A stretch of 48,910 bases of DNA, taken from positions 1 to 48,910 of the IMG/VR virus record IMGVR_UViG_3300023112_000025; one strand, 5' to 3'. This stretch comes from a virus. The notes below the pieces were generated by a model. The model was not told the DNA's origin. It worked only from the letters and a program-made list of their open reading frames with translations, and made no database searches. Position 1 is the first letter of the stretch. Every line of letters begins with the position of its first letter. This document shows, in pieces, positions 1 through 48,910 of the stretch. The position numbers and the translations under genes were made by a program.

Positions 1-172
1 ACTGCCAATGATTGTTCCAGTACCGCTTTAGGTAAGCCCTCTCAGTATCTGTAAAAGTAAGCCCTAACCCTCTTGGGTCAAAACTTGGCATCTTTAACGT
101 AGCAATACTGATGCCATTGTCAATAACCTTGTTACGTATCTTTATGAAAGCTGTATTTGTTGTTAGTCCCAT
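1..172 (-). CDS. Partial hypothetical protein (5' end only)
   Basis: A leftward gene cut by the left edge; the first 57 codons are visible. ATG lies at 170-172, and GAG in the stretch 12-14 bases upstream is a weak ribosome site. The visible part is mostly polar (it contains FIKIRNKVIDNG and a FDPRGLGLTFTDTERAYLKRYW stretch) with no membrane segment or motif I recognise. The ATG overlaps the stop of a possible 23-codon ORF (TAATG), suggesting translational coupling. Function unknown. Confidence 0.6.
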   Translation of the reverse strand, partial: MGLTTNTAFIKIRNKVIDNGISIATLKMPSFDPRGLGLTFTDTERAYLKRYWNNHWQ

Positions 173-243
173 TATTGATCTTTCTCAGTTACGCATACAA
201 TCCGTTCAATTTTAATAAATTCAATACCCATAAAACATACCAT
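172..243 (-). CDS. Possible 23-residue ORF
   Basis: A very short frame ending EFIKIERIVCVTEKDQ. Its TAA overlaps the ATG of the next gene. Two in-frame ATGs exist (243 and 231) and neither has a clear Shine-Dalgarno. The tight junction is the only real support; it may simply be leader sequence. Confidence 0.27.
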   Translation of the reverse strand: MVCFMGIEFIKIERIVCVTEKDQ

Positions 244-247
244 AGAA

Positions 248-276
248 ATTATATAAATCAGTAACAAAGAAGTTAC
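248..276 (-). promoter_or_regulatory. Candidate sigma70-type promoter
   Basis: On the minus strand a perfect TATAAT (248-253) is preceded by a 17-base spacer and a poor -35 (GTAACT, 271-276). A start near 241 would transcribe the partial gene at the left edge. It lies downstream of the strong terminator at 411-450, so a new promoter is expected here. Only the -10 is convincing. Confidence 0.35.
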
Positions 277-410
277 ATTTTAACCTCAATACAGATAAGG
301 ACTTAGATGCTCCCTATGCGTCCGCTGAATGGACTTTCTCCGAGAAACCGGCGATTAGCCGCAGATAATGAGTTTTTGCTCTCAGCGGCTTCCTGCGAGC
401 CATACGACCA

Positions 411-450
411 TAAAAAAAGGGACTGCACCAGCGTTAGCCAGTACAGCCCC
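411..450 (-). terminator. Strong intrinsic terminator, leftward
   Basis: Read leftward, bases 437-450 and 419-432 form a 14-bp stem (with G-U pairs) closed by a four-base loop (433-436), followed directly by seven T. It lies about 30 bases after the stop of the XRE-like gene and ends the early leftward transcript. The rest of 244-477 has no supportable gene. Confidence 0.85.
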
Positions 451-477
451 ATTTGAAAGGAACAACAAGTATTTTGA

Positions 478-726
478 TTAAGTAATATTAAAACTACTGT
501 TAATACAATCAAGTAAAGCGAGCATCTCTTCACAGTCAAGGCAGAATCGAGATGAATTCTCAAGTCTGCAAAGTTTCATCCGGTAATATGTCCAGCCTCT
601 GGACCGCATTAACCCTGAAACCTTTTCCATAGAAAGTCCACTTTGGTATCTTGCCCGGCGTAGATCGCGACCATAGATACAAAGCTTATCTTCCCGTTGG
701 ACTGAAATAGATGACCGCTTTGGCAT
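478..726 (-). CDS. Small XRE-type helix-turn-helix regulator
   Basis: An 82-residue basic protein whose central part (about residues 18-70: GRDLRRARYQSGLSMEKVSG, then a recognition-helix-like segment and ...LCRLEN) has the helix spacing of Cro/CI (XRE) DNA-binding domains, including a conserved-looking LxxLEN ending. It has no oligomerisation domain, so it is Cro-sized. It is the last gene before the terminator at 411-450. A role as a phage transcription regulator is likely by family; its operator is not identified. Weak ribosome site AAAGAAAG. Confidence 0.62.
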   Translation of the reverse strand: MPKRSSISVQREDKLCIYGRDLRRARYQSGLSMEKVSGLMRSRGWTYYRMKLCRLENSSRFCLDCEEMLALLDCINSSFNIT

Positions 727-729
727 AAA

Positions 730-795
730 TTAAACTTTCTTTTTCAGAACGCACCGGGCGGTGGCTTGGGCGTTTAGTAGTTCTTGTTCAGTCAT
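730..795 (-). CDS. Possible 21-residue ORF between two genes
   Basis: The frame MTEQELLNAQATARCVLKKKV starts inside the stop of the upstream Cys-rich gene (ATGA overlap) and ends 3 bases before the ATG of the XRE-like gene. It fills the gap exactly, and the overlap suggests translation by re-initiation. No function can be proposed. It could instead be spacer sequence. Confidence 0.4.
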   Translation of the reverse strand: MTEQELLNAQATARCVLKKKV

Positions 796-989
796 TTTGC
801 TCTCCATATTTTCCATCGTTTACGGGTGTAGTATTTACAATCGCATATATTTATCGACCCACCTTTTAGCCATTCAACTATACAAGAATAGCCATTTGGG
901 CCGTCATAGAACCGGCAATCCTTACATCTTCGCTGTTTGGGCTTGCATGGCCTACACGCCTCTATAATATTAATCAGTTCGATACTCAT
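792..989 (-). CDS. Small Cys-rich (zinc-binding?) protein
   Basis: A 65-residue protein with CRPCKPKQRRCKDCRFYDG, then SC and ICDC: seven to eight cysteines, four of them in CxxC pairs, a pattern of small zinc ribbons. A longer frame begins at 1007, but the ATG at 987-989 is preferred because GGTGAG sits 4-9 bases upstream and the start then falls just after the stop of the lipoprotein gene. The C-terminus is basic (YYTRKRWKIWRAK). Function unknown; metal or nucleic-acid binding is inferred from composition. Confidence 0.6.
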   Translation of the reverse strand: MSIELINIIEACRPCKPKQRRCKDCRFYDGPNGYSCIVEWLKGGSINICDCKYYTRKRWKIWRAK

Positions 990-990
990 A

Positions 991-1299
991 TCACTCACCC
1001 CCATCACGCTCGCCGGAGGGTTCCTTATTCCTCTTGCTTTCTAAGCTAACAGGCACAGTGCCTATAATAGTTTTAAATTTAAGATTGTCATTCCGTGTCT
1101 TACTAGTACCGCTTCCGATCTGTACGTAATTTGGCTCAACAATAATATCAATGTCATTAGCGTCAACTGTTTTAAACAGACTTAATACAAATACCTGGTC
1201 GGTCCAGAACACCATACATCCCGAAAGAAAAAATATAGATGCTCCAAGAAGTATGACAAGTATTACAACAATCCAAGTTTCTTTGAATGTATCATTCAT
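991..1299 (-). CDS. Predicted phage lipoprotein
   Basis: A 102-residue protein. Residues 9-27 form one hydrophobic segment ending in a lipobox, LSGC, with Cys28 as the lipidation site; the n-region is short. The mature part is polar and ends in a charged tail (KRNKEPSGERDGGE). By family knowledge it would be a diacylglyceryl-anchored envelope protein. Superinfection exclusion or a spanin-like role are possibilities, and nothing in the sequence decides between them. Ribosome site AGAAAGG 8 bases before ATG. It is followed immediately by the Cys-rich gene. Confidence 0.6.
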   Translation of the reverse strand: MNDTFKETWIVVILVILLGASIFFLSGCMVFWTDQVFVLSLFKTVDANDIDIIVEPNYVQIGSGTSKTRNDNLKFKTIIGTVPVSLESKRNKEPSGERDGGE

Positions 1300-1311
1300 T
1301 TTATGCCTTTC

Positions 1312-1884
1312 TTATTTGAAATATTCCTGTATGAGTTTATGGCCATTGTCTGGCCGGAATGTGTCAGGGTGTTTATCAGTCAGGTCTGGAAACGCTTGCA
1401 AAACTGACATTATTCTACTCTCTGTGCACCAGACAAGCTTGTCGCTTGAACCAAGAATCCTACGATGTGATATATTACAGAGAACAACGCCAAGTCTGTC
1501 GTACTTCTTAGCGTTGTGGCCCCAATAGCAACGTCTTGGTTTCCATCTATATTGCCCACTTGCTCTCTTGTTTGCCCAATTTGGATAATCAGCCATTTTA
1601 CAGTCAAAGTCAAACATCAAATCCTCTTGTTCTTTAGTACAAGGGATTCTAATTGTCTTCCATCGCTTTGGATGCTTAGTGTAATCGATCATCTTAAACC
1701 GCTGGCAACCGCAGCCATCAGCTAATGTAGCAGACGCAGAAACATTACTATATCGCGGACTATACTGAGTTTCGGTATGCGTCTCCTGTGACCTAAGCTG
1801 TATTGCTCTGTCAGTCCATGTTTTTTTGTATGTTGGATCTCCGTCTGGGTCGAAGGTTCTCCACAATATATAACTGCCATTCAT
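1312..1884 (-). CDS. Permuted papain-like (NlpC/P60-superfamily) hydrolase
   Basis: 190 residues. I see the layout of the circularly permuted papain-like group (YaeF/YiiX relatives in phages): a His in THTE (His36) where relatives have SHVE, then RFKxID (62-67), HPKRW (71-75), a KYDRLG segment (127-132) where relatives have YDWLG, and a Cys in WCTE (Cys153) where relatives have FCSE. These would be the catalytic His and Cys of an amidase, peptidase or acyl-transfer enzyme. A roughly 25-residue insertion (105-127) is extra. The start overlaps the primase stop (TGAATG). Actual substrate unknown; assignment rests on motif order only. Confidence 0.52.
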   Translation of the reverse strand: MNGSYILWRTFDPDGDPTYKKTWTDRAIQLRSQETHTETQYSPRYSNVSASATLADGCGCQRFKMIDYTKHPKRWKTIRIPCTKEQEDLMFDFDCKMADYPNWANKRASGQYRWKPRRCYWGHNAKKYDRLGVVLCNISHRRILGSSDKLVWCTESRIMSVLQAFPDLTDKHPDTFRPDNGHKLIQEYFK

Positions 1885-2711
1885 TTCATTTCCTTTCTTG
1901 CTTTAATTATAAGGTGGTCAAACATAAAATCTGTAAACTTCCCTGAGTTGATCCAGAGCCTTGCATCCTTCATTGGGCATACAACAACGCATGACCTTGT
2001 TCCAAGCCGCTGACGAAGCTTATAGGCACTTTCCTGACCAGGGAAAAAGATTGTTCCATCCTGTCTTTTCTTAGGAGTGTCGTTATCTGCAAGAATCACA
2101 GTCTCCTGGTTTCTGGTGAGCTGAATCAGACAAGGAATGCCAGCCGTAGTGTTTGGCCTGCCAACCGCATTGTAACCCTTGCTAAGCATTGCTGCGGTAT
2201 CAGACTCGCCTTCAAGAATGATTGCCCTGCAGAAGCGATTAAAGAACTTTGGAACATACAAGCCAAGACGAGAGCCAGTCGCACACCATTTCTTGCCTTC
2301 AAGATTTCTTCGCTTAATACCGATCAGCTCAAGTCCATCGTCATACATCGGGAAATCCCAAGCTTGAGCAGACTTGCCGACACCGAGATTCTTTAGACTG
2401 TCAAGTGAAACTTTAAGTTTCTCGGCTAACGGCAGCAAAGCTTTGTCACTGAAATCAAGATTCTGGTATATCTTCTGGATAGCCAGTTTATTATGAGGAT
2501 TCCTTAGGGTCTTAACAACCTGCTTAGGCGGGCTGAACTTCTGGCCATCAAGGCTATGCTCCCATCCAGCAGCACCTTTCTTACGGTTTGATTCTGTACG
2601 TTGGCATATTGCAAATTTGCCGCAATCAGAAACTAAGCACCAGTCCGGTTTCTTACATACCGGGCACGGCATCTGCCTTGATACTCTGTTGTAATGAAGC
2701 CCTTGAGTCAT
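1881..2711 (-). CDS. DNA primase (zinc finger plus TOPRIM)
   Basis: 276 residues. An N-terminal zinc finger has CPVC (16-19) with further Cys at 25, 30 and 36, matching phage T7 gp4-like and DnaG-like primases. The TOPRIM core is visible as ILEGESDTAAM (165-175, catalytic Glu168) and ILADND (206-211, acidic metal-binding motif). It would make RNA primers for replication with the DnaB-type helicase encoded upstream at 3.6-4.6 kb. It is shorter than full DnaG and lacks a recognisable helicase-binding domain. AGGAG lies 9 bases before the ATG. The first 59 bases overlap the upstream zinc-ribbon gene. Confidence 0.85.
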   Translation of the reverse strand: MTQGLHYNRVSRQMPCPVCKKPDWCLVSDCGKFAICQRTESNRKKGAAGWEHSLDGQKFSPPKQVVKTLRNPHNKLAIQKIYQNLDFSDKALLPLAEKLKVSLDSLKNLGVGKSAQAWDFPMYDDGLELIGIKRRNLEGKKWCATGSRLGLYVPKFFNRFCRAIILEGESDTAAMLSKGYNAVGRPNTTAGIPCLIQLTRNQETVILADNDTPKKRQDGTIFFPGQESAYKLRQRLGTRSCVVVCPMKDARLWINSGKFTDFMFDHLIIKARKEMK

Positions 2712-3093
2712 GTCGTATATCTCCTAAGCCAGCTTTGTTTAATGTATGATCGATTAGTTCTGCGTGAGCAATGAGTTCAGCTTCGTTATTACTTCTGAAG
2801 TCAAGGTCAACACCAGCTTCTTTTAAAGCCCGGAATCGTTTTCGATACGACCATAGCTTCTTTGCGACAGTATGTCTATTTATTTTGCCATAGCTGGTTT
2901 CCTTGTCTTTCTTTCGAAGTTTTGGTTTTCCCTGGCCTTTAGTAGATACATACCTTGACCGGTCCTTCGCCTTTATACAATCCTTGCAGACCGAAGCTTT
3001 ACCGAATCTGCCTCTAGCTGAGTTATGAAACTCCTTTAATAATTTTTTCTCTTTGCATTTTCTGCATCTCTTTTCGATTTGTTTTCTATACAT
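2653..3093 (-). CDS. Zinc-ribbon protein of unknown function
   Basis: 146 residues. Two CxxC pairs (CRKC and CKDC) separated by about 20 residues near the N-terminus resemble the treble-clef zinc site of small phage HNH-associated proteins, but no H-N-H residues follow. The middle is very basic (KGQGKPKLRKKDKE). The ATG at 3093 is chosen over the longer frame (3111) because GGAG lies 8 bases upstream. It sits between the resolvase-like gene and the primase and overlaps both, so a replication or recombination accessory role is inferred. Confidence 0.62.
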   Translation of the reverse strand: MYRKQIEKRCRKCKEKKLLKEFHNSARGRFGKASVCKDCIKAKDRSRYVSTKGQGKPKLRKKDKETSYGKINRHTVAKKLWSYRKRFRALKEAGVDLDFRSNNEAELIAHAELIDHTLNKAGLGDIRHDSRASLQQSIKADAVPGM

Positions 3094-3622
3094 TGAGTTT
3101 TCTCCTTCCATACTCAGCTATAAGAAGTGCATCGATTATCCCGTCATGCTCAGAAGTGCATCGTGGAGTTCTTAGTAATGATTCGTTCGGGAACAATCTC
3201 TTAACCGCCATAAGACTCATTTTCTTTGGGTCCTTGCGAGGTTTGCCCATCTTGCCAGCATTCTTGCCGGTTACGATCTTTACTGCAGGTTTATACTGCT
3301 GTGGTATTCCCTGATGCATTTCCTTCTGCCAGTCCTTTGGTGAAACTAAAGTCATTGGGTGCATGAACGCAGCACACAAAGCCTTAACTCCTTCAAAGCA
3401 CCCTCCGAATGAGAAGGTTGCCTTTGCCGAAGAGTTATGCATTGCGTGGACATGCTCAAGGAATACGTGTCTAATATTATGGAATGGTTTAAGCATTTCT
3501 GCGAATTCACTCCAATCAATTTCAGTGCCAACCAAAGGCGTTACGTTTTTCATGAGTATCTTTCCTTGTTGAGAGATACCAATTATCGCACCATTCTTAC
3601 CGGGGTCAATTCCAATTATCAT
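3086..3622 (-). CDS. RuvC-like Holliday-junction resolvase
   Basis: 178 residues with the RNase H-fold acidic residues of the RuvC group: Asp6 in IGIDPGKNGAI, Glu56 in VFLEHVHAM, and the C-terminal pair Asp160/Asp164 in HDGIIDALLIAEYG. The stretch HNSSAKATFSFG after the glutamate is typical of phage RuvC-like resolvases. It would cut branched DNA during replication and before packaging. GAGGT ribosome site. It lies downstream of the helicase gene and overlaps the zinc-ribbon gene by 8 bases. Confidence 0.82.
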   Translation of the reverse strand: MIIGIDPGKNGAIIGISQQGKILMKNVTPLVGTEIDWSEFAEMLKPFHNIRHVFLEHVHAMHNSSAKATFSFGGCFEGVKALCAAFMHPMTLVSPKDWQKEMHQGIPQQYKPAVKIVTGKNAGKMGKPRKDPKKMSLMAVKRLFPNESLLRTPRCTSEHDGIIDALLIAEYGRRKLNV

Positions 3623-3630
3623 ACATTACC

Positions 3631-4626
3631 TCATTTCTTTGTTATTGGCCCACACTCTGTCATGAGCAAGCCTTCGATTGAAAAGTTAAGTGCGTCTGCT
3701 ACTCCCTGTCCATCGCCATTGCGAGCCTTAAGGCAGTGTAGCGTGCGGTTGTAGGTCGTTGAGTCTGGACCGGCAATAGTCTGCACCATTCCTGTGATAT
3801 CTCCGTGAGCCTCAAGCCAGAGGATCGTATGGCTAAACCGGGAATATGCAGCTGACCCTGCAAGAGCTTCCATGTTTGGCTTTGACGACAATCCGTTCTT
3901 TGGGTGAGTAACCAGTATGATAGAGACTCCGTACTTCGTAGCAATCTCTTCCATATGGTTGATGAAATTAGCTTCTGCTGTCCATCCCTGAGATGCACCG
4001 TTTGGAATCTTTGTTACCGGGTCAATGACAATAACACGTTTGCCTTCTTCGCATCTTTCGATAACCCATTCTACTGTAGTGTCGAGGTTGAATTTCTTTT
4101 TGTTCGGAAGATGGATTGTCTGAGCAAATTCGTCAATGAAGTCCTGATTGTCATTAAGCAAGGTCTTTGTTTCCTCCGGGTTGGCTTCAATCCATTCGAT
4201 CTCTGTAAGCCCGGTTGTCAAAGTCGCCTGTGCCAAAGCTCGCATCATATGATGTTCCATATCGCCTTCAATAGCAAGGATACATGCCGGTACATTGCTG
4301 TCGTGCCAATGGTTTAGCTGTTGCAATAAGAACAAGCTCTTGCATGACCCCGGAGCACCGCAGAACAATGTTACCGTTCCTGGGTACAGTGCCTTGGTGA
4401 TCTTCGTAAGGGCTTTAAACGAGAATGAAATTTCGACGTACTTTCCATCTTTGATCAGATTTACTCGTTTATTAAGAAGCTCGGTTGCTGTTGGAGGTGC
4501 AGTAATCGATTCTTGAACCCCAATTACACATCCCGCTGCATGTCCGGCTAATGATAAATCGGCATTGCAATTTTCGCATATACCTTCTGTATTTTGTAAT
4601 GCGTTTTGATTATTTTCTAATCCCAA
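3631..4626 (-). CDS. DnaB-type replicative helicase / RecA-fold ATPase
   Basis: 331 residues. The N-terminus carries a possible zinc site (CENC at 17-20, Cys33). The RecA-like core shows a P-loop GAPGSCKS (90-97), a Walker B RVIVIDPVTKI, and a sensor-like SIILVTHPKNG; the order fits DnaB/T7 gp4C helicases and related RecA-like phage ATPases. The glycine before the P-loop lysine is cysteine here (codon TGC), which is unusual. The start is TTG at 4624-4626 with GAGG 5-6 bases upstream; no ATG fits. It overlaps the loader gene by 10 bases. Expected to unwind DNA at the fork with the primase. Confidence 0.75.
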   Translation of the reverse strand: MGLENNQNALQNTEGICENCNADLSLAGHAAGCVIGVQESITAPPTATELLNKRVNLIKDGKYVEISFSFKALTKITKALYPGTVTLFCGAPGSCKSLFLLQQLNHWHDSNVPACILAIEGDMEHHMMRALAQATLTTGLTEIEWIEANPEETKTLLNDNQDFIDEFAQTIHLPNKKKFNLDTTVEWVIERCEEGKRVIVIDPVTKIPNGASQGWTAEANFINHMEEIATKYGVSIILVTHPKNGLSSKPNMEALAGSAAYSRFSHTILWLEAHGDITGMVQTIAGPDSTTYNRTLHCLKARNGDGQGVADALNFSIEGLLMTECGPITKK

Positions 4627-5009
4627 AACGACCTCGCTTTCTCTTGTGAAACTGGTTTAGTACCAACTTCTTCTTCTGGTTCTGGTTCAACATCCGCGGC
4701 GTCAAACTCCGGATGTTCTTCTTCCCAGCACATGTTTGTAATCCATGTCTGAAGGTTCTTCCATGACGGCACGAATATTCCTTGCTGTTGCTCCCATGCC
4801 CTTGCTCGTATCTGATAGTCTACGGCAGGGATAAGAAGTGGTATGATCTCATGACAAGCATACGGAGAACCGACAAGCTTCTTTGGTTTTGTCTGCCTTG
4901 CAACAAAGTTATTCCAGTCTGGGGTCTTAGCAGTCTTGCCCGGATAGATTTTCCGGAACTTTTCCCATTCTGGCCTGATTGCTTCTAATTGTTCTGGCGT
5001 TGATTTCAT
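4617..5009 (-). CDS. Replication protein, probable helicase loader
   Basis: 130 residues with the pattern seen at the C-terminus of phage replication organisers and helicase loaders: WEKFRKIYPGKT...W near the N-terminus, AVDYQIRARAW mid-protein and FVPSWKNLQTWI (helix plus conserved Trp) around 82-93. The C-terminal 30 residues are strongly acidic (DAADVEPEPEEEVG). Position directly upstream of, and overlapping, the helicase gene supports a loader role. No ATPase motif is present, so it is not a DnaC-type loader. Ribosome site AAAGGGAA. Confidence 0.58.
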   Translation of the reverse strand: MKSTPEQLEAIRPEWEKFRKIYPGKTAKTPDWNNFVARQTKPKKLVGSPYACHEIIPLLIPAVDYQIRARAWEQQQGIFVPSWKNLQTWITNMCWEEEHPEFDAADVEPEPEEEVGTKPVSQEKARSFWD

Positions 5010-5446
5010 TGCTTCCCTTTCAATAAATCATAAAATTTGTCTGTTAATCTAAACCACTTACACCGACATTCGGGACAAGAATGGTTAAACTTTGTTGTCT
5101 CAATCCATCCGTCTTCGTCAAGCTCAGCTAATGACCTGGCAACAATACCGCTTGCTAAAGATGTGAGCTTATACAGGCATACCTGTTCTGATAGTGGAAT
5201 CCATGAGGTTGTTACTGGTGATACTTTCTTAATCTTTACTGTATAATCAAACAACAGTTGAAGAACCATAGTCTTTGGCCCTCCCATTTGAGTGATTGCT
5301 GGCACTTCTTTAAGATCTATCATGCTTGGTACTCCCAAAAAAGAAAAATGCCAGCAGGGTTGGATGACTCCCAGAGCATCCTTGCGGATAATCGGAAGCC
5401 CCTGCATGGCATTTTTTAATCTTCGGTCTATTGTCTGGTAAGTCAT
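5006..5446 (-). CDS. Winged-helix protein with Cys pairs (replication initiator candidate)
   Basis: 146 residues. Residues about 92-120 (LYKLTSLASGIVARSLAELDEDGWIE) look like the recognition helix and wing of a winged helix-turn-helix; just after it comes a CPEC pair and another Cys (CRCKW), suggesting a small zinc site. It comes just before the loader and helicase genes, the usual place of phage initiator or replisome-organiser genes. DNA binding is inferred; origin recognition is a guess from position. Weak ribosome site. Confidence 0.5.
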   Translation of the reverse strand: MTYQTIDRRLKNAMQGLPIIRKDALGVIQPCWHFSFLGVPSMIDLKEVPAITQMGGPKTMVLQLLFDYTVKIKKVSPVTTSWIPLSEQVCLYKLTSLASGIVARSLAELDEDGWIETTKFNHSCPECRCKWFRLTDKFYDLLKGKQ

Positions 5447-5486
5447 CCAAATTAGAAAATACCCGAAAATTAAGATTTGTCAAGAA

Positions 5487-5972
5487 TTATTTATCAAACG
5501 GTGTTGGTTTTGGCGGTTTGTCCTTCTTTTCAAACATCTCATTATATTCATTGAAGTAAATCTGTTCAGCTGCGTTTATCAAGTCCCAGTACTCATATCC
5601 AGACAATGCTTCAGTACTAACATGATGCACCACATGAAGCTGTCCGAATACTGCTATCATTATGACCTCTTTGGCCTTTTCGATATTATAATACGGGATT
5701 TTACCTTCATTTGACGGTCCTGAGTTAAGTTCATTAAGCTTCACCTTGAACGCTTCGCAGACTACTCCGTGGAAGTAATTACGCATTGGAGTCTTTGGCC
5801 AGTCCACTATCTCTGTGAATGTCACCTGGACACGCTTAAGATTTTCTTTCTTGATCCATTCGAGAAGTTCGCTAAAGTCGAGGTTTTTGTATATATCCGA
5901 CCTTACTTTGCTTTCGGGGTTGCACCGGACGTAGTACGTCTTTTCCCGTGGTTTTACCTTTTCTTCGCTCAT
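5487..5972 (-). CDS. NinB-like recombination protein (tentative)
   Basis: 161 residues. The middle-to-end layout (MRNYFHGVVCEAF..., an AVFG segment, then STEALSGYEYWDLINAAEQIY) resembles phage NinB/Orf-type recombination proteins, where a STxxLSxxE segment precedes a C-terminal helix. NinB-family proteins bind single-stranded DNA and help recombination. The likeness is one of pattern and context (next to SSB, nuclease and resolvase genes) and is not secure. Ribosome site AAAGGA. The C-terminus is Lys/Pro-rich. Confidence 0.4.
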   Translation of the reverse strand: MSEEKVKPREKTYYVRCNPESKVRSDIYKNLDFSELLEWIKKENLKRVQVTFTEIVDWPKTPMRNYFHGVVCEAFKVKLNELNSGPSNEGKIPYYNIEKAKEVIMIAVFGQLHVVHHVSTEALSGYEYWDLINAAEQIYFNEYNEMFEKKDKPPKPTPFDK

Positions 5973-6034
5973 TGTTATCCTTTCTGCACTTATGATTGTC
6001 GGCTTGGTATTGCGTTAGAAACCAATCTTTGCAT

Positions 6035-6124
6035 TTATAGCATTGAAACATCAGTTAAGGCATGCATCCAGCATTTCTCTTCAGATACATCTGTCTTTTT
6101 AATTTCTACTAGTTTAATATTCAT
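6035..6124 (-). CDS. Possible 29-residue ORF
   Basis: A short frame with a good ribosome site (GAAAGGGA, 4-8 bases before ATG), encoding a Lys/Glu-rich peptide (starts MNIKLVEIKKTDVSEEK, ends TDVSML). It lies alone in the gap between the SSB and NinB-like genes. The ribosome site is the main support. No function known. Confidence 0.42.
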   Translation of the reverse strand: MNIKLVEIKKTDVSEEKCWMHALTDVSML

Positions 6125-6227
6125 TGATTCCCTTTCAAACTGAAGCCATAGAAGCCTCCTGAGAGCAATTACCCCCAAGAGGCCACTATTTACCCGATTA
6201 ACTAACTAAACGCTTGTATGGCGTTCC

Positions 6228-6662
6228 TTATCGGCCTGCAGACATCATAAGGTCTACCCACCTGGCCACATCTTCAGCGGTCTTGCATTCAAGCTGGTTT
6301 GACTGGATTCCAGCACATATTACCGCACAGTAGCACTTACCATTAGCGATCTTGTCCCAGTCTGGTTGTTCCTGAGAAGGAGGCGAATATCTACCGCCCT
6401 GCTGTTGCTGTTGCTGGCCTCCACCCTGTTGTTGTGGATTGACCTTCTTGAAACTAGTGCCATGCTGATTTGTTGTAGAATTAACAATTATATCAGCACC
6501 TATTGCCAATGGATAAACATTCTTCACAGACCCGATCTGGCCGGTCTGAATATTGCCTGTTCCGTCGTCAATAGACATCTGGAATGTGAAAATTGTCTTC
6601 CCACTTCCTGCTGTGTAGTTTCCGTCTGGTACGATGTTTGTAATTTTTCCTGCGAGCTGCAT
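6228..6662 (-). CDS. Single-stranded DNA-binding protein, OB-fold like
   Basis: 144 residues. The N-terminal 80 residues look like one beta-barrel (MQLAGKITNIVPDGNYTAG..., IFTFQMSIDDGTGN..., GADIIVNST), followed by a Gln/Gly-rich linker (QQQGGGQQQQQQGG) and a folded C-terminal part with Cys residues. Linker placement is typical of phage and bacterial SSBs, but the classical acidic tail (DDDIPF) is missing and the protein ends DLMMSAGR. ATG at 6662 is chosen over the longer frame because AGGA lies 5 bases upstream. It would protect replication intermediates. Confidence 0.5.
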   Translation of the reverse strand: MQLAGKITNIVPDGNYTAGSGKTIFTFQMSIDDGTGNIQTGQIGSVKNVYPLAIGADIIVNSTTNQHGTSFKKVNPQQQGGGQQQQQQGGRYSPPSQEQPDWDKIANGKCYCAVICAGIQSNQLECKTAEDVARWVDLMMSAGR

Positions 6663-6664
6663 AC

Positions 6665-6883
6665 TTATCCTGCTTTCTGTGCTGTATTGCACGCCTTAAT
6701 AAATAATACCATCTCAACCACCAATTGATTAAGTTCCCGGCATTCTTGTAGAAGCTCACCATGAGCCTCTTTTGTTACTTCACTTCGTCTATGTAACTCT
6801 GCAAGCTGGTTACTTGCATCTTCAAGCACTCCTTTTGCGTACTTGACTTTCTTGATTATTGCTTTCTGTTTAGGAAGTGCCAT
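6665..6883 (-). CDS. Small helical (coiled-coil) protein
   Basis: 72 residues, almost entirely helix-forming, with heptad-like Leu/Val spacing (VLEDASNQLAELHRR..., LLQECRELNQLVVEMV). It lies between the nuclease and SSB genes with no gap: its ATG overlaps the nuclease stop and its stop is 2 bases before the SSB ATG. An adaptor or small recombination partner is possible; nothing specific is recognised. Confidence 0.6.
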   Translation of the reverse strand: MALPKQKAIIKKVKYAKGVLEDASNQLAELHRRSEVTKEAHGELLQECRELNQLVVEMVLFIKACNTAQKAG

Positions 6884-7839
6884 TACAGCTTCTTTGACAT
6901 AAGAATCGATTGCTGTGGCTCATTGTATCCTTGCTCTATAGCATACGGGCAGAAATTCTTTGGCCGGCAGAAACTCTTGCATCGAATGTCATTGTTCCAT
7001 CGATTCTCTGGGCCGCAGATTTCGTTCGGATTATCAATATGAATCTTAATACGATCCTTGATAAATTGTTCGATTTTCTCTGCAGGCATAACTGGAACAT
7101 CTTTGTAATAAACAGGAGACTCCGGAAACTCTCTTCTTATAGCTGCACGTTGAGCAGATTTATTACGTGATATGATCTCGCACTTAGCCTGCATTTTTGC
7201 CGTCATAGTTGGAAAGAAAGCCTGAGCCGCCTCGTAAGTATCAAACGTCTTAGTTGCTTTCTTGTTTCCCTCACCCCAGATAGCGAAATCGTCCTGTGCA
7301 CGTTCCAGTGCTTTTTGAAGATCCCCTGAAGTCCAGTCTTTTATGAAGTAACGTATCCGAAGTTTGAAATTAGCACCTGGGAAAGTTTCTTCAAGCATGT
7401 GCTTGTAGATATTCAGTTGCATATTATATTCAGGTTTATCGAATCCTAGGTTTCTTAGCAGGCAGGTCTTGTTATCGGTTACGAGAATATCTTCATCGCC
7501 ATCAAACTCGGTTTCGTCGATCGTGCCGTTAAGCTGATACTTAACTCCGTCAACTTCGAATATCTTATTGACTGGAAATTCGTGTATTTTGTCACCTGTA
7601 TCCGGCCCTTCGCAAAGTTCGTGAAGCACAGTGCCGAATATCATTGCCATAAAGTCCGTAGCGTCTACTATGATTTCTTCGTCATACTTTTCTTGCAATG
7701 TATGTGGCAATGGAGGTCCGATCAGTTGAGTTGTTCTGAACTGCTTGAATTCACTTTTTCCATACGGATCTGAATCAAGGTCATCTTTTATTCTGTTAAA
7801 AATTGCTTTTGGTAAATCATGTTTGTTTGTTAACTGCAT
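6883..7839 (-). CDS. PD-(D/E)XK exonuclease, Cas4/RecB-like with Fe-S cysteines
   Basis: 318 residues with the RecB-family nuclease motifs in order: His73 (TVLHELCE), Asp108 (NGTIDETE), the core LVTDNKT (Asp122-x-Lys124), and the QLNIYKH helix (Gln141, Tyr145). Near the C-terminus four cysteines (CGPENRWNNDIRCKSFCRPKNFC, split here by spacing only) match the 4Fe-4S site of Cas4/AddB-type nucleases. It would resect DNA ends for recombination; in phages such genes sit with an SSB or annealing protein, as here. Ribosome site AAAGGC. Confidence 0.78.
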   Translation of the reverse strand: MQLTNKHDLPKAIFNRIKDDLDSDPYGKSEFKQFRTTQLIGPPLPHTLQEKYDEEIIVDATDFMAMIFGTVLHELCEGPDTGDKIHEFPVNKIFEVDGVKYQLNGTIDETEFDGDEDILVTDNKTCLLRNLGFDKPEYNMQLNIYKHMLEETFPGANFKLRIRYFIKDWTSGDLQKALERAQDDFAIWGEGNKKATKTFDTYEAAQAFFPTMTAKMQAKCEIISRNKSAQRAAIRREFPESPVYYKDVPVMPAEKIEQFIKDRIKIHIDNPNEICGPENRWNNDIRCKSFCRPKNFCPYAIEQGYNEPQQSILMSKKL

Positions 7840-7851
7840 TGTTTGCCTTTC

Positions 7852-8130
7852 TTACATATCATAAGTACATGCTGTTGGTTTTATTCCTAAAATCTGGAAG
7901 ACGAGTAATGCTCTTGCTACGTTATCATCCGTAATCTCCTTTCCTAAATCCCATTCGATATGGTCTAAAAATTGTTTTGTTATCCATAATTGAAGCTCTA
8001 CCATCTCGTACCAATCTTGTTTGTCTATGATTTCGGCGATTGATTTTGATGTAAAGCTTATTGGTTTACCATCGACGAACATCGTCGGAACGGATATGTT
8101 GAGTTTTTCGAGGTCGATGTCTCCTGTCAT
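7852..8130 (-). CDS. Hypothetical protein
   Basis: 92 residues, acidic, no membrane segment. Contains VPTMFVDGKPISFTSKSI, a likely beta-rich start, and a helical second half rich in Trp, Ile and Leu. The ATG at 8130 is used since the longer frame would need a TTG start inside the DUF932 gene; the ATG is 2 bases after that gene's stop, with GAG upstream. Unrecognised; context suggests a DNA-metabolism accessory. Confidence 0.55.
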   Translation of the reverse strand: MTGDIDLEKLNISVPTMFVDGKPISFTSKSIAEIIDKQDWYEMVELQLWITKQFLDHIEWDLGKEITDDNVARALLVFQILGIKPTACTYDM

Positions 8131-8132
8131 AC

Positions 8133-9089
8133 TTACTCTGTCAGTTCCATACAAAGCTCATAAGCTCGTTTTTTAAGATTATTACCAGTCCCAGCGGTAA
8201 TATTATCAAAGGCTGTGCTGCCTACGTCGCTTGACTTTCGGATACGGATTGCTCTGTCATGATCAACATACTCCGTAGCAGCCTGATACAGCCGATAAAC
8301 GTCTCGGTTTGGTAAATCCTGCTCTTTAAACAGCTGGACGATTCTACACCGCTTCTTGGCGGTCTGGGCAGTCAATACGGGCTTGTCGCCAGTCTTTTTG
8401 GTCTTAGTCTTTGGAAACAGCTGTTCAGAGAATCTAGCAACCTCATAGCTGGTTATCCCAACCGTCCGCATCTTTTCAAGATCAAGTCTGGTTTGCGTAA
8501 AGAACCCCTCGGCGAGTCTTATCTTATCGATTGCCTTTCCAATCGACTGGTTAATATTTCCTTTGTGACGTATCTTGATGCAGTTTCCTACCGAATCATC
8601 AAAAGCCATCATTCCGTTCGTGCAGATTAGTCTGAATACCGCAAGCCTGATAGTTAGCGATGAACTTCCGTCGTGCGATGACGTGATGAACATCTGCTTC
8701 CGCATCTCGTCGCCGCCAACATCAAAGCCTCCGAGGTCTGAATGGAACCCGATTCTGCTTCCAAGAGCATAGTTCTTTGAATGCATGACTCCTGCCTTGC
8801 CAATTTTGCCACCCAGGGATTCAGCGATAGTACATGCAGCATTTGCGACTGTTCTGTTATCAACTACCTTGTAATCGCGTCCTACAACGCCTAAAAGTTC
8901 TTGCGACTGGCTTTTTACAACAGCTTTATGGGAAAAGGCGTTAAGTCCTTCTGAGCCATAATAAAGGTCATGTTTCATTACTCCGAAATCCATTCCCGCT
9001 TGTTCCATTATTCCAGTCGCATTCATTGCTGTGACACCCTTAAAACTGTTAAACATTCTCGCGTGTGGTAAATATCCTATTCTACTCAT
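8133..9089 (-). CDS. DUF932 family phage/plasmid-like protein
   Basis: 318 residues. The N-terminal two thirds match the DUF932 (TIGR03299-type) pattern: an early AVVKSQSQELLGVVGRDYKVVDN, then GSRIGFHSDL, FITSSHDGSSSLTIRLAVFRLICTNGM with its characteristic SHDGS...CTNGM order, and a long C-terminal helical part. The family is common in phages and plasmids and its biochemical role is not settled. It begins just after the beta-helix gene (8-base overlap). Ribosome site AGGA. Confidence 0.75.
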   Translation of the reverse strand: MSRIGYLPHARMFNSFKGVTAMNATGIMEQAGMDFGVMKHDLYYGSEGLNAFSHKAVVKSQSQELLGVVGRDYKVVDNRTVANAACTIAESLGGKIGKAGVMHSKNYALGSRIGFHSDLGGFDVGGDEMRKQMFITSSHDGSSSLTIRLAVFRLICTNGMMAFDDSVGNCIKIRHKGNINQSIGKAIDKIRLAEGFFTQTRLDLEKMRTVGITSYEVARFSEQLFPKTKTKKTGDKPVLTAQTAKKRCRIVQLFKEQDLPNRDVYRLYQAATEYVDHDRAIRIRKSSDVGSTAFDNITAGTGNNLKKRAYELCMELTE

Positions 9090-10011
9090 TTTTTAAGTCC
9101 TTTCTTGATTCCATAACTGAAACGCAAAATTCAAAAGCAGCTTTACACCGAAGATAGGATTGCTCGTCGACACACAAATCTATATAGGTTCCTTCTTTAA
9201 ATATCTTAGCCCATTCGGTTTGCGTGTGTAATTTACATCCTATTTGTATAAAATCACAATAAGCTGTTACAGTATATTGGCAAGCATACATGAGCGTTAA
9301 AATAGGCGTAACCACCACTGCGTTACCGGACACCCTTGCGTCATCGTACACCCTTGCGTTACCGGACACCCTTGTGTCATCGTACACCCTTGCGTTACCG
9401 GACACCCTTGCGTTACCGGACACCCTTGCGTTACCGGACACGCTTGCGTTATCGGACACCCTTGCGTTACCGTACACCACTGCGTTACCGTACACCACTG
9501 CGTTACCGTACACCCATGCGTCACCGCACACGCTTGCGTTACCGGACACGCTTGCGTCACCGTACACCTTTGCGTTACCGGACACGCTTGCCTTACCGGA
9601 CACCCATGCGTCACCGCACACCTTTGCGTTACCGGACACGCTTGCCTTACCGGACACGCTTGCGTCATCGTACACCACTGCCTTACCGTACACCCATGCC
9701 TTACCGTACACCCATGCGTCATCGCACACCTTTGCGTTACCGTACACCTTTGCGTCACCGTACACCTTTGCGTTACCGGACACCCTTGCGTCACCGTACA
9801 CCTTTGCGTTACCGTACACCCATGCGTCACCGTACACGCTTGCGTTATCGGATACCCATGCGTTACCGGACTGAGAGAGGCATGTTTCTTTTTCTACCCA
9901 TCCGCCAAGGTCTCCTTTTGCTATATTTTCAAAATCAATCTCAGCTTTAATTTGATAAAAAGTGATGCCATTACAAAGTTTAATTGTTTTTGTTAACTTA
10001 AATTTACGCAT
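9082..10011 (-). CDS. Hexapeptide-repeat left-handed beta-helix protein
   Basis: 309 residues. Residues about 1-45 form a cap domain (MRKFKLTKTIKL..., then NIAKGDLGGWVEKE), about 30 hexapeptides of the form (V/A)xGNA(K/R/W)V follow (about 48-240), and a C-terminal domain of about 65 residues closes the protein. The GDLGGW(V/I)E start and the xVYGNA-type repeats are known from phage and YdcK-like bacterial proteins, thought to form a left-handed parallel beta-helix. Role unknown. The coding DNA is an 18-bp tandem array, so several other frames, on both strands, stay open across it by chance. Confidence 0.75.
   Translation of the reverse strand: MRKFKLTKTIKLCNGITFYQIKAEIDFENIAKGDLGGWVEKETCLSQSGNAWVSDNASVYGDAWVYGNAKVYGDARVSGNAKVYGDAKVYGNAKVCDDAWVYGKAWVYGKAVVYDDASVSGKASVSGNAKVCGDAWVSGKASVSGNAKVYGDASVSGNASVCGDAWVYGNAVVYGNAVVYGNARVSDNASVSGNARVSGNARVSGNARVYDDTRVSGNARVYDDARVSGNAVVVTPILTLMYACQYTVTAYCDFIQIGCKLHTQTEWAKIFKEGTYIDLCVDEQSYLRCKAAFEFCVSVMESRKDLKNE
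9310..9870 (-). repeat. 18-bp tandem repeat array inside the beta-helix gene
   Basis: About 30 imperfect 18-bp units (core TTGCGTTACCGGACACCC on the plus strand, with GTCA/GTTA, CGTA/CGGA and CAC/CTT variation), each coding one hexapeptide. Neighbouring units are often identical, suggesting recent expansion by slippage or recombination. Confidence 0.9.
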
Positions 10012-10165
10012 TGTCTTTTCCTTCCGTTAATTCAAATTCTTCAATTTTAAGATTATATAATTCCTTGGCAGTATCTAATAATTCAATAGCCCCGGCCTTG
10101 TCGTTTCCCCGAACGCATGTATTGATGGCATCGATGATACCAAGAAATTCAATATATTCATTCAT
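10004..10165 (-). CDS. Small acidic helical protein (53 residues)
   Basis: A 53-residue frame of mostly helix-forming, acidic residues (IIDAINTCVRGNDKAGAIEL, then LLDTAKELYNLKIEEFEL). Its ATG overlaps the stop of the Cys-containing gene upstream by 8 bases and its stop overlaps the ATG of the beta-helix gene by 8 bases; AAAGGA lies 11 bases before ATG. Gap-free packing supports a real gene. Function unknown. Confidence 0.62.
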   Translation of the reverse strand: MNEYIEFLGIIDAINTCVRGNDKAGAIELLDTAKELYNLKIEEFELTEGKDNA

Positions 10166-10418
10166 TTGTTACTAAATCCTTTCTTTCAATATTCAGATAA
10201 TTACCAAACGGCCTTTCACGTTTAAAGCCTTTCACGTTAGACACACGGATATAATTAAACGCCCGATTGTATTGCTCTTTACCGCCAAGCTGTTCGTCTG
10301 TGAAGTCAACAGAAGCAAAGAAGCATCCATTGCACATCGACGTACTAACGTGCGAGCATTGTTGGCAATGGCTTTCAATTTGATCCCGCAGGTCTATCTT
10401 GTTTGTTTTAGTATTCAT
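10158..10418 (-). CDS. Small four-Cys protein
   Basis: 86 residues with C-x2-C (CQQC) and C-x2-C (CNGC) separated by about nine residues, a likely zinc knuckle, followed by a FASVDFTDEQLGG segment and a basic C-terminal part. Good ribosome site (AAAAGGAA). Similar small Cys proteins are common in phage early regions; no function is known. Confidence 0.6.
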   Translation of the reverse strand: MNTKTNKIDLRDQIESHCQQCSHVSTSMCNGCFFASVDFTDEQLGGKEQYNRAFNYIRVSNVKGFKRERPFGNYLNIERKDLVTNE

Positions 10419-10435
10419 TGTTAAATTCCTTTTTG

Positions 10436-10588
10436 TTAAGAGTGTGCTTCAATGATTACTGTATTCAGTCCAACTTCTGTAACCATCAAATCATTTTGTT
10501 TTGCATCATCGTCTACATCGACAATGACATATTGTGTGTTTGCTATGCCTAATCTTTCGGCTTGTTCTTTGAGTTCCTTCCAAGTCAT
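10436..10588 (-). CDS. Small acidic protein coupled to the ParB-like gene
   Basis: 50 residues: a helix (MTWKELKEQAERLGI) then a beta-rich acidic part (YVIVDVDDDAKQND, TVIIEAHS). Its ATG overlaps the ParB-like stop codon (ATGA), suggesting re-initiation by ribosomes finishing that gene. A protein partner of the ParB-like protein is possible from the coupling alone. Confidence 0.6.
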   Translation of the reverse strand: MTWKELKEQAERLGIANTQYVIVDVDDDAKQNDLMVTEVGLNTVIIEAHS

Positions 10589-12063
10589 TTCTTTGGAGTC
10601 CCGTCTGCTTTAAGGTTAGCCCATGACTTCGGTTCTTTGTACTCAAGCTTTGCTTCTTCGAAGTATGGCACAATATCAATTACGAATATATTAGCAACCA
10701 AGCTTGTTAGCTTAATCATTGAATCCGGTATCTGTGTGATCGGTCCACGCCATTCAAGGTCGTGCATGAATGTACCTTGTACCATCTCGAATAGTTTGTC
10801 TGTCATCGCTGCCTGAACCTCTTTGGCGTTCAGTGTTTTGTCAATATCTTCGATTTTGTTAGATTCGAATGTCCTAACACCGAAACATGACACCAGATAC
10901 ATCACTGCTGTTACCTTGTCTGCGTACTTAAGCTGTGTAACGTCCCAGTCGCCGCTGAGGAGCTTTACGAGTGTTACATTAACGAATGACCATCTTTTAC
11001 GGTTAAGCTCGTCACGACGTTCCTTGAGCGTTTTCGGGCCTTTGCCGGTTCCTTCGGAGCTTGCTTTCTTACCTTTTGGGAACTTACGCCACATTATTTT
11101 ACCGATCTTCTTACCGGCAACAATGAATAGAGCAAACGCACCATCTTCGGATTTCTTTGCTTTCTCTGTATTACAAAGTGCAATGCATTTACCGTAAGCG
11201 TCTTGTATGGACTTTTTTTCAGAATAGATAATATATCCGTCAGTCCCATACCTTATATCGCCATGTTTTTCTTTGGCTGCCGATAAAAGCCTTGAGATAT
11301 GATCCGCGTATTGGCCTGACCAGCAGTCTTTGTCAAGGCACTGTCCAGCCTTGCCGGTTCCCACAGCTTCAAACAAAGTTTGCAGCACATCTGTACGCTT
11401 GGCACACTCATTGCAATGCTCTTCAATATCCCACGGTGCTTCAGATAAACAACGCTGTTCTTTGCTGCAGATATGCTTAAAATCACGGAGGTGATTAAAT
11501 TCCCAGTCGTTAGTTGTCTCGAACAGGCGTTCTTGCACTTCGTCTGACAATCTGGCAAGTAATTCCATATGAGCAAGAGTTGGCTCGTAATCAGACGACT
11601 TCTTTCTAAACTCCTTAGCCCACGACTTAGACAGTCCCTTAAGGACATTCACACACATTGCTACTTGCTGTGGTGTTTTGCCAAGAATCATTGCTGTATC
11701 TGAATAGGTTCCGCACTGTTCGTAAATCTTCTTGACCGAACGTGCTTCATCCATTGGTTTAAGGTTTTGGCGATAACAGTTCTCAAAGTGTGTCATATTG
11801 ACAATCTCTGAGTCCGGAGTATCGCTTGAATAAACCAATGCAGGAATATCTTTAAGCTTATTCTGCTTTGCCGCTTCAACTCTTCGTCCACCACAGATAA
11901 GTTCATATCCGTCGCCTGAGATTCGTACAGCGATCGGTACCTGAATGCCGACCCGTTTGATACTGGCCGTTAGTTCGGTGACGTCTTTCTTGGTAATCTT
12001 TCTTGGGTTAGTACTTACGTCGATCTTATCGATTAATACTTTTGTGATTGTTATATTGTTCAT
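10585..12063 (-). CDS. ParB/RepB/Spo0J-type protein with Cys-rich insert
   Basis: 492 residues. The ParB N-terminal domain is clear: LTASIKRVGIQVPI (31-44), the nucleotide-binding GGRR box (58-61, in ELICGGRRVEAAK) and ENCYRQNLKPMDEA (94-107); a helix-turn-helix follows (about 118-145, TYSDTAMILGKTPQQVAM). Residues about 190-250 add a Cys/His-rich segment (HICSKEQRC, HCNECAKRTD, CLDKDCW) as seen in other phage and plasmid ParB-like proteins. By family it would bind CTP and a DNA site. No ParA partner is visible, so gene regulation or replication control is as likely as partition. Ribosome site AAAGGC. Confidence 0.78.
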   Translation of the reverse strand: MNNITITKVLIDKIDVSTNPRKITKKDVTELTASIKRVGIQVPIAVRISGDGYELICGGRRVEAAKQNKLKDIPALVYSSDTPDSEIVNMTHFENCYRQNLKPMDEARSVKKIYEQCGTYSDTAMILGKTPQQVAMCVNVLKGLSKSWAKEFRKKSSDYEPTLAHMELLARLSDEVQERLFETTNDWEFNHLRDFKHICSKEQRCLSEAPWDIEEHCNECAKRTDVLQTLFEAVGTGKAGQCLDKDCWSGQYADHISRLLSAAKEKHGDIRYGTDGYIIYSEKKSIQDAYGKCIALCNTEKAKKSEDGAFALFIVAGKKIGKIMWRKFPKGKKASSEGTGKGPKTLKERRDELNRKRWSFVNVTLVKLLSGDWDVTQLKYADKVTAVMYLVSCFGVRTFESNKIEDIDKTLNAKEVQAAMTDKLFEMVQGTFMHDLEWRGPITQIPDSMIKLTSLVANIFVIDIVPYFEEAKLEYKEPKSWANLKADGTPKK

Positions 12064-12082
12064 GCTTGTCTGCCTTTCTTAA

Positions 12083-12289
12083 TTAAATACTTATTACTTT
12101 GTATTGACATCCACCAGTGTAAAACTTTACGCCTTTACGAAGGCAAAATACTGGCAATGAATGAGCTGCTACTGGTCTATTTTTGTTTTTACCTTCACTG
12201 GCGAGCTTGAACCAGCTTTGGTATCCGTTATGTATCTCTTGGCTTACCGGCCTGAATGAATAACGTTTCCCGTCAACATCGAGTATCAT
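12083..12289 (-). CDS. Hypothetical protein (68 residues)
   Basis: 68 residues, basic, beta-rich in appearance (MILDVDGKRYSFRPVS..., FCLRKGVKFYTGGCQYKVI). AGGA lies 8 bases before the ATG, and the start overlaps the end of the membrane-protein gene. Unrecognised. Confidence 0.58.
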   Translation of the reverse strand: MILDVDGKRYSFRPVSQEIHNGYQSWFKLASEGKNKNRPVAAHSLPVFCLRKGVKFYTGGCQYKVISI

Positions 12290-12509
12290 GCTTAGTTTTC
12301 CTTTCCTTATCTGTAAGAATATCGTACTGGATAAGATCGATGCTTCCAGCTTTTGTCATTGGTTTGTATGTTTTCTTGTAAGGCAGCTTAGTCTGTCTTG
12401 GCGACTGACTGTTCTGTTTTTTCTCACGAACTACCAGCAGCCACAGAACGACAATCGGTATTCCTACGCAGATTACCAATGCCTTTAATATTAAATACAG
12501 TTCATACAT
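12273..12509 (-). CDS. Small single-span membrane protein
   Basis: 78 residues. Residues 5-27 (YLILKALVICVGIPIVVLWLLVV) form one transmembrane segment, followed by a basic cytoplasmic-looking tail (REKKQNSQSPRQTKLPYKK). Good ribosome site (GAAAGGAA). It lies between the GHKL-type gene and a 68-residue gene. A holin, spanin or exclusion role are all possible; topology alone does not decide. Confidence 0.6.
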   Translation of the reverse strand: MYELYLILKALVICVGIPIVVLWLLVVREKKQNSQSPRQTKLPYKKTYKPMTKAGSIDLIQYDILTDKERKTKHDTRC

Positions 12510-12522
12510 TTTTTTTTCCTTT

Positions 12523-13830
12523 CTAAAGAAATATACCGTTTTGGTTTTCCAAATTAGTTATTATCTGGCCGACCAAGAAGTCCTGAAATCCTCTTGTTTC
12601 ATCTCCCTGACCTGATTCAAGGTGACTCCACTCTTCAAGGATAGTGCATACAATCCGTTTACGGCCTAGATCCATGCATCGAGTAGACAAAACGATTGTC
12701 TCTTTCTTGGGCAATGCAAGTCCGAGTATGTCCTTGTCTTCGAACTTAGCTACTATGATATTATGCTTAACTGGCAGGTTTACATCATCGAAGAATTGTT
12801 TACAGTTGTCGAGCAGGTATGCAGTCCTTTTGTCTGGTTCTATCTCAATCCAGTCGCTTCCAATTACTCTTCCAGCTAATGCATTGACAACCACATCACC
12901 AAACTGGTCTTGCAGTCCTTTGATGAGTTTCCTTGGTATTGTAATGTATTCAATGTGAGGCTTTTTCCTTATGCTACCACCATGTTCATATGGGATACAT
13001 TCTTTACCTGATACTGCACTAAGCCAATTATCATTGAATTTCCCGCCATAGTTCCAATCGCATACAGATTCAATGTATTGGTCCGTGTGCTCGAAGTTTC
13101 CACACGAAAAGATATTGAAATACCTTTGTATCATGTCTGGCGTTGCTGCATGAGCCAGTATAGTAGCAATCTTTTCTTTTACCTGCCACGGATAATCAAT
13201 AAGTCTACTTTCGTTGATTCTGATATCGTCCAAGTCATAGTCATACAGAGATAACCAAGTTGACTCATGACACCGTATCCCTTTTCGGTAAACAGTCAGG
13301 TCAGTTAGATCTTTAGCAAACACCTTTGAGTTGTCGTACTCAGCTATAGGAACAAGATTGCTTGAGAAGAATTTGTCCCAAGTCTCTATTACTGTTTGGA
13401 CATCTGAGTCCTCTTTGACCTCAATATAGAATGAAGTGCAACCAGCCACACCATGCGGTTCTTCACTGCCAATCTGAAGCAAGCAGTCCTGTTCATCCAG
13501 TGCATTGCAGTATATCTCTCTGATTGCTTGCCATATCTTCCAGTCAACTCCCATTCCGGTAGTGAGAGATGTCTTCTCGCCATCGACTGTGATGACCTCG
13601 AATGATTCATCTCTGAACTGTTCGGTGACAGTATCAAGGACAACCTCTTTCTCGCCTGCAAACACTCGGAGGTTAATCCCCTCACGCATGAATACTGCCA
13701 TTGCATACTTCAAGCCAGAGCCGAAATACCCAATCTTGGAGTTATCGCTACGCTTTGTGCAAGCTCCAAGCAGTTTAAACGCGTTTGGTTCAACTTCCAC
13801 TGTGTTGCTGATCTTCATAAACTTACTCAT
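12523..13830 (-). CDS. GHKL-type ATP-binding protein
   Basis: 435 residues. Two ATP-binding signatures of the Hsp90/MutL/histidine-kinase (GHKL) fold are visible: IGYFGSGLKYAMAVF (33-47), like the G2-lid box of Hsp90 (GQFGVGFYSA), and REIYCNALDE (104-113), like the N-box ELIxNAxDA. They occur in the opposite order from Hsp90. The C-terminus has TILEEWSHLESGQGDETRGFQ (split: EEWSH 399-403). Phage proteins of this type are uncharacterised. Ribosome site AAAGGAA; a promoter-like element lies about 35 bases upstream. Use of ATP is inferred, target unknown. Confidence 0.6.
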   Translation of the reverse strand: MSKFMKISNTVEVEPNAFKLLGACTKRSDNSKIGYFGSGLKYAMAVFMREGINLRVFAGEKEVVLDTVTEQFRDESFEVITVDGEKTSLTTGMGVDWKIWQAIREIYCNALDEQDCLLQIGSEEPHGVAGCTSFYIEVKEDSDVQTVIETWDKFFSSNLVPIAEYDNSKVFAKDLTDLTVYRKGIRCHESTWLSLYDYDLDDIRINESRLIDYPWQVKEKIATILAHAATPDMIQRYFNIFSCGNFEHTDQYIESVCDWNYGGKFNDNWLSAVSGKECIPYEHGGSIRKKPHIEYITIPRKLIKGLQDQFGDVVVNALAGRVIGSDWIEIEPDKRTAYLLDNCKQFFDDVNLPVKHNIIVAKFEDKDILGLALPKKETIVLSTRCMDLGRKRIVCTILEEWSHLESGQGDETRGFQDFLVGQIITNLENQNGIFL

Positions 13831-13866
13831 TGTTCTTTCCTTTCAAAAATAAAATAAAATAAAATA

Positions 13867-13895
13867 ATAAAATAGTTGCAATAAAACAGAGTCAA
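13867..13895 (-). promoter_or_regulatory. Candidate early promoter (P3)
   Basis: Leftward TTGACT (13890-13895), 17-base spacer, TTTTAT (13867-13872); start expected near 13860, 30 bases before the GHKL-type gene. Its spacer begins CTGTTTTATTG, very like the promoter at 15845-15874. It overlaps the 3' end of the upstream gene. AT-rich AAAAT repeats follow. Confidence 0.5.
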
Positions 13896-14116
13896 AGGCC
13901 AGCGGTAGCAGAATCAGCTAAACGAGCAAGCATTTGGTCTGTGTTCTCGATACTCCACCGTCCGTTGTGGACATATATATCTTTACCGACATCAACGGGC
14001 CGTACCATTCCCCAGCCATATCCTAAAGGCACATTTACCTTTGGAATGCTTCTGAACAGCCAACCAACGTCTTCGGCTTTGATTGTTGCAATGTACTTCC
14101 CTTTGTATTTAGCCAT
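13892..14116 (-). CDS. Hypothetical protein (74 residues)
   Basis: 74 residues, beta-rich, Gly-rich in the middle (VNVPLGYGWGMVRPVDVG) with an aromatic NGRWSIEN segment. The ATG at 14116 is used since AGGA lies 6 bases upstream and it overlaps the transglycosylase stop by one base (TAATG); the longer frame has no ribosome site. Unrecognised; possibly coupled to lysis. Confidence 0.55.
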   Translation of the reverse strand: MAKYKGKYIATIKAEDVGWLFRSIPKVNVPLGYGWGMVRPVDVGKDIYVHNGRWSIENTDQMLARLADSATAGL

Positions 14117-14592
14117 TACATTCCTTTCATTCTTTTTATTACTTTTCTTCCATAAGGTATAGAACAGTCTTTTTTGTACCCTTGTGGACCCGATACCCAG
14201 CATCTAGCCATGTCCTCATAAGACATACCATCGCAATAGTGTGTGAAATAGATTCGACACATATTTCTGCTAGCTATTCTTGAAGTACGGTCACGGTAGG
14301 TATACATTTTCCGTCCTTTGAGTATCCGGTTGACATCATCTACCATAATCTTCCATATCTGGAAAGAGCCAACTGCATTCCCATTGTCTCCGACTGCCTG
14401 TGAGTCGCATTTGCTCTCTACCCATTCTATGGCATCAAGAAGCCTCTCAAAGCTGTCTGTGACGACCTCAGGAGCCTTAATGGGCTTGATAGATACATCT
14501 TCAAGCGGTGGAGTGTGACTCATCAACCACAATGCAAGGTACGTTGCTGTGAATGCTGTTACCCATACTGCTATCATCTTAAATATTATCAT
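14116..14592 (-). CDS. Membrane-anchored lytic transglycosylase-like protein
   Basis: 158 residues. Residues 4-24 are an N-terminal hydrophobic anchor or signal-arrest segment. The catalytic module starts near 52: AIEWVES (Glu59 as the general acid, Ser60) followed by AVGDNGNAVGSFQIW, the soluble-lytic-transglycosylase/lysozyme-like pattern ESxxxxxAvxxxGAxGlxQi. Six cysteines could form disulphides outside the membrane. It would cut peptidoglycan, either as a SAR-type endolysin for lysis or during entry. No holin sits beside it with certainty. Ribosome site AAAAGGAA. Confidence 0.68.
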   Translation of the reverse strand: MIIFKMIAVWVTAFTATYLALWLMSHTPPLEDVSIKPIKAPEVVTDSFERLLDAIEWVESKCDSQAVGDNGNAVGSFQIWKIMVDDVNRILKGRKMYTYRDRTSRIASRNMCRIYFTHYCDGMSYEDMARCWVSGPQGYKKDCSIPYGRKVIKRMKGM

Positions 14593-14636
14593 TGTTTTTC
14601 CTTTTCAAATTAGTAGTAGTAAAATTCGCTGTCCAT

Positions 14637-14670
14637 AAAAAAAATACGGCCAGGCATCCATGCCCAACCG
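14637..14670 (-). terminator. Intrinsic terminator (second of a tandem pair)
   Basis: Leftward reading gives a 10-bp stem (661-670 against 647-656, with three G-U pairs) and a TGGA-type four-base loop, then TA and eight T. It lies 50 bases before the transglycosylase gene. Confidence 0.8.
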
Positions 14671-14690
14671 CTTTGACCCACATGCTACAA

Positions 14691-14721
14691 TAAAAAAAGG
14701 CAAACAGGCCGTTGCCGACCT
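14691..14721 (-). terminator. Intrinsic terminator (first of a tandem pair)
   Basis: Leftward stem CAGGTC/GGCCTG (six pairs, one G-U) with a GGCAAC loop, followed by TTTGCC and seven T. It lies just after the stop of the gene at 14737-14946. With the next hairpin it isolates the upstream small-gene operon from the lysis gene. Confidence 0.6.
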
Positions 14722-14736
14722 GAATGCGTTACTGCT

Positions 14737-14946
14737 TTAATCTTCCATCAAGAACTTAACTCCTTTTGTGCTTTTAATCAGCTTCATGTTCTCAAGAATA
14801 GCCTTGTTTCCAGCTATAACCTTGCCATATCCATTAAATCGCTCTTTGGCGTCAGCAACCCTGATTCCACCTGTCTTCATGTCTTCGATTAAATCTAACA
14901 TTTGATTTGTCATTTCTGTCATGTTACGCGGTTTGTTCGTTTTCAT
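14737..14946 (-). CDS. Hypothetical helical protein (69 residues)
   Basis: 69 residues, helical, charged (MTEMTNQMLDLIEDMKTGGI, then ADAKERFNGYGKVIAGNKAI). ATG at 14946 is used for its AAGGAAC ribosome site; it overlaps the preceding gene by 23 bases. The segment VADAKERFNGYGKVIAGNKA is of the kind seen in small phage proteins of unknown role. Followed by two terminators. Confidence 0.58.
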   Translation of the reverse strand: MKTNKPRNMTEMTNQMLDLIEDMKTGGIRVADAKERFNGYGKVIAGNKAILENMKLIKSTKGVKFLMED

Positions 14947-15313
14947 TCTGCTGTTCCTTAATAAGACGTTGAAATTGTAATTCAGCCCGTTTGGCTTGAA
15001 CCATTGATTGAGGTACATCTATATACTTTAAGCTTGTGTGGTTTATAATTCTTTTCTTCACTAAACTATCAGTTAGTTCTCTGCTGTACTTTCGATAAAG
15101 TGCATTATACTGTTCTTTGTGGGCTTGGTAGTATTTACGATCAGCTTCTTTCTTCTTTGCAGGATTTGCCTTCTTCCATTCTTTGTTATTAGCATTGATT
15201 TCACGCTTATGAGCCATGTAATACTCTTTACACTTAGCAGATATCTTTGCTTTATTATTAATTCGCCATTGTTTCATATAAGTCTTTTTAGCTTCTGGGT
15301 TGGCAATAGGCAT
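14924..15313 (-). CDS. Small basic phage protein (HNH-associated type)
   Basis: 129 residues, very basic and helical. The first 80 residues carry repeated YxxxHKxxxNANNKEWKKxNPxKKK-type segments like the basic arm of small phage HNH-like proteins; the end (LTDSLVKKRIINHTSLKYID, then MVQAKRAELQFQRLIKEQ) matches a C-terminal pattern often found in phage proteins of unknown function. No HNH residues are present, so it is not a nuclease on this evidence. ATG at 15313 has AAGGAAAC 6 bases upstream; a longer frame to 15379 lacks one. Confidence 0.6.
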   Translation of the reverse strand: MPIANPEAKKTYMKQWRINNKAKISAKCKEYYMAHKREINANNKEWKKANPAKKKEADRKYYQAHKEQYNALYRKYSRELTDSLVKKRIINHTSLKYIDVPQSMVQAKRAELQFQRLIKEQQNENEQTA

Positions 15314-15325
15314 TATCGTTTCCTT

Positions 15326-15357
15326 AAAAAAAGGCAAGCCAAGCACCGTGAATGCCT
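15326..15357 (-). terminator. Possible weak intrinsic terminator
   Basis: Leftward 5-bp stem AGGCA/TGCCT around a 16-base loop, then seven T. It lies 20 bases after the stop of the gene at 15379-15696. The stem is short, so readthrough is likely. Confidence 0.42.
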
Positions 15358-15378
15358 GACCTGCCGTGACTGAAAGCA

Positions 15379-15696
15379 CTAGCTTACGCTAACACTAGTG
15401 TATTCGCTTGCCGTACCTGCGTTCTGTGTGACATTCTCGGGCATAAGCTCAAGAGCACCCTGAAGGCAGGCGATTGCGGACTGAATCTCAAGCTTGTTGA
15501 GGAATGTGATGTTCATATTTGTCCATTTACGTGATCCACGAGCCTTATAGCCCTTCTGAAGCTGTACAGAGTGCATAACACCCTTTTCACCCTCATTCTG
15601 CCATACTGCTGTCCTGACGCTCTTACAAGATTCGTTACGGAACTCACCAAGTTTAGTTCCATTACCTACTGCTACTGTTCTTTGGTTCTTACTCAT
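15379..15696 (-). CDS. Conserved hypothetical protein (KFR...VRTAVWxN type)
   Basis: 105 residues. LGEFRNESCKSVRTAVWQNE, then SVQLQKGYKARGSRKWTNMN and a helix EIQSAIACLQGALEL match a widespread small family found in bacteria, archaea and phages (pattern KFRxGxVxATxWxN ... SVxVxRxYKDxxGxWxxTxSxxxNDLPKAxLVLxKAYE). Its function is, as far as I know, not established; the fold looks like a four-strand sheet with one C-terminal helix. Ribosome site AAAGGG. It is the first gene after the tRNA-like element. Confidence 0.58.
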   Translation of the reverse strand: MSKNQRTVAVGNGTKLGEFRNESCKSVRTAVWQNEGEKGVMHSVQLQKGYKARGSRKWTNMNITFLNKLEIQSAIACLQGALELMPENVTQNAGTASEYTSVSVS

Positions 15697-15774
15697 TGTG
15701 ATACCCTTTCAAATGTGCCCATTTCAGGCGTTGATACATTACTCACACACTTCGTTGTGCATGAGGTACTGAAG

Positions 15775-15835
15775 GCTGGGAGCCGGAATCGAACCGGCAG
15801 TTGCTAACGAGTGTCCAGACACACTTTAACCCAGC
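15775..15835 (-). tRNA. Atypical tRNA-like element (reduced, no standard anticodon arm)
   Basis: On the minus strand a 6-bp acceptor-like helix GCTGGG/CCCAGC (15830-15835 with 15775-15780) encloses a perfect T arm: stem GCCGG/CCGGC (794-798, 782-786) with loop TTCGATT. Between acceptor and T arm there are only 30 bases instead of about 41, forming one hairpin AGTGT-GTCTGG-ACACT and a 3-bp mini-hairpin GTT-AGC-AAC. So one of the D or anticodon arms is missing or shrunken. Pair 7-66 is T-T. No CCA is encoded. A promoter-like sequence ends 10 bases upstream. It could be a decayed tRNA, a tRNA mimic or an attP core. Confidence 0.5.
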
Positions 15836-15844
15836 AATAATAAA

Positions 15845-15874
15845 ATAAAACATAACACAATAAAACAAAGGCAA
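15845..15874 (-). promoter_or_regulatory. Candidate early promoter (P2)
   Basis: Leftward TTGCCT (15869-15874), 18-base spacer, TTTTAT (15845-15850). The expected start, near 15838, would place the tRNA-like element at the very 5' end of the transcript. The spacer TTGTTTTATTGTGTTATG is close to those of P1 and P3. Confidence 0.5.
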
Positions 15875-15896
15875 ATGCCAACAAATTAGAAGAGAC

Positions 15897-16145
15897 TTAA
15901 GGTAATAAGAAATTATACATAATATCAACCCATGCATCTAACTGGTCTTCTGTGAAAGGTGCAATGGCACTGCATTGAATGGCGGCACACTGAACAGCCC
16001 GCCTGAGCTTCGCATACTCAATCTCTTTGAATACATGGCATTCAGTAATAACACACTTAGTTCCAATAACCACAGGTATGCCCAGTGATGTATATTGCTC
16101 ACAATCACACTTTTCGTTCGGTCTTATAAATCTTTCCATAACCAT
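15897..16145 (-). CDS. Small Cys-rich hypothetical protein
   Basis: 82 residues with seven Cys (CDCEQY, KCVITEC, QCAAIQC) and an acidic-aromatic C-terminus (EDQLDAWVDIMYNFLLP). Good ribosome site (AAAGGA, 6 bases). A metal site is possible. Unrecognised. Stop lies about 20 bases before promoter P2. Confidence 0.55.
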   Translation of the reverse strand: MVMERFIRPNEKCDCEQYTSLGIPVVIGTKCVITECHVFKEIEYAKLRRAVQCAAIQCSAIAPFTEDQLDAWVDIMYNFLLP

Positions 16146-16172
16146 AATAAATCCTTTCGATATTACAATAAT

Positions 16173-16361
16173 TCATTTAATGTGATAGTATGGGTTTTGC
16201 TTACGGTCCTTACGTTCACGGTTCTTGCTGGTATTGACGAAGCCCTGACGAGCACCTGCACGGGGCCCACATTGATTACACAGAGACCACTTAGACTTAG
16301 TGTCTCTGCCACACTGTAAACAACACACAATCTCACCTGTTGGATTCGGCTGACATCCCAT
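16173..16361 (-). CDS. Small zinc-ribbon protein
   Basis: 62 residues. CCLQC (14-18) and CNQC (28-31) form a four-Cys ribbon of the short rubredoxin-knuckle type; the C-terminal half is basic (RKDRKQNPYYHIK). GGAG lies 8 bases before the ATG. The pattern is common in small phage nucleic-acid or protein-binding modules. Function unknown. Confidence 0.6.
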   Translation of the reverse strand: MGCQPNPTGEIVCCLQCGRDTKSKWSLCNQCGPRAGARQGFVNTSKNRERKDRKQNPYYHIK

Positions 16362-16385
16362 AATAAATACTCCAGATATACAACA

Positions 16386-16460
16386 CTAATTAACGACCCA
16401 TTCGAACCATATCAAACGCGGCCACTTCCTTACTGTGATATGTATTACCATAACACTCAT
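16386..16460 (-). CDS. Possible 24-residue ORF
   Basis: Starts MSVMVIHITVRKWPRLIW and ends EWVVN. Its ATG overlaps the stop of the 23-residue membrane peptide (ATGA). No ribosome site of its own, so expression would depend on coupling. It also lies close before the zinc-ribbon gene. Speculative. Confidence 0.3.
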   Translation of the reverse strand: MSVMVIHITVRKWPRLIWFEWVVN

Positions 16461-16528
16461 AAGAGCATAACATATACCAAATACAATAACAACACGACCA
16501 ACAATACAAAAACAATAAAGCGATACAT
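16457..16528 (-). CDS. Possible 23-residue transmembrane micro-protein
   Basis: A frame of 23 residues, nearly all hydrophobic after the first three (MYRFIVFVLLVVLLLYLVYV and three more), i.e. one membrane helix. GGGGTG lies 4-9 bases before the ATG. Below the size usually annotated. Small phage membrane peptides can act in lysis or exclusion; nothing points to either. Confidence 0.45.
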   Translation of the reverse strand: MYRFIVFVLLVVLLLYLVYVMLL

Positions 16529-16619
16529 GTTACACCCCTACCAAACAAAATAGGTCAATAGTAGTTAACGCCTTACCTTCTCTTGTTAGCGGTATTAGGC
16601 TATTATTTGTTTAAATAAG

Positions 16620-16650
16620 AAAAAAAGAGAGAGATTGCTAGTCTCCCTCT
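16620..16650 (-). terminator. Intrinsic terminator, leftward
   Basis: Stem AGAGGGAGA (642-650) with TCTCTCTCT (626-634), nine pairs with one G-U, loop of seven, then TTTTTTC. It lies 12 bases after the stop of the 59-residue gene. That gene with P1 is therefore a one-gene transcription unit. Confidence 0.75.
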
Positions 16651-16661
16651 TGCTCCCTGAG

Positions 16662-16841
16662 CTACTCGGTCTTGGCTGCGAGGAACTTAGCCGCCTTGTT
16701 GACATTCTTGCGTGACAGTCCGAGAATGCCCTTTACGCCGTGCAGTACGGTCTTTATGGGTTTATCCAGGCCAGTGACGCTTATGCTTACATCCGCACCA
16801 AACGCATGTATTCCGAGTGTGTTCTGTTTGTTCATTTCCAT
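16662..16841 (-). CDS. First leftward gene, 59-residue hypothetical protein
   Basis: 59 residues: a beta-like first half (NTLGIHAFGADVSISVTGLD) and a basic helical second half (VNKAAKFLAAKTE). AAAGGA lies 7-8 bases before the ATG; promoter P1 starts transcription about 20 bases upstream and a terminator follows, so it is expressed alone. Being the first leftward gene from the switch region it is probably made early and strongly. Unrecognised. Confidence 0.65.
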   Translation of the reverse strand: MEMNKQNTLGIHAFGADVSISVTGLDKPIKTVLHGVKGILGLSRKNVNKAAKFLAAKTE

Positions 16842-16867
16842 GATACGTTCCTTTCAAAGAACAAGAT

Positions 16868-16896
16868 ATAATATTAACACAACAACACCAAGGCAA
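16868..16896 (-). promoter_or_regulatory. Strong candidate early promoter (P1)
   Basis: Leftward TTGCCT (16891-16896), 17-base spacer, TATTAT (16868-16873); start near 16861, 20 bases before the 59-residue gene. The 35-base element is close in sequence to P2 (TTGCCTT-GT-TT-TTGTGTTA shared) and more distantly to P3, suggesting a common early promoter class. Confidence 0.65.
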
Positions 16897-16986
16897 AGGC
16901 CCCCGCCTTGTTTTAAACCCACGAAACGCGAATCCGATAAAGACCGGTACCTTCGCTTGTGTAGTGATGTAATCCTCTCTTGCTTA

Positions 16987-17320
16987 TGATTTTGGGGGAT
17001 TTTGATTTTATGATTCCTTGGTTGCGTGGTTTCATATGCACTTCATATTTTTGTGGGGATGTGGAATATGCGTTTTTGGCTTAGAAATGTGGTTGTGTCA
17101 TGTCAAGGATTGCCGGATTTTGTATGATTTTGCGTAAGGTGTCGCCGTATACAGTAGAAGTAAAGAAATCGCGGTTTTTTGCATCTTAATGCATGATTTT
17201 AATTTTCCGGTTTTCCGTGATTTTGGTTGGAATTTTGTGTGATTTTGGAAGTTTCTGTGAAAGTGCTGATTTTCGTGGATTTTTGCCCGGTGTGTATTAT
17301 CGTCTTGCCCGGTGTGTATT
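16987..17320 (+). repeat. G/T-rich direct-repeat region (iteron-like, origin candidate)
   Basis: The plus strand is strongly rich in G and T from about 16985 to 17570. It holds copies of TGATTTTG at 16987, 17125, 17218 and 17240; TGATTTTA at 17003 and 17194; TGATTTTC at 17267; and GGATTTTG at 16997 and 17115; all in the same orientation. A perfect 16-bp repeat TTGCCCGGTGTGTATT occurs at 17283-17298 and 17305-17320, 22 bp apart. No supportable gene. The iteron-like layout, strand asymmetry and position between divergent promoters fit a replication origin or a ParB-type binding region; this is inference. Confidence 0.55.
17283..17320 (+). repeat. 16-bp perfect direct repeat pair
   Basis: TTGCCCGGTGTGTATT appears twice with a 22-bp start-to-start distance (about two helix turns), so that bound proteins would lie on the same DNA face. 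It sits at the end of the TGATTTT cluster. Confidence 0.85.
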
Positions 17321-17546
17321 TGGATTGGGGCGGTGTTTTTTGTGGGATTTGGTGAAGTTTGTCAATATTTTCGTGTTGGTGGTGGTTTGGGTTGCTTTTA
17401 ATCTCACGCACAGGGCTTGTATATTCGTCGTCAGTGGCAAAACTCCCGATTTGCGGCTCATTGCCGGGGTGGGACTTAAATCGGCTCAGATCGGCTTGTA
17501 TAGAACGTTGTTTTTGGGGTATTTTGGGGATATTCTAAGTGCGGTG

Positions 17547-17574
17547 TTGACAATGGGCTGGATTGGGGTAGAAT
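17547..17574 (+). promoter_or_regulatory. Rightward sigma70-type promoter for a small RNA
   Basis: TTGACA (17547-17552), 16-base spacer, TAGAAT (17569-17574). The -35 is a consensus match. The expected start is near 17581 and a terminator lies about 100-135 bases on. Confidence 0.62.
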
Positions 17575-17580
17575 ATGTGG

Positions 17581-17716
17581 TAGAAAGTGACTCTTGGTGA
17601 GTTTCTTGCCATTCCTCAAGTCATCGAGGCCCGCAGCTGAAGGTCGGGTATAACGTCAGCCGTGATAAGTTCCTTTTGAGATGCCGGTTACAACTCCATA
17701 AACCGGCATTTCTTTT
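17581..17716 (+). ncRNA. Candidate small RNA (promoter to terminator, about 136 nt)
   Basis: Between a consensus-like promoter and a strong intrinsic terminator there is no convincing ORF. Two short helices are visible before the terminator: CCTC/GAGG (614-617, 626-629) and GCTGA/TCAGC (636-640, 656-660). The size and layout match a regulatory sRNA. It lies immediately to the right of the repeat region, so a role as a replication-control or primer RNA is possible. Target unknown. 3' end estimated from the T-run. Confidence 0.55.
17681..17716 (+). terminator. Strong intrinsic terminator, rightward
   Basis: A perfect 9-bp stem ATGCCGGTT/AACCGGCAT (681-689, 701-709) with an 11-base loop and TTCTTTTTATTT after it. 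Confidence 0.85.
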
Positions 17717-17732
17717 TATTTACAATTAAATA

Positions 17733-17760
17733 TTGCATTATTCGTATTCTGTGGTATACT
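17733..17760 (+). promoter_or_regulatory. Rightward promoter of the structured leader
   Basis: TTGCAT (17733-17738), 16-base spacer, TATACT (17755-17760); start near 17767. It follows the sRNA terminator directly and is the only good promoter in front of the two rightward genes. Confidence 0.6.
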
Positions 17761-17796
17761 TTCTTTTGTTAGTTTATCCGGTGAATATGAAAATAC

Positions 17797-17850
17797 AAGG
17801 CTTCGTGACAAACCTCCTCACCGGGTGGCTGACACACGAGGCCTTTTTTT
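17797..17850 (+). terminator. Leader terminator / attenuator with possible pseudoknot
   Basis: Stem GGCTTCGTG/CACGAGGCC (799-807, 835-843; one G-U, extended by two A-T pairs), then seven T. It begins about 30 bases after the predicted start. Its loop contains TCACCGG (818-824), which can pair with CCGGTGA (778-784) upstream, giving an H-type pseudoknot or a competing fold. This is the arrangement expected of a regulated attenuator rather than a plain terminator. Confidence 0.65.
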
Positions 17851-17860
17851 ATTGCCTCCA

Positions 17861-18116
17861 CCCAGTATCAGCTCCGGTTGGTACAGAGAAGTAAGTGGCA
17901 TTCGCTCCATAATGGCGTTGAGCAAGCGAGGATGGCTACTGGGCCTGAAAGCAATCCAGTGAAGTACAAGTCCTGATCGATTCGGTATCCGCACTGTCGA
18001 TTAGGCCGTCGCTTAACAGTATGGGCATCATGGCGAGCATACTGTGGGATTGAAAGCTTGTCGGCTCCGCTATACTTGATAAAGCTTTACGGTTTCCTCC
18101 TTTGGCTAGGGGGAAA
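17861..18116 (+). ncRNA. Multi-helix structured RNA ahead of two rightward genes
   Basis: No ORF, but at least seven helices nest without conflict: CCCAGTA/TACTGGG (17861-67, 17937-43) enclosing TCGCT/AGCGA (902-906, 925-929); CAATCC/GGATTG (17952-57, 18047-52) enclosing CCTGATCGA/TCGATTAGG (17972-80, 17997-18005) and ACAGTATG/CATACTGT (18016-23, 18038-45); then AAAGCTT/AAGCTTT (18053-59, 18082-88) and TTTCCTCC/GGGGGAAA (18093-18100, 18109-16). GAAAGC recurs beside the multiloop. No T-run follows, so it probably continues into the gene at 18231. I do not recognise it as a known riboswitch, intron, RNase P RNA or tmRNA. Confidence 0.6.
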
Positions 18117-18230
18117 TCTGCTTATCTCACCAATACCTTGATAGTATAGTTTATAAGTAACCTACCAAACACGCAAAGACTTACAGTACAGTATAGATTT
18201 AACAGTTAATATTATTATGAAGGGATTATC

Positions 18231-18605
18231 ATGAAGAAAGTTATACTTACCCGCGATATGATCGAAGCTGGCGTAAGCTACAATGGCTCGTATAACAGCA
18301 AGCAAATCAAACAACTCGGCAGTAGAATGCATAAGAATCCCGGATGGTTCGAGAATCTAATTGGAAAGCCTGTTACTCCTGCTCAGTATGAAGCTTTTCT
18401 TGACCTAAAGAATGATCATCTCAAGAAGAAAAAGCGTAACTTACGCACCAAAAGATATGTATACAAAGGTCAAGACTCATGCCCACTAAGTGCCTGGGCA
18501 CATGATGGAGACTATCGGGTATGTGTTCTTACTGATGACCAGTGTGACCTCGATAACTGTAAACTTAAAGAACATGGACGTATAATCGTAGATTGGAGAG
18601 GATAA
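18231..18605 (+). CDS. Hypothetical protein, first gene of the rightward pair
   Basis: 124 residues. Helical N-terminal half (VSYNGSYNSKQIKQLGSRMH, then PGWFENLIGKPVTPAQYEAF) and a C-terminal part with four or five Cys/His (SCPLSAWAHDGDYRVCVLTD and DQCDLDNC). It is behind a structured RNA leader of about 460 nt. AAGGG lies 7 bases before ATG. It overlaps the next gene by one base (TAATG). Unrecognised. Being in the minority orientation suggests separate regulation, as for a moron or a regulatory pair. Confidence 0.65.
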   Translation: MKKVILTRDMIEAGVSYNGSYNSKQIKQLGSRMHKNPGWFENLIGKPVTPAQYEAFLDLKNDHLKKKKRNLRTKRYVYKGQDSCPLSAWAHDGDYRVCVLTDDQCDLDNCKLKEHGRIIVDWRG

Positions 18606-18970
18606 TGGCTAAATCAACCCATGGTATAATGAGAAGAAGACTTCTTCTGGCGGCAGGAGTAGAGAAGATCACACTTGATGACCTTTATGAGTCTGAATGG
18701 AGTCCTCGGTTTGAGCAGTTAATGCGAAACCGTCTGGTTATGGGTTCATTTAGATACGAACTCATGGAAGAGAAGAAAAAGAGCATTGCCGGTTACGACA
18801 TGCCTGGCGAAGCACAGCGAAGAATTACAGAATATGTATTAACTGGCAATCTTGAACATCTTGTAGATGCGGCAAATATGCTGCTAATCGAATTCGAATG
18901 CGGTAATCATCCACTGAGATACTTTGAATCTGTTGATGATGGAATGCATAACGAGAAAGTGAGTGAATAG
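18605..18970 (+). CDS. Conserved phage hypothetical protein (EHLVDxANxxLIEF type)
   Basis: 121 residues from the ATG at 18605 (GGAGAGG 4-10 bases upstream; the longer frame would use TTG). RNRLVMGSFRYELMEE, TGNLEHLVDAANMLLIEFECG, then HPLRYFESVDDGMH match a small family seen in many tailed phages with the core LMxNRxxMGAxRYG...YxxTGNxExLVDxANLxxxEFxxxxHPxxxFxxxDDGxH. The all-helical core with acidic clusters recalls MazG-like nucleotide pyrophosphohydrolases but lacks the full EExxE motif, so I leave the function open. Translationally coupled to the gene before it. Confidence 0.7.
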   Translation: MAKSTHGIMRRRLLLAAGVEKITLDDLYESEWSPRFEQLMRNRLVMGSFRYELMEEKKKSIAGYDMPGEAQRRITEYVLTGNLEHLVDAANMLLIEFECGNHPLRYFESVDDGMHNEKVSE

Positions 18971-18984
18971 TGAAACAAAAATGA

Positions 18985-19010
18985 ACCCCCGGCAGGATTA
19001 GGTCCGGGGA
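18985..19010. terminator. Bidirectional terminator between converging genes
   Basis: Stem CCCCGG/CCGGGG with an 11-base loop. In the leftward direction it is followed by TTCATTTTTGTTT, a fair T-rich tract; in the rightward direction by ATTCTG, a poor one. It lies between the stops of the rightward pair and the giant leftward gene. Confidence 0.6.
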
Positions 19011-19036
19011 TTCTGACGCAGTAAGGCAGACTGCAA

Positions 19037-22000
19037 TTATCGTTTGTATGTTCTGTTTACATCCAATCCAAGGTTTGTCTTCATAATCCCAGTTATCACG
19101 TTCTCTTCTCCGCCAAACAGCTCAAACACATTCTTTGCCTGAATCGGAAGAAGCTGTATCGCCTGCCATGTAGCATATGACGGCAGTTCCGCATGAGACA
19201 AAGGGCCACGCTTACCGCTTTTCCACGTTGCAAGCCCTTCTTGACCGATCTTTGAGAATGTGGTCGGACGCTTATGGTCATACCGAGTGCCGCTTATCAG
19301 GTCAGCAATCGGCTTTGCGACCGTTGAACTCTTATGATATGCCATCCGTACCGGATCAAAAGCAATCTTAGCAGGGTCAAGGAAGTGACCGAGAGTATTC
19401 AGATAGTGGTCTGTTTCCCGATCACCGCCCATTAAGTGTATAAACGGGCTTATATCGGCCTTAAGGATGTTAAATTTCCCACGACCTTTGGCTTTTCTCA
19501 TTCTTTCGGCTATGGAGTCATCATCAATACCGGCCATAAGCAGGTTTATCGCGGTGGTGATAGCAAGACTTCGACCAATGATCCGCAACCAGAACGCCTG
19601 ATAAACCTTCCTTTCAAGATCAGTGCCGGCACGATTTGTACCAACGCCATCGATCTTGCCCGTGGGTTTAAGCCCAGGAACAGCTTTCACAGCAGATATG
19701 ATATTAGAATATGTCCAGTCAGGACCGAGCAATAACAGCCTCATTACGTCCTGAGCACCCTTCGATACCCCCAACCGACCCATATGCATACCACCGAAGT
19801 CAGCATTAGCTAATCCGGCAACAACGCGGTATATCTCTTCTTCCTTGGCCGAATAGAAGTCGTCAAACTCAACATCTCCTTTTTGGCCAAATACTTCCCA
19901 ATTAGCCAGAACATGTTTTGCGATGAATTTCTTGTCTTTAGTTTTCAAATATTCTCTCTCGCTTGCCTTCTTCTCAATAGTAATCTGCACTCGGTTATTT
20001 GTCTGAAGTGCGACAAGCTCATTGAACGCAGTGGCAGTCTTCAGTGAGGATCCAAATATCCCGAATAGCTCACCCTGAAGTCTTGATGTCATTGCTTCGA
20101 ACTTCTTAGCACCCTTACCGACTATCTTGGTAGTCTCACCACGTTTGTGTCCGGCAATGAACTTCTCGATGCGGGTCTTATTCTGCAGGTTTTCTTTGCC
20201 GATATCCTGAACCTGGAACAAGGTCATGCCATAATAGTTCAATGCCATCATCTCAGGCGAGAACTCCATCATCATGTCCATTCCAGCCTGACGCCGGCTA
20301 CCATAGTCAAACCGGCTCTTCATCTTGTTCATGACCCCAACCTGATCCTTATAGTCAGCATTCAGTTCCCCGGCCATGATAGCAGACCAAAGAAGACCAC
20401 GACGATGAAACATTCCGAAATTAATGCGAATCGCTTTCAGTTTAGCGTTAAGGCTCATAAGCCCCATAAGGAATTTGTTATTCCGAAGAGGAGACGTCGC
20501 CGTGATCTTGTTGAAGTAGTCTGCAATCTCGTTGGGAGCATATACGTCACGATACTCACCTTCGATTGTTGAGCCTTGATGTTTCTTTGATATTTCTTTG
20601 GCAGAATCGAAATCCTTTGCCCGGTCAACTATCTTGCCGTCTTTGACGATCTTCAGAGCATAGAGCTTGCTTCCTGCCGGTTTCAATACTGAATACCCAG
20701 ACTGAGGTTTCAGAGTGAAGAACTTATCGAACAGATTAGCATGAATCATCTCCTGATTACTCAATGCTTCGATGGACTGGTTCTGAGCCTCAAGAGCATT
20801 GACAAGAAAGTTGTCGAATTTGAGAACCTTTCCTTCTGCAAGATGCGGAACAAGGTTGTCGTATCTCTTTTCAAGCATCCGGCCTGTAATCTGGCTCATA
20901 AGATGCTCCGGAGTCTCTTCGGTCTGTTTCTGAACGAATACGGCGGCATTATAGAGATATTGCTTCTCACCGGCAAACTTGCTCCGGGAGACGACATCAT
21001 CGTAGAATGCATCCGACATTTTCTTATAGTCGGTCTTCAGCCACGAATTGAGCTTCTGGCCATACTCGCCCTCACTGTTTACGATCTCCGCAACCTTGTC
21101 CATCGATGCGAGGTAGTTATGGTATTGAGCGAGAGCATAATTCTCGTCATTAGTCAGCTTATCCATTGCCGTCAGACGGTCTATGTTCGCTTGTATGGCA
21201 GTTCTCTGTGCTTCGATAGTCTCGGCTGGTTTCTCGGAGTTCATAGCGTCAGCGGCAAACCGCATCGCCCGAGAGTATTCGCCGGCAACACCGCGGGGCT
21301 TAGAATCCTGCTTGCCAGAAAGTACGTTCCGTATGATGTCACGCATCTTGTATTCTGGTTTCATGCCGAATATGTCAAGATAGCTTTTCTCAAGCTTCAT
21401 TGATTCGATCAGAGCCTTGAGCTTACGCATTCCAGAGATACCGAATAATTGGTCGGCAAAGTCAATGTGCGTCAGAGCAGCGGCAACAATCTTCGCTGCT
21501 TCATCCCCTGAGACTGACTTCATTGACATATTCAGGTCGATACGCTTCTGTAATCTGCCTATTGCCTCGTCAACAATTTCCAGATCAGCATCTTGCTCTA
21601 TACCCTTGACGAGCAGGTCTATATCGCCTTCGTCGCCAGCCTTGTCGCCGTATTGGAGTAGGTTTTGCAATTCAAATAGAGCATGTAGCGTCTTCTGCTT
21701 TGCCGCTTTATTGATGCCCGGCCTAGCTGGATCGCCAGTCCCCATTGCTTCTTTCATAAATCTATAATTTGCCATCGTTCTTCTCTTGCCAGAAGAGAGA
21801 ATATCCAGCAGTTTCTTCACTTCAGGAGAAGACACGCCAAGAGTATTCTCGAAAGCAACCGCTTCGGCACCTTCTTTACCATGCGTTCTGCCAAGGAAGT
21901 CGTTAAGTGTATTGTCAAGTAATTCAGCGATAGTCATCTCGGTATACTGTCGCGATGCCGCCGCAGTCTTCATTAATGCGTTCTTGGCGTCAACAGGTGC

Positions 22001-25000
22001 TAGGTTGTTCATAGCCCGAGATACGGTCATTGCTTGGCTTGCTACGCCTTGGTATGCGACCTTGTACCCAATTCTATGCTGTATGTCAGCTTTCGGCAGG
22101 TCAGCAGTCAATAATTCACCAAGGTCTTTGGCAAACTTACGAGTTGCCGCTTGTGCAGTAAGAGAAGTATTAATGATAGTCCGGATATCACTCCGGCTAC
22201 CAACGTCCGTCTGGACGGTTGCATGAGCCTCTGGGTCTATATCTGGAGAACCATGCACCCGAGAACTAACCTCTGTAGCCGCCGCTTCCTCTATCAGCAG
22301 GTCTTCAATGCTTTCAAAGGTAATCTCACCGGGTAACGCTTGGAAAGAGACGAATGATTTGTCGTCAACAAGCCCCATCTCGATAAAGAAGTCACATACC
22401 GCATCGGCCATAATTGTCGAATAATCTGCAAACTGAGCAGATGTACCTTCGACTGGCAGAAACCTCTTAATTCGCTTTGCTCGGTCCTTCTTTGACTCTG
22501 CCTTCTTATTGAGTTCATTGCCGGCGAACGCAAACAGAGAGTGCATTGCCGCTGCCTCTATCTCTTGCATTGCGTTACGGCTGTTCTTCTTGAATAGTCC
22601 ATTCTTGATAGCAGTGTAAACTCGGGTGATGTCGGCATCGATCTGACCACCACGGTTCGCTTCTGCCTGTATTGCCCAGTTAGGGCCAAGCATCTCTGTC
22701 ATCTGGCGTATGATACGTCTATCCTTGCCAGGGTCAAGCATTTCTGACTTCCCGCTTACTGCAAGGTCTTTGTAGTCTATGTCAAGATCAGACGCGTCAA
22801 GGTCAAACTCCATGCTACCAACTCTAAGTATGTCCACATAGCCTTCAGGCCCGATCGTTGAACGATTATCATATCCCAGCCCCATATCTATATAAGCCTG
22901 CTCTGTTAATGGAAGTATGACTCCCTCGTAGACCTGTTGGCTGTATTGTCCTTCAACCCCAAATGCAGTAGGACGGAGATTCTCTTCTGGCGATATACCC
23001 TTCAGGTCTTTAGCTGTTGCCGTACTGACACGCTTGCCAGTAAGCCTGATAGAGTCCGTAGAGCTTGCCATTGAGGTAGCATATGCACGAGAAGCCATGT
23101 CCTCGTCTACCGCAGTCACTACCTCTCTTTGGTCGATACCTCTAGTCGAGGTGGTCTCTTTGCTTTCCAATGACTTGTACTTATGAGCAAGAATCTGCTG
23201 TGGACTCCAATTATGAACTCTGCCCAATGCTTCTGAGATTGATTCAATCGCATTCTCTACTTCTGCTTGTGTCGGATTAGAACCAGACAGAAGGCTTAGT
23301 TCTTCCGAAAGCATGCCGAGGTCATTAAGATTCTGCTTATCACCTCTTTGCTGTGCTATATGCTTTGCTCGCTCTATATCAGAGACAAGCGGACCCATCC
23401 TTGCTAACATTGTTTCTACACTTCTGGTAGGCGTATTCACATCGCCTTGCATGAAAGCATAAGGCTTGCTCATTCCACCAGTAGTCTTACGCTTTGCACT
23501 CTCGATAGCCACTAATGCTTCGACGTTTGCACGTTCAAGTGCTTCAGCGGCCTCTCCGTTGAATTCTTGGTCGGCATCGATCTTTCGCTTAAGTTCGACA
23601 GTAAACTCGCTTGCTTTAGCTTCCTCAAATAATGAGAACTCTTCCGAATCTTCTTTTGGAGCTTTCTTTGTCCTGGCGTATGATTCCTGCATATACGCAT
23701 TGAATTGCTTAACAAAGTCTTCGAAAGGTATCTGGCCAAGTTTGCCATCCCTGTAATACTTCAGGAGTCGCTTGAGTTTTGCTACGCCCGCCTTACGGGT
23801 CTGTCGAGCCTTGACGTTCTTATCGGCCATATACGTCTTCAGTAAGCCGGGCATCAGTTCTGCTGTTTGTTTAAGCTCAGTAAGTGCTTTCTTATGTTCA
23901 TTGACAAACCGTTTCTCTGTTGCAGTTTTAGCAGTGTATACCGATTCATTATTGATCGCACGCTGAAGTCTGCCATCCATGAACTTCTGTAGTTCAGTAC
24001 GTTCAAGGCTGTTAAGGTTGTTGTCTTTTGCGTACCTGTCAACGTATCCGTCCTTACGCTGTTCAAGCTTGTCGTAGTTTGCTTTGAAAGCTAATCTGGC
24101 AGTCTCGGATGCGATGGCTTGTTTCTTGCCGAGTTTTAGTTCAGGTGCTTGCTCGCTCTTCTTCCCGCCGATCTTTGGTCCCGCCTTGCTATCCGTAAAT
24201 CTACTCAATGCCTGAGTTAGATATTTAAATGTCCTTGGAGCCTTCTCTCGTAACTTAGCAAGCCCAGTCCCGATCCCGCCAGACGGAAGGACTATGGGCA
24301 TATTAGACGGAATCTTTTTAAGGGCTGCGTTTATCGCTTGGACATTAGAATCGTACTCGGCATCACTAAAAAATGAACCCTGACTCATTGAAGGTTTCTT
24401 TTTAGTAGGAATGCCGTACGCGTTCGGTTCATCTCGTATAACAGCCTGCCCGCCTTTTCCGCGACCTTGAAGATTATCACCAAACAGGAATGCCGCGTTT
24501 GGCTTAGAGCGAAGCAATTTGGACGTATACTTTTGTTGCGTGACAACACCTCGCCCAGCTGTTATAGAGCCGTAGGGAGCAGGTGGAATTGCTTTCTGTT
24601 GAGAAACAGCAGTCATAGGAACCAACTCTTGGATATCCTGTTCGGTCAAGAACGGTTTTAGATATCGCATATCATTGGAAAGCTCTCTCGCTTCGTGCGA
24701 CTCGATAATACTTGCTGCGATTGCGTAGTTGACATACTTAACCATTCGATCTGTAGCACCAACATCCCAATAGTTATCTTTCTGTCCGAAATCCACATAC
24801 CGGTCTTTCCATCGAGACAGCAAATCTCTAGCCCATCCGCTACGAGGGTTATCGTCACCCTCCATAGCCCACCTTGCGAGAGTGTCACCAATATGCTTTC
24901 TTGCCGCTTCTCTTTGGTGCAGAGTCGTAGATGCTTCATATTCAGCGTTAAGTTTATCGGCAGATTCAAGATAGTCATACCCACGCTCGATGTCATCTTC

Positions 25001-28000
25001 CATTTCTCTTACAAAGTCATATTGTTCTATTTTGGGCATGGGCTGGTTGAGTTCAGTGCCTTTGCCGTTAAAGCCCCATAATTTATCGGAGCGTATTACG
25101 CGATCCTTAGCCGCTTGTTTGTCAGTGGCGGAAAATGATACGAGATCGAATTCCCACCACTTTGCATCCTCTGCGGTGGCAGTTCCTTTTTTTATCCGTC
25201 GATAAGCATCTATGCCTTTTCTCTTAAGCCTTAGATTATGTGTCTCAGTTAAAGCTTTCCATTTTCGAACAGCCTCAGCAAACTGAGAGAATATGCCAAT
25301 GCTGATTCCAGAATCGTATTCTTTTTTGTATTTCTGATGGATAGCTTTCAAACCGCCTGTTGAATATGAGTCCCAATCGTCGATCGAGTCTATTTCGCTC
25401 TCAAAAGAAGGTATCTCTGATTTTGGAACATTCAATGTGTCAACTAAATACGCTACCATATCCTTATACATATTCGATATTTCTTCAAGAGTAATATTCC
25501 TACGCATATGCTCTGGAGATTTGAATGGTAGGTTGTACTTATCTGTAAAGTCTCGTCCGAACGAAGATGGCCTCTCGTATTGCACTCGCTGTACAGAAAA
25601 CTCCCCTGCTGGTATTTTTATTGCATGACTATATGATATTCTACGCTCTCCTGAAAATTCATCTGAGGACGCCTCTTGCCCGTCCAATACTTCTTTTCCT
25701 TCCGAAGCAATTTCCCATCCTTTTTCTGAAAGTTCATAGAAATAGTAATCCGAGCCAGTCCTTTCGCCGTATTCCTGTGCCTGATTTAGATCGTCAGTGA
25801 ATGATATCCCTGTTCCTTTACCGATAAAATTACTTTCGAACATGGTGTCTGTTGCCATCTTCAGAACTAATTCGCCGTTTGCGTTTATTTTTGGAGCAAA
25901 GCTAGAAGCTCGGAATACACTTTTGTCGCCAAATGTAATTGTTGGCATACTCTGATTCAGCTCAGTGCCTTTACTGACAGAGTTAGCCACCCTATTAACA
26001 GCTTTCTTGCCGATACCCATAATACGGCCACCAGCAGACCTTGCTTTAGCCCCCACATCGCCTTCTCTAGCCGCCTGTACGCCAGCCTGAGCAACATCGG
26101 CAGTCTTCCGGCCAATACGTCCAATACGAGGTCCAATGTCCGTAGGAGAAGCCACGCCAAGATGTGACGTCCTTACTTTACTTCCAGTACGAACAGAGGA
26201 TATAACCTGATTCTCATAATGTCGTTTCTTGCTTGCTTCAGAAGCACTCTTGCCGCGAATAGCAACGTCAAGACGGGCATAGATATCGCCGACCCTGCCA
26301 CCCTGTCTAGCTGCTCTTGCTTCGATAGCTTCAGACGGAGCTTCAAGTTTATTGATACGAGCCTGTTTTGCTTGCTGTGTTCTCCACTCAGCTTCTTCGG
26401 GGTACATAGACCCTTCTTCAGAAACATCAAGTGCCACCTTGTCAGCGTCACGCTCTTTCCACGCCTGTATTTCCTCAAGAGAAAGGGTCGCTGCCTTATC
26501 GTAGAAATTAAGCAAAGCACCGCCAACTGCTTCAGGAGAATTCTGTATAATCACATGTGATGATTCATGTGGCATAGTAGAACCTACATAATGGTTTAGA
26601 AGCACAACGTCCTTGCCAAGACCCTTCTTCTCGATCTTCGCCCACAATTCAGGGCTAACCTCGACAGTATCGGCATCGGTGCCAGAGCGATACTTAGACA
26701 TGACTTGCTGCCCGGCTTCGTTGAGTAAGGGTCCATCTGCCTGCATTACAACTATCTTGCCGCCAATCCCGTCACTCATTGTATAGGCCTTACCAGGAAT
26801 CACTTCTTCGATTGACACATTCCTGCTGTTATCTATGAGCCACGCCTGCATAGGGTCTGCTAGCAACGCACTGACCGAATTCGCTACTGCTCTTTCGTAA
26901 GCACTATCAAGGTTTGACTTTCTGGATCTTTTGCTAACATCTATCTCTACGTCCGACTGGCTATGACCGTGGAAGACGTTATGGTCAAGCACGTTGACAT
27001 CGCTTCCCCACCTTTTCTTCAACGCAGCCACCAGTGGGTCAGATGCGTTTGCGAATACATATCTGATCTCTGGGTTAGCTTCAAGCATCTTCTCTATATT
27101 CTCGACTGCTTGACCTCTTTTGCTACCCGGCTTTTTAGCGAGTTGGACGAGCCTGAGCGTGTTCTTTTTCATTCCAGGTTCGGTCTTTTCGGCGTTGCTC
27201 CGTTCGATGACCGCATGTATAGCGAATGTGTCAGTTTCGTACTTGATCTGACCTTCTTCTGTAGCCTTGTATTTCTTGTCGATTTTCTTTTTCGGAGGAT
27301 TCATCATCTCTAAATAAACTCGGCGAGCAATAAAGTCAAGTCCCTCTTCAGTTAGTCCTAAATCTGTTTCAAAATAATCTTCCATCTCTAAATTATCAAT
27401 AATTGATTGCGTCTCAGCCTCAGTTTTCCCATTGAATGGTATAGCCTGACGTGTTTTTAAGTTATTCATCACTTTCTTTGTGGAGTGCCTTACATTATTC
27501 TTAATGGCCTCTATAGTCCTTGCAGTTTTCCATCGCCCTCTAAGGCTGCCACCGGCCCCTAATACCCCAAACGACCCTTCGAGTACTGCACCCGCAATAA
27601 AGGCGTCATTCATTTCCTGTAGAATCTTAGCTACATCGTAAGAACCATCGGCATTGAGAGGAAGAATGCTGTTAAGATCTTCATGCTTGACTGCCAATTC
27701 CATCAGACCCAACTGCATTCCTTGCTGTATCCACTCTTCGACTCCCCCAGTAAGTGTTTCAGCAGTTGTATTTTTTGCAATATTCTTAATCAGTCCAAGT
27801 CGTGACGTATCCATGAATGCTTTAGCCATTGCATCCGACAGTTCTACCTGCGTCATCTTTCCGGCGGCAGTATGGCCTAATGCTTTTTTTATGCCTATTT
27901 TCCTTCCGCTACCTCCGAGATTCCTGAGCCTAGCTCGTCTTCCTCCTGCCTCGAATAGTTTTCCAACCACAGGCGTTTTACTTAATACCTTCCCTGTAGC

Positions 28001-28918
28001 CATCTCGACTGCAGCAACCGACATCCCTATGGCTACCGCTGTTGTTTTAGCTGTTTCCTTGCTTACTCCAGCACGACGCAAATCATAATAGGCCTCTGTC
28101 CCAGTGTACGAGGCGATAAACCCACCACTTAAAATAGGGCCTATTCCGGGAACAATAGCCGATGCAAGGGCAGATCCCATCGGTACGGCATTCTGGGCAG
28201 TAAGGTGTAAATACTTATCCATCGTACCTGTTGGCTCGTGATACGCGGCCTGTCTGGACGCTTCCTGCATAGCCATGCCATACTCTTCGCTTCTGCCTCT
28301 CGCTGCCTCTAGCGGTGCTCTTGCCATCTCAAAGCCTTGGTTGACCGAGTACATCACATCTTCAAAGGTATTGCCGGTGAGTTTGCCCTGCAGGTCATCG
28401 TACTGAGCGTCAAGAAGCTTACCGTATTCAGCTCTTGCATCGGATGCCGTAGCTCGCATCTTCTTCTCGCCTTGCCTGGCTGAGTAAACAGCAAACTCTT
28501 CTTTAGCTGCCAGTGTGTAGTCTTTTGACTCCCACATCCTCTTAAGGTTTTTATCGTAATCTTTGAGGTTGTTTGGCATGTACGACCGTGGAACTTTATT
28601 GATTGTTCCATGCTTTACGTCTTTGTACTGTCCAGCCCATTCTACGTTTTGGTCAACGGCACCTTGGTAAAACTTCCCTTGTTCGTATGGACGTTCATTT
28701 GCCTTTTTCCCCACAGAGATGTTATTTTCGCGTAACCGATTAATATTCAATTGGTGAGATAGTTCAGATTTCTCTTTTGCGGTTAGGCTAAATGTTGTTT
28801 TGGACTCAATAGGCGAACCGTCAGCTCTTGCTTTATTCAATTGAAGCTGAAGAGAAGCATTTCCGCTGGTTTTGATCTGCCGTCTACTTCTTGGTGACGG
28901 TATTGTAACTTGTGCCAT
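19037..28918 (-). CDS. Giant polyvalent virion protein (3293 residues)
   Basis: 3293 residues, the last late gene. Visible parts: basic N-terminus; hydrophobic Gly/Ala segments at about 240-310 (membrane or pore-like); an HExxH zinc-protease motif HESSH (784-788); at about 1000-1060 an ADP-ribosyltransferase-like piece (VFRASSF..., GKGTGISFTDDLNQAQEYG); FGDNLQGRGKGGQA (from 1479) with PSGGIGTGLA (about 1545), a macro-like phage domain; long charged helical stretches (1600-2700); a C-terminal module with NFGMFHRRGLLWSAI, RLLLLGPDWTYSNI and a hydrophobic AITTAINLLMAG (about 3060-3135). The repeated motif KGTELNQ (983, 1286) brackets the ART-like part. By analogy with polyvalent phage proteins it is probably packaged and ejected with the DNA. 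TAATG overlap with the preceding gene. Confidence 0.72.
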   Translation of the reverse strand: MAQVTIPSPRSRRQIKTSGNASLQLQLNKARADGSPIESKTTFSLTAKEKSELSHQLNINRLRENNISVGKKANERPYEQGKFYQGAVDQNVEWAGQYKDVKHGTINKVPRSYMPNNLKDYDKNLKRMWESKDYTLAAKEEFAVYSARQGEKKMRATASDARAEYGKLLDAQYDDLQGKLTGNTFEDVMYSVNQGFEMARAPLEAARGRSEEYGMAMQEASRQAAYHEPTGTMDKYLHLTAQNAVPMGSALASAIVPGIGPILSGGFIASYTGTEAYYDLRRAGVSKETAKTTAVAIGMSVAAVEMATGKVLSKTPVVGKLFEAGGRRARLRNLGGSGRKIGIKKALGHTAAGKMTQVELSDAMAKAFMDTSRLGLIKNIAKNTTAETLTGGVEEWIQQGMQLGLMELAVKHEDLNSILPLNADGSYDVAKILQEMNDAFIAGAVLEGSFGVLGAGGSLRGRWKTARTIEAIKNNVRHSTKKVMNNLKTRQAIPFNGKTEAETQSIIDNLEMEDYFETDLGLTEEGLDFIARRVYLEMMNPPKKKIDKKYKATEEGQIKYETDTFAIHAVIERSNAEKTEPGMKKNTLRLVQLAKKPGSKRGQAVENIEKMLEANPEIRYVFANASDPLVAALKKRWGSDVNVLDHNVFHGHSQSDVEIDVSKRSRKSNLDSAYERAVANSVSALLADPMQAWLIDNSRNVSIEEVIPGKAYTMSDGIGGKIVVMQADGPLLNEAGQQVMSKYRSGTDADTVEVSPELWAKIEKKGLGKDVVLLNHYVGSTMPHESSHVIIQNSPEAVGGALLNFYDKAATLSLEEIQAWKERDADKVALDVSEEGSMYPEEAEWRTQQAKQARINKLEAPSEAIEARAARQGGRVGDIYARLDVAIRGKSASEASKKRHYENQVISSVRTGSKVRTSHLGVASPTDIGPRIGRIGRKTADVAQAGVQAAREGDVGAKARSAGGRIMGIGKKAVNRVANSVSKGTELNQSMPTITFGDKSVFRASSFAPKINANGELVLKMATDTMFESNFIGKGTGISFTDDLNQAQEYGERTGSDYYFYELSEKGWEIASEGKEVLDGQEASSDEFSGERRISYSHAIKIPAGEFSVQRVQYERPSSFGRDFTDKYNLPFKSPEHMRRNITLEEISNMYKDMVAYLVDTLNVPKSEIPSFESEIDSIDDWDSYSTGGLKAIHQKYKKEYDSGISIGIFSQFAEAVRKWKALTETHNLRLKRKGIDAYRRIKKGTATAEDAKWWEFDLVSFSATDKQAAKDRVIRSDKLWGFNGKGTELNQPMPKIEQYDFVREMEDDIERGYDYLESADKLNAEYEASTTLHQREAARKHIGDTLARWAMEGDDNPRSGWARDLLSRWKDRYVDFGQKDNYWDVGATDRMVKYVNYAIAASIIESHEARELSNDMRYLKPFLTEQDIQELVPMTAVSQQKAIPPAPYGSITAGRGVVTQQKYTSKLLRSKPNAAFLFGDNLQGRGKGGQAVIRDEPNAYGIPTKKKPSMSQGSFFSDAEYDSNVQAINAALKKIPSNMPIVLPSGGIGTGLAKLREKAPRTFKYLTQALSRFTDSKAGPKIGGKKSEQAPELKLGKKQAIASETARLAFKANYDKLEQRKDGYVDRYAKDNNLNSLERTELQKFMDGRLQRAINNESVYTAKTATEKRFVNEHKKALTELKQTAELMPGLLKTYMADKNVKARQTRKAGVAKLKRLLKYYRDGKLGQIPFEDFVKQFNAYMQESYARTKKAPKEDSEEFSLFEEAKASEFTVELKRKIDADQEFNGEAAEALERANVEALVAIESAKRKTTGGMSKPYAFMQGDVNTPTRSVETMLARMGPLVSDIERAKHIAQQRGDKQNLNDLGMLSEELSLLSGSNPTQAEVENAIESISEALGRVHNWSPQQILAHKYKSLESKETTSTRGIDQREVVTAVDEDMASRAYATSMASSTDSIRLTGKRVSTATAKDLKGISPEENLRPTAFGVEGQYSQQVYEGVILPLTEQAYIDMGLGYDNRSTIGPEGYVDILRVGSMEFDLDASDLDIDYKDLAVSGKSEMLDPGKDRRIIRQMTEMLGPNWAIQAEANRGGQIDADITRVYTAIKNGLFKKNSRNAMQEIEAAAMHSLFAFAGNELNKKAESKKDRAKRIKRFLPVEGTSAQFADYSTIMADAVCDFFIEMGLVDDKSFVSFQALPGEITFESIEDLLIEEAAATEVSSRVHGSPDIDPEAHATVQTDVGSRSDIRTIINTSLTAQAATRKFAKDLGELLTADLPKADIQHRIGYKVAYQGVASQAMTVSRAMNNLAPVDAKNALMKTAAASRQYTEMTIAELLDNTLNDFLGRTHGKEGAEAVAFENTLGVSSPEVKKLLDILSSGKRRTMANYRFMKEAMGTGDPARPGINKAAKQKTLHALFELQNLLQYGDKAGDEGDIDLLVKGIEQDADLEIVDEAIGRLQKRIDLNMSMKSVSGDEAAKIVAAALTHIDFADQLFGISGMRKLKALIESMKLEKSYLDIFGMKPEYKMRDIIRNVLSGKQDSKPRGVAGEYSRAMRFAADAMNSEKPAETIEAQRTAIQANIDRLTAMDKLTNDENYALAQYHNYLASMDKVAEIVNSEGEYGQKLNSWLKTDYKKMSDAFYDDVVSRSKFAGEKQYLYNAAVFVQKQTEETPEHLMSQITGRMLEKRYDNLVPHLAEGKVLKFDNFLVNALEAQNQSIEALSNQEMIHANLFDKFFTLKPQSGYSVLKPAGSKLYALKIVKDGKIVDRAKDFDSAKEISKKHQGSTIEGEYRDVYAPNEIADYFNKITATSPLRNNKFLMGLMSLNAKLKAIRINFGMFHRRGLLWSAIMAGELNADYKDQVGVMNKMKSRFDYGSRRQAGMDMMMEFSPEMMALNYYGMTLFQVQDIGKENLQNKTRIEKFIAGHKRGETTKIVGKGAKKFEAMTSRLQGELFGIFGSSLKTATAFNELVALQTNNRVQITIEKKASEREYLKTKDKKFIAKHVLANWEVFGQKGDVEFDDFYSAKEEEIYRVVAGLANADFGGMHMGRLGVSKGAQDVMRLLLLGPDWTYSNIISAVKAVPGLKPTGKIDGVGTNRAGTDLERKVYQAFWLRIIGRSLAITTAINLLMAGIDDDSIAERMRKAKGRGKFNILKADISPFIHLMGGDRETDHYLNTLGHFLDPAKIAFDPVRMAYHKSSTVAKPIADLISGTRYDHKRPTTFSKIGQEGLATWKSGKRGPLSHAELPSYATWQAIQLLPIQAKNVFELFGGEENVITGIMKTNLGLDVNRTYKR

Positions 28919-30672
28919 TAGAATTTTCTCCCAGGGCTAAATGCCCGTTGAGACTTAATTTTTGGATCGCTGTAGACTTCTGGCACTTTTTCTGCCACTT
29001 TCTTTGTGGTACGGCCTATCACGCTGATAGTTTTGTCTACAGCCTTATTAAACTGTTGCTGTCCTGGAAGAGTCGCGTCTTCAGGACTGCCACCGGCACT
29101 GTAGAACCCTGGAGCACCTTGCCCAATGTTTTTATTGATAGTCCCTTCCGAGACTCGCTTGTCTTCTTCTTTTTGCATGGTTCTTAATGGCCACGCTGCA
29201 ATACCCACTATTTTCGACGGCCAATTCCTGCCAGTTCTTCCAGCAGTCATTGCATCAAGTCCTGTTTTGATCTGATCTGAAAGGAATCGTCTCAAATAAG
29301 CCGAATTCTTCTTTTCTTCATCGCTTAGTTCTTCGCCGTCTGGTCCAATAGAAGCTTCAGCCCCAGCAAGTCTTACCATAGAGTCAAGCTCTTCTTCGTC
29401 AAAACCCTTCATCCAGTGAGCAACGACCCGGTCTAATGCACCAGGAACCATTCTTCCGTCTTTACTAACAAGACCGGCACTCTTTAGGTTCTGATACGTT
29501 TGTTCAGCACGATTGACGCCAGTTCGATCAACCTGTTCTTTGGTATACTTAAATCCAAATATATCTCGAAATGCATTATACTTTCCGCCTACTTTATTAA
29601 AAGCCAGCCTTATGACCTTGTCGTGCGTATTTCCATACCCTTGAGCGTCAAGGAACTTATATGCAGCCGCTTTATTCTCGTCGCTCATATCAGACTGCAT
29701 TATTTGTTCATTAAAATTGTTGGCTATTATCCGATTGTACGAGTCAGGAAGCTTTCCAAATCTATCAGCTAACGACATTTGTTTCCATCCGGGGACATAT
29801 GATTGCCCGAACTTTTCAACAGATTCCTCGAACGCTTCTTTCATTTGTCGTCCAACTTGGTCTGGGTATAGTTCTTTGCCGAACTTACCCAGTCTGGTGT
29901 TTAGGTCAGTTCCAACTTTCTCTCCTAATGCATCTGCATCATTGCCACTTGGCTTATCTGGTTTTGCGAAGTCGTCATCGACTTTCACATCGATCGGCCT
30001 GTCTTTGTCGATATAGCCATCTTTGGTTTCATAAAAAACGCCATTAAGCATTCCAACTATTTTATCTGACCCAGGAAGTTTGCCGTATTCGATATCTCCA
30101 GAAGAACTTCTGGATTGCTGGCCACCGATCTTGCGAAGATTAGGGCTGGTAGGTGCAACGTCGATAGGCGTAGATTGAGCAGCCTGAGTAGACGTTCCAG
30201 CATAATCTTCTTGAGCAAGCTTAAGAACACCTTCGCCAGTGAGGAAGGCGTTTGCACTCCTATCGAGGTATTCGCCAACTTTTTGAACGGAATCCGTATC
30301 TGCCCCGGAAGCGGTCTGTGATTGTCTTGCCTGCTGCGTCTGGGCAGGCTGTTTCCATCCAGTAATGCGATCAAATGCAGTAAGCATGTTTTCATACTGC
30401 TTAATCTCAGGTCCTTTTCCGTAGCCAGTTTTTGCTTTCGCTATACTGCTAACGAGTCCTGAACGCATTTGTATATGTGATAATTGCCTATCTTGTGCTG
30501 CATTGACTCGCTGGGTGGCCGTGTATGAGTCCTGTGCCTTCTGACGTTTCATCTGATGCTTAAACATCATCAAATCAGCCTGCTTTGCAAGATTGTTATT
30601 ATACGACCGCATAACACCGTTCATGAAAGCGGCACCGGTCTGGATTGGACTGTATGGATCATTGTATCCCAT
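28918..30672 (-). CDS. Internal virion / ejection protein (584 residues)
   Basis: 584 residues. An N-terminal helical, Gln- and Ala-rich part (FMNGVMRSYNNNLAKQADLM...), a low-complexity middle (QQPAQTQQARQSQTASGAD split by charge), and a C-terminal helical part. Composition and position between Gly-rich internal proteins and the giant protein fit podovirus ejection proteins (P22 gp7/gp16/gp20 or T7 gp14-16 type), but there is no sequence signature I can name. Strong ribosome site AAGGAG. Immediately upstream of the giant gene. Confidence 0.5.
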   Translation of the reverse strand: MGYNDPYSPIQTGAAFMNGVMRSYNNNLAKQADLMMFKHQMKRQKAQDSYTATQRVNAAQDRQLSHIQMRSGLVSSIAKAKTGYGKGPEIKQYENMLTAFDRITGWKQPAQTQQARQSQTASGADTDSVQKVGEYLDRSANAFLTGEGVLKLAQEDYAGTSTQAAQSTPIDVAPTSPNLRKIGGQQSRSSSGDIEYGKLPGSDKIVGMLNGVFYETKDGYIDKDRPIDVKVDDDFAKPDKPSGNDADALGEKVGTDLNTRLGKFGKELYPDQVGRQMKEAFEESVEKFGQSYVPGWKQMSLADRFGKLPDSYNRIIANNFNEQIMQSDMSDENKAAAYKFLDAQGYGNTHDKVIRLAFNKVGGKYNAFRDIFGFKYTKEQVDRTGVNRAEQTYQNLKSAGLVSKDGRMVPGALDRVVAHWMKGFDEEELDSMVRLAGAEASIGPDGEELSDEEKKNSAYLRRFLSDQIKTGLDAMTAGRTGRNWPSKIVGIAAWPLRTMQKEEDKRVSEGTINKNIGQGAPGFYSAGGSPEDATLPGQQQFNKAVDKTISVIGRTTKKVAEKVPEVYSDPKIKSQRAFSPGRKF

Positions 30673-30683
30673 AGTGTATCTCC

Positions 30684-31574
30684 TTACGACATTGCGTTCT
30701 TGTATCTTTCTATGTATGCCTGATTCAACTGACTGCCACCTACCATCATTGCGGCCTGTCCGATCGCTGCACCCTTATTCGATGCGGCCATCTGGTTTGC
30801 GTTCCAAGCGGCAAGGTTGCCTTGGTAGTTAAACTGACCAACGACATTCTCGCGGTTTTGCATATTCTGTATCTGAGCGACCGAATTCATCAGCCCTTCT
30901 TTGGTAAACGCATTCAATGCAGAGGTTGGAGCAAATAACCCGTCCATACGTTCGCCAGCATCAGCCATCTGGCCTTTGAGTATTGCACCGCCGACTGCGG
31001 CATCGCCACGATCATTCGGCAAAGTATTATACATACTTGCCTGAGCCTTCTGTAATACTCCCATCGATGCACGTTGTCGAGTTCCTTCCTGTGACTTCAA
31101 GTTTGATATTGCTCCAAACGCCTTACCTCTTGCATCACCGGATATTGCTTTATTGTCTTGCTCCTTGATTGCAGGTTTCAAAGTTTTGCTTTGAAGTTCT
31201 TCGCCTGCAGCTGATAGTTGAACTTTCGACTCCGGAGTCTGTCCAGAAGATGAAAATGCACTCGCTAATCCCATTCCAGCCGAACCAAGCATCAATGCAT
31301 TACTCCATCCAGAGCCAGCGACCAATGAACCACCACCTCCACCGCCGCCAATCGCAGGAGCTATCGTCCCGCCAGCCTGAGTCGCTTCGCCGGCAACAGT
31401 GCTTAGTCCGGCACTATTCGGTGCCATGCCGCCAACCGCATAGCCGCCAACCCCGCCTACGGCAGCACCCTGCCAGATCGCGTCTTTCGACCAGCCCCAA
31501 TTATCATGTCCATAAGAGCCAACGCCGCCTCCTATGGCAGCCCCGACTCCCATTGCTAGTAAAGGTAATGGCAT
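30684..31574 (-). CDS. Gly/Ala-rich internal virion protein
   Basis: 296 residues. The first 125 are Gly/Ala-rich with a glycine run (GGGGGGS) and hydrophobic blocks (MPLPLLAMGVGAAIGGGVGS, then GSAGMGLASAF), typical of podovirus DNA-ejection proteins able to enter membranes; the rest is helical and Gln/Ala-rich, ending AAMMVGGSQLNQAYIERYKN. It precedes the 584-residue protein. Role inferred from composition and position. Ribosome site AAAGGG. Confidence 0.52.
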   Translation of the reverse strand: MPLPLLAMGVGAAIGGGVGSYGHDNWGWSKDAIWQGAAVGGVGGYAVGGMAPNSAGLSTVAGEATQAGGTIAPAIGGGGGGGSLVAGSGWSNALMLGSAGMGLASAFSSSGQTPESKVQLSAAGEELQSKTLKPAIKEQDNKAISGDARGKAFGAISNLKSQEGTRQRASMGVLQKAQASMYNTLPNDRGDAAVGGAILKGQMADAGERMDGLFAPTSALNAFTKEGLMNSVAQIQNMQNRENVVGQFNYQGNLAAWNANQMAASNKGAAIGQAAMMVGGSQLNQAYIERYKNAMS

Positions 31575-31589
31575 GTTATGCCCTTTCTA

Positions 31590-32192
31590 TTATTGATCAC
31601 CCATTTTCTGAGCATAATTATAATCCATCATTCCCTGGCCGACACCAGCTGCAATATTAGTCCCGAACGTTCCCATTTTGCTTGTCATCTGCATATTAGT
31701 TGCCAATGCATTATTGAAAGCCTGTGCACCGCCAATATTGATTCGTTGCTCGTTAGCAAGCATCGTACCTGCCATATCCATCCCGACATCCTTATCGGAA
31801 ACATCACTTGCTCTGAAGCCTCTTTCCATCTGGTCCTGAGACGTTGCATAAGCCCGGTCAAGAGTCGAACCGACAAAGTTGCGTACCCTGCTGTCTTCAG
31901 GTCGAATCGTCCTTGCAAGCTGGCTGTCCATGTCTCTTTTTGTCTGGTCGAAACTTTCCTGAAGCCCGCCTCTTGCACGTCTTCTTTGCAGGATATTAAA
32001 TGTTGGCGTACCGAACCCACCGCCACCGATCGCATTCGTCACCAATGGATAAACTTTTTCTTTTGCCCATCGAGCATCTTCGGTCTCGGCAATCTGAGGG
32101 CTTGGTGCAGAACCGCCGCCGCCACCACCGCCCTTAAAGCGGCAACTTGGCCCAGACCAGAAACTATTTACATTATAATTAAATTGATGCAT
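31590..32192 (-). CDS. Gly-rich internal virion protein
   Basis: 200 residues with a KGGGGGGGSAPSP segment near residue 20, a helical middle and a Met/Gly/Ala-rich end (GTFGTNIAAGVGQGMMDYNY). Similar in design to the next gene, so both may be components of one ejected channel. The N-terminus MHQFNYNVNSFWSG is unusual. No signature. GGA ribosome site; the start overlaps the GNAT stop by one base. Confidence 0.48.
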   Translation of the reverse strand: MHQFNYNVNSFWSGPSCRFKGGGGGGGSAPSPQIAETEDARWAKEKVYPLVTNAIGGGGFGTPTFNILQRRRARGGLQESFDQTKRDMDSQLARTIRPEDSRVRNFVGSTLDRAYATSQDQMERGFRASDVSDKDVGMDMAGTMLANEQRINIGGAQAFNNALATNMQMTSKMGTFGTNIAAGVGQGMMDYNYAQKMGDQ

Positions 32193-32617
32193 TATAATTC
32201 CTTTTCCATTCTAACTTCTTTGGATAGTGTCATATTCCATGCTCTCGCAAATGCTTTCGGATTACGTACTGTATCAACCTTATATCTTTTAGCACCACGA
32301 TCTTTCATCCATTGCTCGGCAAGAGCCAATGCCTTCTTTGCGTTTTCATGCCCGCATTCATTAGTTGAATGGCTAAACGGTAACCAAGCTGATTCCGGGT
32401 CGAGTAATTCAGGTGCAGCTGCCTGAGTAAATCCTACAATTCTATCATTCTTACGAACCACAAAGACTGCGACATTTGCCATCCATCCATAATTAAGATA
32501 GGCAAGGTAGTTCTTTGCGGAACAAGTTCGGCCTGGTATATCTCTGAACAGCATCAGCAACTGAGCGATCTCAGCCTCGGTCGGATTAACAAGTTGTCCA
32601 ATTTCAATATTATCCAT
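32192..32617 (-). CDS. GNAT-type acetyltransferase
   Basis: 141 residues. The GNAT pattern is present: strands at VAVFVVRKNDRIVGFTQAA (motif D/A region), an acyl-CoA-loop-like segment SHSTNECGHENAKKALALAEQWM with a long helix, and the final strands RYKVDTVRNPKAFARAWNMTL. Phage GNATs are often found next to tail-fibre or virion genes, as here. Substrate unknown; modification of a virion or host protein is possible. The glycine-rich Q/RxxGxG/A loop is poorly kept, so CoA binding needs testing. Confidence 0.55.
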   Translation of the reverse strand: MDNIEIGQLVNPTEAEIAQLLMLFRDIPGRTCSAKNYLAYLNYGWMANVAVFVVRKNDRIVGFTQAAAPELLDPESAWLPFSHSTNECGHENAKKALALAEQWMKDRGAKRYKVDTVRNPKAFARAWNMTLSKEVRMEKEL

Positions 32618-32626
32618 TCCTGTTTC

Positions 32627-33220
32627 TTATTGACCTCCTATAACCATGAGAGAAACAATATCTGCGTCTATAGGAACTGCCGTGGTATTGTTTAATACCT
32701 GTATCCTCAAGTTTCCCGTTCCGACAGCTATCGGCCGCAATGTCGTCAATGCCACAGCTGGCACATGATGCGAGAAAGTGAAAGCATAATTAGTATTGTT
32801 AAATGGAGTCGTGAAATTTACCGTATAATCACCAGTTCCATTTTTTGTTACTGAGCTTACATTTAATGCATCAGCTGGTGTTATCGGAGTACTTCCTGTT
32901 CCGGCGAATCGACACCATGCCTTCATTGTCCGCTTTGAGTTGCTAATCAGTGACGCGGCTTGGTTATTAACGAATTCAGTGCTCGCTGCCTTGTCGGTAT
33001 CGTCACCGATTGTCTGCGTCTTTACATAGCAGTAGTCGCCGTTGCTGAAATCCTTTAGCCCACTAACGACCTGTGCCGAGTCCTTGTCTACTGCATTACC
33101 AATAACTTCAGTATTAGCCCATGCTTCTACTTCAGCTACTCGTTCAAGTTCTTTCGAAGCAAATATTTTCTGGCCTGCAACGATATCTGATACTGTCATG
33201 CTTAGTGCATCTATTGGCAT
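32627..33220 (-). CDS. Fibre-like virion protein
   Basis: 197 residues. N-terminal helical segment, and a C-terminal beta module (DYTVNFTTPFNNTNYAFTFS, then NLRIQVLNNTTAVPIDADIV) of the kind found at the ends of phage fibres and head spikes. Position after a membrane/coiled-coil gene and before the GNAT gene. Receptor binding is inferred. Confidence 0.5.
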   Translation of the reverse strand: MPIDALSMTVSDIVAGQKIFASKELERVAEVEAWANTEVIGNAVDKDSAQVVSGLKDFSNGDYCYVKTQTIGDDTDKAASTEFVNNQAASLISNSKRTMKAWCRFAGTGSTPITPADALNVSSVTKNGTGDYTVNFTTPFNNTNYAFTFSHHVPAVALTTLRPIAVGTGNLRIQVLNNTTAVPIDADIVSLMVIGGQ

Positions 33221-33224
33221 TCAA

Positions 33225-33530
33225 TTACCCTACTTTCTTGAGAACTTCTCTAATATCGCCAGCCATCTCCTTGACACCGGATTTCACTTCGTTGATGTCA
33301 GCAGATAACTGCGTATGTTTCATTTCGAATACTTCATGACGAACAAAGTTCGAATCGTCCTGGTGAATGTCCGCATCTTGAATATGTCTATTCGTTGCCT
33401 CGTAAACCTTGGCAATTTTTTCATCAGTCTTTTGCGATAGTTTGAAAGACCAGATATACACACCCACTACTGCCGAGAACATAAATGCTTGTAATCCAAA
33501 TATTAGTTTAATCAATGTTGCGATATCCAT
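33225..33530 (-). CDS. Membrane-anchored coiled-coil protein (XhlA/holin-like?)
   Basis: 101 residues. Residues 5-27 are a transmembrane helix (LIKLIFGLQAFMFSAVVGVYIW); the rest is charged and coiled-coil-like (TDEKIAKVYEATNRHIQDAD, then ADINEVKSGVKEMAGDIREVLKKV). The start at 33530 has AAGGAG 6 bases upstream; a longer frame does not. Such proteins occur in phages as XhlA-like lysis partners or as tail-associated proteins. It could be the missing holin-side partner of the transglycosylase, but nothing proves that. Confidence 0.55.
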   Translation of the reverse strand: MDIATLIKLIFGLQAFMFSAVVGVYIWSFKLSQKTDEKIAKVYEATNRHIQDADIHQDDSNFVRHEVFEMKHTQLSADINEVKSGVKEMAGDIREVLKKVG

Positions 33531-33540
33531 GTCTTTCTCC

Positions 33541-35700
33541 TTATGCCACAAGCGGCAACAATTTATAGTAAACTGCAAGTCCAAGTATTTTGAGATTTCT
33601 GGAATCATTATTTGAAACGGTTATATTTACTCGATTAGATTTTATAACACGTTTTATTTTCTTATGGATATTATTGTATCCTTCAGAGAAACCAGCATAT
33701 CCGGGTTCGTCTGCGTCTGCAGGGTCGGTAGTTCCCGCACCCGCAGCCCAAACTCCATCATCCCACACAGCAACAAATTCTTCTGCGACATTTTGACCGA
33801 GCTGTTCCTGGAAAGCCCTTGTCGTGCTAAAGTCGTTATCTGAACCCTCTACTGAGACATTGGCGTCTACATAAACTCCCTCAACAAGCAATGTCACGGA
33901 CGATATAAATGTTTTTCTGAATTCGCCGCCAAATTGAATATTGCTTTTCTTGATCGATGCTGGAATCCCAAGCATCCCATCAAAGACAGCTCCGGTAACA
34001 GATGAATAATCGTGATAGTCCCTACCCTCATAAGTCGAGTCTGTAACTACCGGAACAATATCATTGTAGTCGTGTTCGTAAACATAGCTCTTGCTATCTC
34101 CTTGGCCAATGCTATATAGAGTTCTCCTGCCTGCCGATATCGTCTCATGCGTCATTAGATGCTGAGTCCACGAGTTCAGATCAACGTCATAAACAAAAGT
34201 TTTCCTTACAAAGTCGCTTGTATCTATAAAGGTCAAATAATACCTTCGCTCAAAGAATGCAGAATAGATAAGCGAATCCTCGTCGTATTTTTTTACCGTC
34301 TTTGATATTCTATGTCCATCATCACGCGGGAAGTCGCCTTTAGATCCATACTGTGTGACGAAATCCGCAAAGTAGACGGTTTCATGTGCCATCCACATTA
34401 TCCCATGCCCGATCACTTGTACGGAATTGCCGTCATTAGTCCCTATGTTGCAAATCTTGAACGCAGCACCGTCCATTGTAGTTTTCTGGTAAGTGGAGGA
34501 TTCAGTAAAGGCATAGAATTTACGGTTAAATTCAACAACAGCCTTGCCCTCTGCGTTAAGATAGTCGAAGTCTAATGGATTCCATATATCAGGGCTTCCT
34601 CCAACGCTCCTGATCATCTTGTAAGGCATTGAAGCGTCGAACCCTACCATATAGCCATCGAGGTTGCGAACATGCAGCACGCTCAAAGGAGAAGCCCCTG
34701 ACGGGTTGGTTCCTTCAGGTAAGTCTTCAATCCCCTCGAAACCGAATGGAGTCGCATCAACATACGTTGTTATCGCATTAACAGCCGTAACCTCTGTTTC
34801 GCCTATAAACTTGTATGGTCCGTTGATGTTATTGAATGGTGCTCTGTAAATCATCAACTTACTTATACCGGACGGAACCGTTACGCCGGTAAAGGCTATT
34901 GAGACCTGACCTCTATTTGTTGCATCTACACTTATAGGCATTGCATCGGTATTGCCGGGCGTCACAAGGGTCGATGAAGATTCTCCGTATTTCGTTGTAA
35001 CATTGGCATCGTCATAGAAATAAGCATATTTATAATACAATGTTCCAGCCGTTATCCTGCTAAACCCTTCTCCGTTCGTCCCCAACGTTCCGGCAGGCGT
35101 AAAGGCTGTTGCTAACGGTGCTGTCAAACCAAGGTCACTTAAAGTGCCGTCCCCAGTGCCATTGTCCGGGGTCCATCTTTCTGGATTGGTCGCACCTGGG
35201 AATATTAGTAAATCAAATGCTTGGTTGATCCTGTACGAATCAAGTGACAATGTTGTATTGTCTTCGATAGCATCAGACCAAATATCCTTCCATGTTTCAG
35301 TAGCAAGGCAATAAACAGCAACGACTAGTTTGACAGTTGTTGTGTAAGTAAATCTACCCCAAACAACATGAAGTTCGTTCTGATAAGACCATCCGGATAC
35401 ATCCTCCTGGAATGTTCTTTGTCCGTCAAGCTGAGTGAGCGTATATGTATTGCCGCCAATATCAACTTCGATCGGCTTGTCCTGAAAGGTACTGCTGAAT
35501 GTCATTGGCCTGAAAGGTGGACGCGTGTACGTTTGTCCTTCCCGGTTAAAGTAAACATTGCTCATTACGCCGAATTGATTCTTAGCTTGCGTAGCTTCAG
35601 CATCAGTGAGATTAAGGCCACCAGAAAAGTCAGTCAATATTTCAATATCAAAAGTTTCTTGACTGTATGACGGTTTAGTTGGTTGTTTTACTGGAAACAT
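33541..35700 (-). CDS. P22 gp10-like tail hub / DNA-stabilisation protein
   Basis: 719 residues, beta-rich throughout. It starts with FDIEILTDFSGGLNLTDAEATQ, resembling the start of podovirus proteins that take this position (P22 gp10 family, DNA-stabilisation and tail needle platform), with repeated blade-like segments (SYVYEHDYNDIVPV..., GTLGTNGEGFSRITAGTLYYKY). It follows two adaptor genes and precedes internal proteins, which fits a hub that closes the portal. Assignment is by order and general composition. GGAGG ribosome site; the stop of the adjacent adaptor touches its ATG. Confidence 0.5.
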   Translation of the reverse strand: MFPVKQPTKPSYSQETFDIEILTDFSGGLNLTDAEATQAKNQFGVMSNVYFNREGQTYTRPPFRPMTFSSTFQDKPIEVDIGGNTYTLTQLDGQRTFQEDVSGWSYQNELHVVWGRFTYTTTVKLVVAVYCLATETWKDIWSDAIEDNTTLSLDSYRINQAFDLLIFPGATNPERWTPDNGTGDGTLSDLGLTAPLATAFTPAGTLGTNGEGFSRITAGTLYYKYAYFYDDANVTTKYGESSSTLVTPGNTDAMPISVDATNRGQVSIAFTGVTVPSGISKLMIYRAPFNNINGPYKFIGETEVTAVNAITTYVDATPFGFEGIEDLPEGTNPSGASPLSVLHVRNLDGYMVGFDASMPYKMIRSVGGSPDIWNPLDFDYLNAEGKAVVEFNRKFYAFTESSTYQKTTMDGAAFKICNIGTNDGNSVQVIGHGIMWMAHETVYFADFVTQYGSKGDFPRDDGHRISKTVKKYDEDSLIYSAFFERRYYLTFIDTSDFVRKTFVYDVDLNSWTQHLMTHETISAGRRTLYSIGQGDSKSYVYEHDYNDIVPVVTDSTYEGRDYHDYSSVTGAVFDGMLGIPASIKKSNIQFGGEFRKTFISSVTLLVEGVYVDANVSVEGSDNDFSTTRAFQEQLGQNVAEEFVAVWDDGVWAAGAGTTDPADADEPGYAGFSEGYNNIHKKIKRVIKSNRVNITVSNNDSRNLKILGLAVYYKLLPLVA

Positions 35701-36314
35701 TACGCCTCCATCTGCATTGCATAAAGTGCGGCAGCTTGAAGTCTGATTCCTTCGTATTCTGCAAAGTGACCATTAGCAAGTCCGGCATCTCGGTCTGCTA
35801 TCCTTGCACAATAACAAAGATACTGTACTCCTGCCTGTGCCCATTGGTCTGGTATTAAAGTTTCTGACGACGTTGCTCCAAGATCTGCAGGAATAAATGA
35901 ACATGAAATAGTGACATTAAAGTTTACTGTCACGCCTGGCATTAGATCGAATGTCAACTGTTTCCCAAAAACAGAATACCGAGTTGGCAATACGGTGCTT
36001 GCTACAGGCAAGTCCTTCAAATCAGACAATTTACTTTTCGGCAAGAATGAATATTGAGTTCCAGAATCAAGACGAACCTGGAACGGAGTAATAATATCGC
36101 TTGCACCAGATATCCCTGCAGCAATCGCGGCGTAAGTTAATGTATCAGAAGTTACAGCTATCTGCTTAACAGACTGGACGCATTGAGTTTCTACGGCGAA
36201 TCTGCGTTGCCATTCATTGAGGTACGCAAGCATATCATCAAGATATGCATCATCTTCGATGTCAACCAGCAATCTCTGTGCCATAGTTATAATTTCTGAG
36301 GCTGTGTATGCCAT
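35700..36314 (-). CDS. Head-tail connector / adaptor protein
   Basis: 204 residues. MAYTASEIITMAQRLLVDIE, DDMLAYLNEWQRRFAVETQ (helical start), then beta-rich middle, and a helical end with WAQAGVQYLCYCARIADRDA. This is the usual shape of podovirus head-tail adaptors (P22 gp4-like; DUF6682-type). The ATG overlaps the stop of the paired adaptor (TAATG). The two adaptors in tandem suggest a ring pair under the portal. Confidence 0.55.
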   Translation of the reverse strand: MAYTASEIITMAQRLLVDIEDDAYLDDMLAYLNEWQRRFAVETQCVQSVKQIAVTSDTLTYAAIAAGISGASDIITPFQVRLDSGTQYSFLPKSKLSDLKDLPVASTVLPTRYSVFGKQLTFDLMPGVTVNFNVTISCSFIPADLGATSSETLIPDQWAQAGVQYLCYCARIADRDAGLANGHFAEYEGIRLQAAALYAMQMEA

Positions 36315-37006
36315 TAGTCAGGTATCCTTCCTTCAACACTTCTACATACTTCGGAAAACTGTCTTCGCTGGACGTGTCGAGGTCCATCGCCATCGTACCC
36401 GTCTTTTATCTTTGCAATAACTTCTTCATATAAACTCTTGAAACTTCCGGCGTGTTGCGGCATTCCAAGTCCAACAACAGCTAATTGCTTAGCTTTGTTT
36501 TTGATCGCACTCATCAGAGTCGTTGGGAAGTTTGTGATTACGTCCGTAGGCAACTTCAACACCTTCATCGTGATAGTATATGTATTGTCCGGGATAGGCC
36601 ATAGCGTCAGCCTTACGATGTTTGGATCGTCCGAGCCAGTGTATGCGTAGGCGTAAGGTCTTCCCTCTGCATTGGCCCCTGGGTCGCTTTGATAGATAGT
36701 CTCTTCATCGATCAGACCAAGACATGCCTCTTCTGCTATGATACGTGCAGTCCCGGTTACAACCCGGAAGACATATTCGTCAAGATCAACATAATCCTGA
36801 CCGGCTACAGTATCGACTTCGAACGTAGATTCATGGAAAGTAAACGTAGCCACTCCGTATTCAAGCAGGACCAGCTGGTAGGCATCGATGATCGCTGAGC
36901 GTACAATGTCCACCTCGATAGCTGTCATCGTCTGACGGCCCGTTATATTCCTGTGAAGCTGTTGCGTCTCGCTTACTATGTCGTTTACTGTATTGTATAA
37001 CCTCAT
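36314..37006 (-). CDS. Second head-tail connector-like protein
   Basis: 230 residues. Same general design as the next gene: helical start (NDIVSETQQLHRNITGRQ, AIIDAYQLVLLEYG), a beta core with VDTVAGQDYVDLDE and IVRLTLWPIPDNTYTITMKV, and a helical end (KQLAVVGLGMPQHAG). The VAGQxYVDLD and LWPxPDNxYTIxM elements occur in podovirus adaptor proteins. Strong ribosome site AAGGAGA. Confidence 0.52.
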   Translation of the reverse strand: MRLYNTVNDIVSETQQLHRNITGRQTMTAIEVDIVRSAIIDAYQLVLLEYGVATFTFHESTFEVDTVAGQDYVDLDEYVFRVVTGTARIIAEEACLGLIDEETIYQSDPGANAEGRPYAYAYTGSDDPNIVRLTLWPIPDNTYTITMKVLKLPTDVITNFPTTLMSAIKNKAKQLAVVGLGMPQHAGSFKSLYEEVIAKIKDGYDGDGPRHVQRRQFSEVCRSVEGRIPD

Positions 37007-37377
37007 GCTCTTTGTCTCCTTGGTGCGGCAAATAGAACCCTACCGCTTGCAACATTCTTAAGGTCTGCTTTTGCCTGATACAGTGCGTCTGCATCTTGGT
37101 CTGCCAGTATCTTATCGTTAAACTCATCGATCTCTTTAAGAGTATCCTGAGCTCTTTGCTTGTCGTACTTACTTCTGTGTCTCATCTGTTGTATTGCATG
37201 TTCTACACACTCGCATGAACATATCATATACGGAGGCGAACTGTTTGGTATGTACCACGCCTGAAGTCTATGATCTTTCTGGTTTCTGCCAAACCGTATC
37301 TTCCTGTCGTCAAACTCTCTCTGCAACCGTTTCTGGTCGTTGCGTTCTTCGACAAGGTATCTTAATCCTGATTCCAT
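37003..37377 (-). CDS. Hypothetical protein in the head-tail block
   Basis: 124 residues, charged and helical, with CSCEC (53-57) between two helices. ATGA overlap with the next gene. The ribosome site is AAAGGG. The Cys cluster and basic start (DQKRLQREFDDRKIRFGR) suggest a small metal or assembly protein. Unrecognised. Confidence 0.55.
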   Translation of the reverse strand: MESGLRYLVEERNDQKRLQREFDDRKIRFGRNQKDHRLQAWYIPNSSPPYMICSCECVEHAIQQMRHRSKYDKQRAQDTLKEIDEFNDKILADQDADALYQAKADLKNVASGRVLFAAPRRQRA

Positions 37378-37396
37378 CTTTAATCCCTTAAAGTTT

Positions 37397-37424
37397 GGGA
37401 TGGATACAGTGAAGTACCCACCCC
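37397..37424 (-). promoter_or_regulatory. Strong intergenic stem-loop
   Basis: Leftward, an 11-bp stem (414-424 with 397-407; two G-U pairs) closed by six bases, between the decoration-type gene and the next gene. No T-run follows, so it is more likely an mRNA-stabilising or partial-termination hairpin than a full terminator. Confidence 0.65.
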
Positions 37425-37436
37425 GTTATTGATTGA

Positions 37437-38132
37437 TTAAGTCAACAATGCATGACCGAAAATACGAATAAGGAACTGACCTGCCGTGTAAGTGGCATCA
37501 TCCGACCCGCCTTGAGTCAAGTAGTAGTAGTAGTTCGCTACCATACCGGGAACATTATTGACGATTGTTTCTCCAAGAGCCCAGTCACCTGTGCCGTCAC
37601 AAAGCGTAGCAGTGTTTGCTACTGTGTCATCAAAGGTTTCATCTGCCGCAGAACCCTGAACAAGAAGAATATCTGCATCACCAGCGGTAGGCACTTCAAG
37701 GCAAGACATTTCTACCTTAAATACCTGACCATTAGTTGCAACGACATTCCTTCCGATGTAAGCCGCATCAGTACCCGGAGTCTGCGTTCCGATTACATCA
37801 TTAGCTGTGCCAGAGGAATCTAAACCAGTAAGATCGATCTTAATCTCAGTGATTATGATGCCGTTTTCAATTCTGCGGTATGTTGCAGGGGTAGCCGCTG
37901 TTCCTATTGCACCTGTAGCGTGCTCGGCTGTTACGGCAGTCTGTACATTTGTAGATTCTACCCAAGCAGACCCACTGTATGTCTTCCATACGTCGTTAGT
38001 AGTATCAAACCACAAATCGCCTTCAGCTGGAACCCAGATACCGTCCGGTACGGCAGCTAGTTCTGCAGCAGTACCTTTGAACGTAAGTCCAAAAGTGCCA
38101 CTATCGTTATAACATTTTTGAGGATTTATCAT
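37437..38132 (-). CDS. Probable decoration or fibre-like virion protein
   Basis: 231 residues, beta-rich and Thr/Gly/Ala-rich. The first 60 have the WFDTTNDVWKTYSGSAWVES motif (short Trp-containing stretch common in phage fibre heads and virion proteins), the rest a jelly-roll-like module ending TAGQFLIRIFGHALLT. It lies directly after the coat gene between two stem-loops, which points to a highly expressed virion component such as a decoration or spike. Ribosome site AAAGG. Confidence 0.52.
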   Translation of the reverse strand: MINPQKCYNDSGTFGLTFKGTAAELAAVPDGIWVPAEGDLWFDTTNDVWKTYSGSAWVESTNVQTAVTAEHATGAIGTAATPATYRRIENGIIITEIKIDLTGLDSSGTANDVIGTQTPGTDAAYIGRNVVATNGQVFKVEMSCLEVPTAGDADILLVQGSAADETFDDTVANTATLCDGTGDWALGETIVNNVPGMVANYYYYLTQGGSDDATYTAGQFLIRIFGHALLT

Positions 38133-38155
38133 AATAAACCTTTCGAGTAAGCTTA

Positions 38156-38176
38156 GTGAGGGCCGGAAGCCCCCAC
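38156..38176 (-). promoter_or_regulatory. Intergenic stem-loop after the coat gene
   Basis: Leftward 8-bp stem GTGGGGGC with GGCCCTCAC-side bases (one G-U), five-base loop, no T-run. As with the hairpin at 37397-37424 it flanks the gene at 37437-38132 and may set mRNA levels after the coat gene. Confidence 0.6.
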
Positions 38177-38191
38177 CAAGTCATTAAGATT

Positions 38192-39601
38192 CTAGTAAGA
38201 GAGTCCTGTGGCCTTCAACTGACCATTAGGATTCTCACAGATGAACTCACAGTAGTTCACTGCGGTGCCGAACAGGTTGTCGCTACCTTCCATGTTCCTG
38301 AGAACACGGCCGCCATCTTCAATCCATTCAAAGCCATTGGTGGCCTTGGCGAACTTGAAGTCGTTGGTGTTCAGCATGAACAATGAACCCGGTTGCAGAG
38401 AGGTAAGGCTCTGCAGCAACAGACTGTATTGGTCGATCACAACGCCGATAGACTTAAATCCAAACATCGAATCCATAGTCTTCATGTCGAATCGCCTGTC
38501 CTCTTTCCGGTTGCTGAAGTATTTCAGCCGGCTCTTTGGATCAGTGACCAGAACATTCGGAACGCTCTGTTTGATATTAACCAGATCAAGAACCCAGTCC
38601 ATCAGAAGCTCTTCGTCTAGTTCGGCACCTGCAGCCGCCTTGAACGTACTCTTCAGAGCGTGCGGATGTGTGGAACGAGTCAGGCCCCAGATAGTGGAAT
38701 AGTTAGTTCCATCATCGACGAGGTTGTACAAACCGTTCAACTCAAGGCAAGAGTCGGCAGTAGTGCTGCCATCAGCTTCGATCTGTCCGTATGCGTTTTC
38801 AAGAACCACAACATATTCAACAGCTGTAAGGTCTGCTGATACGTCAATAGTGCTTCCAGATACATTCTTAAGAGCGAATGTATTGTCTTCGTAATCGACA
38901 GCATCGATCTCGAAAGTGCCATACAGGTCTGCTGTATTCATGGTTCCATCGAACTCAGAAGCAAGTACGATATTGACACGGATGCCCGGCTGTAGCCACT
39001 GACACTTACTATACGCACCACCAGAAGTAGCGGTCAACGCTGCTCCTGCCGCATAAGCGTTTACAGCAGTAGTATCGGTGTTCATGATGTAGTAACCATC
39101 ACCGACATCGTTGGTCGTTGCCATAGCATTAGTGAACCGACAAAGTTCACCATCACCAGCACCACCGACGATTCTTTCCATCTGCTGTCTGGCAAGCTTG
39201 AGTGTGTCGTCCATTGCAGAACTAACTGCATCGACATAAGCACCTTCACCCTGCCGTACCGTACGAGAGGCAGGTCCGGTCAGAGAGAAGTAAGCGTTCA
39301 ACTGCTTAATGCGAGTAGAACCCTGGAATCCCTTTTGCTTGCGACCTTTAACAAAGTCACCACCCTCAGAGATACCACCAAAGCCACCAGCACCACGATG
39401 CTTGAATGCCTTGATAATCTTATTCCCTGCGAAGTCGATCGTTCCACCGAAGTCACCGAACATTTCCATGAGTGGAGTTGCATGGAAAGTCGTATTGTTC
39501 AACGCGTTCATATACACGTTCTTAAGCAATCCGTCAACGGTTGCACTGTACTGATGGCTCTGTCTGGTTGCATCAGTTATATTAACTACATTTGAAGCCA
39601 T
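38192..39601 (-). CDS. Major capsid (coat) protein
   Basis: 469 residues. Position after a scaffold gene, plus N-arm (SATVDGLLKNVYMNALNNTT), then the segment GGISEGGDFVKGRKQKGFQG of E-loop type, KLARQQMERIVGG spine-helix-like and a beta-rich inserted domain (IEADGSTTADSCLELN), fit an HK97-fold coat. Residues ~330-410 (LDLVNIKQSVPNVLVTDPKS) form the typical A-domain region. Strong ribosome site AGGAG. The length is in the range of podovirus coats with an extra domain. Confidence 0.78.
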   Translation of the reverse strand: MASNVVNITDATRQSHQYSATVDGLLKNVYMNALNNTTFHATPLMEMFGDFGGTIDFAGNKIIKAFKHRGAGGFGGISEGGDFVKGRKQKGFQGSTRIKQLNAYFSLTGPASRTVRQGEGAYVDAVSSAMDDTLKLARQQMERIVGGAGDGELCRFTNAMATTNDVGDGYYIMNTDTTAVNAYAAGAALTATSGGAYSKCQWLQPGIRVNIVLASEFDGTMNTADLYGTFEIDAVDYEDNTFALKNVSGSTIDVSADLTAVEYVVVLENAYGQIEADGSTTADSCLELNGLYNLVDDGTNYSTIWGLTRSTHPHALKSTFKAAAGAELDEELLMDWVLDLVNIKQSVPNVLVTDPKSRLKYFSNRKEDRRFDMKTMDSMFGFKSIGVVIDQYSLLLQSLTSLQPGSLFMLNTNDFKFAKATNGFEWIEDGGRVLRNMEGSDNLFGTAVNYCEFICENPNGQLKATGLSY

Positions 39602-39619
39602 AATTAAAATCTCCTACAA

Positions 39620-40615
39620 TTAGACCTGTCCCGAACCCTTCATATACTCTCTTGCCATCTGTGCATGATTCTGAGCATTGGCATTAGAGAACTGGTTAGC
39701 CGGAGGAGCAACGCTACCACCGCCTGAACCCGCTGGGTTTGGAATTTGTCTGTTTCCGTTTAAGTGATTATTAGGAGCTTGTCCACTCCTAACCTGATTT
39801 GCACCAATCTGAATATAGTGCTGTTTAAGAAGGTCGAGTTCGCCCGTTGCCTTAGTAGCAAAATGGTTGTACTGCTGCGGAGTAAGAGTTGCCGGGTCAA
39901 GACCAAGCTCTCTTGCACCTCTATCAGCCAGCACACCAGTAACCGACATTACTGCCAGTTCGGTTGCGTTTCGAATTCCTGCGTCCATCTGGGCAAAGTG
40001 TGGGTCACTCCTTGCTACATTCAAGACGGCATCCACATTTGCGTTCGCCTGCTGAGCCTGTTCGGTCGCGGCGTACTTCTGTGTGATTCCATTTATCATA
40101 GCTTCGGACTTTGCATCCATTGCTGTTAATAGACGGTTATTAGTTTCAAGGCTGACGCCCTCGCCGCTTGCAACTTCTGCATCGTATTCGGCTTTGGCAT
40201 CTGCAAGTTCTTGCACTGCTACTGCTACCGGATCGTTCCCAACGTTAGCCTGGTACTGATTACTTGGCTGTTGCGGAGGCTGTTGAGTTCCTTGGATATG
40301 ATTACGAACCATCTCAGGAGTGATTAGTCCTGCTTCAAGCTGTTCTGCTATATCGCTCATTGGGTCAATACCCACAGCCGATAACATCTTGTTAGTACGT
40401 GCGTTCTGCTGCAGGAGACGCTCGTTAACAGCTTTCAGGTCAATAGGCTTGTCATCGGCAACGTCAGCGTCCTGATTAAACGTGTCAACGTCTGGTTGCT
40501 GATCGCGTGCGGGTTCAGGAAATCCGCTACTTACATTTGACTGAACCATCGGGGTTATATCATTTACGCCGCTAGCGTCAGTTACCTGATCTGCGTTGTT
40601 TACATTAGTTTCCAT
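39620..40615 (-). CDS. Scaffolding protein
   Basis: 331 residues, Gln/Ala/Asn-rich and acidic at the start, helical in the middle (LKAVNERLLQQNARTNKML, VQELADAKAEYDAEVASGEG) and Gly/Pro/Asn-rich near the C-terminus with a short basic end (AREYMKGSGQV). Position between portal and coat and composition match scaffolds that guide shell assembly. Ribosome site AAAGGT. Confidence 0.72.
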   Translation of the reverse strand: METNVNNADQVTDASGVNDITPMVQSNVSSGFPEPARDQQPDVDTFNQDADVADDKPIDLKAVNERLLQQNARTNKMLSAVGIDPMSDIAEQLEAGLITPEMVRNHIQGTQQPPQQPSNQYQANVGNDPVAVAVQELADAKAEYDAEVASGEGVSLETNNRLLTAMDAKSEAMINGITQKYAATEQAQQANANVDAVLNVARSDPHFAQMDAGIRNATELAVMSVTGVLADRGARELGLDPATLTPQQYNHFATKATGELDLLKQHYIQIGANQVRSGQAPNNHLNGNRQIPNPAGSGGGSVAPPANQFSNANAQNHAQMAREYMKGSGQV

Positions 40616-40617
40616 TT

Positions 40618-42816
40618 CTACTTACCTTTCTTATCTTTATTACTATTCGATTTACCCGACAAGTCCATCTTGCTCAGGGCTATTTGTTCTGGGGTCTTTC
40701 CCTTTATCAACATCTGTGCATTCAGATCTTTCTGGAACGCCATATCTGCACGCTGCTGGATTACCATCTGGTGCTGGCCAATATGCATATTCATACGGTT
40801 AAGCAGTTCAATCATTAAGGCATTGCCAGTACTCTTTGCTTTCCAAAAGTTACTCAACAAGTATTCACTGTGCACCTGAATGTGAACTGAATGATCGTCA
40901 AAGTTATTAACCTGCGGTACAAATAAATATTGCTCAAGTATCTGAGCCGTTTGCTCAGGAGTAGCATTTTCCGGAATGTTAACATCTTTAAGATTCTCTT
41001 CTGCAGCAAGGAATTCTTTTGCCGCAAAATTCTTCTGCTTTGAATGCTTCTGCATAAGAGCAGTAGCGTTACCCATATTCATTTGCTCAAGCGTCCATAT
41101 TCGAAGTTCCGGGTCCTGCGGATCACCGAGAACACCAGACCCCCATGCTTGAAACGCCTGTATCTTTTCAGCTTCTTTGTCAAGCGGCATAGAAGAATGA
41201 CGCCTGACTATTACATTTACTTTACCTTGCAATTGCTGACGATCGATCTTGTAGACTGTCCAGTCGTAATCGGTTCCGACGACATTTACAAGTCTATCGC
41301 TTTCATAGTTTTTAAGTGCCAACGTCAATGCCTGATACGCTACTCTCTGGTCTGCTTCTTCGAACCCTTCGACTATCGGCCCAAGTTGCCTTGTGTCTGC
41401 ATTGGCAAGCCTTTCAAGCCCTTTACCGCTTTCGATGTTCCGTGGTGCTATTCCCTGTGATGCATGATGGAATGCAAACAAAGAATCGATCGCAAGTTTC
41501 TTGTCATTTAAATAAGAAAAGACCTGGCTATTCATAGGAACGCCCGCTTCTCGCGTTGGCTTTCCAACTGGGCCGTCATATTCGATTATATTACCAGCAC
41601 CGTTAGATAACGTTCTATGCCTAAGCTTAGCCGACTTCGGTGCCATAATAATGGCATTACCCATAATGTCGATGTTCTCGTCAATCTGACTTGCCAGCTC
41701 GTTCAGCTTTCTCTGTAACGGTCTTGCTTGGCTTATCCGGCTGATGGAACCGTTAGATACACCGACAACGTTCATCGGTGCTGCAGGGATAAACGGAAGT
41801 TCTCCGTGAGGATACATTTCTGTTGGATATGGGGCATGCATAACAACCTGCGTCCCAAGCATAACAGCATAGATTCCGGTCGGCATTGACTTTGAAGGCT
41901 TTTCCCAGTATTCGTAATAATCAATGAACTCGTCAGATTCAAGTTGCATATGAGATGAAGCATCCATCTTTGGCGTAAATGTTGTTTTGTTTCCGGCAAA
42001 CCCACTGACCAGACTATTGAACCGTCGCGTCAATCCAACTTCAAACTCAGATTCCCCTGCCTCCCTTGCAGATGTAAACTGAGATTTTAGCTTACTGTGT
42101 ACTTCTGTGCCAAATCTGTCAACTACCCAGTTGCCGGTAACACGCTTTGAATGGATAATCCATTTCAACTTATTAAGATTCGTTTCCCTGAAATCATAGA
42201 TAAGTTGATTTGTTGGGATGCATTCAATTTGAACATCTCCCTGCATGATTGCTTCGCCAACCTCAAGGTTTGGGTTATGTGCAAGATTTTCTGAGCCATC
42301 TTCATTGAATGGATCCGGATTGATACCGACAACCGTTTCATTTGCGTCCCAGTAAACCTTACGCCATCCGATAGTGGAAATATCCCACCACAGAACAGCC
42401 TCACCGCGTTTAAAGTCTCTTCCGAGCTTACGCTGAAGAACCTTGAGTATCTTATCGCCGGCAATAGCGGTCGCACGATCATCATCGTCAGTACCAGCCG
42501 GTACAACGTCAAAGAGTGCCGGACTCGCCGTAGCAGTAGCGACATCATTCTGTACCGCAGGCAGGATGACATTAACAACTTCATCGGTTGTACGCCTCTT
42601 GGCTGCAGGCCGAATAACGTCACCAAGAATCTCGATGTTTTGATACCCAACAAGATAACATACATTGGCAGTAATCTCGTTGACAATCAATCTTCTATGT
42701 ATATTGAAACTGTATTTCCGCGTACTCATCATCTTCCCGATATGAAGAGCCTGCGGATCGTCAGTCATTATGAACTGAGTCTGCATTTTTATTTTGTCAG
42801 TCTTACGTTCTTCCAA
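40618..42816 (-). CDS. Portal protein, P22 type
   Basis: 732 residues, the size of P22-like portals. Contains a beta/alpha wing (WWDISTIGWRKVYWDANET, then IECIPTNQLIYDFR), a helical stem-to-crown segment (ARPLQRKLNELASQIDENID), PRNIESGKGLERLANADTRQ, and a C-terminal helical barrel (AQMLIKGKTPEQIALSKMDL). The start is TTG at 42814-42816 with AAGGAAG 7 bases upstream; the first ATG (residue 11) has no ribosome site. It forms the DNA channel at one capsid vertex. It overlaps the zinc-ribbon gene by 14 bases. Confidence 0.8.
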   Translation of the reverse strand: MEERKTDKIKMQTQFIMTDDPQALHIGKMMSTRKYSFNIHRRLIVNEITANVCYLVGYQNIEILGDVIRPAAKRRTTDEVVNVILPAVQNDVATATASPALFDVVPAGTDDDDRATAIAGDKILKVLQRKLGRDFKRGEAVLWWDISTIGWRKVYWDANETVVGINPDPFNEDGSENLAHNPNLEVGEAIMQGDVQIECIPTNQLIYDFRETNLNKLKWIIHSKRVTGNWVVDRFGTEVHSKLKSQFTSAREAGESEFEVGLTRRFNSLVSGFAGNKTTFTPKMDASSHMQLESDEFIDYYEYWEKPSKSMPTGIYAVMLGTQVVMHAPYPTEMYPHGELPFIPAAPMNVVGVSNGSISRISQARPLQRKLNELASQIDENIDIMGNAIIMAPKSAKLRHRTLSNGAGNIIEYDGPVGKPTREAGVPMNSQVFSYLNDKKLAIDSLFAFHHASQGIAPRNIESGKGLERLANADTRQLGPIVEGFEEADQRVAYQALTLALKNYESDRLVNVVGTDYDWTVYKIDRQQLQGKVNVIVRRHSSMPLDKEAEKIQAFQAWGSGVLGDPQDPELRIWTLEQMNMGNATALMQKHSKQKNFAAKEFLAAEENLKDVNIPENATPEQTAQILEQYLFVPQVNNFDDHSVHIQVHSEYLLSNFWKAKSTGNALMIELLNRMNMHIGQHQMVIQQRADMAFQKDLNAQMLIKGKTPEQIALSKMDLSGKSNSNKDKKGK

Positions 42817-43021
42817 GATTCACTTCCTTTTCAATACCGTTATCGGTAGTTACAAGAAACGATGTATCACAACCAATGCATTTTATTACCGCGTCCCTGG
42901 CAAGGACTTCCATGCCTTTGTGTTTCACATGAACAAACGTGCCGTCGTCTTCGAAGTCGCTAATCTTAGCAACCTTACGGTAGCATTTTGGACAGTTCAA
43001 ATTTTTAGATGACTTGGCCAT
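42803..43021 (-). CDS. Small zinc-ribbon protein
   Basis: 72 residues from ATG 43021 (GGAAGAAG upstream). CPKC (10-13) and CIGC (48-51) make a zinc ribbon around a beta hairpin (GTFVHVKHKGMEVLARDAVI). It lies between terminase and portal genes and overlaps both neighbours. Possibly binds terminase or DNA; unrecognised. Confidence 0.6.
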   Translation of the reverse strand: MAKSSKNLNCPKCYRKVAKISDFEDDGTFVHVKHKGMEVLARDAVIKCIGCDTSFLVTTDNGIEKEVNLGRT

Positions 43022-43283
43022 GTTCTTCTTCCGCATCTTCTGTTTCTGTTTCGTCTTTAGAGGTATCATATCCAGCAATAAACAATTCGATATCGCCCAT
43101 CTCCTTGATAAGCTCAGGTTTCAGCAATTTCATCCGCAACCAACATGAATGGAAATAACTATCTCTTGTGCACAGTACGTCACTGATCTGGTCTGGAACT
43201 TTTGCTGGCTCTGGCATATCCAGTGCTTTCATGACTTCATCTACCGTTGACCCGAATAGTCTTTCCCTAATCTTTTCAATCAT
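43005..43283 (-). CDS. Hypothetical acidic protein
   Basis: 92 residues; helical start (MIEKIRERLFGSTVDEVMKA) and very acidic end (SKDETETEDAEEEHG). It overlaps the terminase nuclease gene by 4 bases (ATGA). Ribosome site AAAGGG. Unrecognised. Confidence 0.55.
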   Translation of the reverse strand: MIEKIRERLFGSTVDEVMKALDMPEPAKVPDQISDVLCTRDSYFHSCWLRMKLLKPELIKEMGDIELFIAGYDTSKDETETEDAEEEHGQVI

Positions 43284-43990
43284 AATACAATCCCTTTCTG
43301 TGTTCTGCCTGACGACAATTGCTTCCTAAACTGTTTCCATGCTTTCTGTACGTCAACGTCCTGCGTCTGATGCGTTATTACCTGTTTTTTCCGAGGCTTT
43401 GCAAACGGATAAAGCTTTGCTCCATGATAGGCCATCATCAAGGCCATTACCGTATCGTCATTGAATCCGTCTGCCGCACCTGCTTTTCCCTTTGACTGCA
43501 TATAGACAAAGTTCATCATCTCCGAGATCGTTACCGGGTCATGCAGGACGATACCGCCTTCTGACAATGCCAGTTGCATTTCATTTATCAATAACCACTT
43601 TGACGATTCTGTGGTTCTGAATCCATACTTGTCCGAGATATCCATATCCTGATCGAGTCTGGTTTCAGCTTGATAGTTTCTTGGGTACTTATAATAATCT
43701 AAAAGAGCATCCTGTACTGAGTTACCCGGGTAGTTGATTTCCATTACTATCAGGGCTTCGTTATAAAACCGTCCGAGTTGGTTGGCGAATTCGCTTACTT
43801 TATTTACAGGCCATTTCGCTCGGAATACGGCGACCTGCTCGAACGGTATTGTGTTACTTAGTATTTGGAAGCATGTGTAGTCGTCTGCAAGTCCAGTACT
43901 TGCGTCACCGCCAAGCGTGTATACCATTCCTGGCTCTGGAAGCCTCATAATTCGCAATGGACCCATTTCTTGTTCGACAAATTGGTGCAT
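43280..43990 (-). CDS. Large terminase, C-terminal nuclease half (split gene)
   Basis: 236 residues. The RNase H-fold nuclease motifs of large terminases: LGGDASTGLADDY (Asp29), ALIVMEINYPG (Glu84), and DGFNDDTVMALMMA (Asp178/179). It starts MHQFVEQEMGPLRIMRLPEP, the linker normally found between ATPase and nuclease domains, so the break is at the domain boundary. It cuts the DNA concatemer in packaging. The ATG overlaps the stop of the DUF2829 gene (TAATG), which suggests translational coupling; no strong ribosome site of its own. Confidence 0.82.
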   Translation of the reverse strand: MHQFVEQEMGPLRIMRLPEPGMVYTLGGDASTGLADDYTCFQILSNTIPFEQVAVFRAKWPVNKVSEFANQLGRFYNEALIVMEINYPGNSVQDALLDYYKYPRNYQAETRLDQDMDISDKYGFRTTESSKWLLINEMQLALSEGGIVLHDPVTISEMMNFVYMQSKGKAGAADGFNDDTVMALMMAYHGAKLYPFAKPRKKQVITHQTQDVDVQKAWKQFRKQLSSGRTQKGIVL

Positions 43991-44259
43991 TATTCTACTT
44001 CTACCCAGTCGTCAGCTAAAATGTCACTCTGTGATGCTAGCCAAGGAACCACATTGCCTTGATCTGTCTTCATTGCGATATAAGCACCGTATTCTACTGT
44101 GTCTCCGAATTCTGCTTTTGCGACATCTGTGACAGTTTTGTAGGAGTTGGCTGGAACATGATATAGAAACATCCCTTTGCCGTTCCATCCTGCCCTTGCG
44201 ACTTTTCTGCCATCCATTAAGATCCCGAGTGCATCGCTGAAAAATAAACTTTCTTCCAT
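43990..44259 (-). CDS. DUF2829 / Tad2-type Thoeris anti-defence protein
   Basis: 89 residues that match the whole DUF2829 pattern: FSDALGILMDGRKVARAGWN (helix plus RxGWNGKGMF, 22-31), a mid beta hairpin (EYGAYIAMKTDQGN), and the C-terminal WLASQSDILADDW (73-85). Tad2 proteins of this family bind and hold the cyclic nucleotide signal made by Thoeris TIR proteins, so they block that defence. The gene sits exactly between the two halves of the large terminase: 23 bases after the ATPase half and overlapping the nuclease half by one base. AAAGG ribosome site. Some DUF2829 members may have other ligands. Confidence 0.8.
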   Translation of the reverse strand: MEESLFFSDALGILMDGRKVARAGWNGKGMFLYHVPANSYKTVTDVAKAEFGDTVEYGAYIAMKTDQGNVVPWLASQSDILADDWVEVE

Positions 44260-44282
44260 AATCCTATGCCTTTCTTAATATA

Positions 44283-45254
44283 CTATCCTGCTAACGCCAA
44301 TGTCCCATCGACATGTGGCATTGCTGAATTTTCAAGTGCTACTAATAGTTTCCTGTCGAATACCGGACGGCCACCAAAGATGATATATTTGCCTTCAATA
44401 CGAACCTGTCTTTCATCTTCCGGCATTGACTTACAAAGCTTGTCAATCTCGCTGATCGGAATGTACGGATTCTCACGCATTCCAGCCATCGTGTAATAAA
44501 CATCTTCTCGGTCAAGCGTGTCCTTCAGCCACTTGGTTCCTTCGACTGGTGTTGCTGTCATTAGCCAAGGTGCTGCCTTGTCAAGCGTCCTGATCTCAAG
44601 CTCACCAAACACACCCTCTTTCAAAGGTTCTTCGTCTACCCAGGCAAAGTCGATCTTAGCACTTTGAAACTTTTGCTTTCCGGAGTCTACTGACTTAAAC
44701 CAGACTTCCCATTCTCTGCCGTCAGACTTCAATGACCAGTACCCAAGCTTACCGTGCCATTTCCCTTTTTCTTTGTACCGCTTTGGGATAAGCGATTCGA
44801 AATAAGGTTGCAATACAGATCCTATACACTTGCTGTCAAGCCCGACAATCCATGCTATGCCCTCTTTAGGGCTTTCATAGGTAGGATGCTCGCCTGTGAC
44901 CATCATCGCTGTCACAAAGGCACCCATTTGACTTTTGCCGATACGGTTCGCTCCACAAGCGACACAGCCTTTGTATTTTGGCATATTCCAGATAATGTCA
45001 TACTGCCAACTCGGTCCACCGCTACGGTTCCGGTACGGCATCATCTTGTAGTAGAGTTCTTCGCCTCTTGCCAAAACTTCCGTCACTAGCTGTCGATTCG
45101 TTTTTAGCCAGTTCAAAGCCTCTTTCCCCTTCGACGTATGACTCGACATAGCGGCGAGATTCCTGAGCCTCGTCAATTTGTCTAAATAGTTCTTCATCTG
45201 ATGATAAGGAAACCTCAACTGTAATGTCTTTTTTTGCTGGAGCTTTGAGTCCAT
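44283..45254 (-). CDS. Large terminase, N-terminal ATPase half (split gene)
   Basis: 323 residues in the longest frame. P-loop GANRIGKS (101-108), Walker B IDFAWVDEEP (201-210, Asp208/Glu209), and a motif III-like LMTATPVEG. It ends after GGRPVFDRKLLVALEN and a short tail, where intact terminases go on into the nuclease domain. It drives DNA into the procapsid. The start is uncertain: ATG at 45254 would overlap the small terminase gene by 233 bases; other choices are ATG 45149, GTG 45086, TTG 45074 or ATG 45044, and the first residues before the P-loop do not decide. Confidence 0.8.
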   Translation of the reverse strand: MDSKLQQKKTLQLRFPYHQMKNYLDKLTRLRNLAAMSSHTSKGKEALNWLKTNRQLVTEVLARGEELYYKMMPYRNRSGGPSWQYDIIWNMPKYKGCVACGANRIGKSQMGAFVTAMMVTGEHPTYESPKEGIAWIVGLDSKCIGSVLQPYFESLIPKRYKEKGKWHGKLGYWSLKSDGREWEVWFKSVDSGKQKFQSAKIDFAWVDEEPLKEGVFGELEIRTLDKAAPWLMTATPVEGTKWLKDTLDREDVYYTMAGMRENPYIPISEIDKLCKSMPEDERQVRIEGKYIIFGGRPVFDRKLLVALENSAMPHVDGTLALAG

Positions 45255-45612
45255 AGATATCTATTACCTTTCCAAGAGCTTTGTCTCTCGCAACATTGTC
45301 CGGAACATACTGTATCTTCTGGTGACTTGCACCTTCTTCGTCGATATCTTCGAGTATTATTGGCTTTTCAGCATCAAGCCCTTTTACTAGAATATCCATA
45401 GTGCCGGCAACGCCTCCAAGAGTTCCATCGTCAAGAAGCTGTAAGGCCATAGCTCGATAGTCCTTGTCTCTCTTGTAGGTCTGCAAGGTATTCCTAGTCA
45501 CGCCCATTTCTTTTGCACATTGCACAACAGTCTTACCTTCTACAAGGTGCTTCTGAACGAACTGAACCTTATTCACCAGCTTTTGCTTTTCCTGTGTCTT
45601 CGATGCTGGCAT
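45022..45612 (-). CDS. Small terminase-like HTH protein
   Basis: 196 residues. An N-terminal helix-turn-helix (VVQCAKEMGVTRNTLQTYKR, about 29-48) followed by a helical middle and an acidic-to-basic C-terminal tail (GSFGKRRRTLLQD). Position directly in front of the large terminase and the HTH fit a small terminase subunit that recognises the pac site. GAGGA ribosome site. The 3' part is overlapped by the longest terminase ATPase frame. Confidence 0.68.
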   Translation of the reverse strand: MPASKTQEKQKLVNKVQFVQKHLVEGKTVVQCAKEMGVTRNTLQTYKRDKDYRAMALQLLDDGTLGGVAGTMDILVKGLDAEKPIILEDIDEEGASHQKIQYVPDNVARDKALGKVIDIYGLKAPAKKDITVEVSLSSDEELFRQIDEAQESRRYVESYVEGERGFELAKNESTASDGSFGKRRRTLLQDDAVPEP

Positions 45613-46036
45613 CTTTTGATTCCTCTATTGACTTGTCAATGAGCTTTGCATACTCTTCCGGATGTTTAAACTTCATGTGCTGGCTGATGCAATTTTTCGG
45701 CATCTTCCTTTCACAGTGCGGACATTTCTCTTTCTTGAGAACTGTTCCACGTTTAACGCCACGTTTTCTTGGTCTGCCACGGCCTTTCCTTTCTGGCGGT
45801 TTCTTGACTGGCTCTTTAGCAGCCGTCTCAATAACCGGATCAAGGCAAAGCTTTATGATGCATTCATGACATACTGCCGAATCAGGCTTTTTGGGTTGAA
45901 GGTGTCTTATTAAGAGCACGATCATCCCGCGTTTTTCTTTCTTGCATATTACACACGTTTGTCTTTTTGACGACTGCTCAAAAATCCTAGCCTTTATGTT
46001 TTCCAGGCCGGTTTTGAATCGAACTAACACTGACAT
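45569..46036 (-). CDS. Zinc-finger and AT-hook DNA-binding protein
   Basis: 155 residues with three nucleic-acid-binding elements: a CVIC...CHEC four-Cys ribbon (28-31, 56-59), an AT-hook GRGRPRKRG (85-93) and a classical-looking C2H2 finger CPHC...HMKFKH (105, 108, 120, 125). The arrangement is unusual for a phage. It sits in front of the small terminase gene, overlapping it by 44 bases. Roles in packaging-site binding or late transcription can be imagined, neither shown. Ribosome site AAAGGA. Confidence 0.6.
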   Translation of the reverse strand: MSVLVRFKTGLENIKARIFEQSSKRQTCVICKKEKRGMIVLLIRHLQPKKPDSAVCHECIIKLCLDPVIETAAKEPVKKPPERKGRGRPRKRGVKRGTVLKKEKCPHCERKMPKNCISQHMKFKHPEEYAKLIDKSIEESKDASIEDTGKAKAGE

Positions 46037-46057
46037 TGGTTTTCCTTTCTATATAAA

Positions 46058-46309
46058 TTAGTATCCATCTTCGACAAGCAATAAGTCGTAGCCGCCTATA
46101 GCGTCATTGTCAATTTCGGTTGCATCAATGCATGAAACAGCTCTTATTTTAATATCAGTGCTAGCAGGCAATGGGCCTGCCGGTGCTCCATATTTATAAG
46201 CAAAATGTGAACTCCCGATATTTACAAGTGTGACTTGCCCTTTAATAGAAGCACCCAGCAGTAAAGCAAAAGTGAAACCAAGGAATATATATATAAGTTT
46301 CTTTTTCAT
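46058..46309 (-). CDS. Secreted or anchored small protein
   Basis: 83 residues from the ATG at 46309 (AAGGG 8 bases upstream). A basic start and hydrophobic segment (MKKKLIYIFLGFTFALLLGA) form a signal peptide or anchor; then a small beta-rich domain with one Cys. No lipobox. Function unknown. It lies between fibre-like and DNA-binding genes. Confidence 0.55.
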   Translation of the reverse strand: MKKKLIYIFLGFTFALLLGASIKGQVTLVNIGSSHFAYKYGAPAGPLPASTDIKIRAVSCIDATEIDNDAIGGYDLLLVEDGY

Positions 46310-46320
46310 AACAGATACCC

Positions 46321-46800
46321 TTACCACGGACGAAGATAAACCTTGTGCTGCGAAAGGGCGGCACCAGTGACTGCCGTTATAAGGCCAACGATGTTTGCGA
46401 AACCAAGCGAGTCCATCTTCAGGACTGCTTTTCCATCAGCTTGATTTAGGATCGTAACAGTATGCTGACCCTCTACTGATTCTACGAATTCATCAACATA
46501 ATATCCGCCATCAGACGCTTCCATCGTACCGGCCGTATATGTATAAGTGCCGAGATATTCAGCGTCGCCATTCAAAGGGTATCCCCATAGTTCAAGCGTT
46601 CCAGTCTCGCCATCGGCCCCACAAGTGACATCTATAAAGATGCCATTAGTGAAATCTTGAACCTTAATGCTCTTATCCAGAAGGTTTGTTTGTCTATAAG
46701 CCTCTGTTCGTTGTACTGCATTCAAAGCTGTATCCTTAGACGCCTCTATAACCGTATTGATCTTTCGCTTAGATGCTATTTTGACATTTGAATAACTCAT
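46321..46800 (-). CDS. Hypothetical virion-type protein
   Basis: 159 residues, beta-rich, with a TSS-like repeat of short strands (GTLELWGYPLNGDAEYLGTY, then HTVTILNQADGKAVLKMDSL) and a final GALSQHKVYLRPW. Position between the collagen-like fibre and a secreted protein suggests a virion or fibre-associated role. Unrecognised. Ribosome site AAGGAA. Confidence 0.5.
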   Translation of the reverse strand: MSYSNVKIASKRKINTVIEASKDTALNAVQRTEAYRQTNLLDKSIKVQDFTNGIFIDVTCGADGETGTLELWGYPLNGDAEYLGTYTYTAGTMEASDGGYYVDEFVESVEGQHTVTILNQADGKAVLKMDSLGFANIVGLITAVTGAALSQHKVYLRPW

Positions 46801-46820
46801 AAGTTTTCCTTATAATAGTT

Positions 46821-47453
46821 TTATAAATTTGCTTCATCTAATCTTTTTTTCAGAGCTAATAATTCTGACCGGATAAATCCGACCTCTGTTGCATCAATGC
46901 CCGCAACCCCCGGCCTTCCTGTTGGACCTGGTATACCGCGTCTTCCCGGAGGCCCTTGCTGTCCATCCTTGCCGTCGACTCCATTCGTTCCATTTATTCC
47001 ATCGCTTCCACGCTCTCCACGTTCGCCGTCAATGCCATTCGTGCCATTAGTGCCATCAATGCCGTCTCTGCCAACAAAACCGTCTAAGCCGTTCTTGCCG
47101 GGATTCCCATCGACACCATGAAGACCATCTGTGCCGGGTTCACCTTTAGGACCGCGAGGGCCAAGTTTTCCGTCCTTGCCGTCTTTTCCGTCCTTGCCGT
47201 TAATGCCGTCCTTATAATCAACTCCCTTTATCGGAGTAAGTCCATTAGCCCCATCAGCTCCGTTAACTCCATTGGTCCCGGCAATACCAGTCGCACCCGT
47301 ATCGCCCTTATCTCCTTTGGCGAATATCTTGATCGGCTTCTTTGGGTCACCTTTAAAGAAAAGCTTGCCGCCCTTCACCATAAGCGAATCCATTAAAGTC
47401 TGAGCAAGTGCAGTCAGTTTTTGTTTTCCGCTATACTTTGTTCGATCAGTCAT
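46821..47453 (-). CDS. Collagen-like fibre protein
   Basis: 210 residues. A short N-terminal domain (residues 1-45), then about 45 Gly-X-Y triplets (47-185: GDKGDTGATGIAGTNG..., with GKDGKDGKDGK and GPPGRRGIPGPTGRPG), broken twice by short non-triplet bits (PIKGVDYKD), and a C-terminal coiled-coil-like tail (VGFIRSELLALKKRLDEANL) that may trimerise it. Phage collagen-like proteins form thin tail or head fibres. Translationally coupled to the gene before it (ATGA). Confidence 0.85.
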   Translation of the reverse strand: MTDRTKYSGKQKLTALAQTLMDSLMVKGGKLFFKGDPKKPIKIFAKGDKGDTGATGIAGTNGVNGADGANGLTPIKGVDYKDGINGKDGKDGKDGKLGPRGPKGEPGTDGLHGVDGNPGKNGLDGFVGRDGIDGTNGTNGIDGERGERGSDGINGTNGVDGKDGQQGPPGRRGIPGPTGRPGVAGIDATEVGFIRSELLALKKRLDEANL

Positions 47454-47773
47454 CGTGCTATAAACCTCTGTAATCCGGCTATTTCGTTTGTATATATGAA
47501 TACTGGTTCAAGAGTAATATTAGCAGTCGAGCTAACTGCGTACAATACAATATGATCTGCGTATGTCTCGTCCTGGGTTATATTAAAGATGTAGACTCCC
47601 GGAGCATTTGTTGGATCAAGTTCAGTTGGGTTGATATCATCTGTTGCCTGCATCGAACCAGCATCTAATGAAATTTGAGCTGTGATATTCAGAGTATCCC
47701 CGGTCTTTGCTGCTTCAGCATCAGTGTCGTATGCAAAGACCGCTATAACTTGATCAGGGACGTTTCTATACAT
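47450..47773 (-). CDS. Hypothetical protein between two fibre genes
   Basis: 107 residues, one beta-sandwich-like domain (VIAVFAYDTDAEAAKTGDTL, NITAQISLDAGSMQATDDIN, GVYIFNITQDE). Such domains are common in phage fibre chains and are probably structural. Ribosome site GGAGG. It overlaps both neighbours, so co-expressed with the collagen-like fibre and the tailspike. Confidence 0.55.
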   Translation of the reverse strand: MYRNVPDQVIAVFAYDTDAEAAKTGDTLNITAQISLDAGSMQATDDINPTELDPTNAPGVYIFNITQDETYADHIVLYAVSSTANITLEPVFIYTNEIAGLQRFIAR

Positions 47774-48910
47774 TGTGCCTCCTTGCTCTCATTTGCCTTC
47801 CTGTTCCACCGCCGCCGCCAGTGGGTTCTGTTTGCAATGCACCTACATCGCCCCACCTATCTTGGTCACCACCCAAGTCGAGGTCATTCGGCACCGCTGC
47901 TGACCTACATAAGGCGCCACCTGCTGTGTCCTTCAATTTAAAATCACTAGCTAGCGCGTAAGAACCGCCAGCGTTTAAGAATGGGTTAGCTGTCAAAGAT
48001 ATTTTACTATCAATTTGTAAATCACCGAATGTATCATAGTCTGTAACACAGTTGCCTATGGCGTTATTGTTAATATCAAAGAAAAGGCTAGTGGCAGAAT
48101 CCCCATATAGTATGCCGACAGTGGTTCCAGTATCACCGCCCCAAATTATGTTATTATGTATACTAATCTGGTTACTATCGTTAGTCTCAGGGCCCTCTGG
48201 GATTGAGATACCATTTAAAAAGTTATGTATCGTATTTTGTATGATGTCATAACCTCTTGTATTATGCCCACCAGAGGCATATATGCCATTACCTAAGTCA
48301 TTGCCGACGATTATGTTGCCTCTAATTTCAGTTGTCATATAGCCCAAAGATGCTACTATTCCAGCCTCGGCAGACACTATGAAATTATCGAGTATCTTAG
48401 AGTTTACTGTTGTGCCAATGGCAGCTCCACCGTTAGAACCTCTTGTAACTGCATTTTCAATATAATTGCATCGGGCTATCGTGCCTGCCCCTGTGATTTT
48501 CAAAGCCTCATGCCCGTAAGCATCGTCGTCGGTTTGGTTAACCTTATTGTATTCAAAGAGACATTTTGCTCCTGATACAATAACTGCAACTCCGTATACG
48601 CTCGCTACAGAAGAAGTAATTGAGAAGCTACGGAATTTCAGCATTATACCTGAGATAGTGAGGATATTCGCCCCCATAGCAATAAAAGGCATATCATAAA
48701 CTTCTAAAGCTCTGACAAAGTTGTTCGCTACTACACTAGGGTCGTATATGCACCCAGTAAATACTACCCGGTCTAAAGCTGAGCAACCAGCGTCTAATGT
48801 CTGTGCTGCTGTAGCTGATTCTGATAAATTATGTAAAACTTCCCATGAATTAAGGCTTCCGTACCCAGCTACCTCATCATTCGCAACTTCGATACCAAGA
48901 CTTGTACCAA
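47766..48910 (-). CDS. Partial beta-helix tailspike / fibre protein
   Basis: The gene extends beyond the right edge: the frame is open upstream of the first visible ATG (48692) up to 48908, with no stop. The visible 381 residues end at the C-terminus. They hold a right-handed parallel beta-helix (pectin-lyase-like) pattern: repeated IxxNxI motifs (NYIENAVTRG, ILDNFIVSAEAG, IRGNIIVGNDLGNGIYASGG, IIQNTIHNFLNGI, IHNNIIWGG), then a Gly/Arg tail (GGGGGTGRQMRARRHNV). Such proteins bind and often cleave host surface polysaccharide. No catalytic residues are assigned. Confidence 0.72.
   Translation of the reverse strand, partial: GTSLGIEVANDEVAGYGSLNSWEVLHNLSESATAAQTLDAGCSALDRVVFTGCIYDPSVVANNFVRALEVYDMPFIAMGANILTISGIMLKFRSFSITSSVASVYGVAVIVSGAKCLFEYNKVNQTDDDAYGHEALKITGAGTIARCNYIENAVTRGSNGGAAIGTTVNSKILDNFIVSAEAGIVASLGYMTTEIRGNIIVGNDLGNGIYASGGHNTRGYDIIQNTIHNFLNGISIPEGPETNDSNQISIHNNIIWGGDTGTTVGILYGDSATSLFFDINNNAIGNCVTDYDTFGDLQIDSKISLTANPFLNAGGSYALASDFKLKDTAGGALCRSAAVPNDLDLGGDQDRWGDVGALQTEPTGGGGGTGRQMRARRHNV

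Follow-up and report, generated by a model that had tools for sequence, protein, structure and literature searches.

The large terminase (TerL) of the virus studied here is encoded by two genes, one for the ATPase half and one for the nuclease half, and a small Tad2-like gene (PF11195/DUF2829) lies between them. The DNA analysed, which we call the window, is 48,910 nucleotides long and is IMG/VR record IMGVR_UViG_3300023112_000025 from its first to its last position. Comparison with related contigs shows that the two-gene TerL is conserved, that the slot between the halves is empty in some lineages and has changed its cargo in others, and that the halves differ in their affinities to known TerLs. 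The explanation that we consider probable is that this is a two-gene hybrid large terminase and that its junction serves, inside the packaging operon, as a cargo slot for relatives of proteins that sponge up Thoeris signals.

The genes of this region (Table 1) follow one another on the minus strand in the order TerS candidate, ATPase half, Tad2-like gene, nuclease half, 92-aa ORF, zinc-ribbon-like ORF and portal. The ATPase stop and the Tad2-like start are separated by 23 bp, and the last base of the Tad2-like stop codon TAA is also the first of the nuclease ATG (TAATG). No other TerL is present in the window, and the 92-aa ORF had no match in family searches. The reading frame of the TerS candidate differs from that of TerL-ATPase, and the two ORFs share 233 bp (45022-45254); overlapping TerS/ATPase ORFs with similar proteins in both frames also occur in the related contigs L002, L006, L022 and L026. 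Upstream of the packaging genes there is a collagen-like protein of 210 aa with Gly-X-Y repeats (46821-47453). Elsewhere in the window are a single ORF of 3293 aa almost without family matches (19037-28918; phrog_2072 over about 100 residues) and two ORFs, primase-like (1881-2711) and helicase-like (3631-4626), that correspond to different parts of one primase/helicase family and have a RuvC-like resolvase ORF between them.

Table 1. Genes and other features around the divided terminase of the window
Feature	Position	Strand	Details
Candidate TerS	45612-45022	minus	196 aa; phrog_7344 TerS 2.9e-4 and HTH
TerL ATPase half	45254-44283	minus	323 aa; Walker A GANRIGKS, Walker B IDFAWVDEE, motif III TATP; phrog_2 TerL
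23-bp leader	44260..44282	minus	Shine-Dalgarno-like AGGA; TTAAGAAAGGCATAGGATTATGGAAGAA common to L002 despite a different coding part
Tad2-like (PF11195/DUF2829), predicted Thoeris-signal sponge	44259-43990	minus	89 aa; nearest is ModTad2
TerL nuclease half, RNase H fold	43990-43280	minus	236 aa; T4/Vibrio 1.205.O type
Conserved ORF	43005..43283	minus	92 aa; downstream of nuclease with ATGA overlap; in relatives having the region
Zinc-ribbon-like ORF	42803..43078	minus	91 aa; CxxC pairs; conserved in the clade
Portal protein, P22-like	40618..42816	minus	PF16510 4e-8, phrog_156 3e-26

TerL is usually described as one chain in which a flexible linker coordinates the ATPase and the nuclease. The two domains are not in one chain here, and the point at which they are split falls in the linker of fused TerLs. 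The ATPase half contains all three motifs of a large-terminase ATPase (Walker A, Walker B and motif III) and matched the phrog_2 TerL family with E=5e-13; its match to Pfam Terminase_6N (E=0.0025) is below the curated cut-off of that family. An AlphaFold model of this half had a pLDDT of 40 and was too poor to be used as a structural basis. The nuclease half has the acidic residues of an RNase H-like nuclease and matched phrog_24361 terminase (6e-20). Its profile matched the nuclease domain of RB49 and T4 gp17 (5e-12 and 1e-7, respectively), with a start near T4 residue 384, and a modest structural model of it gave a Foldseek match to the gp17 nuclease domain. These results agree with much of the first-pass annotation of this DNA. 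The ORF coordinates and the TAATG bear out its description of an ATPase half, 23 bases, a whole DUF2829 ORF and a nuclease ATG overlapping the DUF2829 stop, and its statement that no ATPase or nuclease motif is missing was confirmed by finding Walker A and B, motif III and the acidic motifs. It was also correct that TerL is encoded as two separate chains, given the two ORFs, the lack of another TerL in the window and the recurrence of the split in relatives, and that a Tad2-family gene is exactly at the TerL domain boundary, where the PF11195 ORF occupies the position of the linker of fused TerLs.

Relatives were sought in IMG/VR with ATPase, nuclease and portal queries, all of which converged on one small clade. 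Both halves are present in eight lineages (window/L001, L002/L003, L004, L006, L013/L015, L014, L023 and L026), and all conclusions about the clade are based on these. Every one of the eight encodes TerL as two ORFs. The junction is empty in five (L004, L006, L013, L014 and L026), where the halves are separated by gaps of 2 and 9 bp or overlap by 4, 11 or 26 bp. Five of the eight thus have abutting halves with no intervening gene, and the reading that fits best is that the split predates the Tad2-like gene. The deepest branches of a concatenated tree, midpoint-rooted for drawing only, all have an empty slot (L014, L013 and L006). In seven of the lineages the nuclease ATG is no more than 11 nt from the preceding stop, whichever gene precedes it, making it plausible that translation of the nuclease is coupled to that of the upstream gene; the exception, L014, has the 26-nt overlap. 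The split was found again in independent contigs of 50-92% identity, and an assembly error was judged an unlikely source of it for this reason. IMG/VR contig 3300023276_000579 does not count as an independent replicate, since it shows 100% identity over 15.4 kb. A frameshift or readthrough joining the halves was also judged unlikely because the junction offset varies among relatives and a whole ORF intervenes in the window. In three of the relatives, the Walker A of the ATPase half (GANRIGK / S) is the exact site of intein-like insertions that carry homing-endonuclease-like domains (L004:3923-5968, L013:2915-4999 and L023:3630-5648). A DNA-level blastn search of the window against phages gave no match, and a scan of genome contigs with the nuclease alignment brought up no relatives and hence neither a provirus nor a link to a host. 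In the open-access literature we found no published description of a split TerL or of Tad2 inside a terminase.

Three phage types have an occupied slot, and what we say of slot occupancy is based on these. The window protein matched PF11195 (Tad2-like) with E=1.4e-23 (83.6 bits against a curated cut-off of 25) and solved Tad2 proteins in the PDB (9eib, ModTad2, 8e-26; 8v3e, 9e-26); it is 53% identical to ModTad2 over 83 aa in a gapless alignment. The slot of L002/L003 contains a short-form Tad2-like protein of 74 aa (PF11195 2e-10, 41.4 bits against the cut-off of 25). This protein has no WNGKGM stretch and may not be a binder of ADPR signals. The slot of L023 contains Tad1, with near-full-length homology to PDB 8kbb (E=1.3e-26, residues 6-118 of 120). 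The Tad2-like proteins of the window and L002 are 28% identical, whereas the flanking ATPase and nuclease are 92% and 86% identical. They belong to different subfamilies in a tree (100/99 support), and both have nearer relatives among the proteins of unrelated phages than in each other. The low identity between well-conserved flanks and the separate subfamilies point to replacement rather than plain divergence. A stretch of 28 bp around the Tad2-like start codon is common to the window and L002. Among 50,697 phage records searched by tblastn, 372 have relatives of the window Tad2 and 117 have relatives of the L023 Tad1, which makes it unlikely that all three kinds of occupied slot came to hold sponge relatives by chance. 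No repeats hinting at an insertion mechanism were found around the slot in the window or L002, the GC composition of the slot does not differ from that of neighboring genes, and promoter and terminator scans gave nothing above shuffled sequences.

To place the two halves among known terminases, profiles of each were compared with a panel of fused TerLs. The ATPase-half profile matched MW202795, LUZ24, LAh_9, TacPo2, RHEph18, Phriendly, L024 and P22 (22-90 bits) and no T4-type TerL in the panel. The nuclease-half profile matched Marzo, L031, Brevibacillus, Vibrio 1.205.O, Campylobacter F374, L016, L017 and T4 (35-95 bits) and no P22-type TerL in the panel. Likewise, each fused TerL query that matched the window matched one half only. 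Neither type accounts for both halves: the ATPase alone belongs with the P22/LUZ24 type and the nuclease alone with the T4 type. The panel was built from matches to one half or the other and is biased in this respect; a control matrix, in which the halves of ordinary fused TerLs mostly scored within their own type, softens this bias and does not remove it. The exceptions in the control were MW202795, whose nuclease part matched nothing in the panel, and L024, which was matched only in its ATPase part. Because its halves match different TerL lineages while fused TerLs are mostly of one type, this terminase appears to be a hybrid motor built of two polypeptides from two TerL lineages, and we infer that recombination made it.

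An ordinary vertical fission of one TerL, followed by unequal divergence of its parts, would explain the affinities differently and would still leave the slot as a cargo site. TerL domains can diverge at differing rates, and, since nothing in the panel is matched by the nuclease part of MW202795 or L024, fused relatives of the ATPase half, the true fused ancestor could be unsampled. However, the TerLs of Vibrio 1.205.O (V1205O), L031 and Brevibacillus match one another in both halves (53-141 and 79-89 bits), and their nuclease matches the split nuclease (65-71 bits), but the split ATPase has no match to theirs and is matched by the ATPase of MW202795 (70-78 bits). We regard fission as unlikely. 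Far less probable is the account favored by the first-pass annotation, in which a Tad2 gene entered and split an intact TerL or was selected together with the split there. The exact position of the gene at the domain boundary and the overlap of its stop with the nuclease ATG speak for this account, but five lineages, among them those that branch deepest in the midpoint-rooted tree, have the split without any intervening gene, and each half matches a different TerL lineage. That annotation had proposed a search for homologs with an intact TerL and no DUF2829 gene: relatives without the gene in the gap do exist (the same five lineages), but among the fused TerLs tested no homolog of both halves turned up. 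It had also named a gap gene other than DUF2829 as evidence against its reading, and L023 carries one, Tad1, at the same position.

The slot protein might instead be a packaging accessory or regulator that links the ATPase and nuclease chains and is no immune sponge here. The slot gene is always inside the terminase operon in this clade, and Tad2-like genes adjoin terminase genes in some other phages. In a convenience sample of 15 DUF2829 genes, six adjoin packaging or head genes (L047, L051, L054, L056, L058 and L059) and nine lie elsewhere (L045, L046, L048, L049, L050, L052, L053, L055 and L057). The sites in the first six are the TerS-TerL gap, just upstream of TerS-TerL, two genes past TerL, or the interval between capsid and tail genes; in Vibrio 1.205.O the DUF2829 gene is two genes downstream of TerL. 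The annotated gene between TerS and TerL of LUZ24 encodes a lysozyme (L062:1536-1934). Against an accessory role, five lineages lack the slot gene, others have a member of a different subfamily or Tad1, a sponge of another build, in its place, and those of its homologs whose structures are solved carry an anti-Thoeris annotation. We consider this role very improbable and prefer the slot as a site for sponge relatives.

Tad1 and Tad2 sequester some cyclic dinucleotides as well as the ADPR signals made by TIR proteins (PMC12043709). For ModTad2 the reported ligand is His-ADPR, the signal of type II Thoeris, and for SPO1 Tad2 it is gcADPR, that of type I (PMC13299392). From its homology to Tad2, the window protein is predicted to sequester His-ADPR or gcADPR. 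It would bind an ADPR-type signal from host TIR (ThsB) proteins and keep the effector off; for a ModTad2-like member, His-ADPR would be the likelier ligand and gcADPR the alternative. The gene would be co-expressed with the TerL, portal and capsid genes, late expression being assumed from gene content, and its product would build up as capsid protein appears. In staphylococcal and streptococcal Thoeris, the trigger is the phage major head protein (PMC12578639). The first-pass annotation had seen an odd timing in an anti-defence gene placed with a late TerL. The late position stands as an assumption, but capsid-triggered Thoeris offers a plausible answer: with its gene in the packaging operon, a sponge would be produced at the time the Thoeris trigger arises; the late position is then no anomaly, and the sponge need not be mistimed.

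For the terminase, the P22/LUZ24-type ATPase and the T4-type RNase H nuclease, made from closely packed ORFs, would assemble as one motor on the portal and package DNA jointly. One small ORF can fit after the ATPase stop and before the nuclease ATG with both chains unbroken. The P22 nuclease domain, when isolated from its ATPase domain, is reported to be less active or inactive (PMC7617512), which makes it less certain that separate chains would function. It is quite possible, and we propose it more tentatively than the slot itself, that the motor is modular with exchangeable ATPase and nuclease genes and that its junction is a site of sponge exchange, the sponge dose being coupled to the triggering capsid/packaging operon. 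If true, a natural two-chain hybrid TerL provides a direct test of the need for covalent coupling of ATPase and nuclease. A fixed slot in which Tad1 and two kinds of Tad2 are swapped provides a place-based way to find new anti-defence genes, and it fits the idea that a capsid-triggered defence is met by sponges expressed with capsid genes.

The window ATPase half is nearest to the P22/LUZ24/MW202795-type TerLs and has an ANRxGKS-like Walker A, as in TacPo2, LAh_9 and MW202795, but these TerLs are single chains with another nuclease type. The nuclease half is nearest to T4/RB49 gp17 and the Vibrio phage 1.205.O-type TerLs, which are also single chains; the Vibrio 1.205.O-like TerLs have an RQxGxST-type Walker A, unlike the window. 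The slot protein shares the PF11195 family with known Tad2 proteins (ModTad2, 9eib; SPO1 Tad2 Gp34.65, 8sme; HgmTad2/AcrIIA7-type, 8kbi). It differs from them in lying between terminase halves, a placement that we found for no reported Tad2, and from the 104-aa 8kbi protein in having no long insertion. Tad1 (8kbb, 7uav; SBSphiJ7) fills this slot in L023, a related phage, but its structure is unlike that of Tad2 (PMC12043709) and it is absent from the window itself. The DNA polymerase of phages MEP401/402 offers a parallel, another core phage enzyme whose coding sequence is divided into two ORFs with a small ORF between them (PMC10580990). It differs in being a polymerase and in that the inserted ORF is of unknown kind, and the authors of that work suggest an intron/homing origin for the split (PMC10580990).
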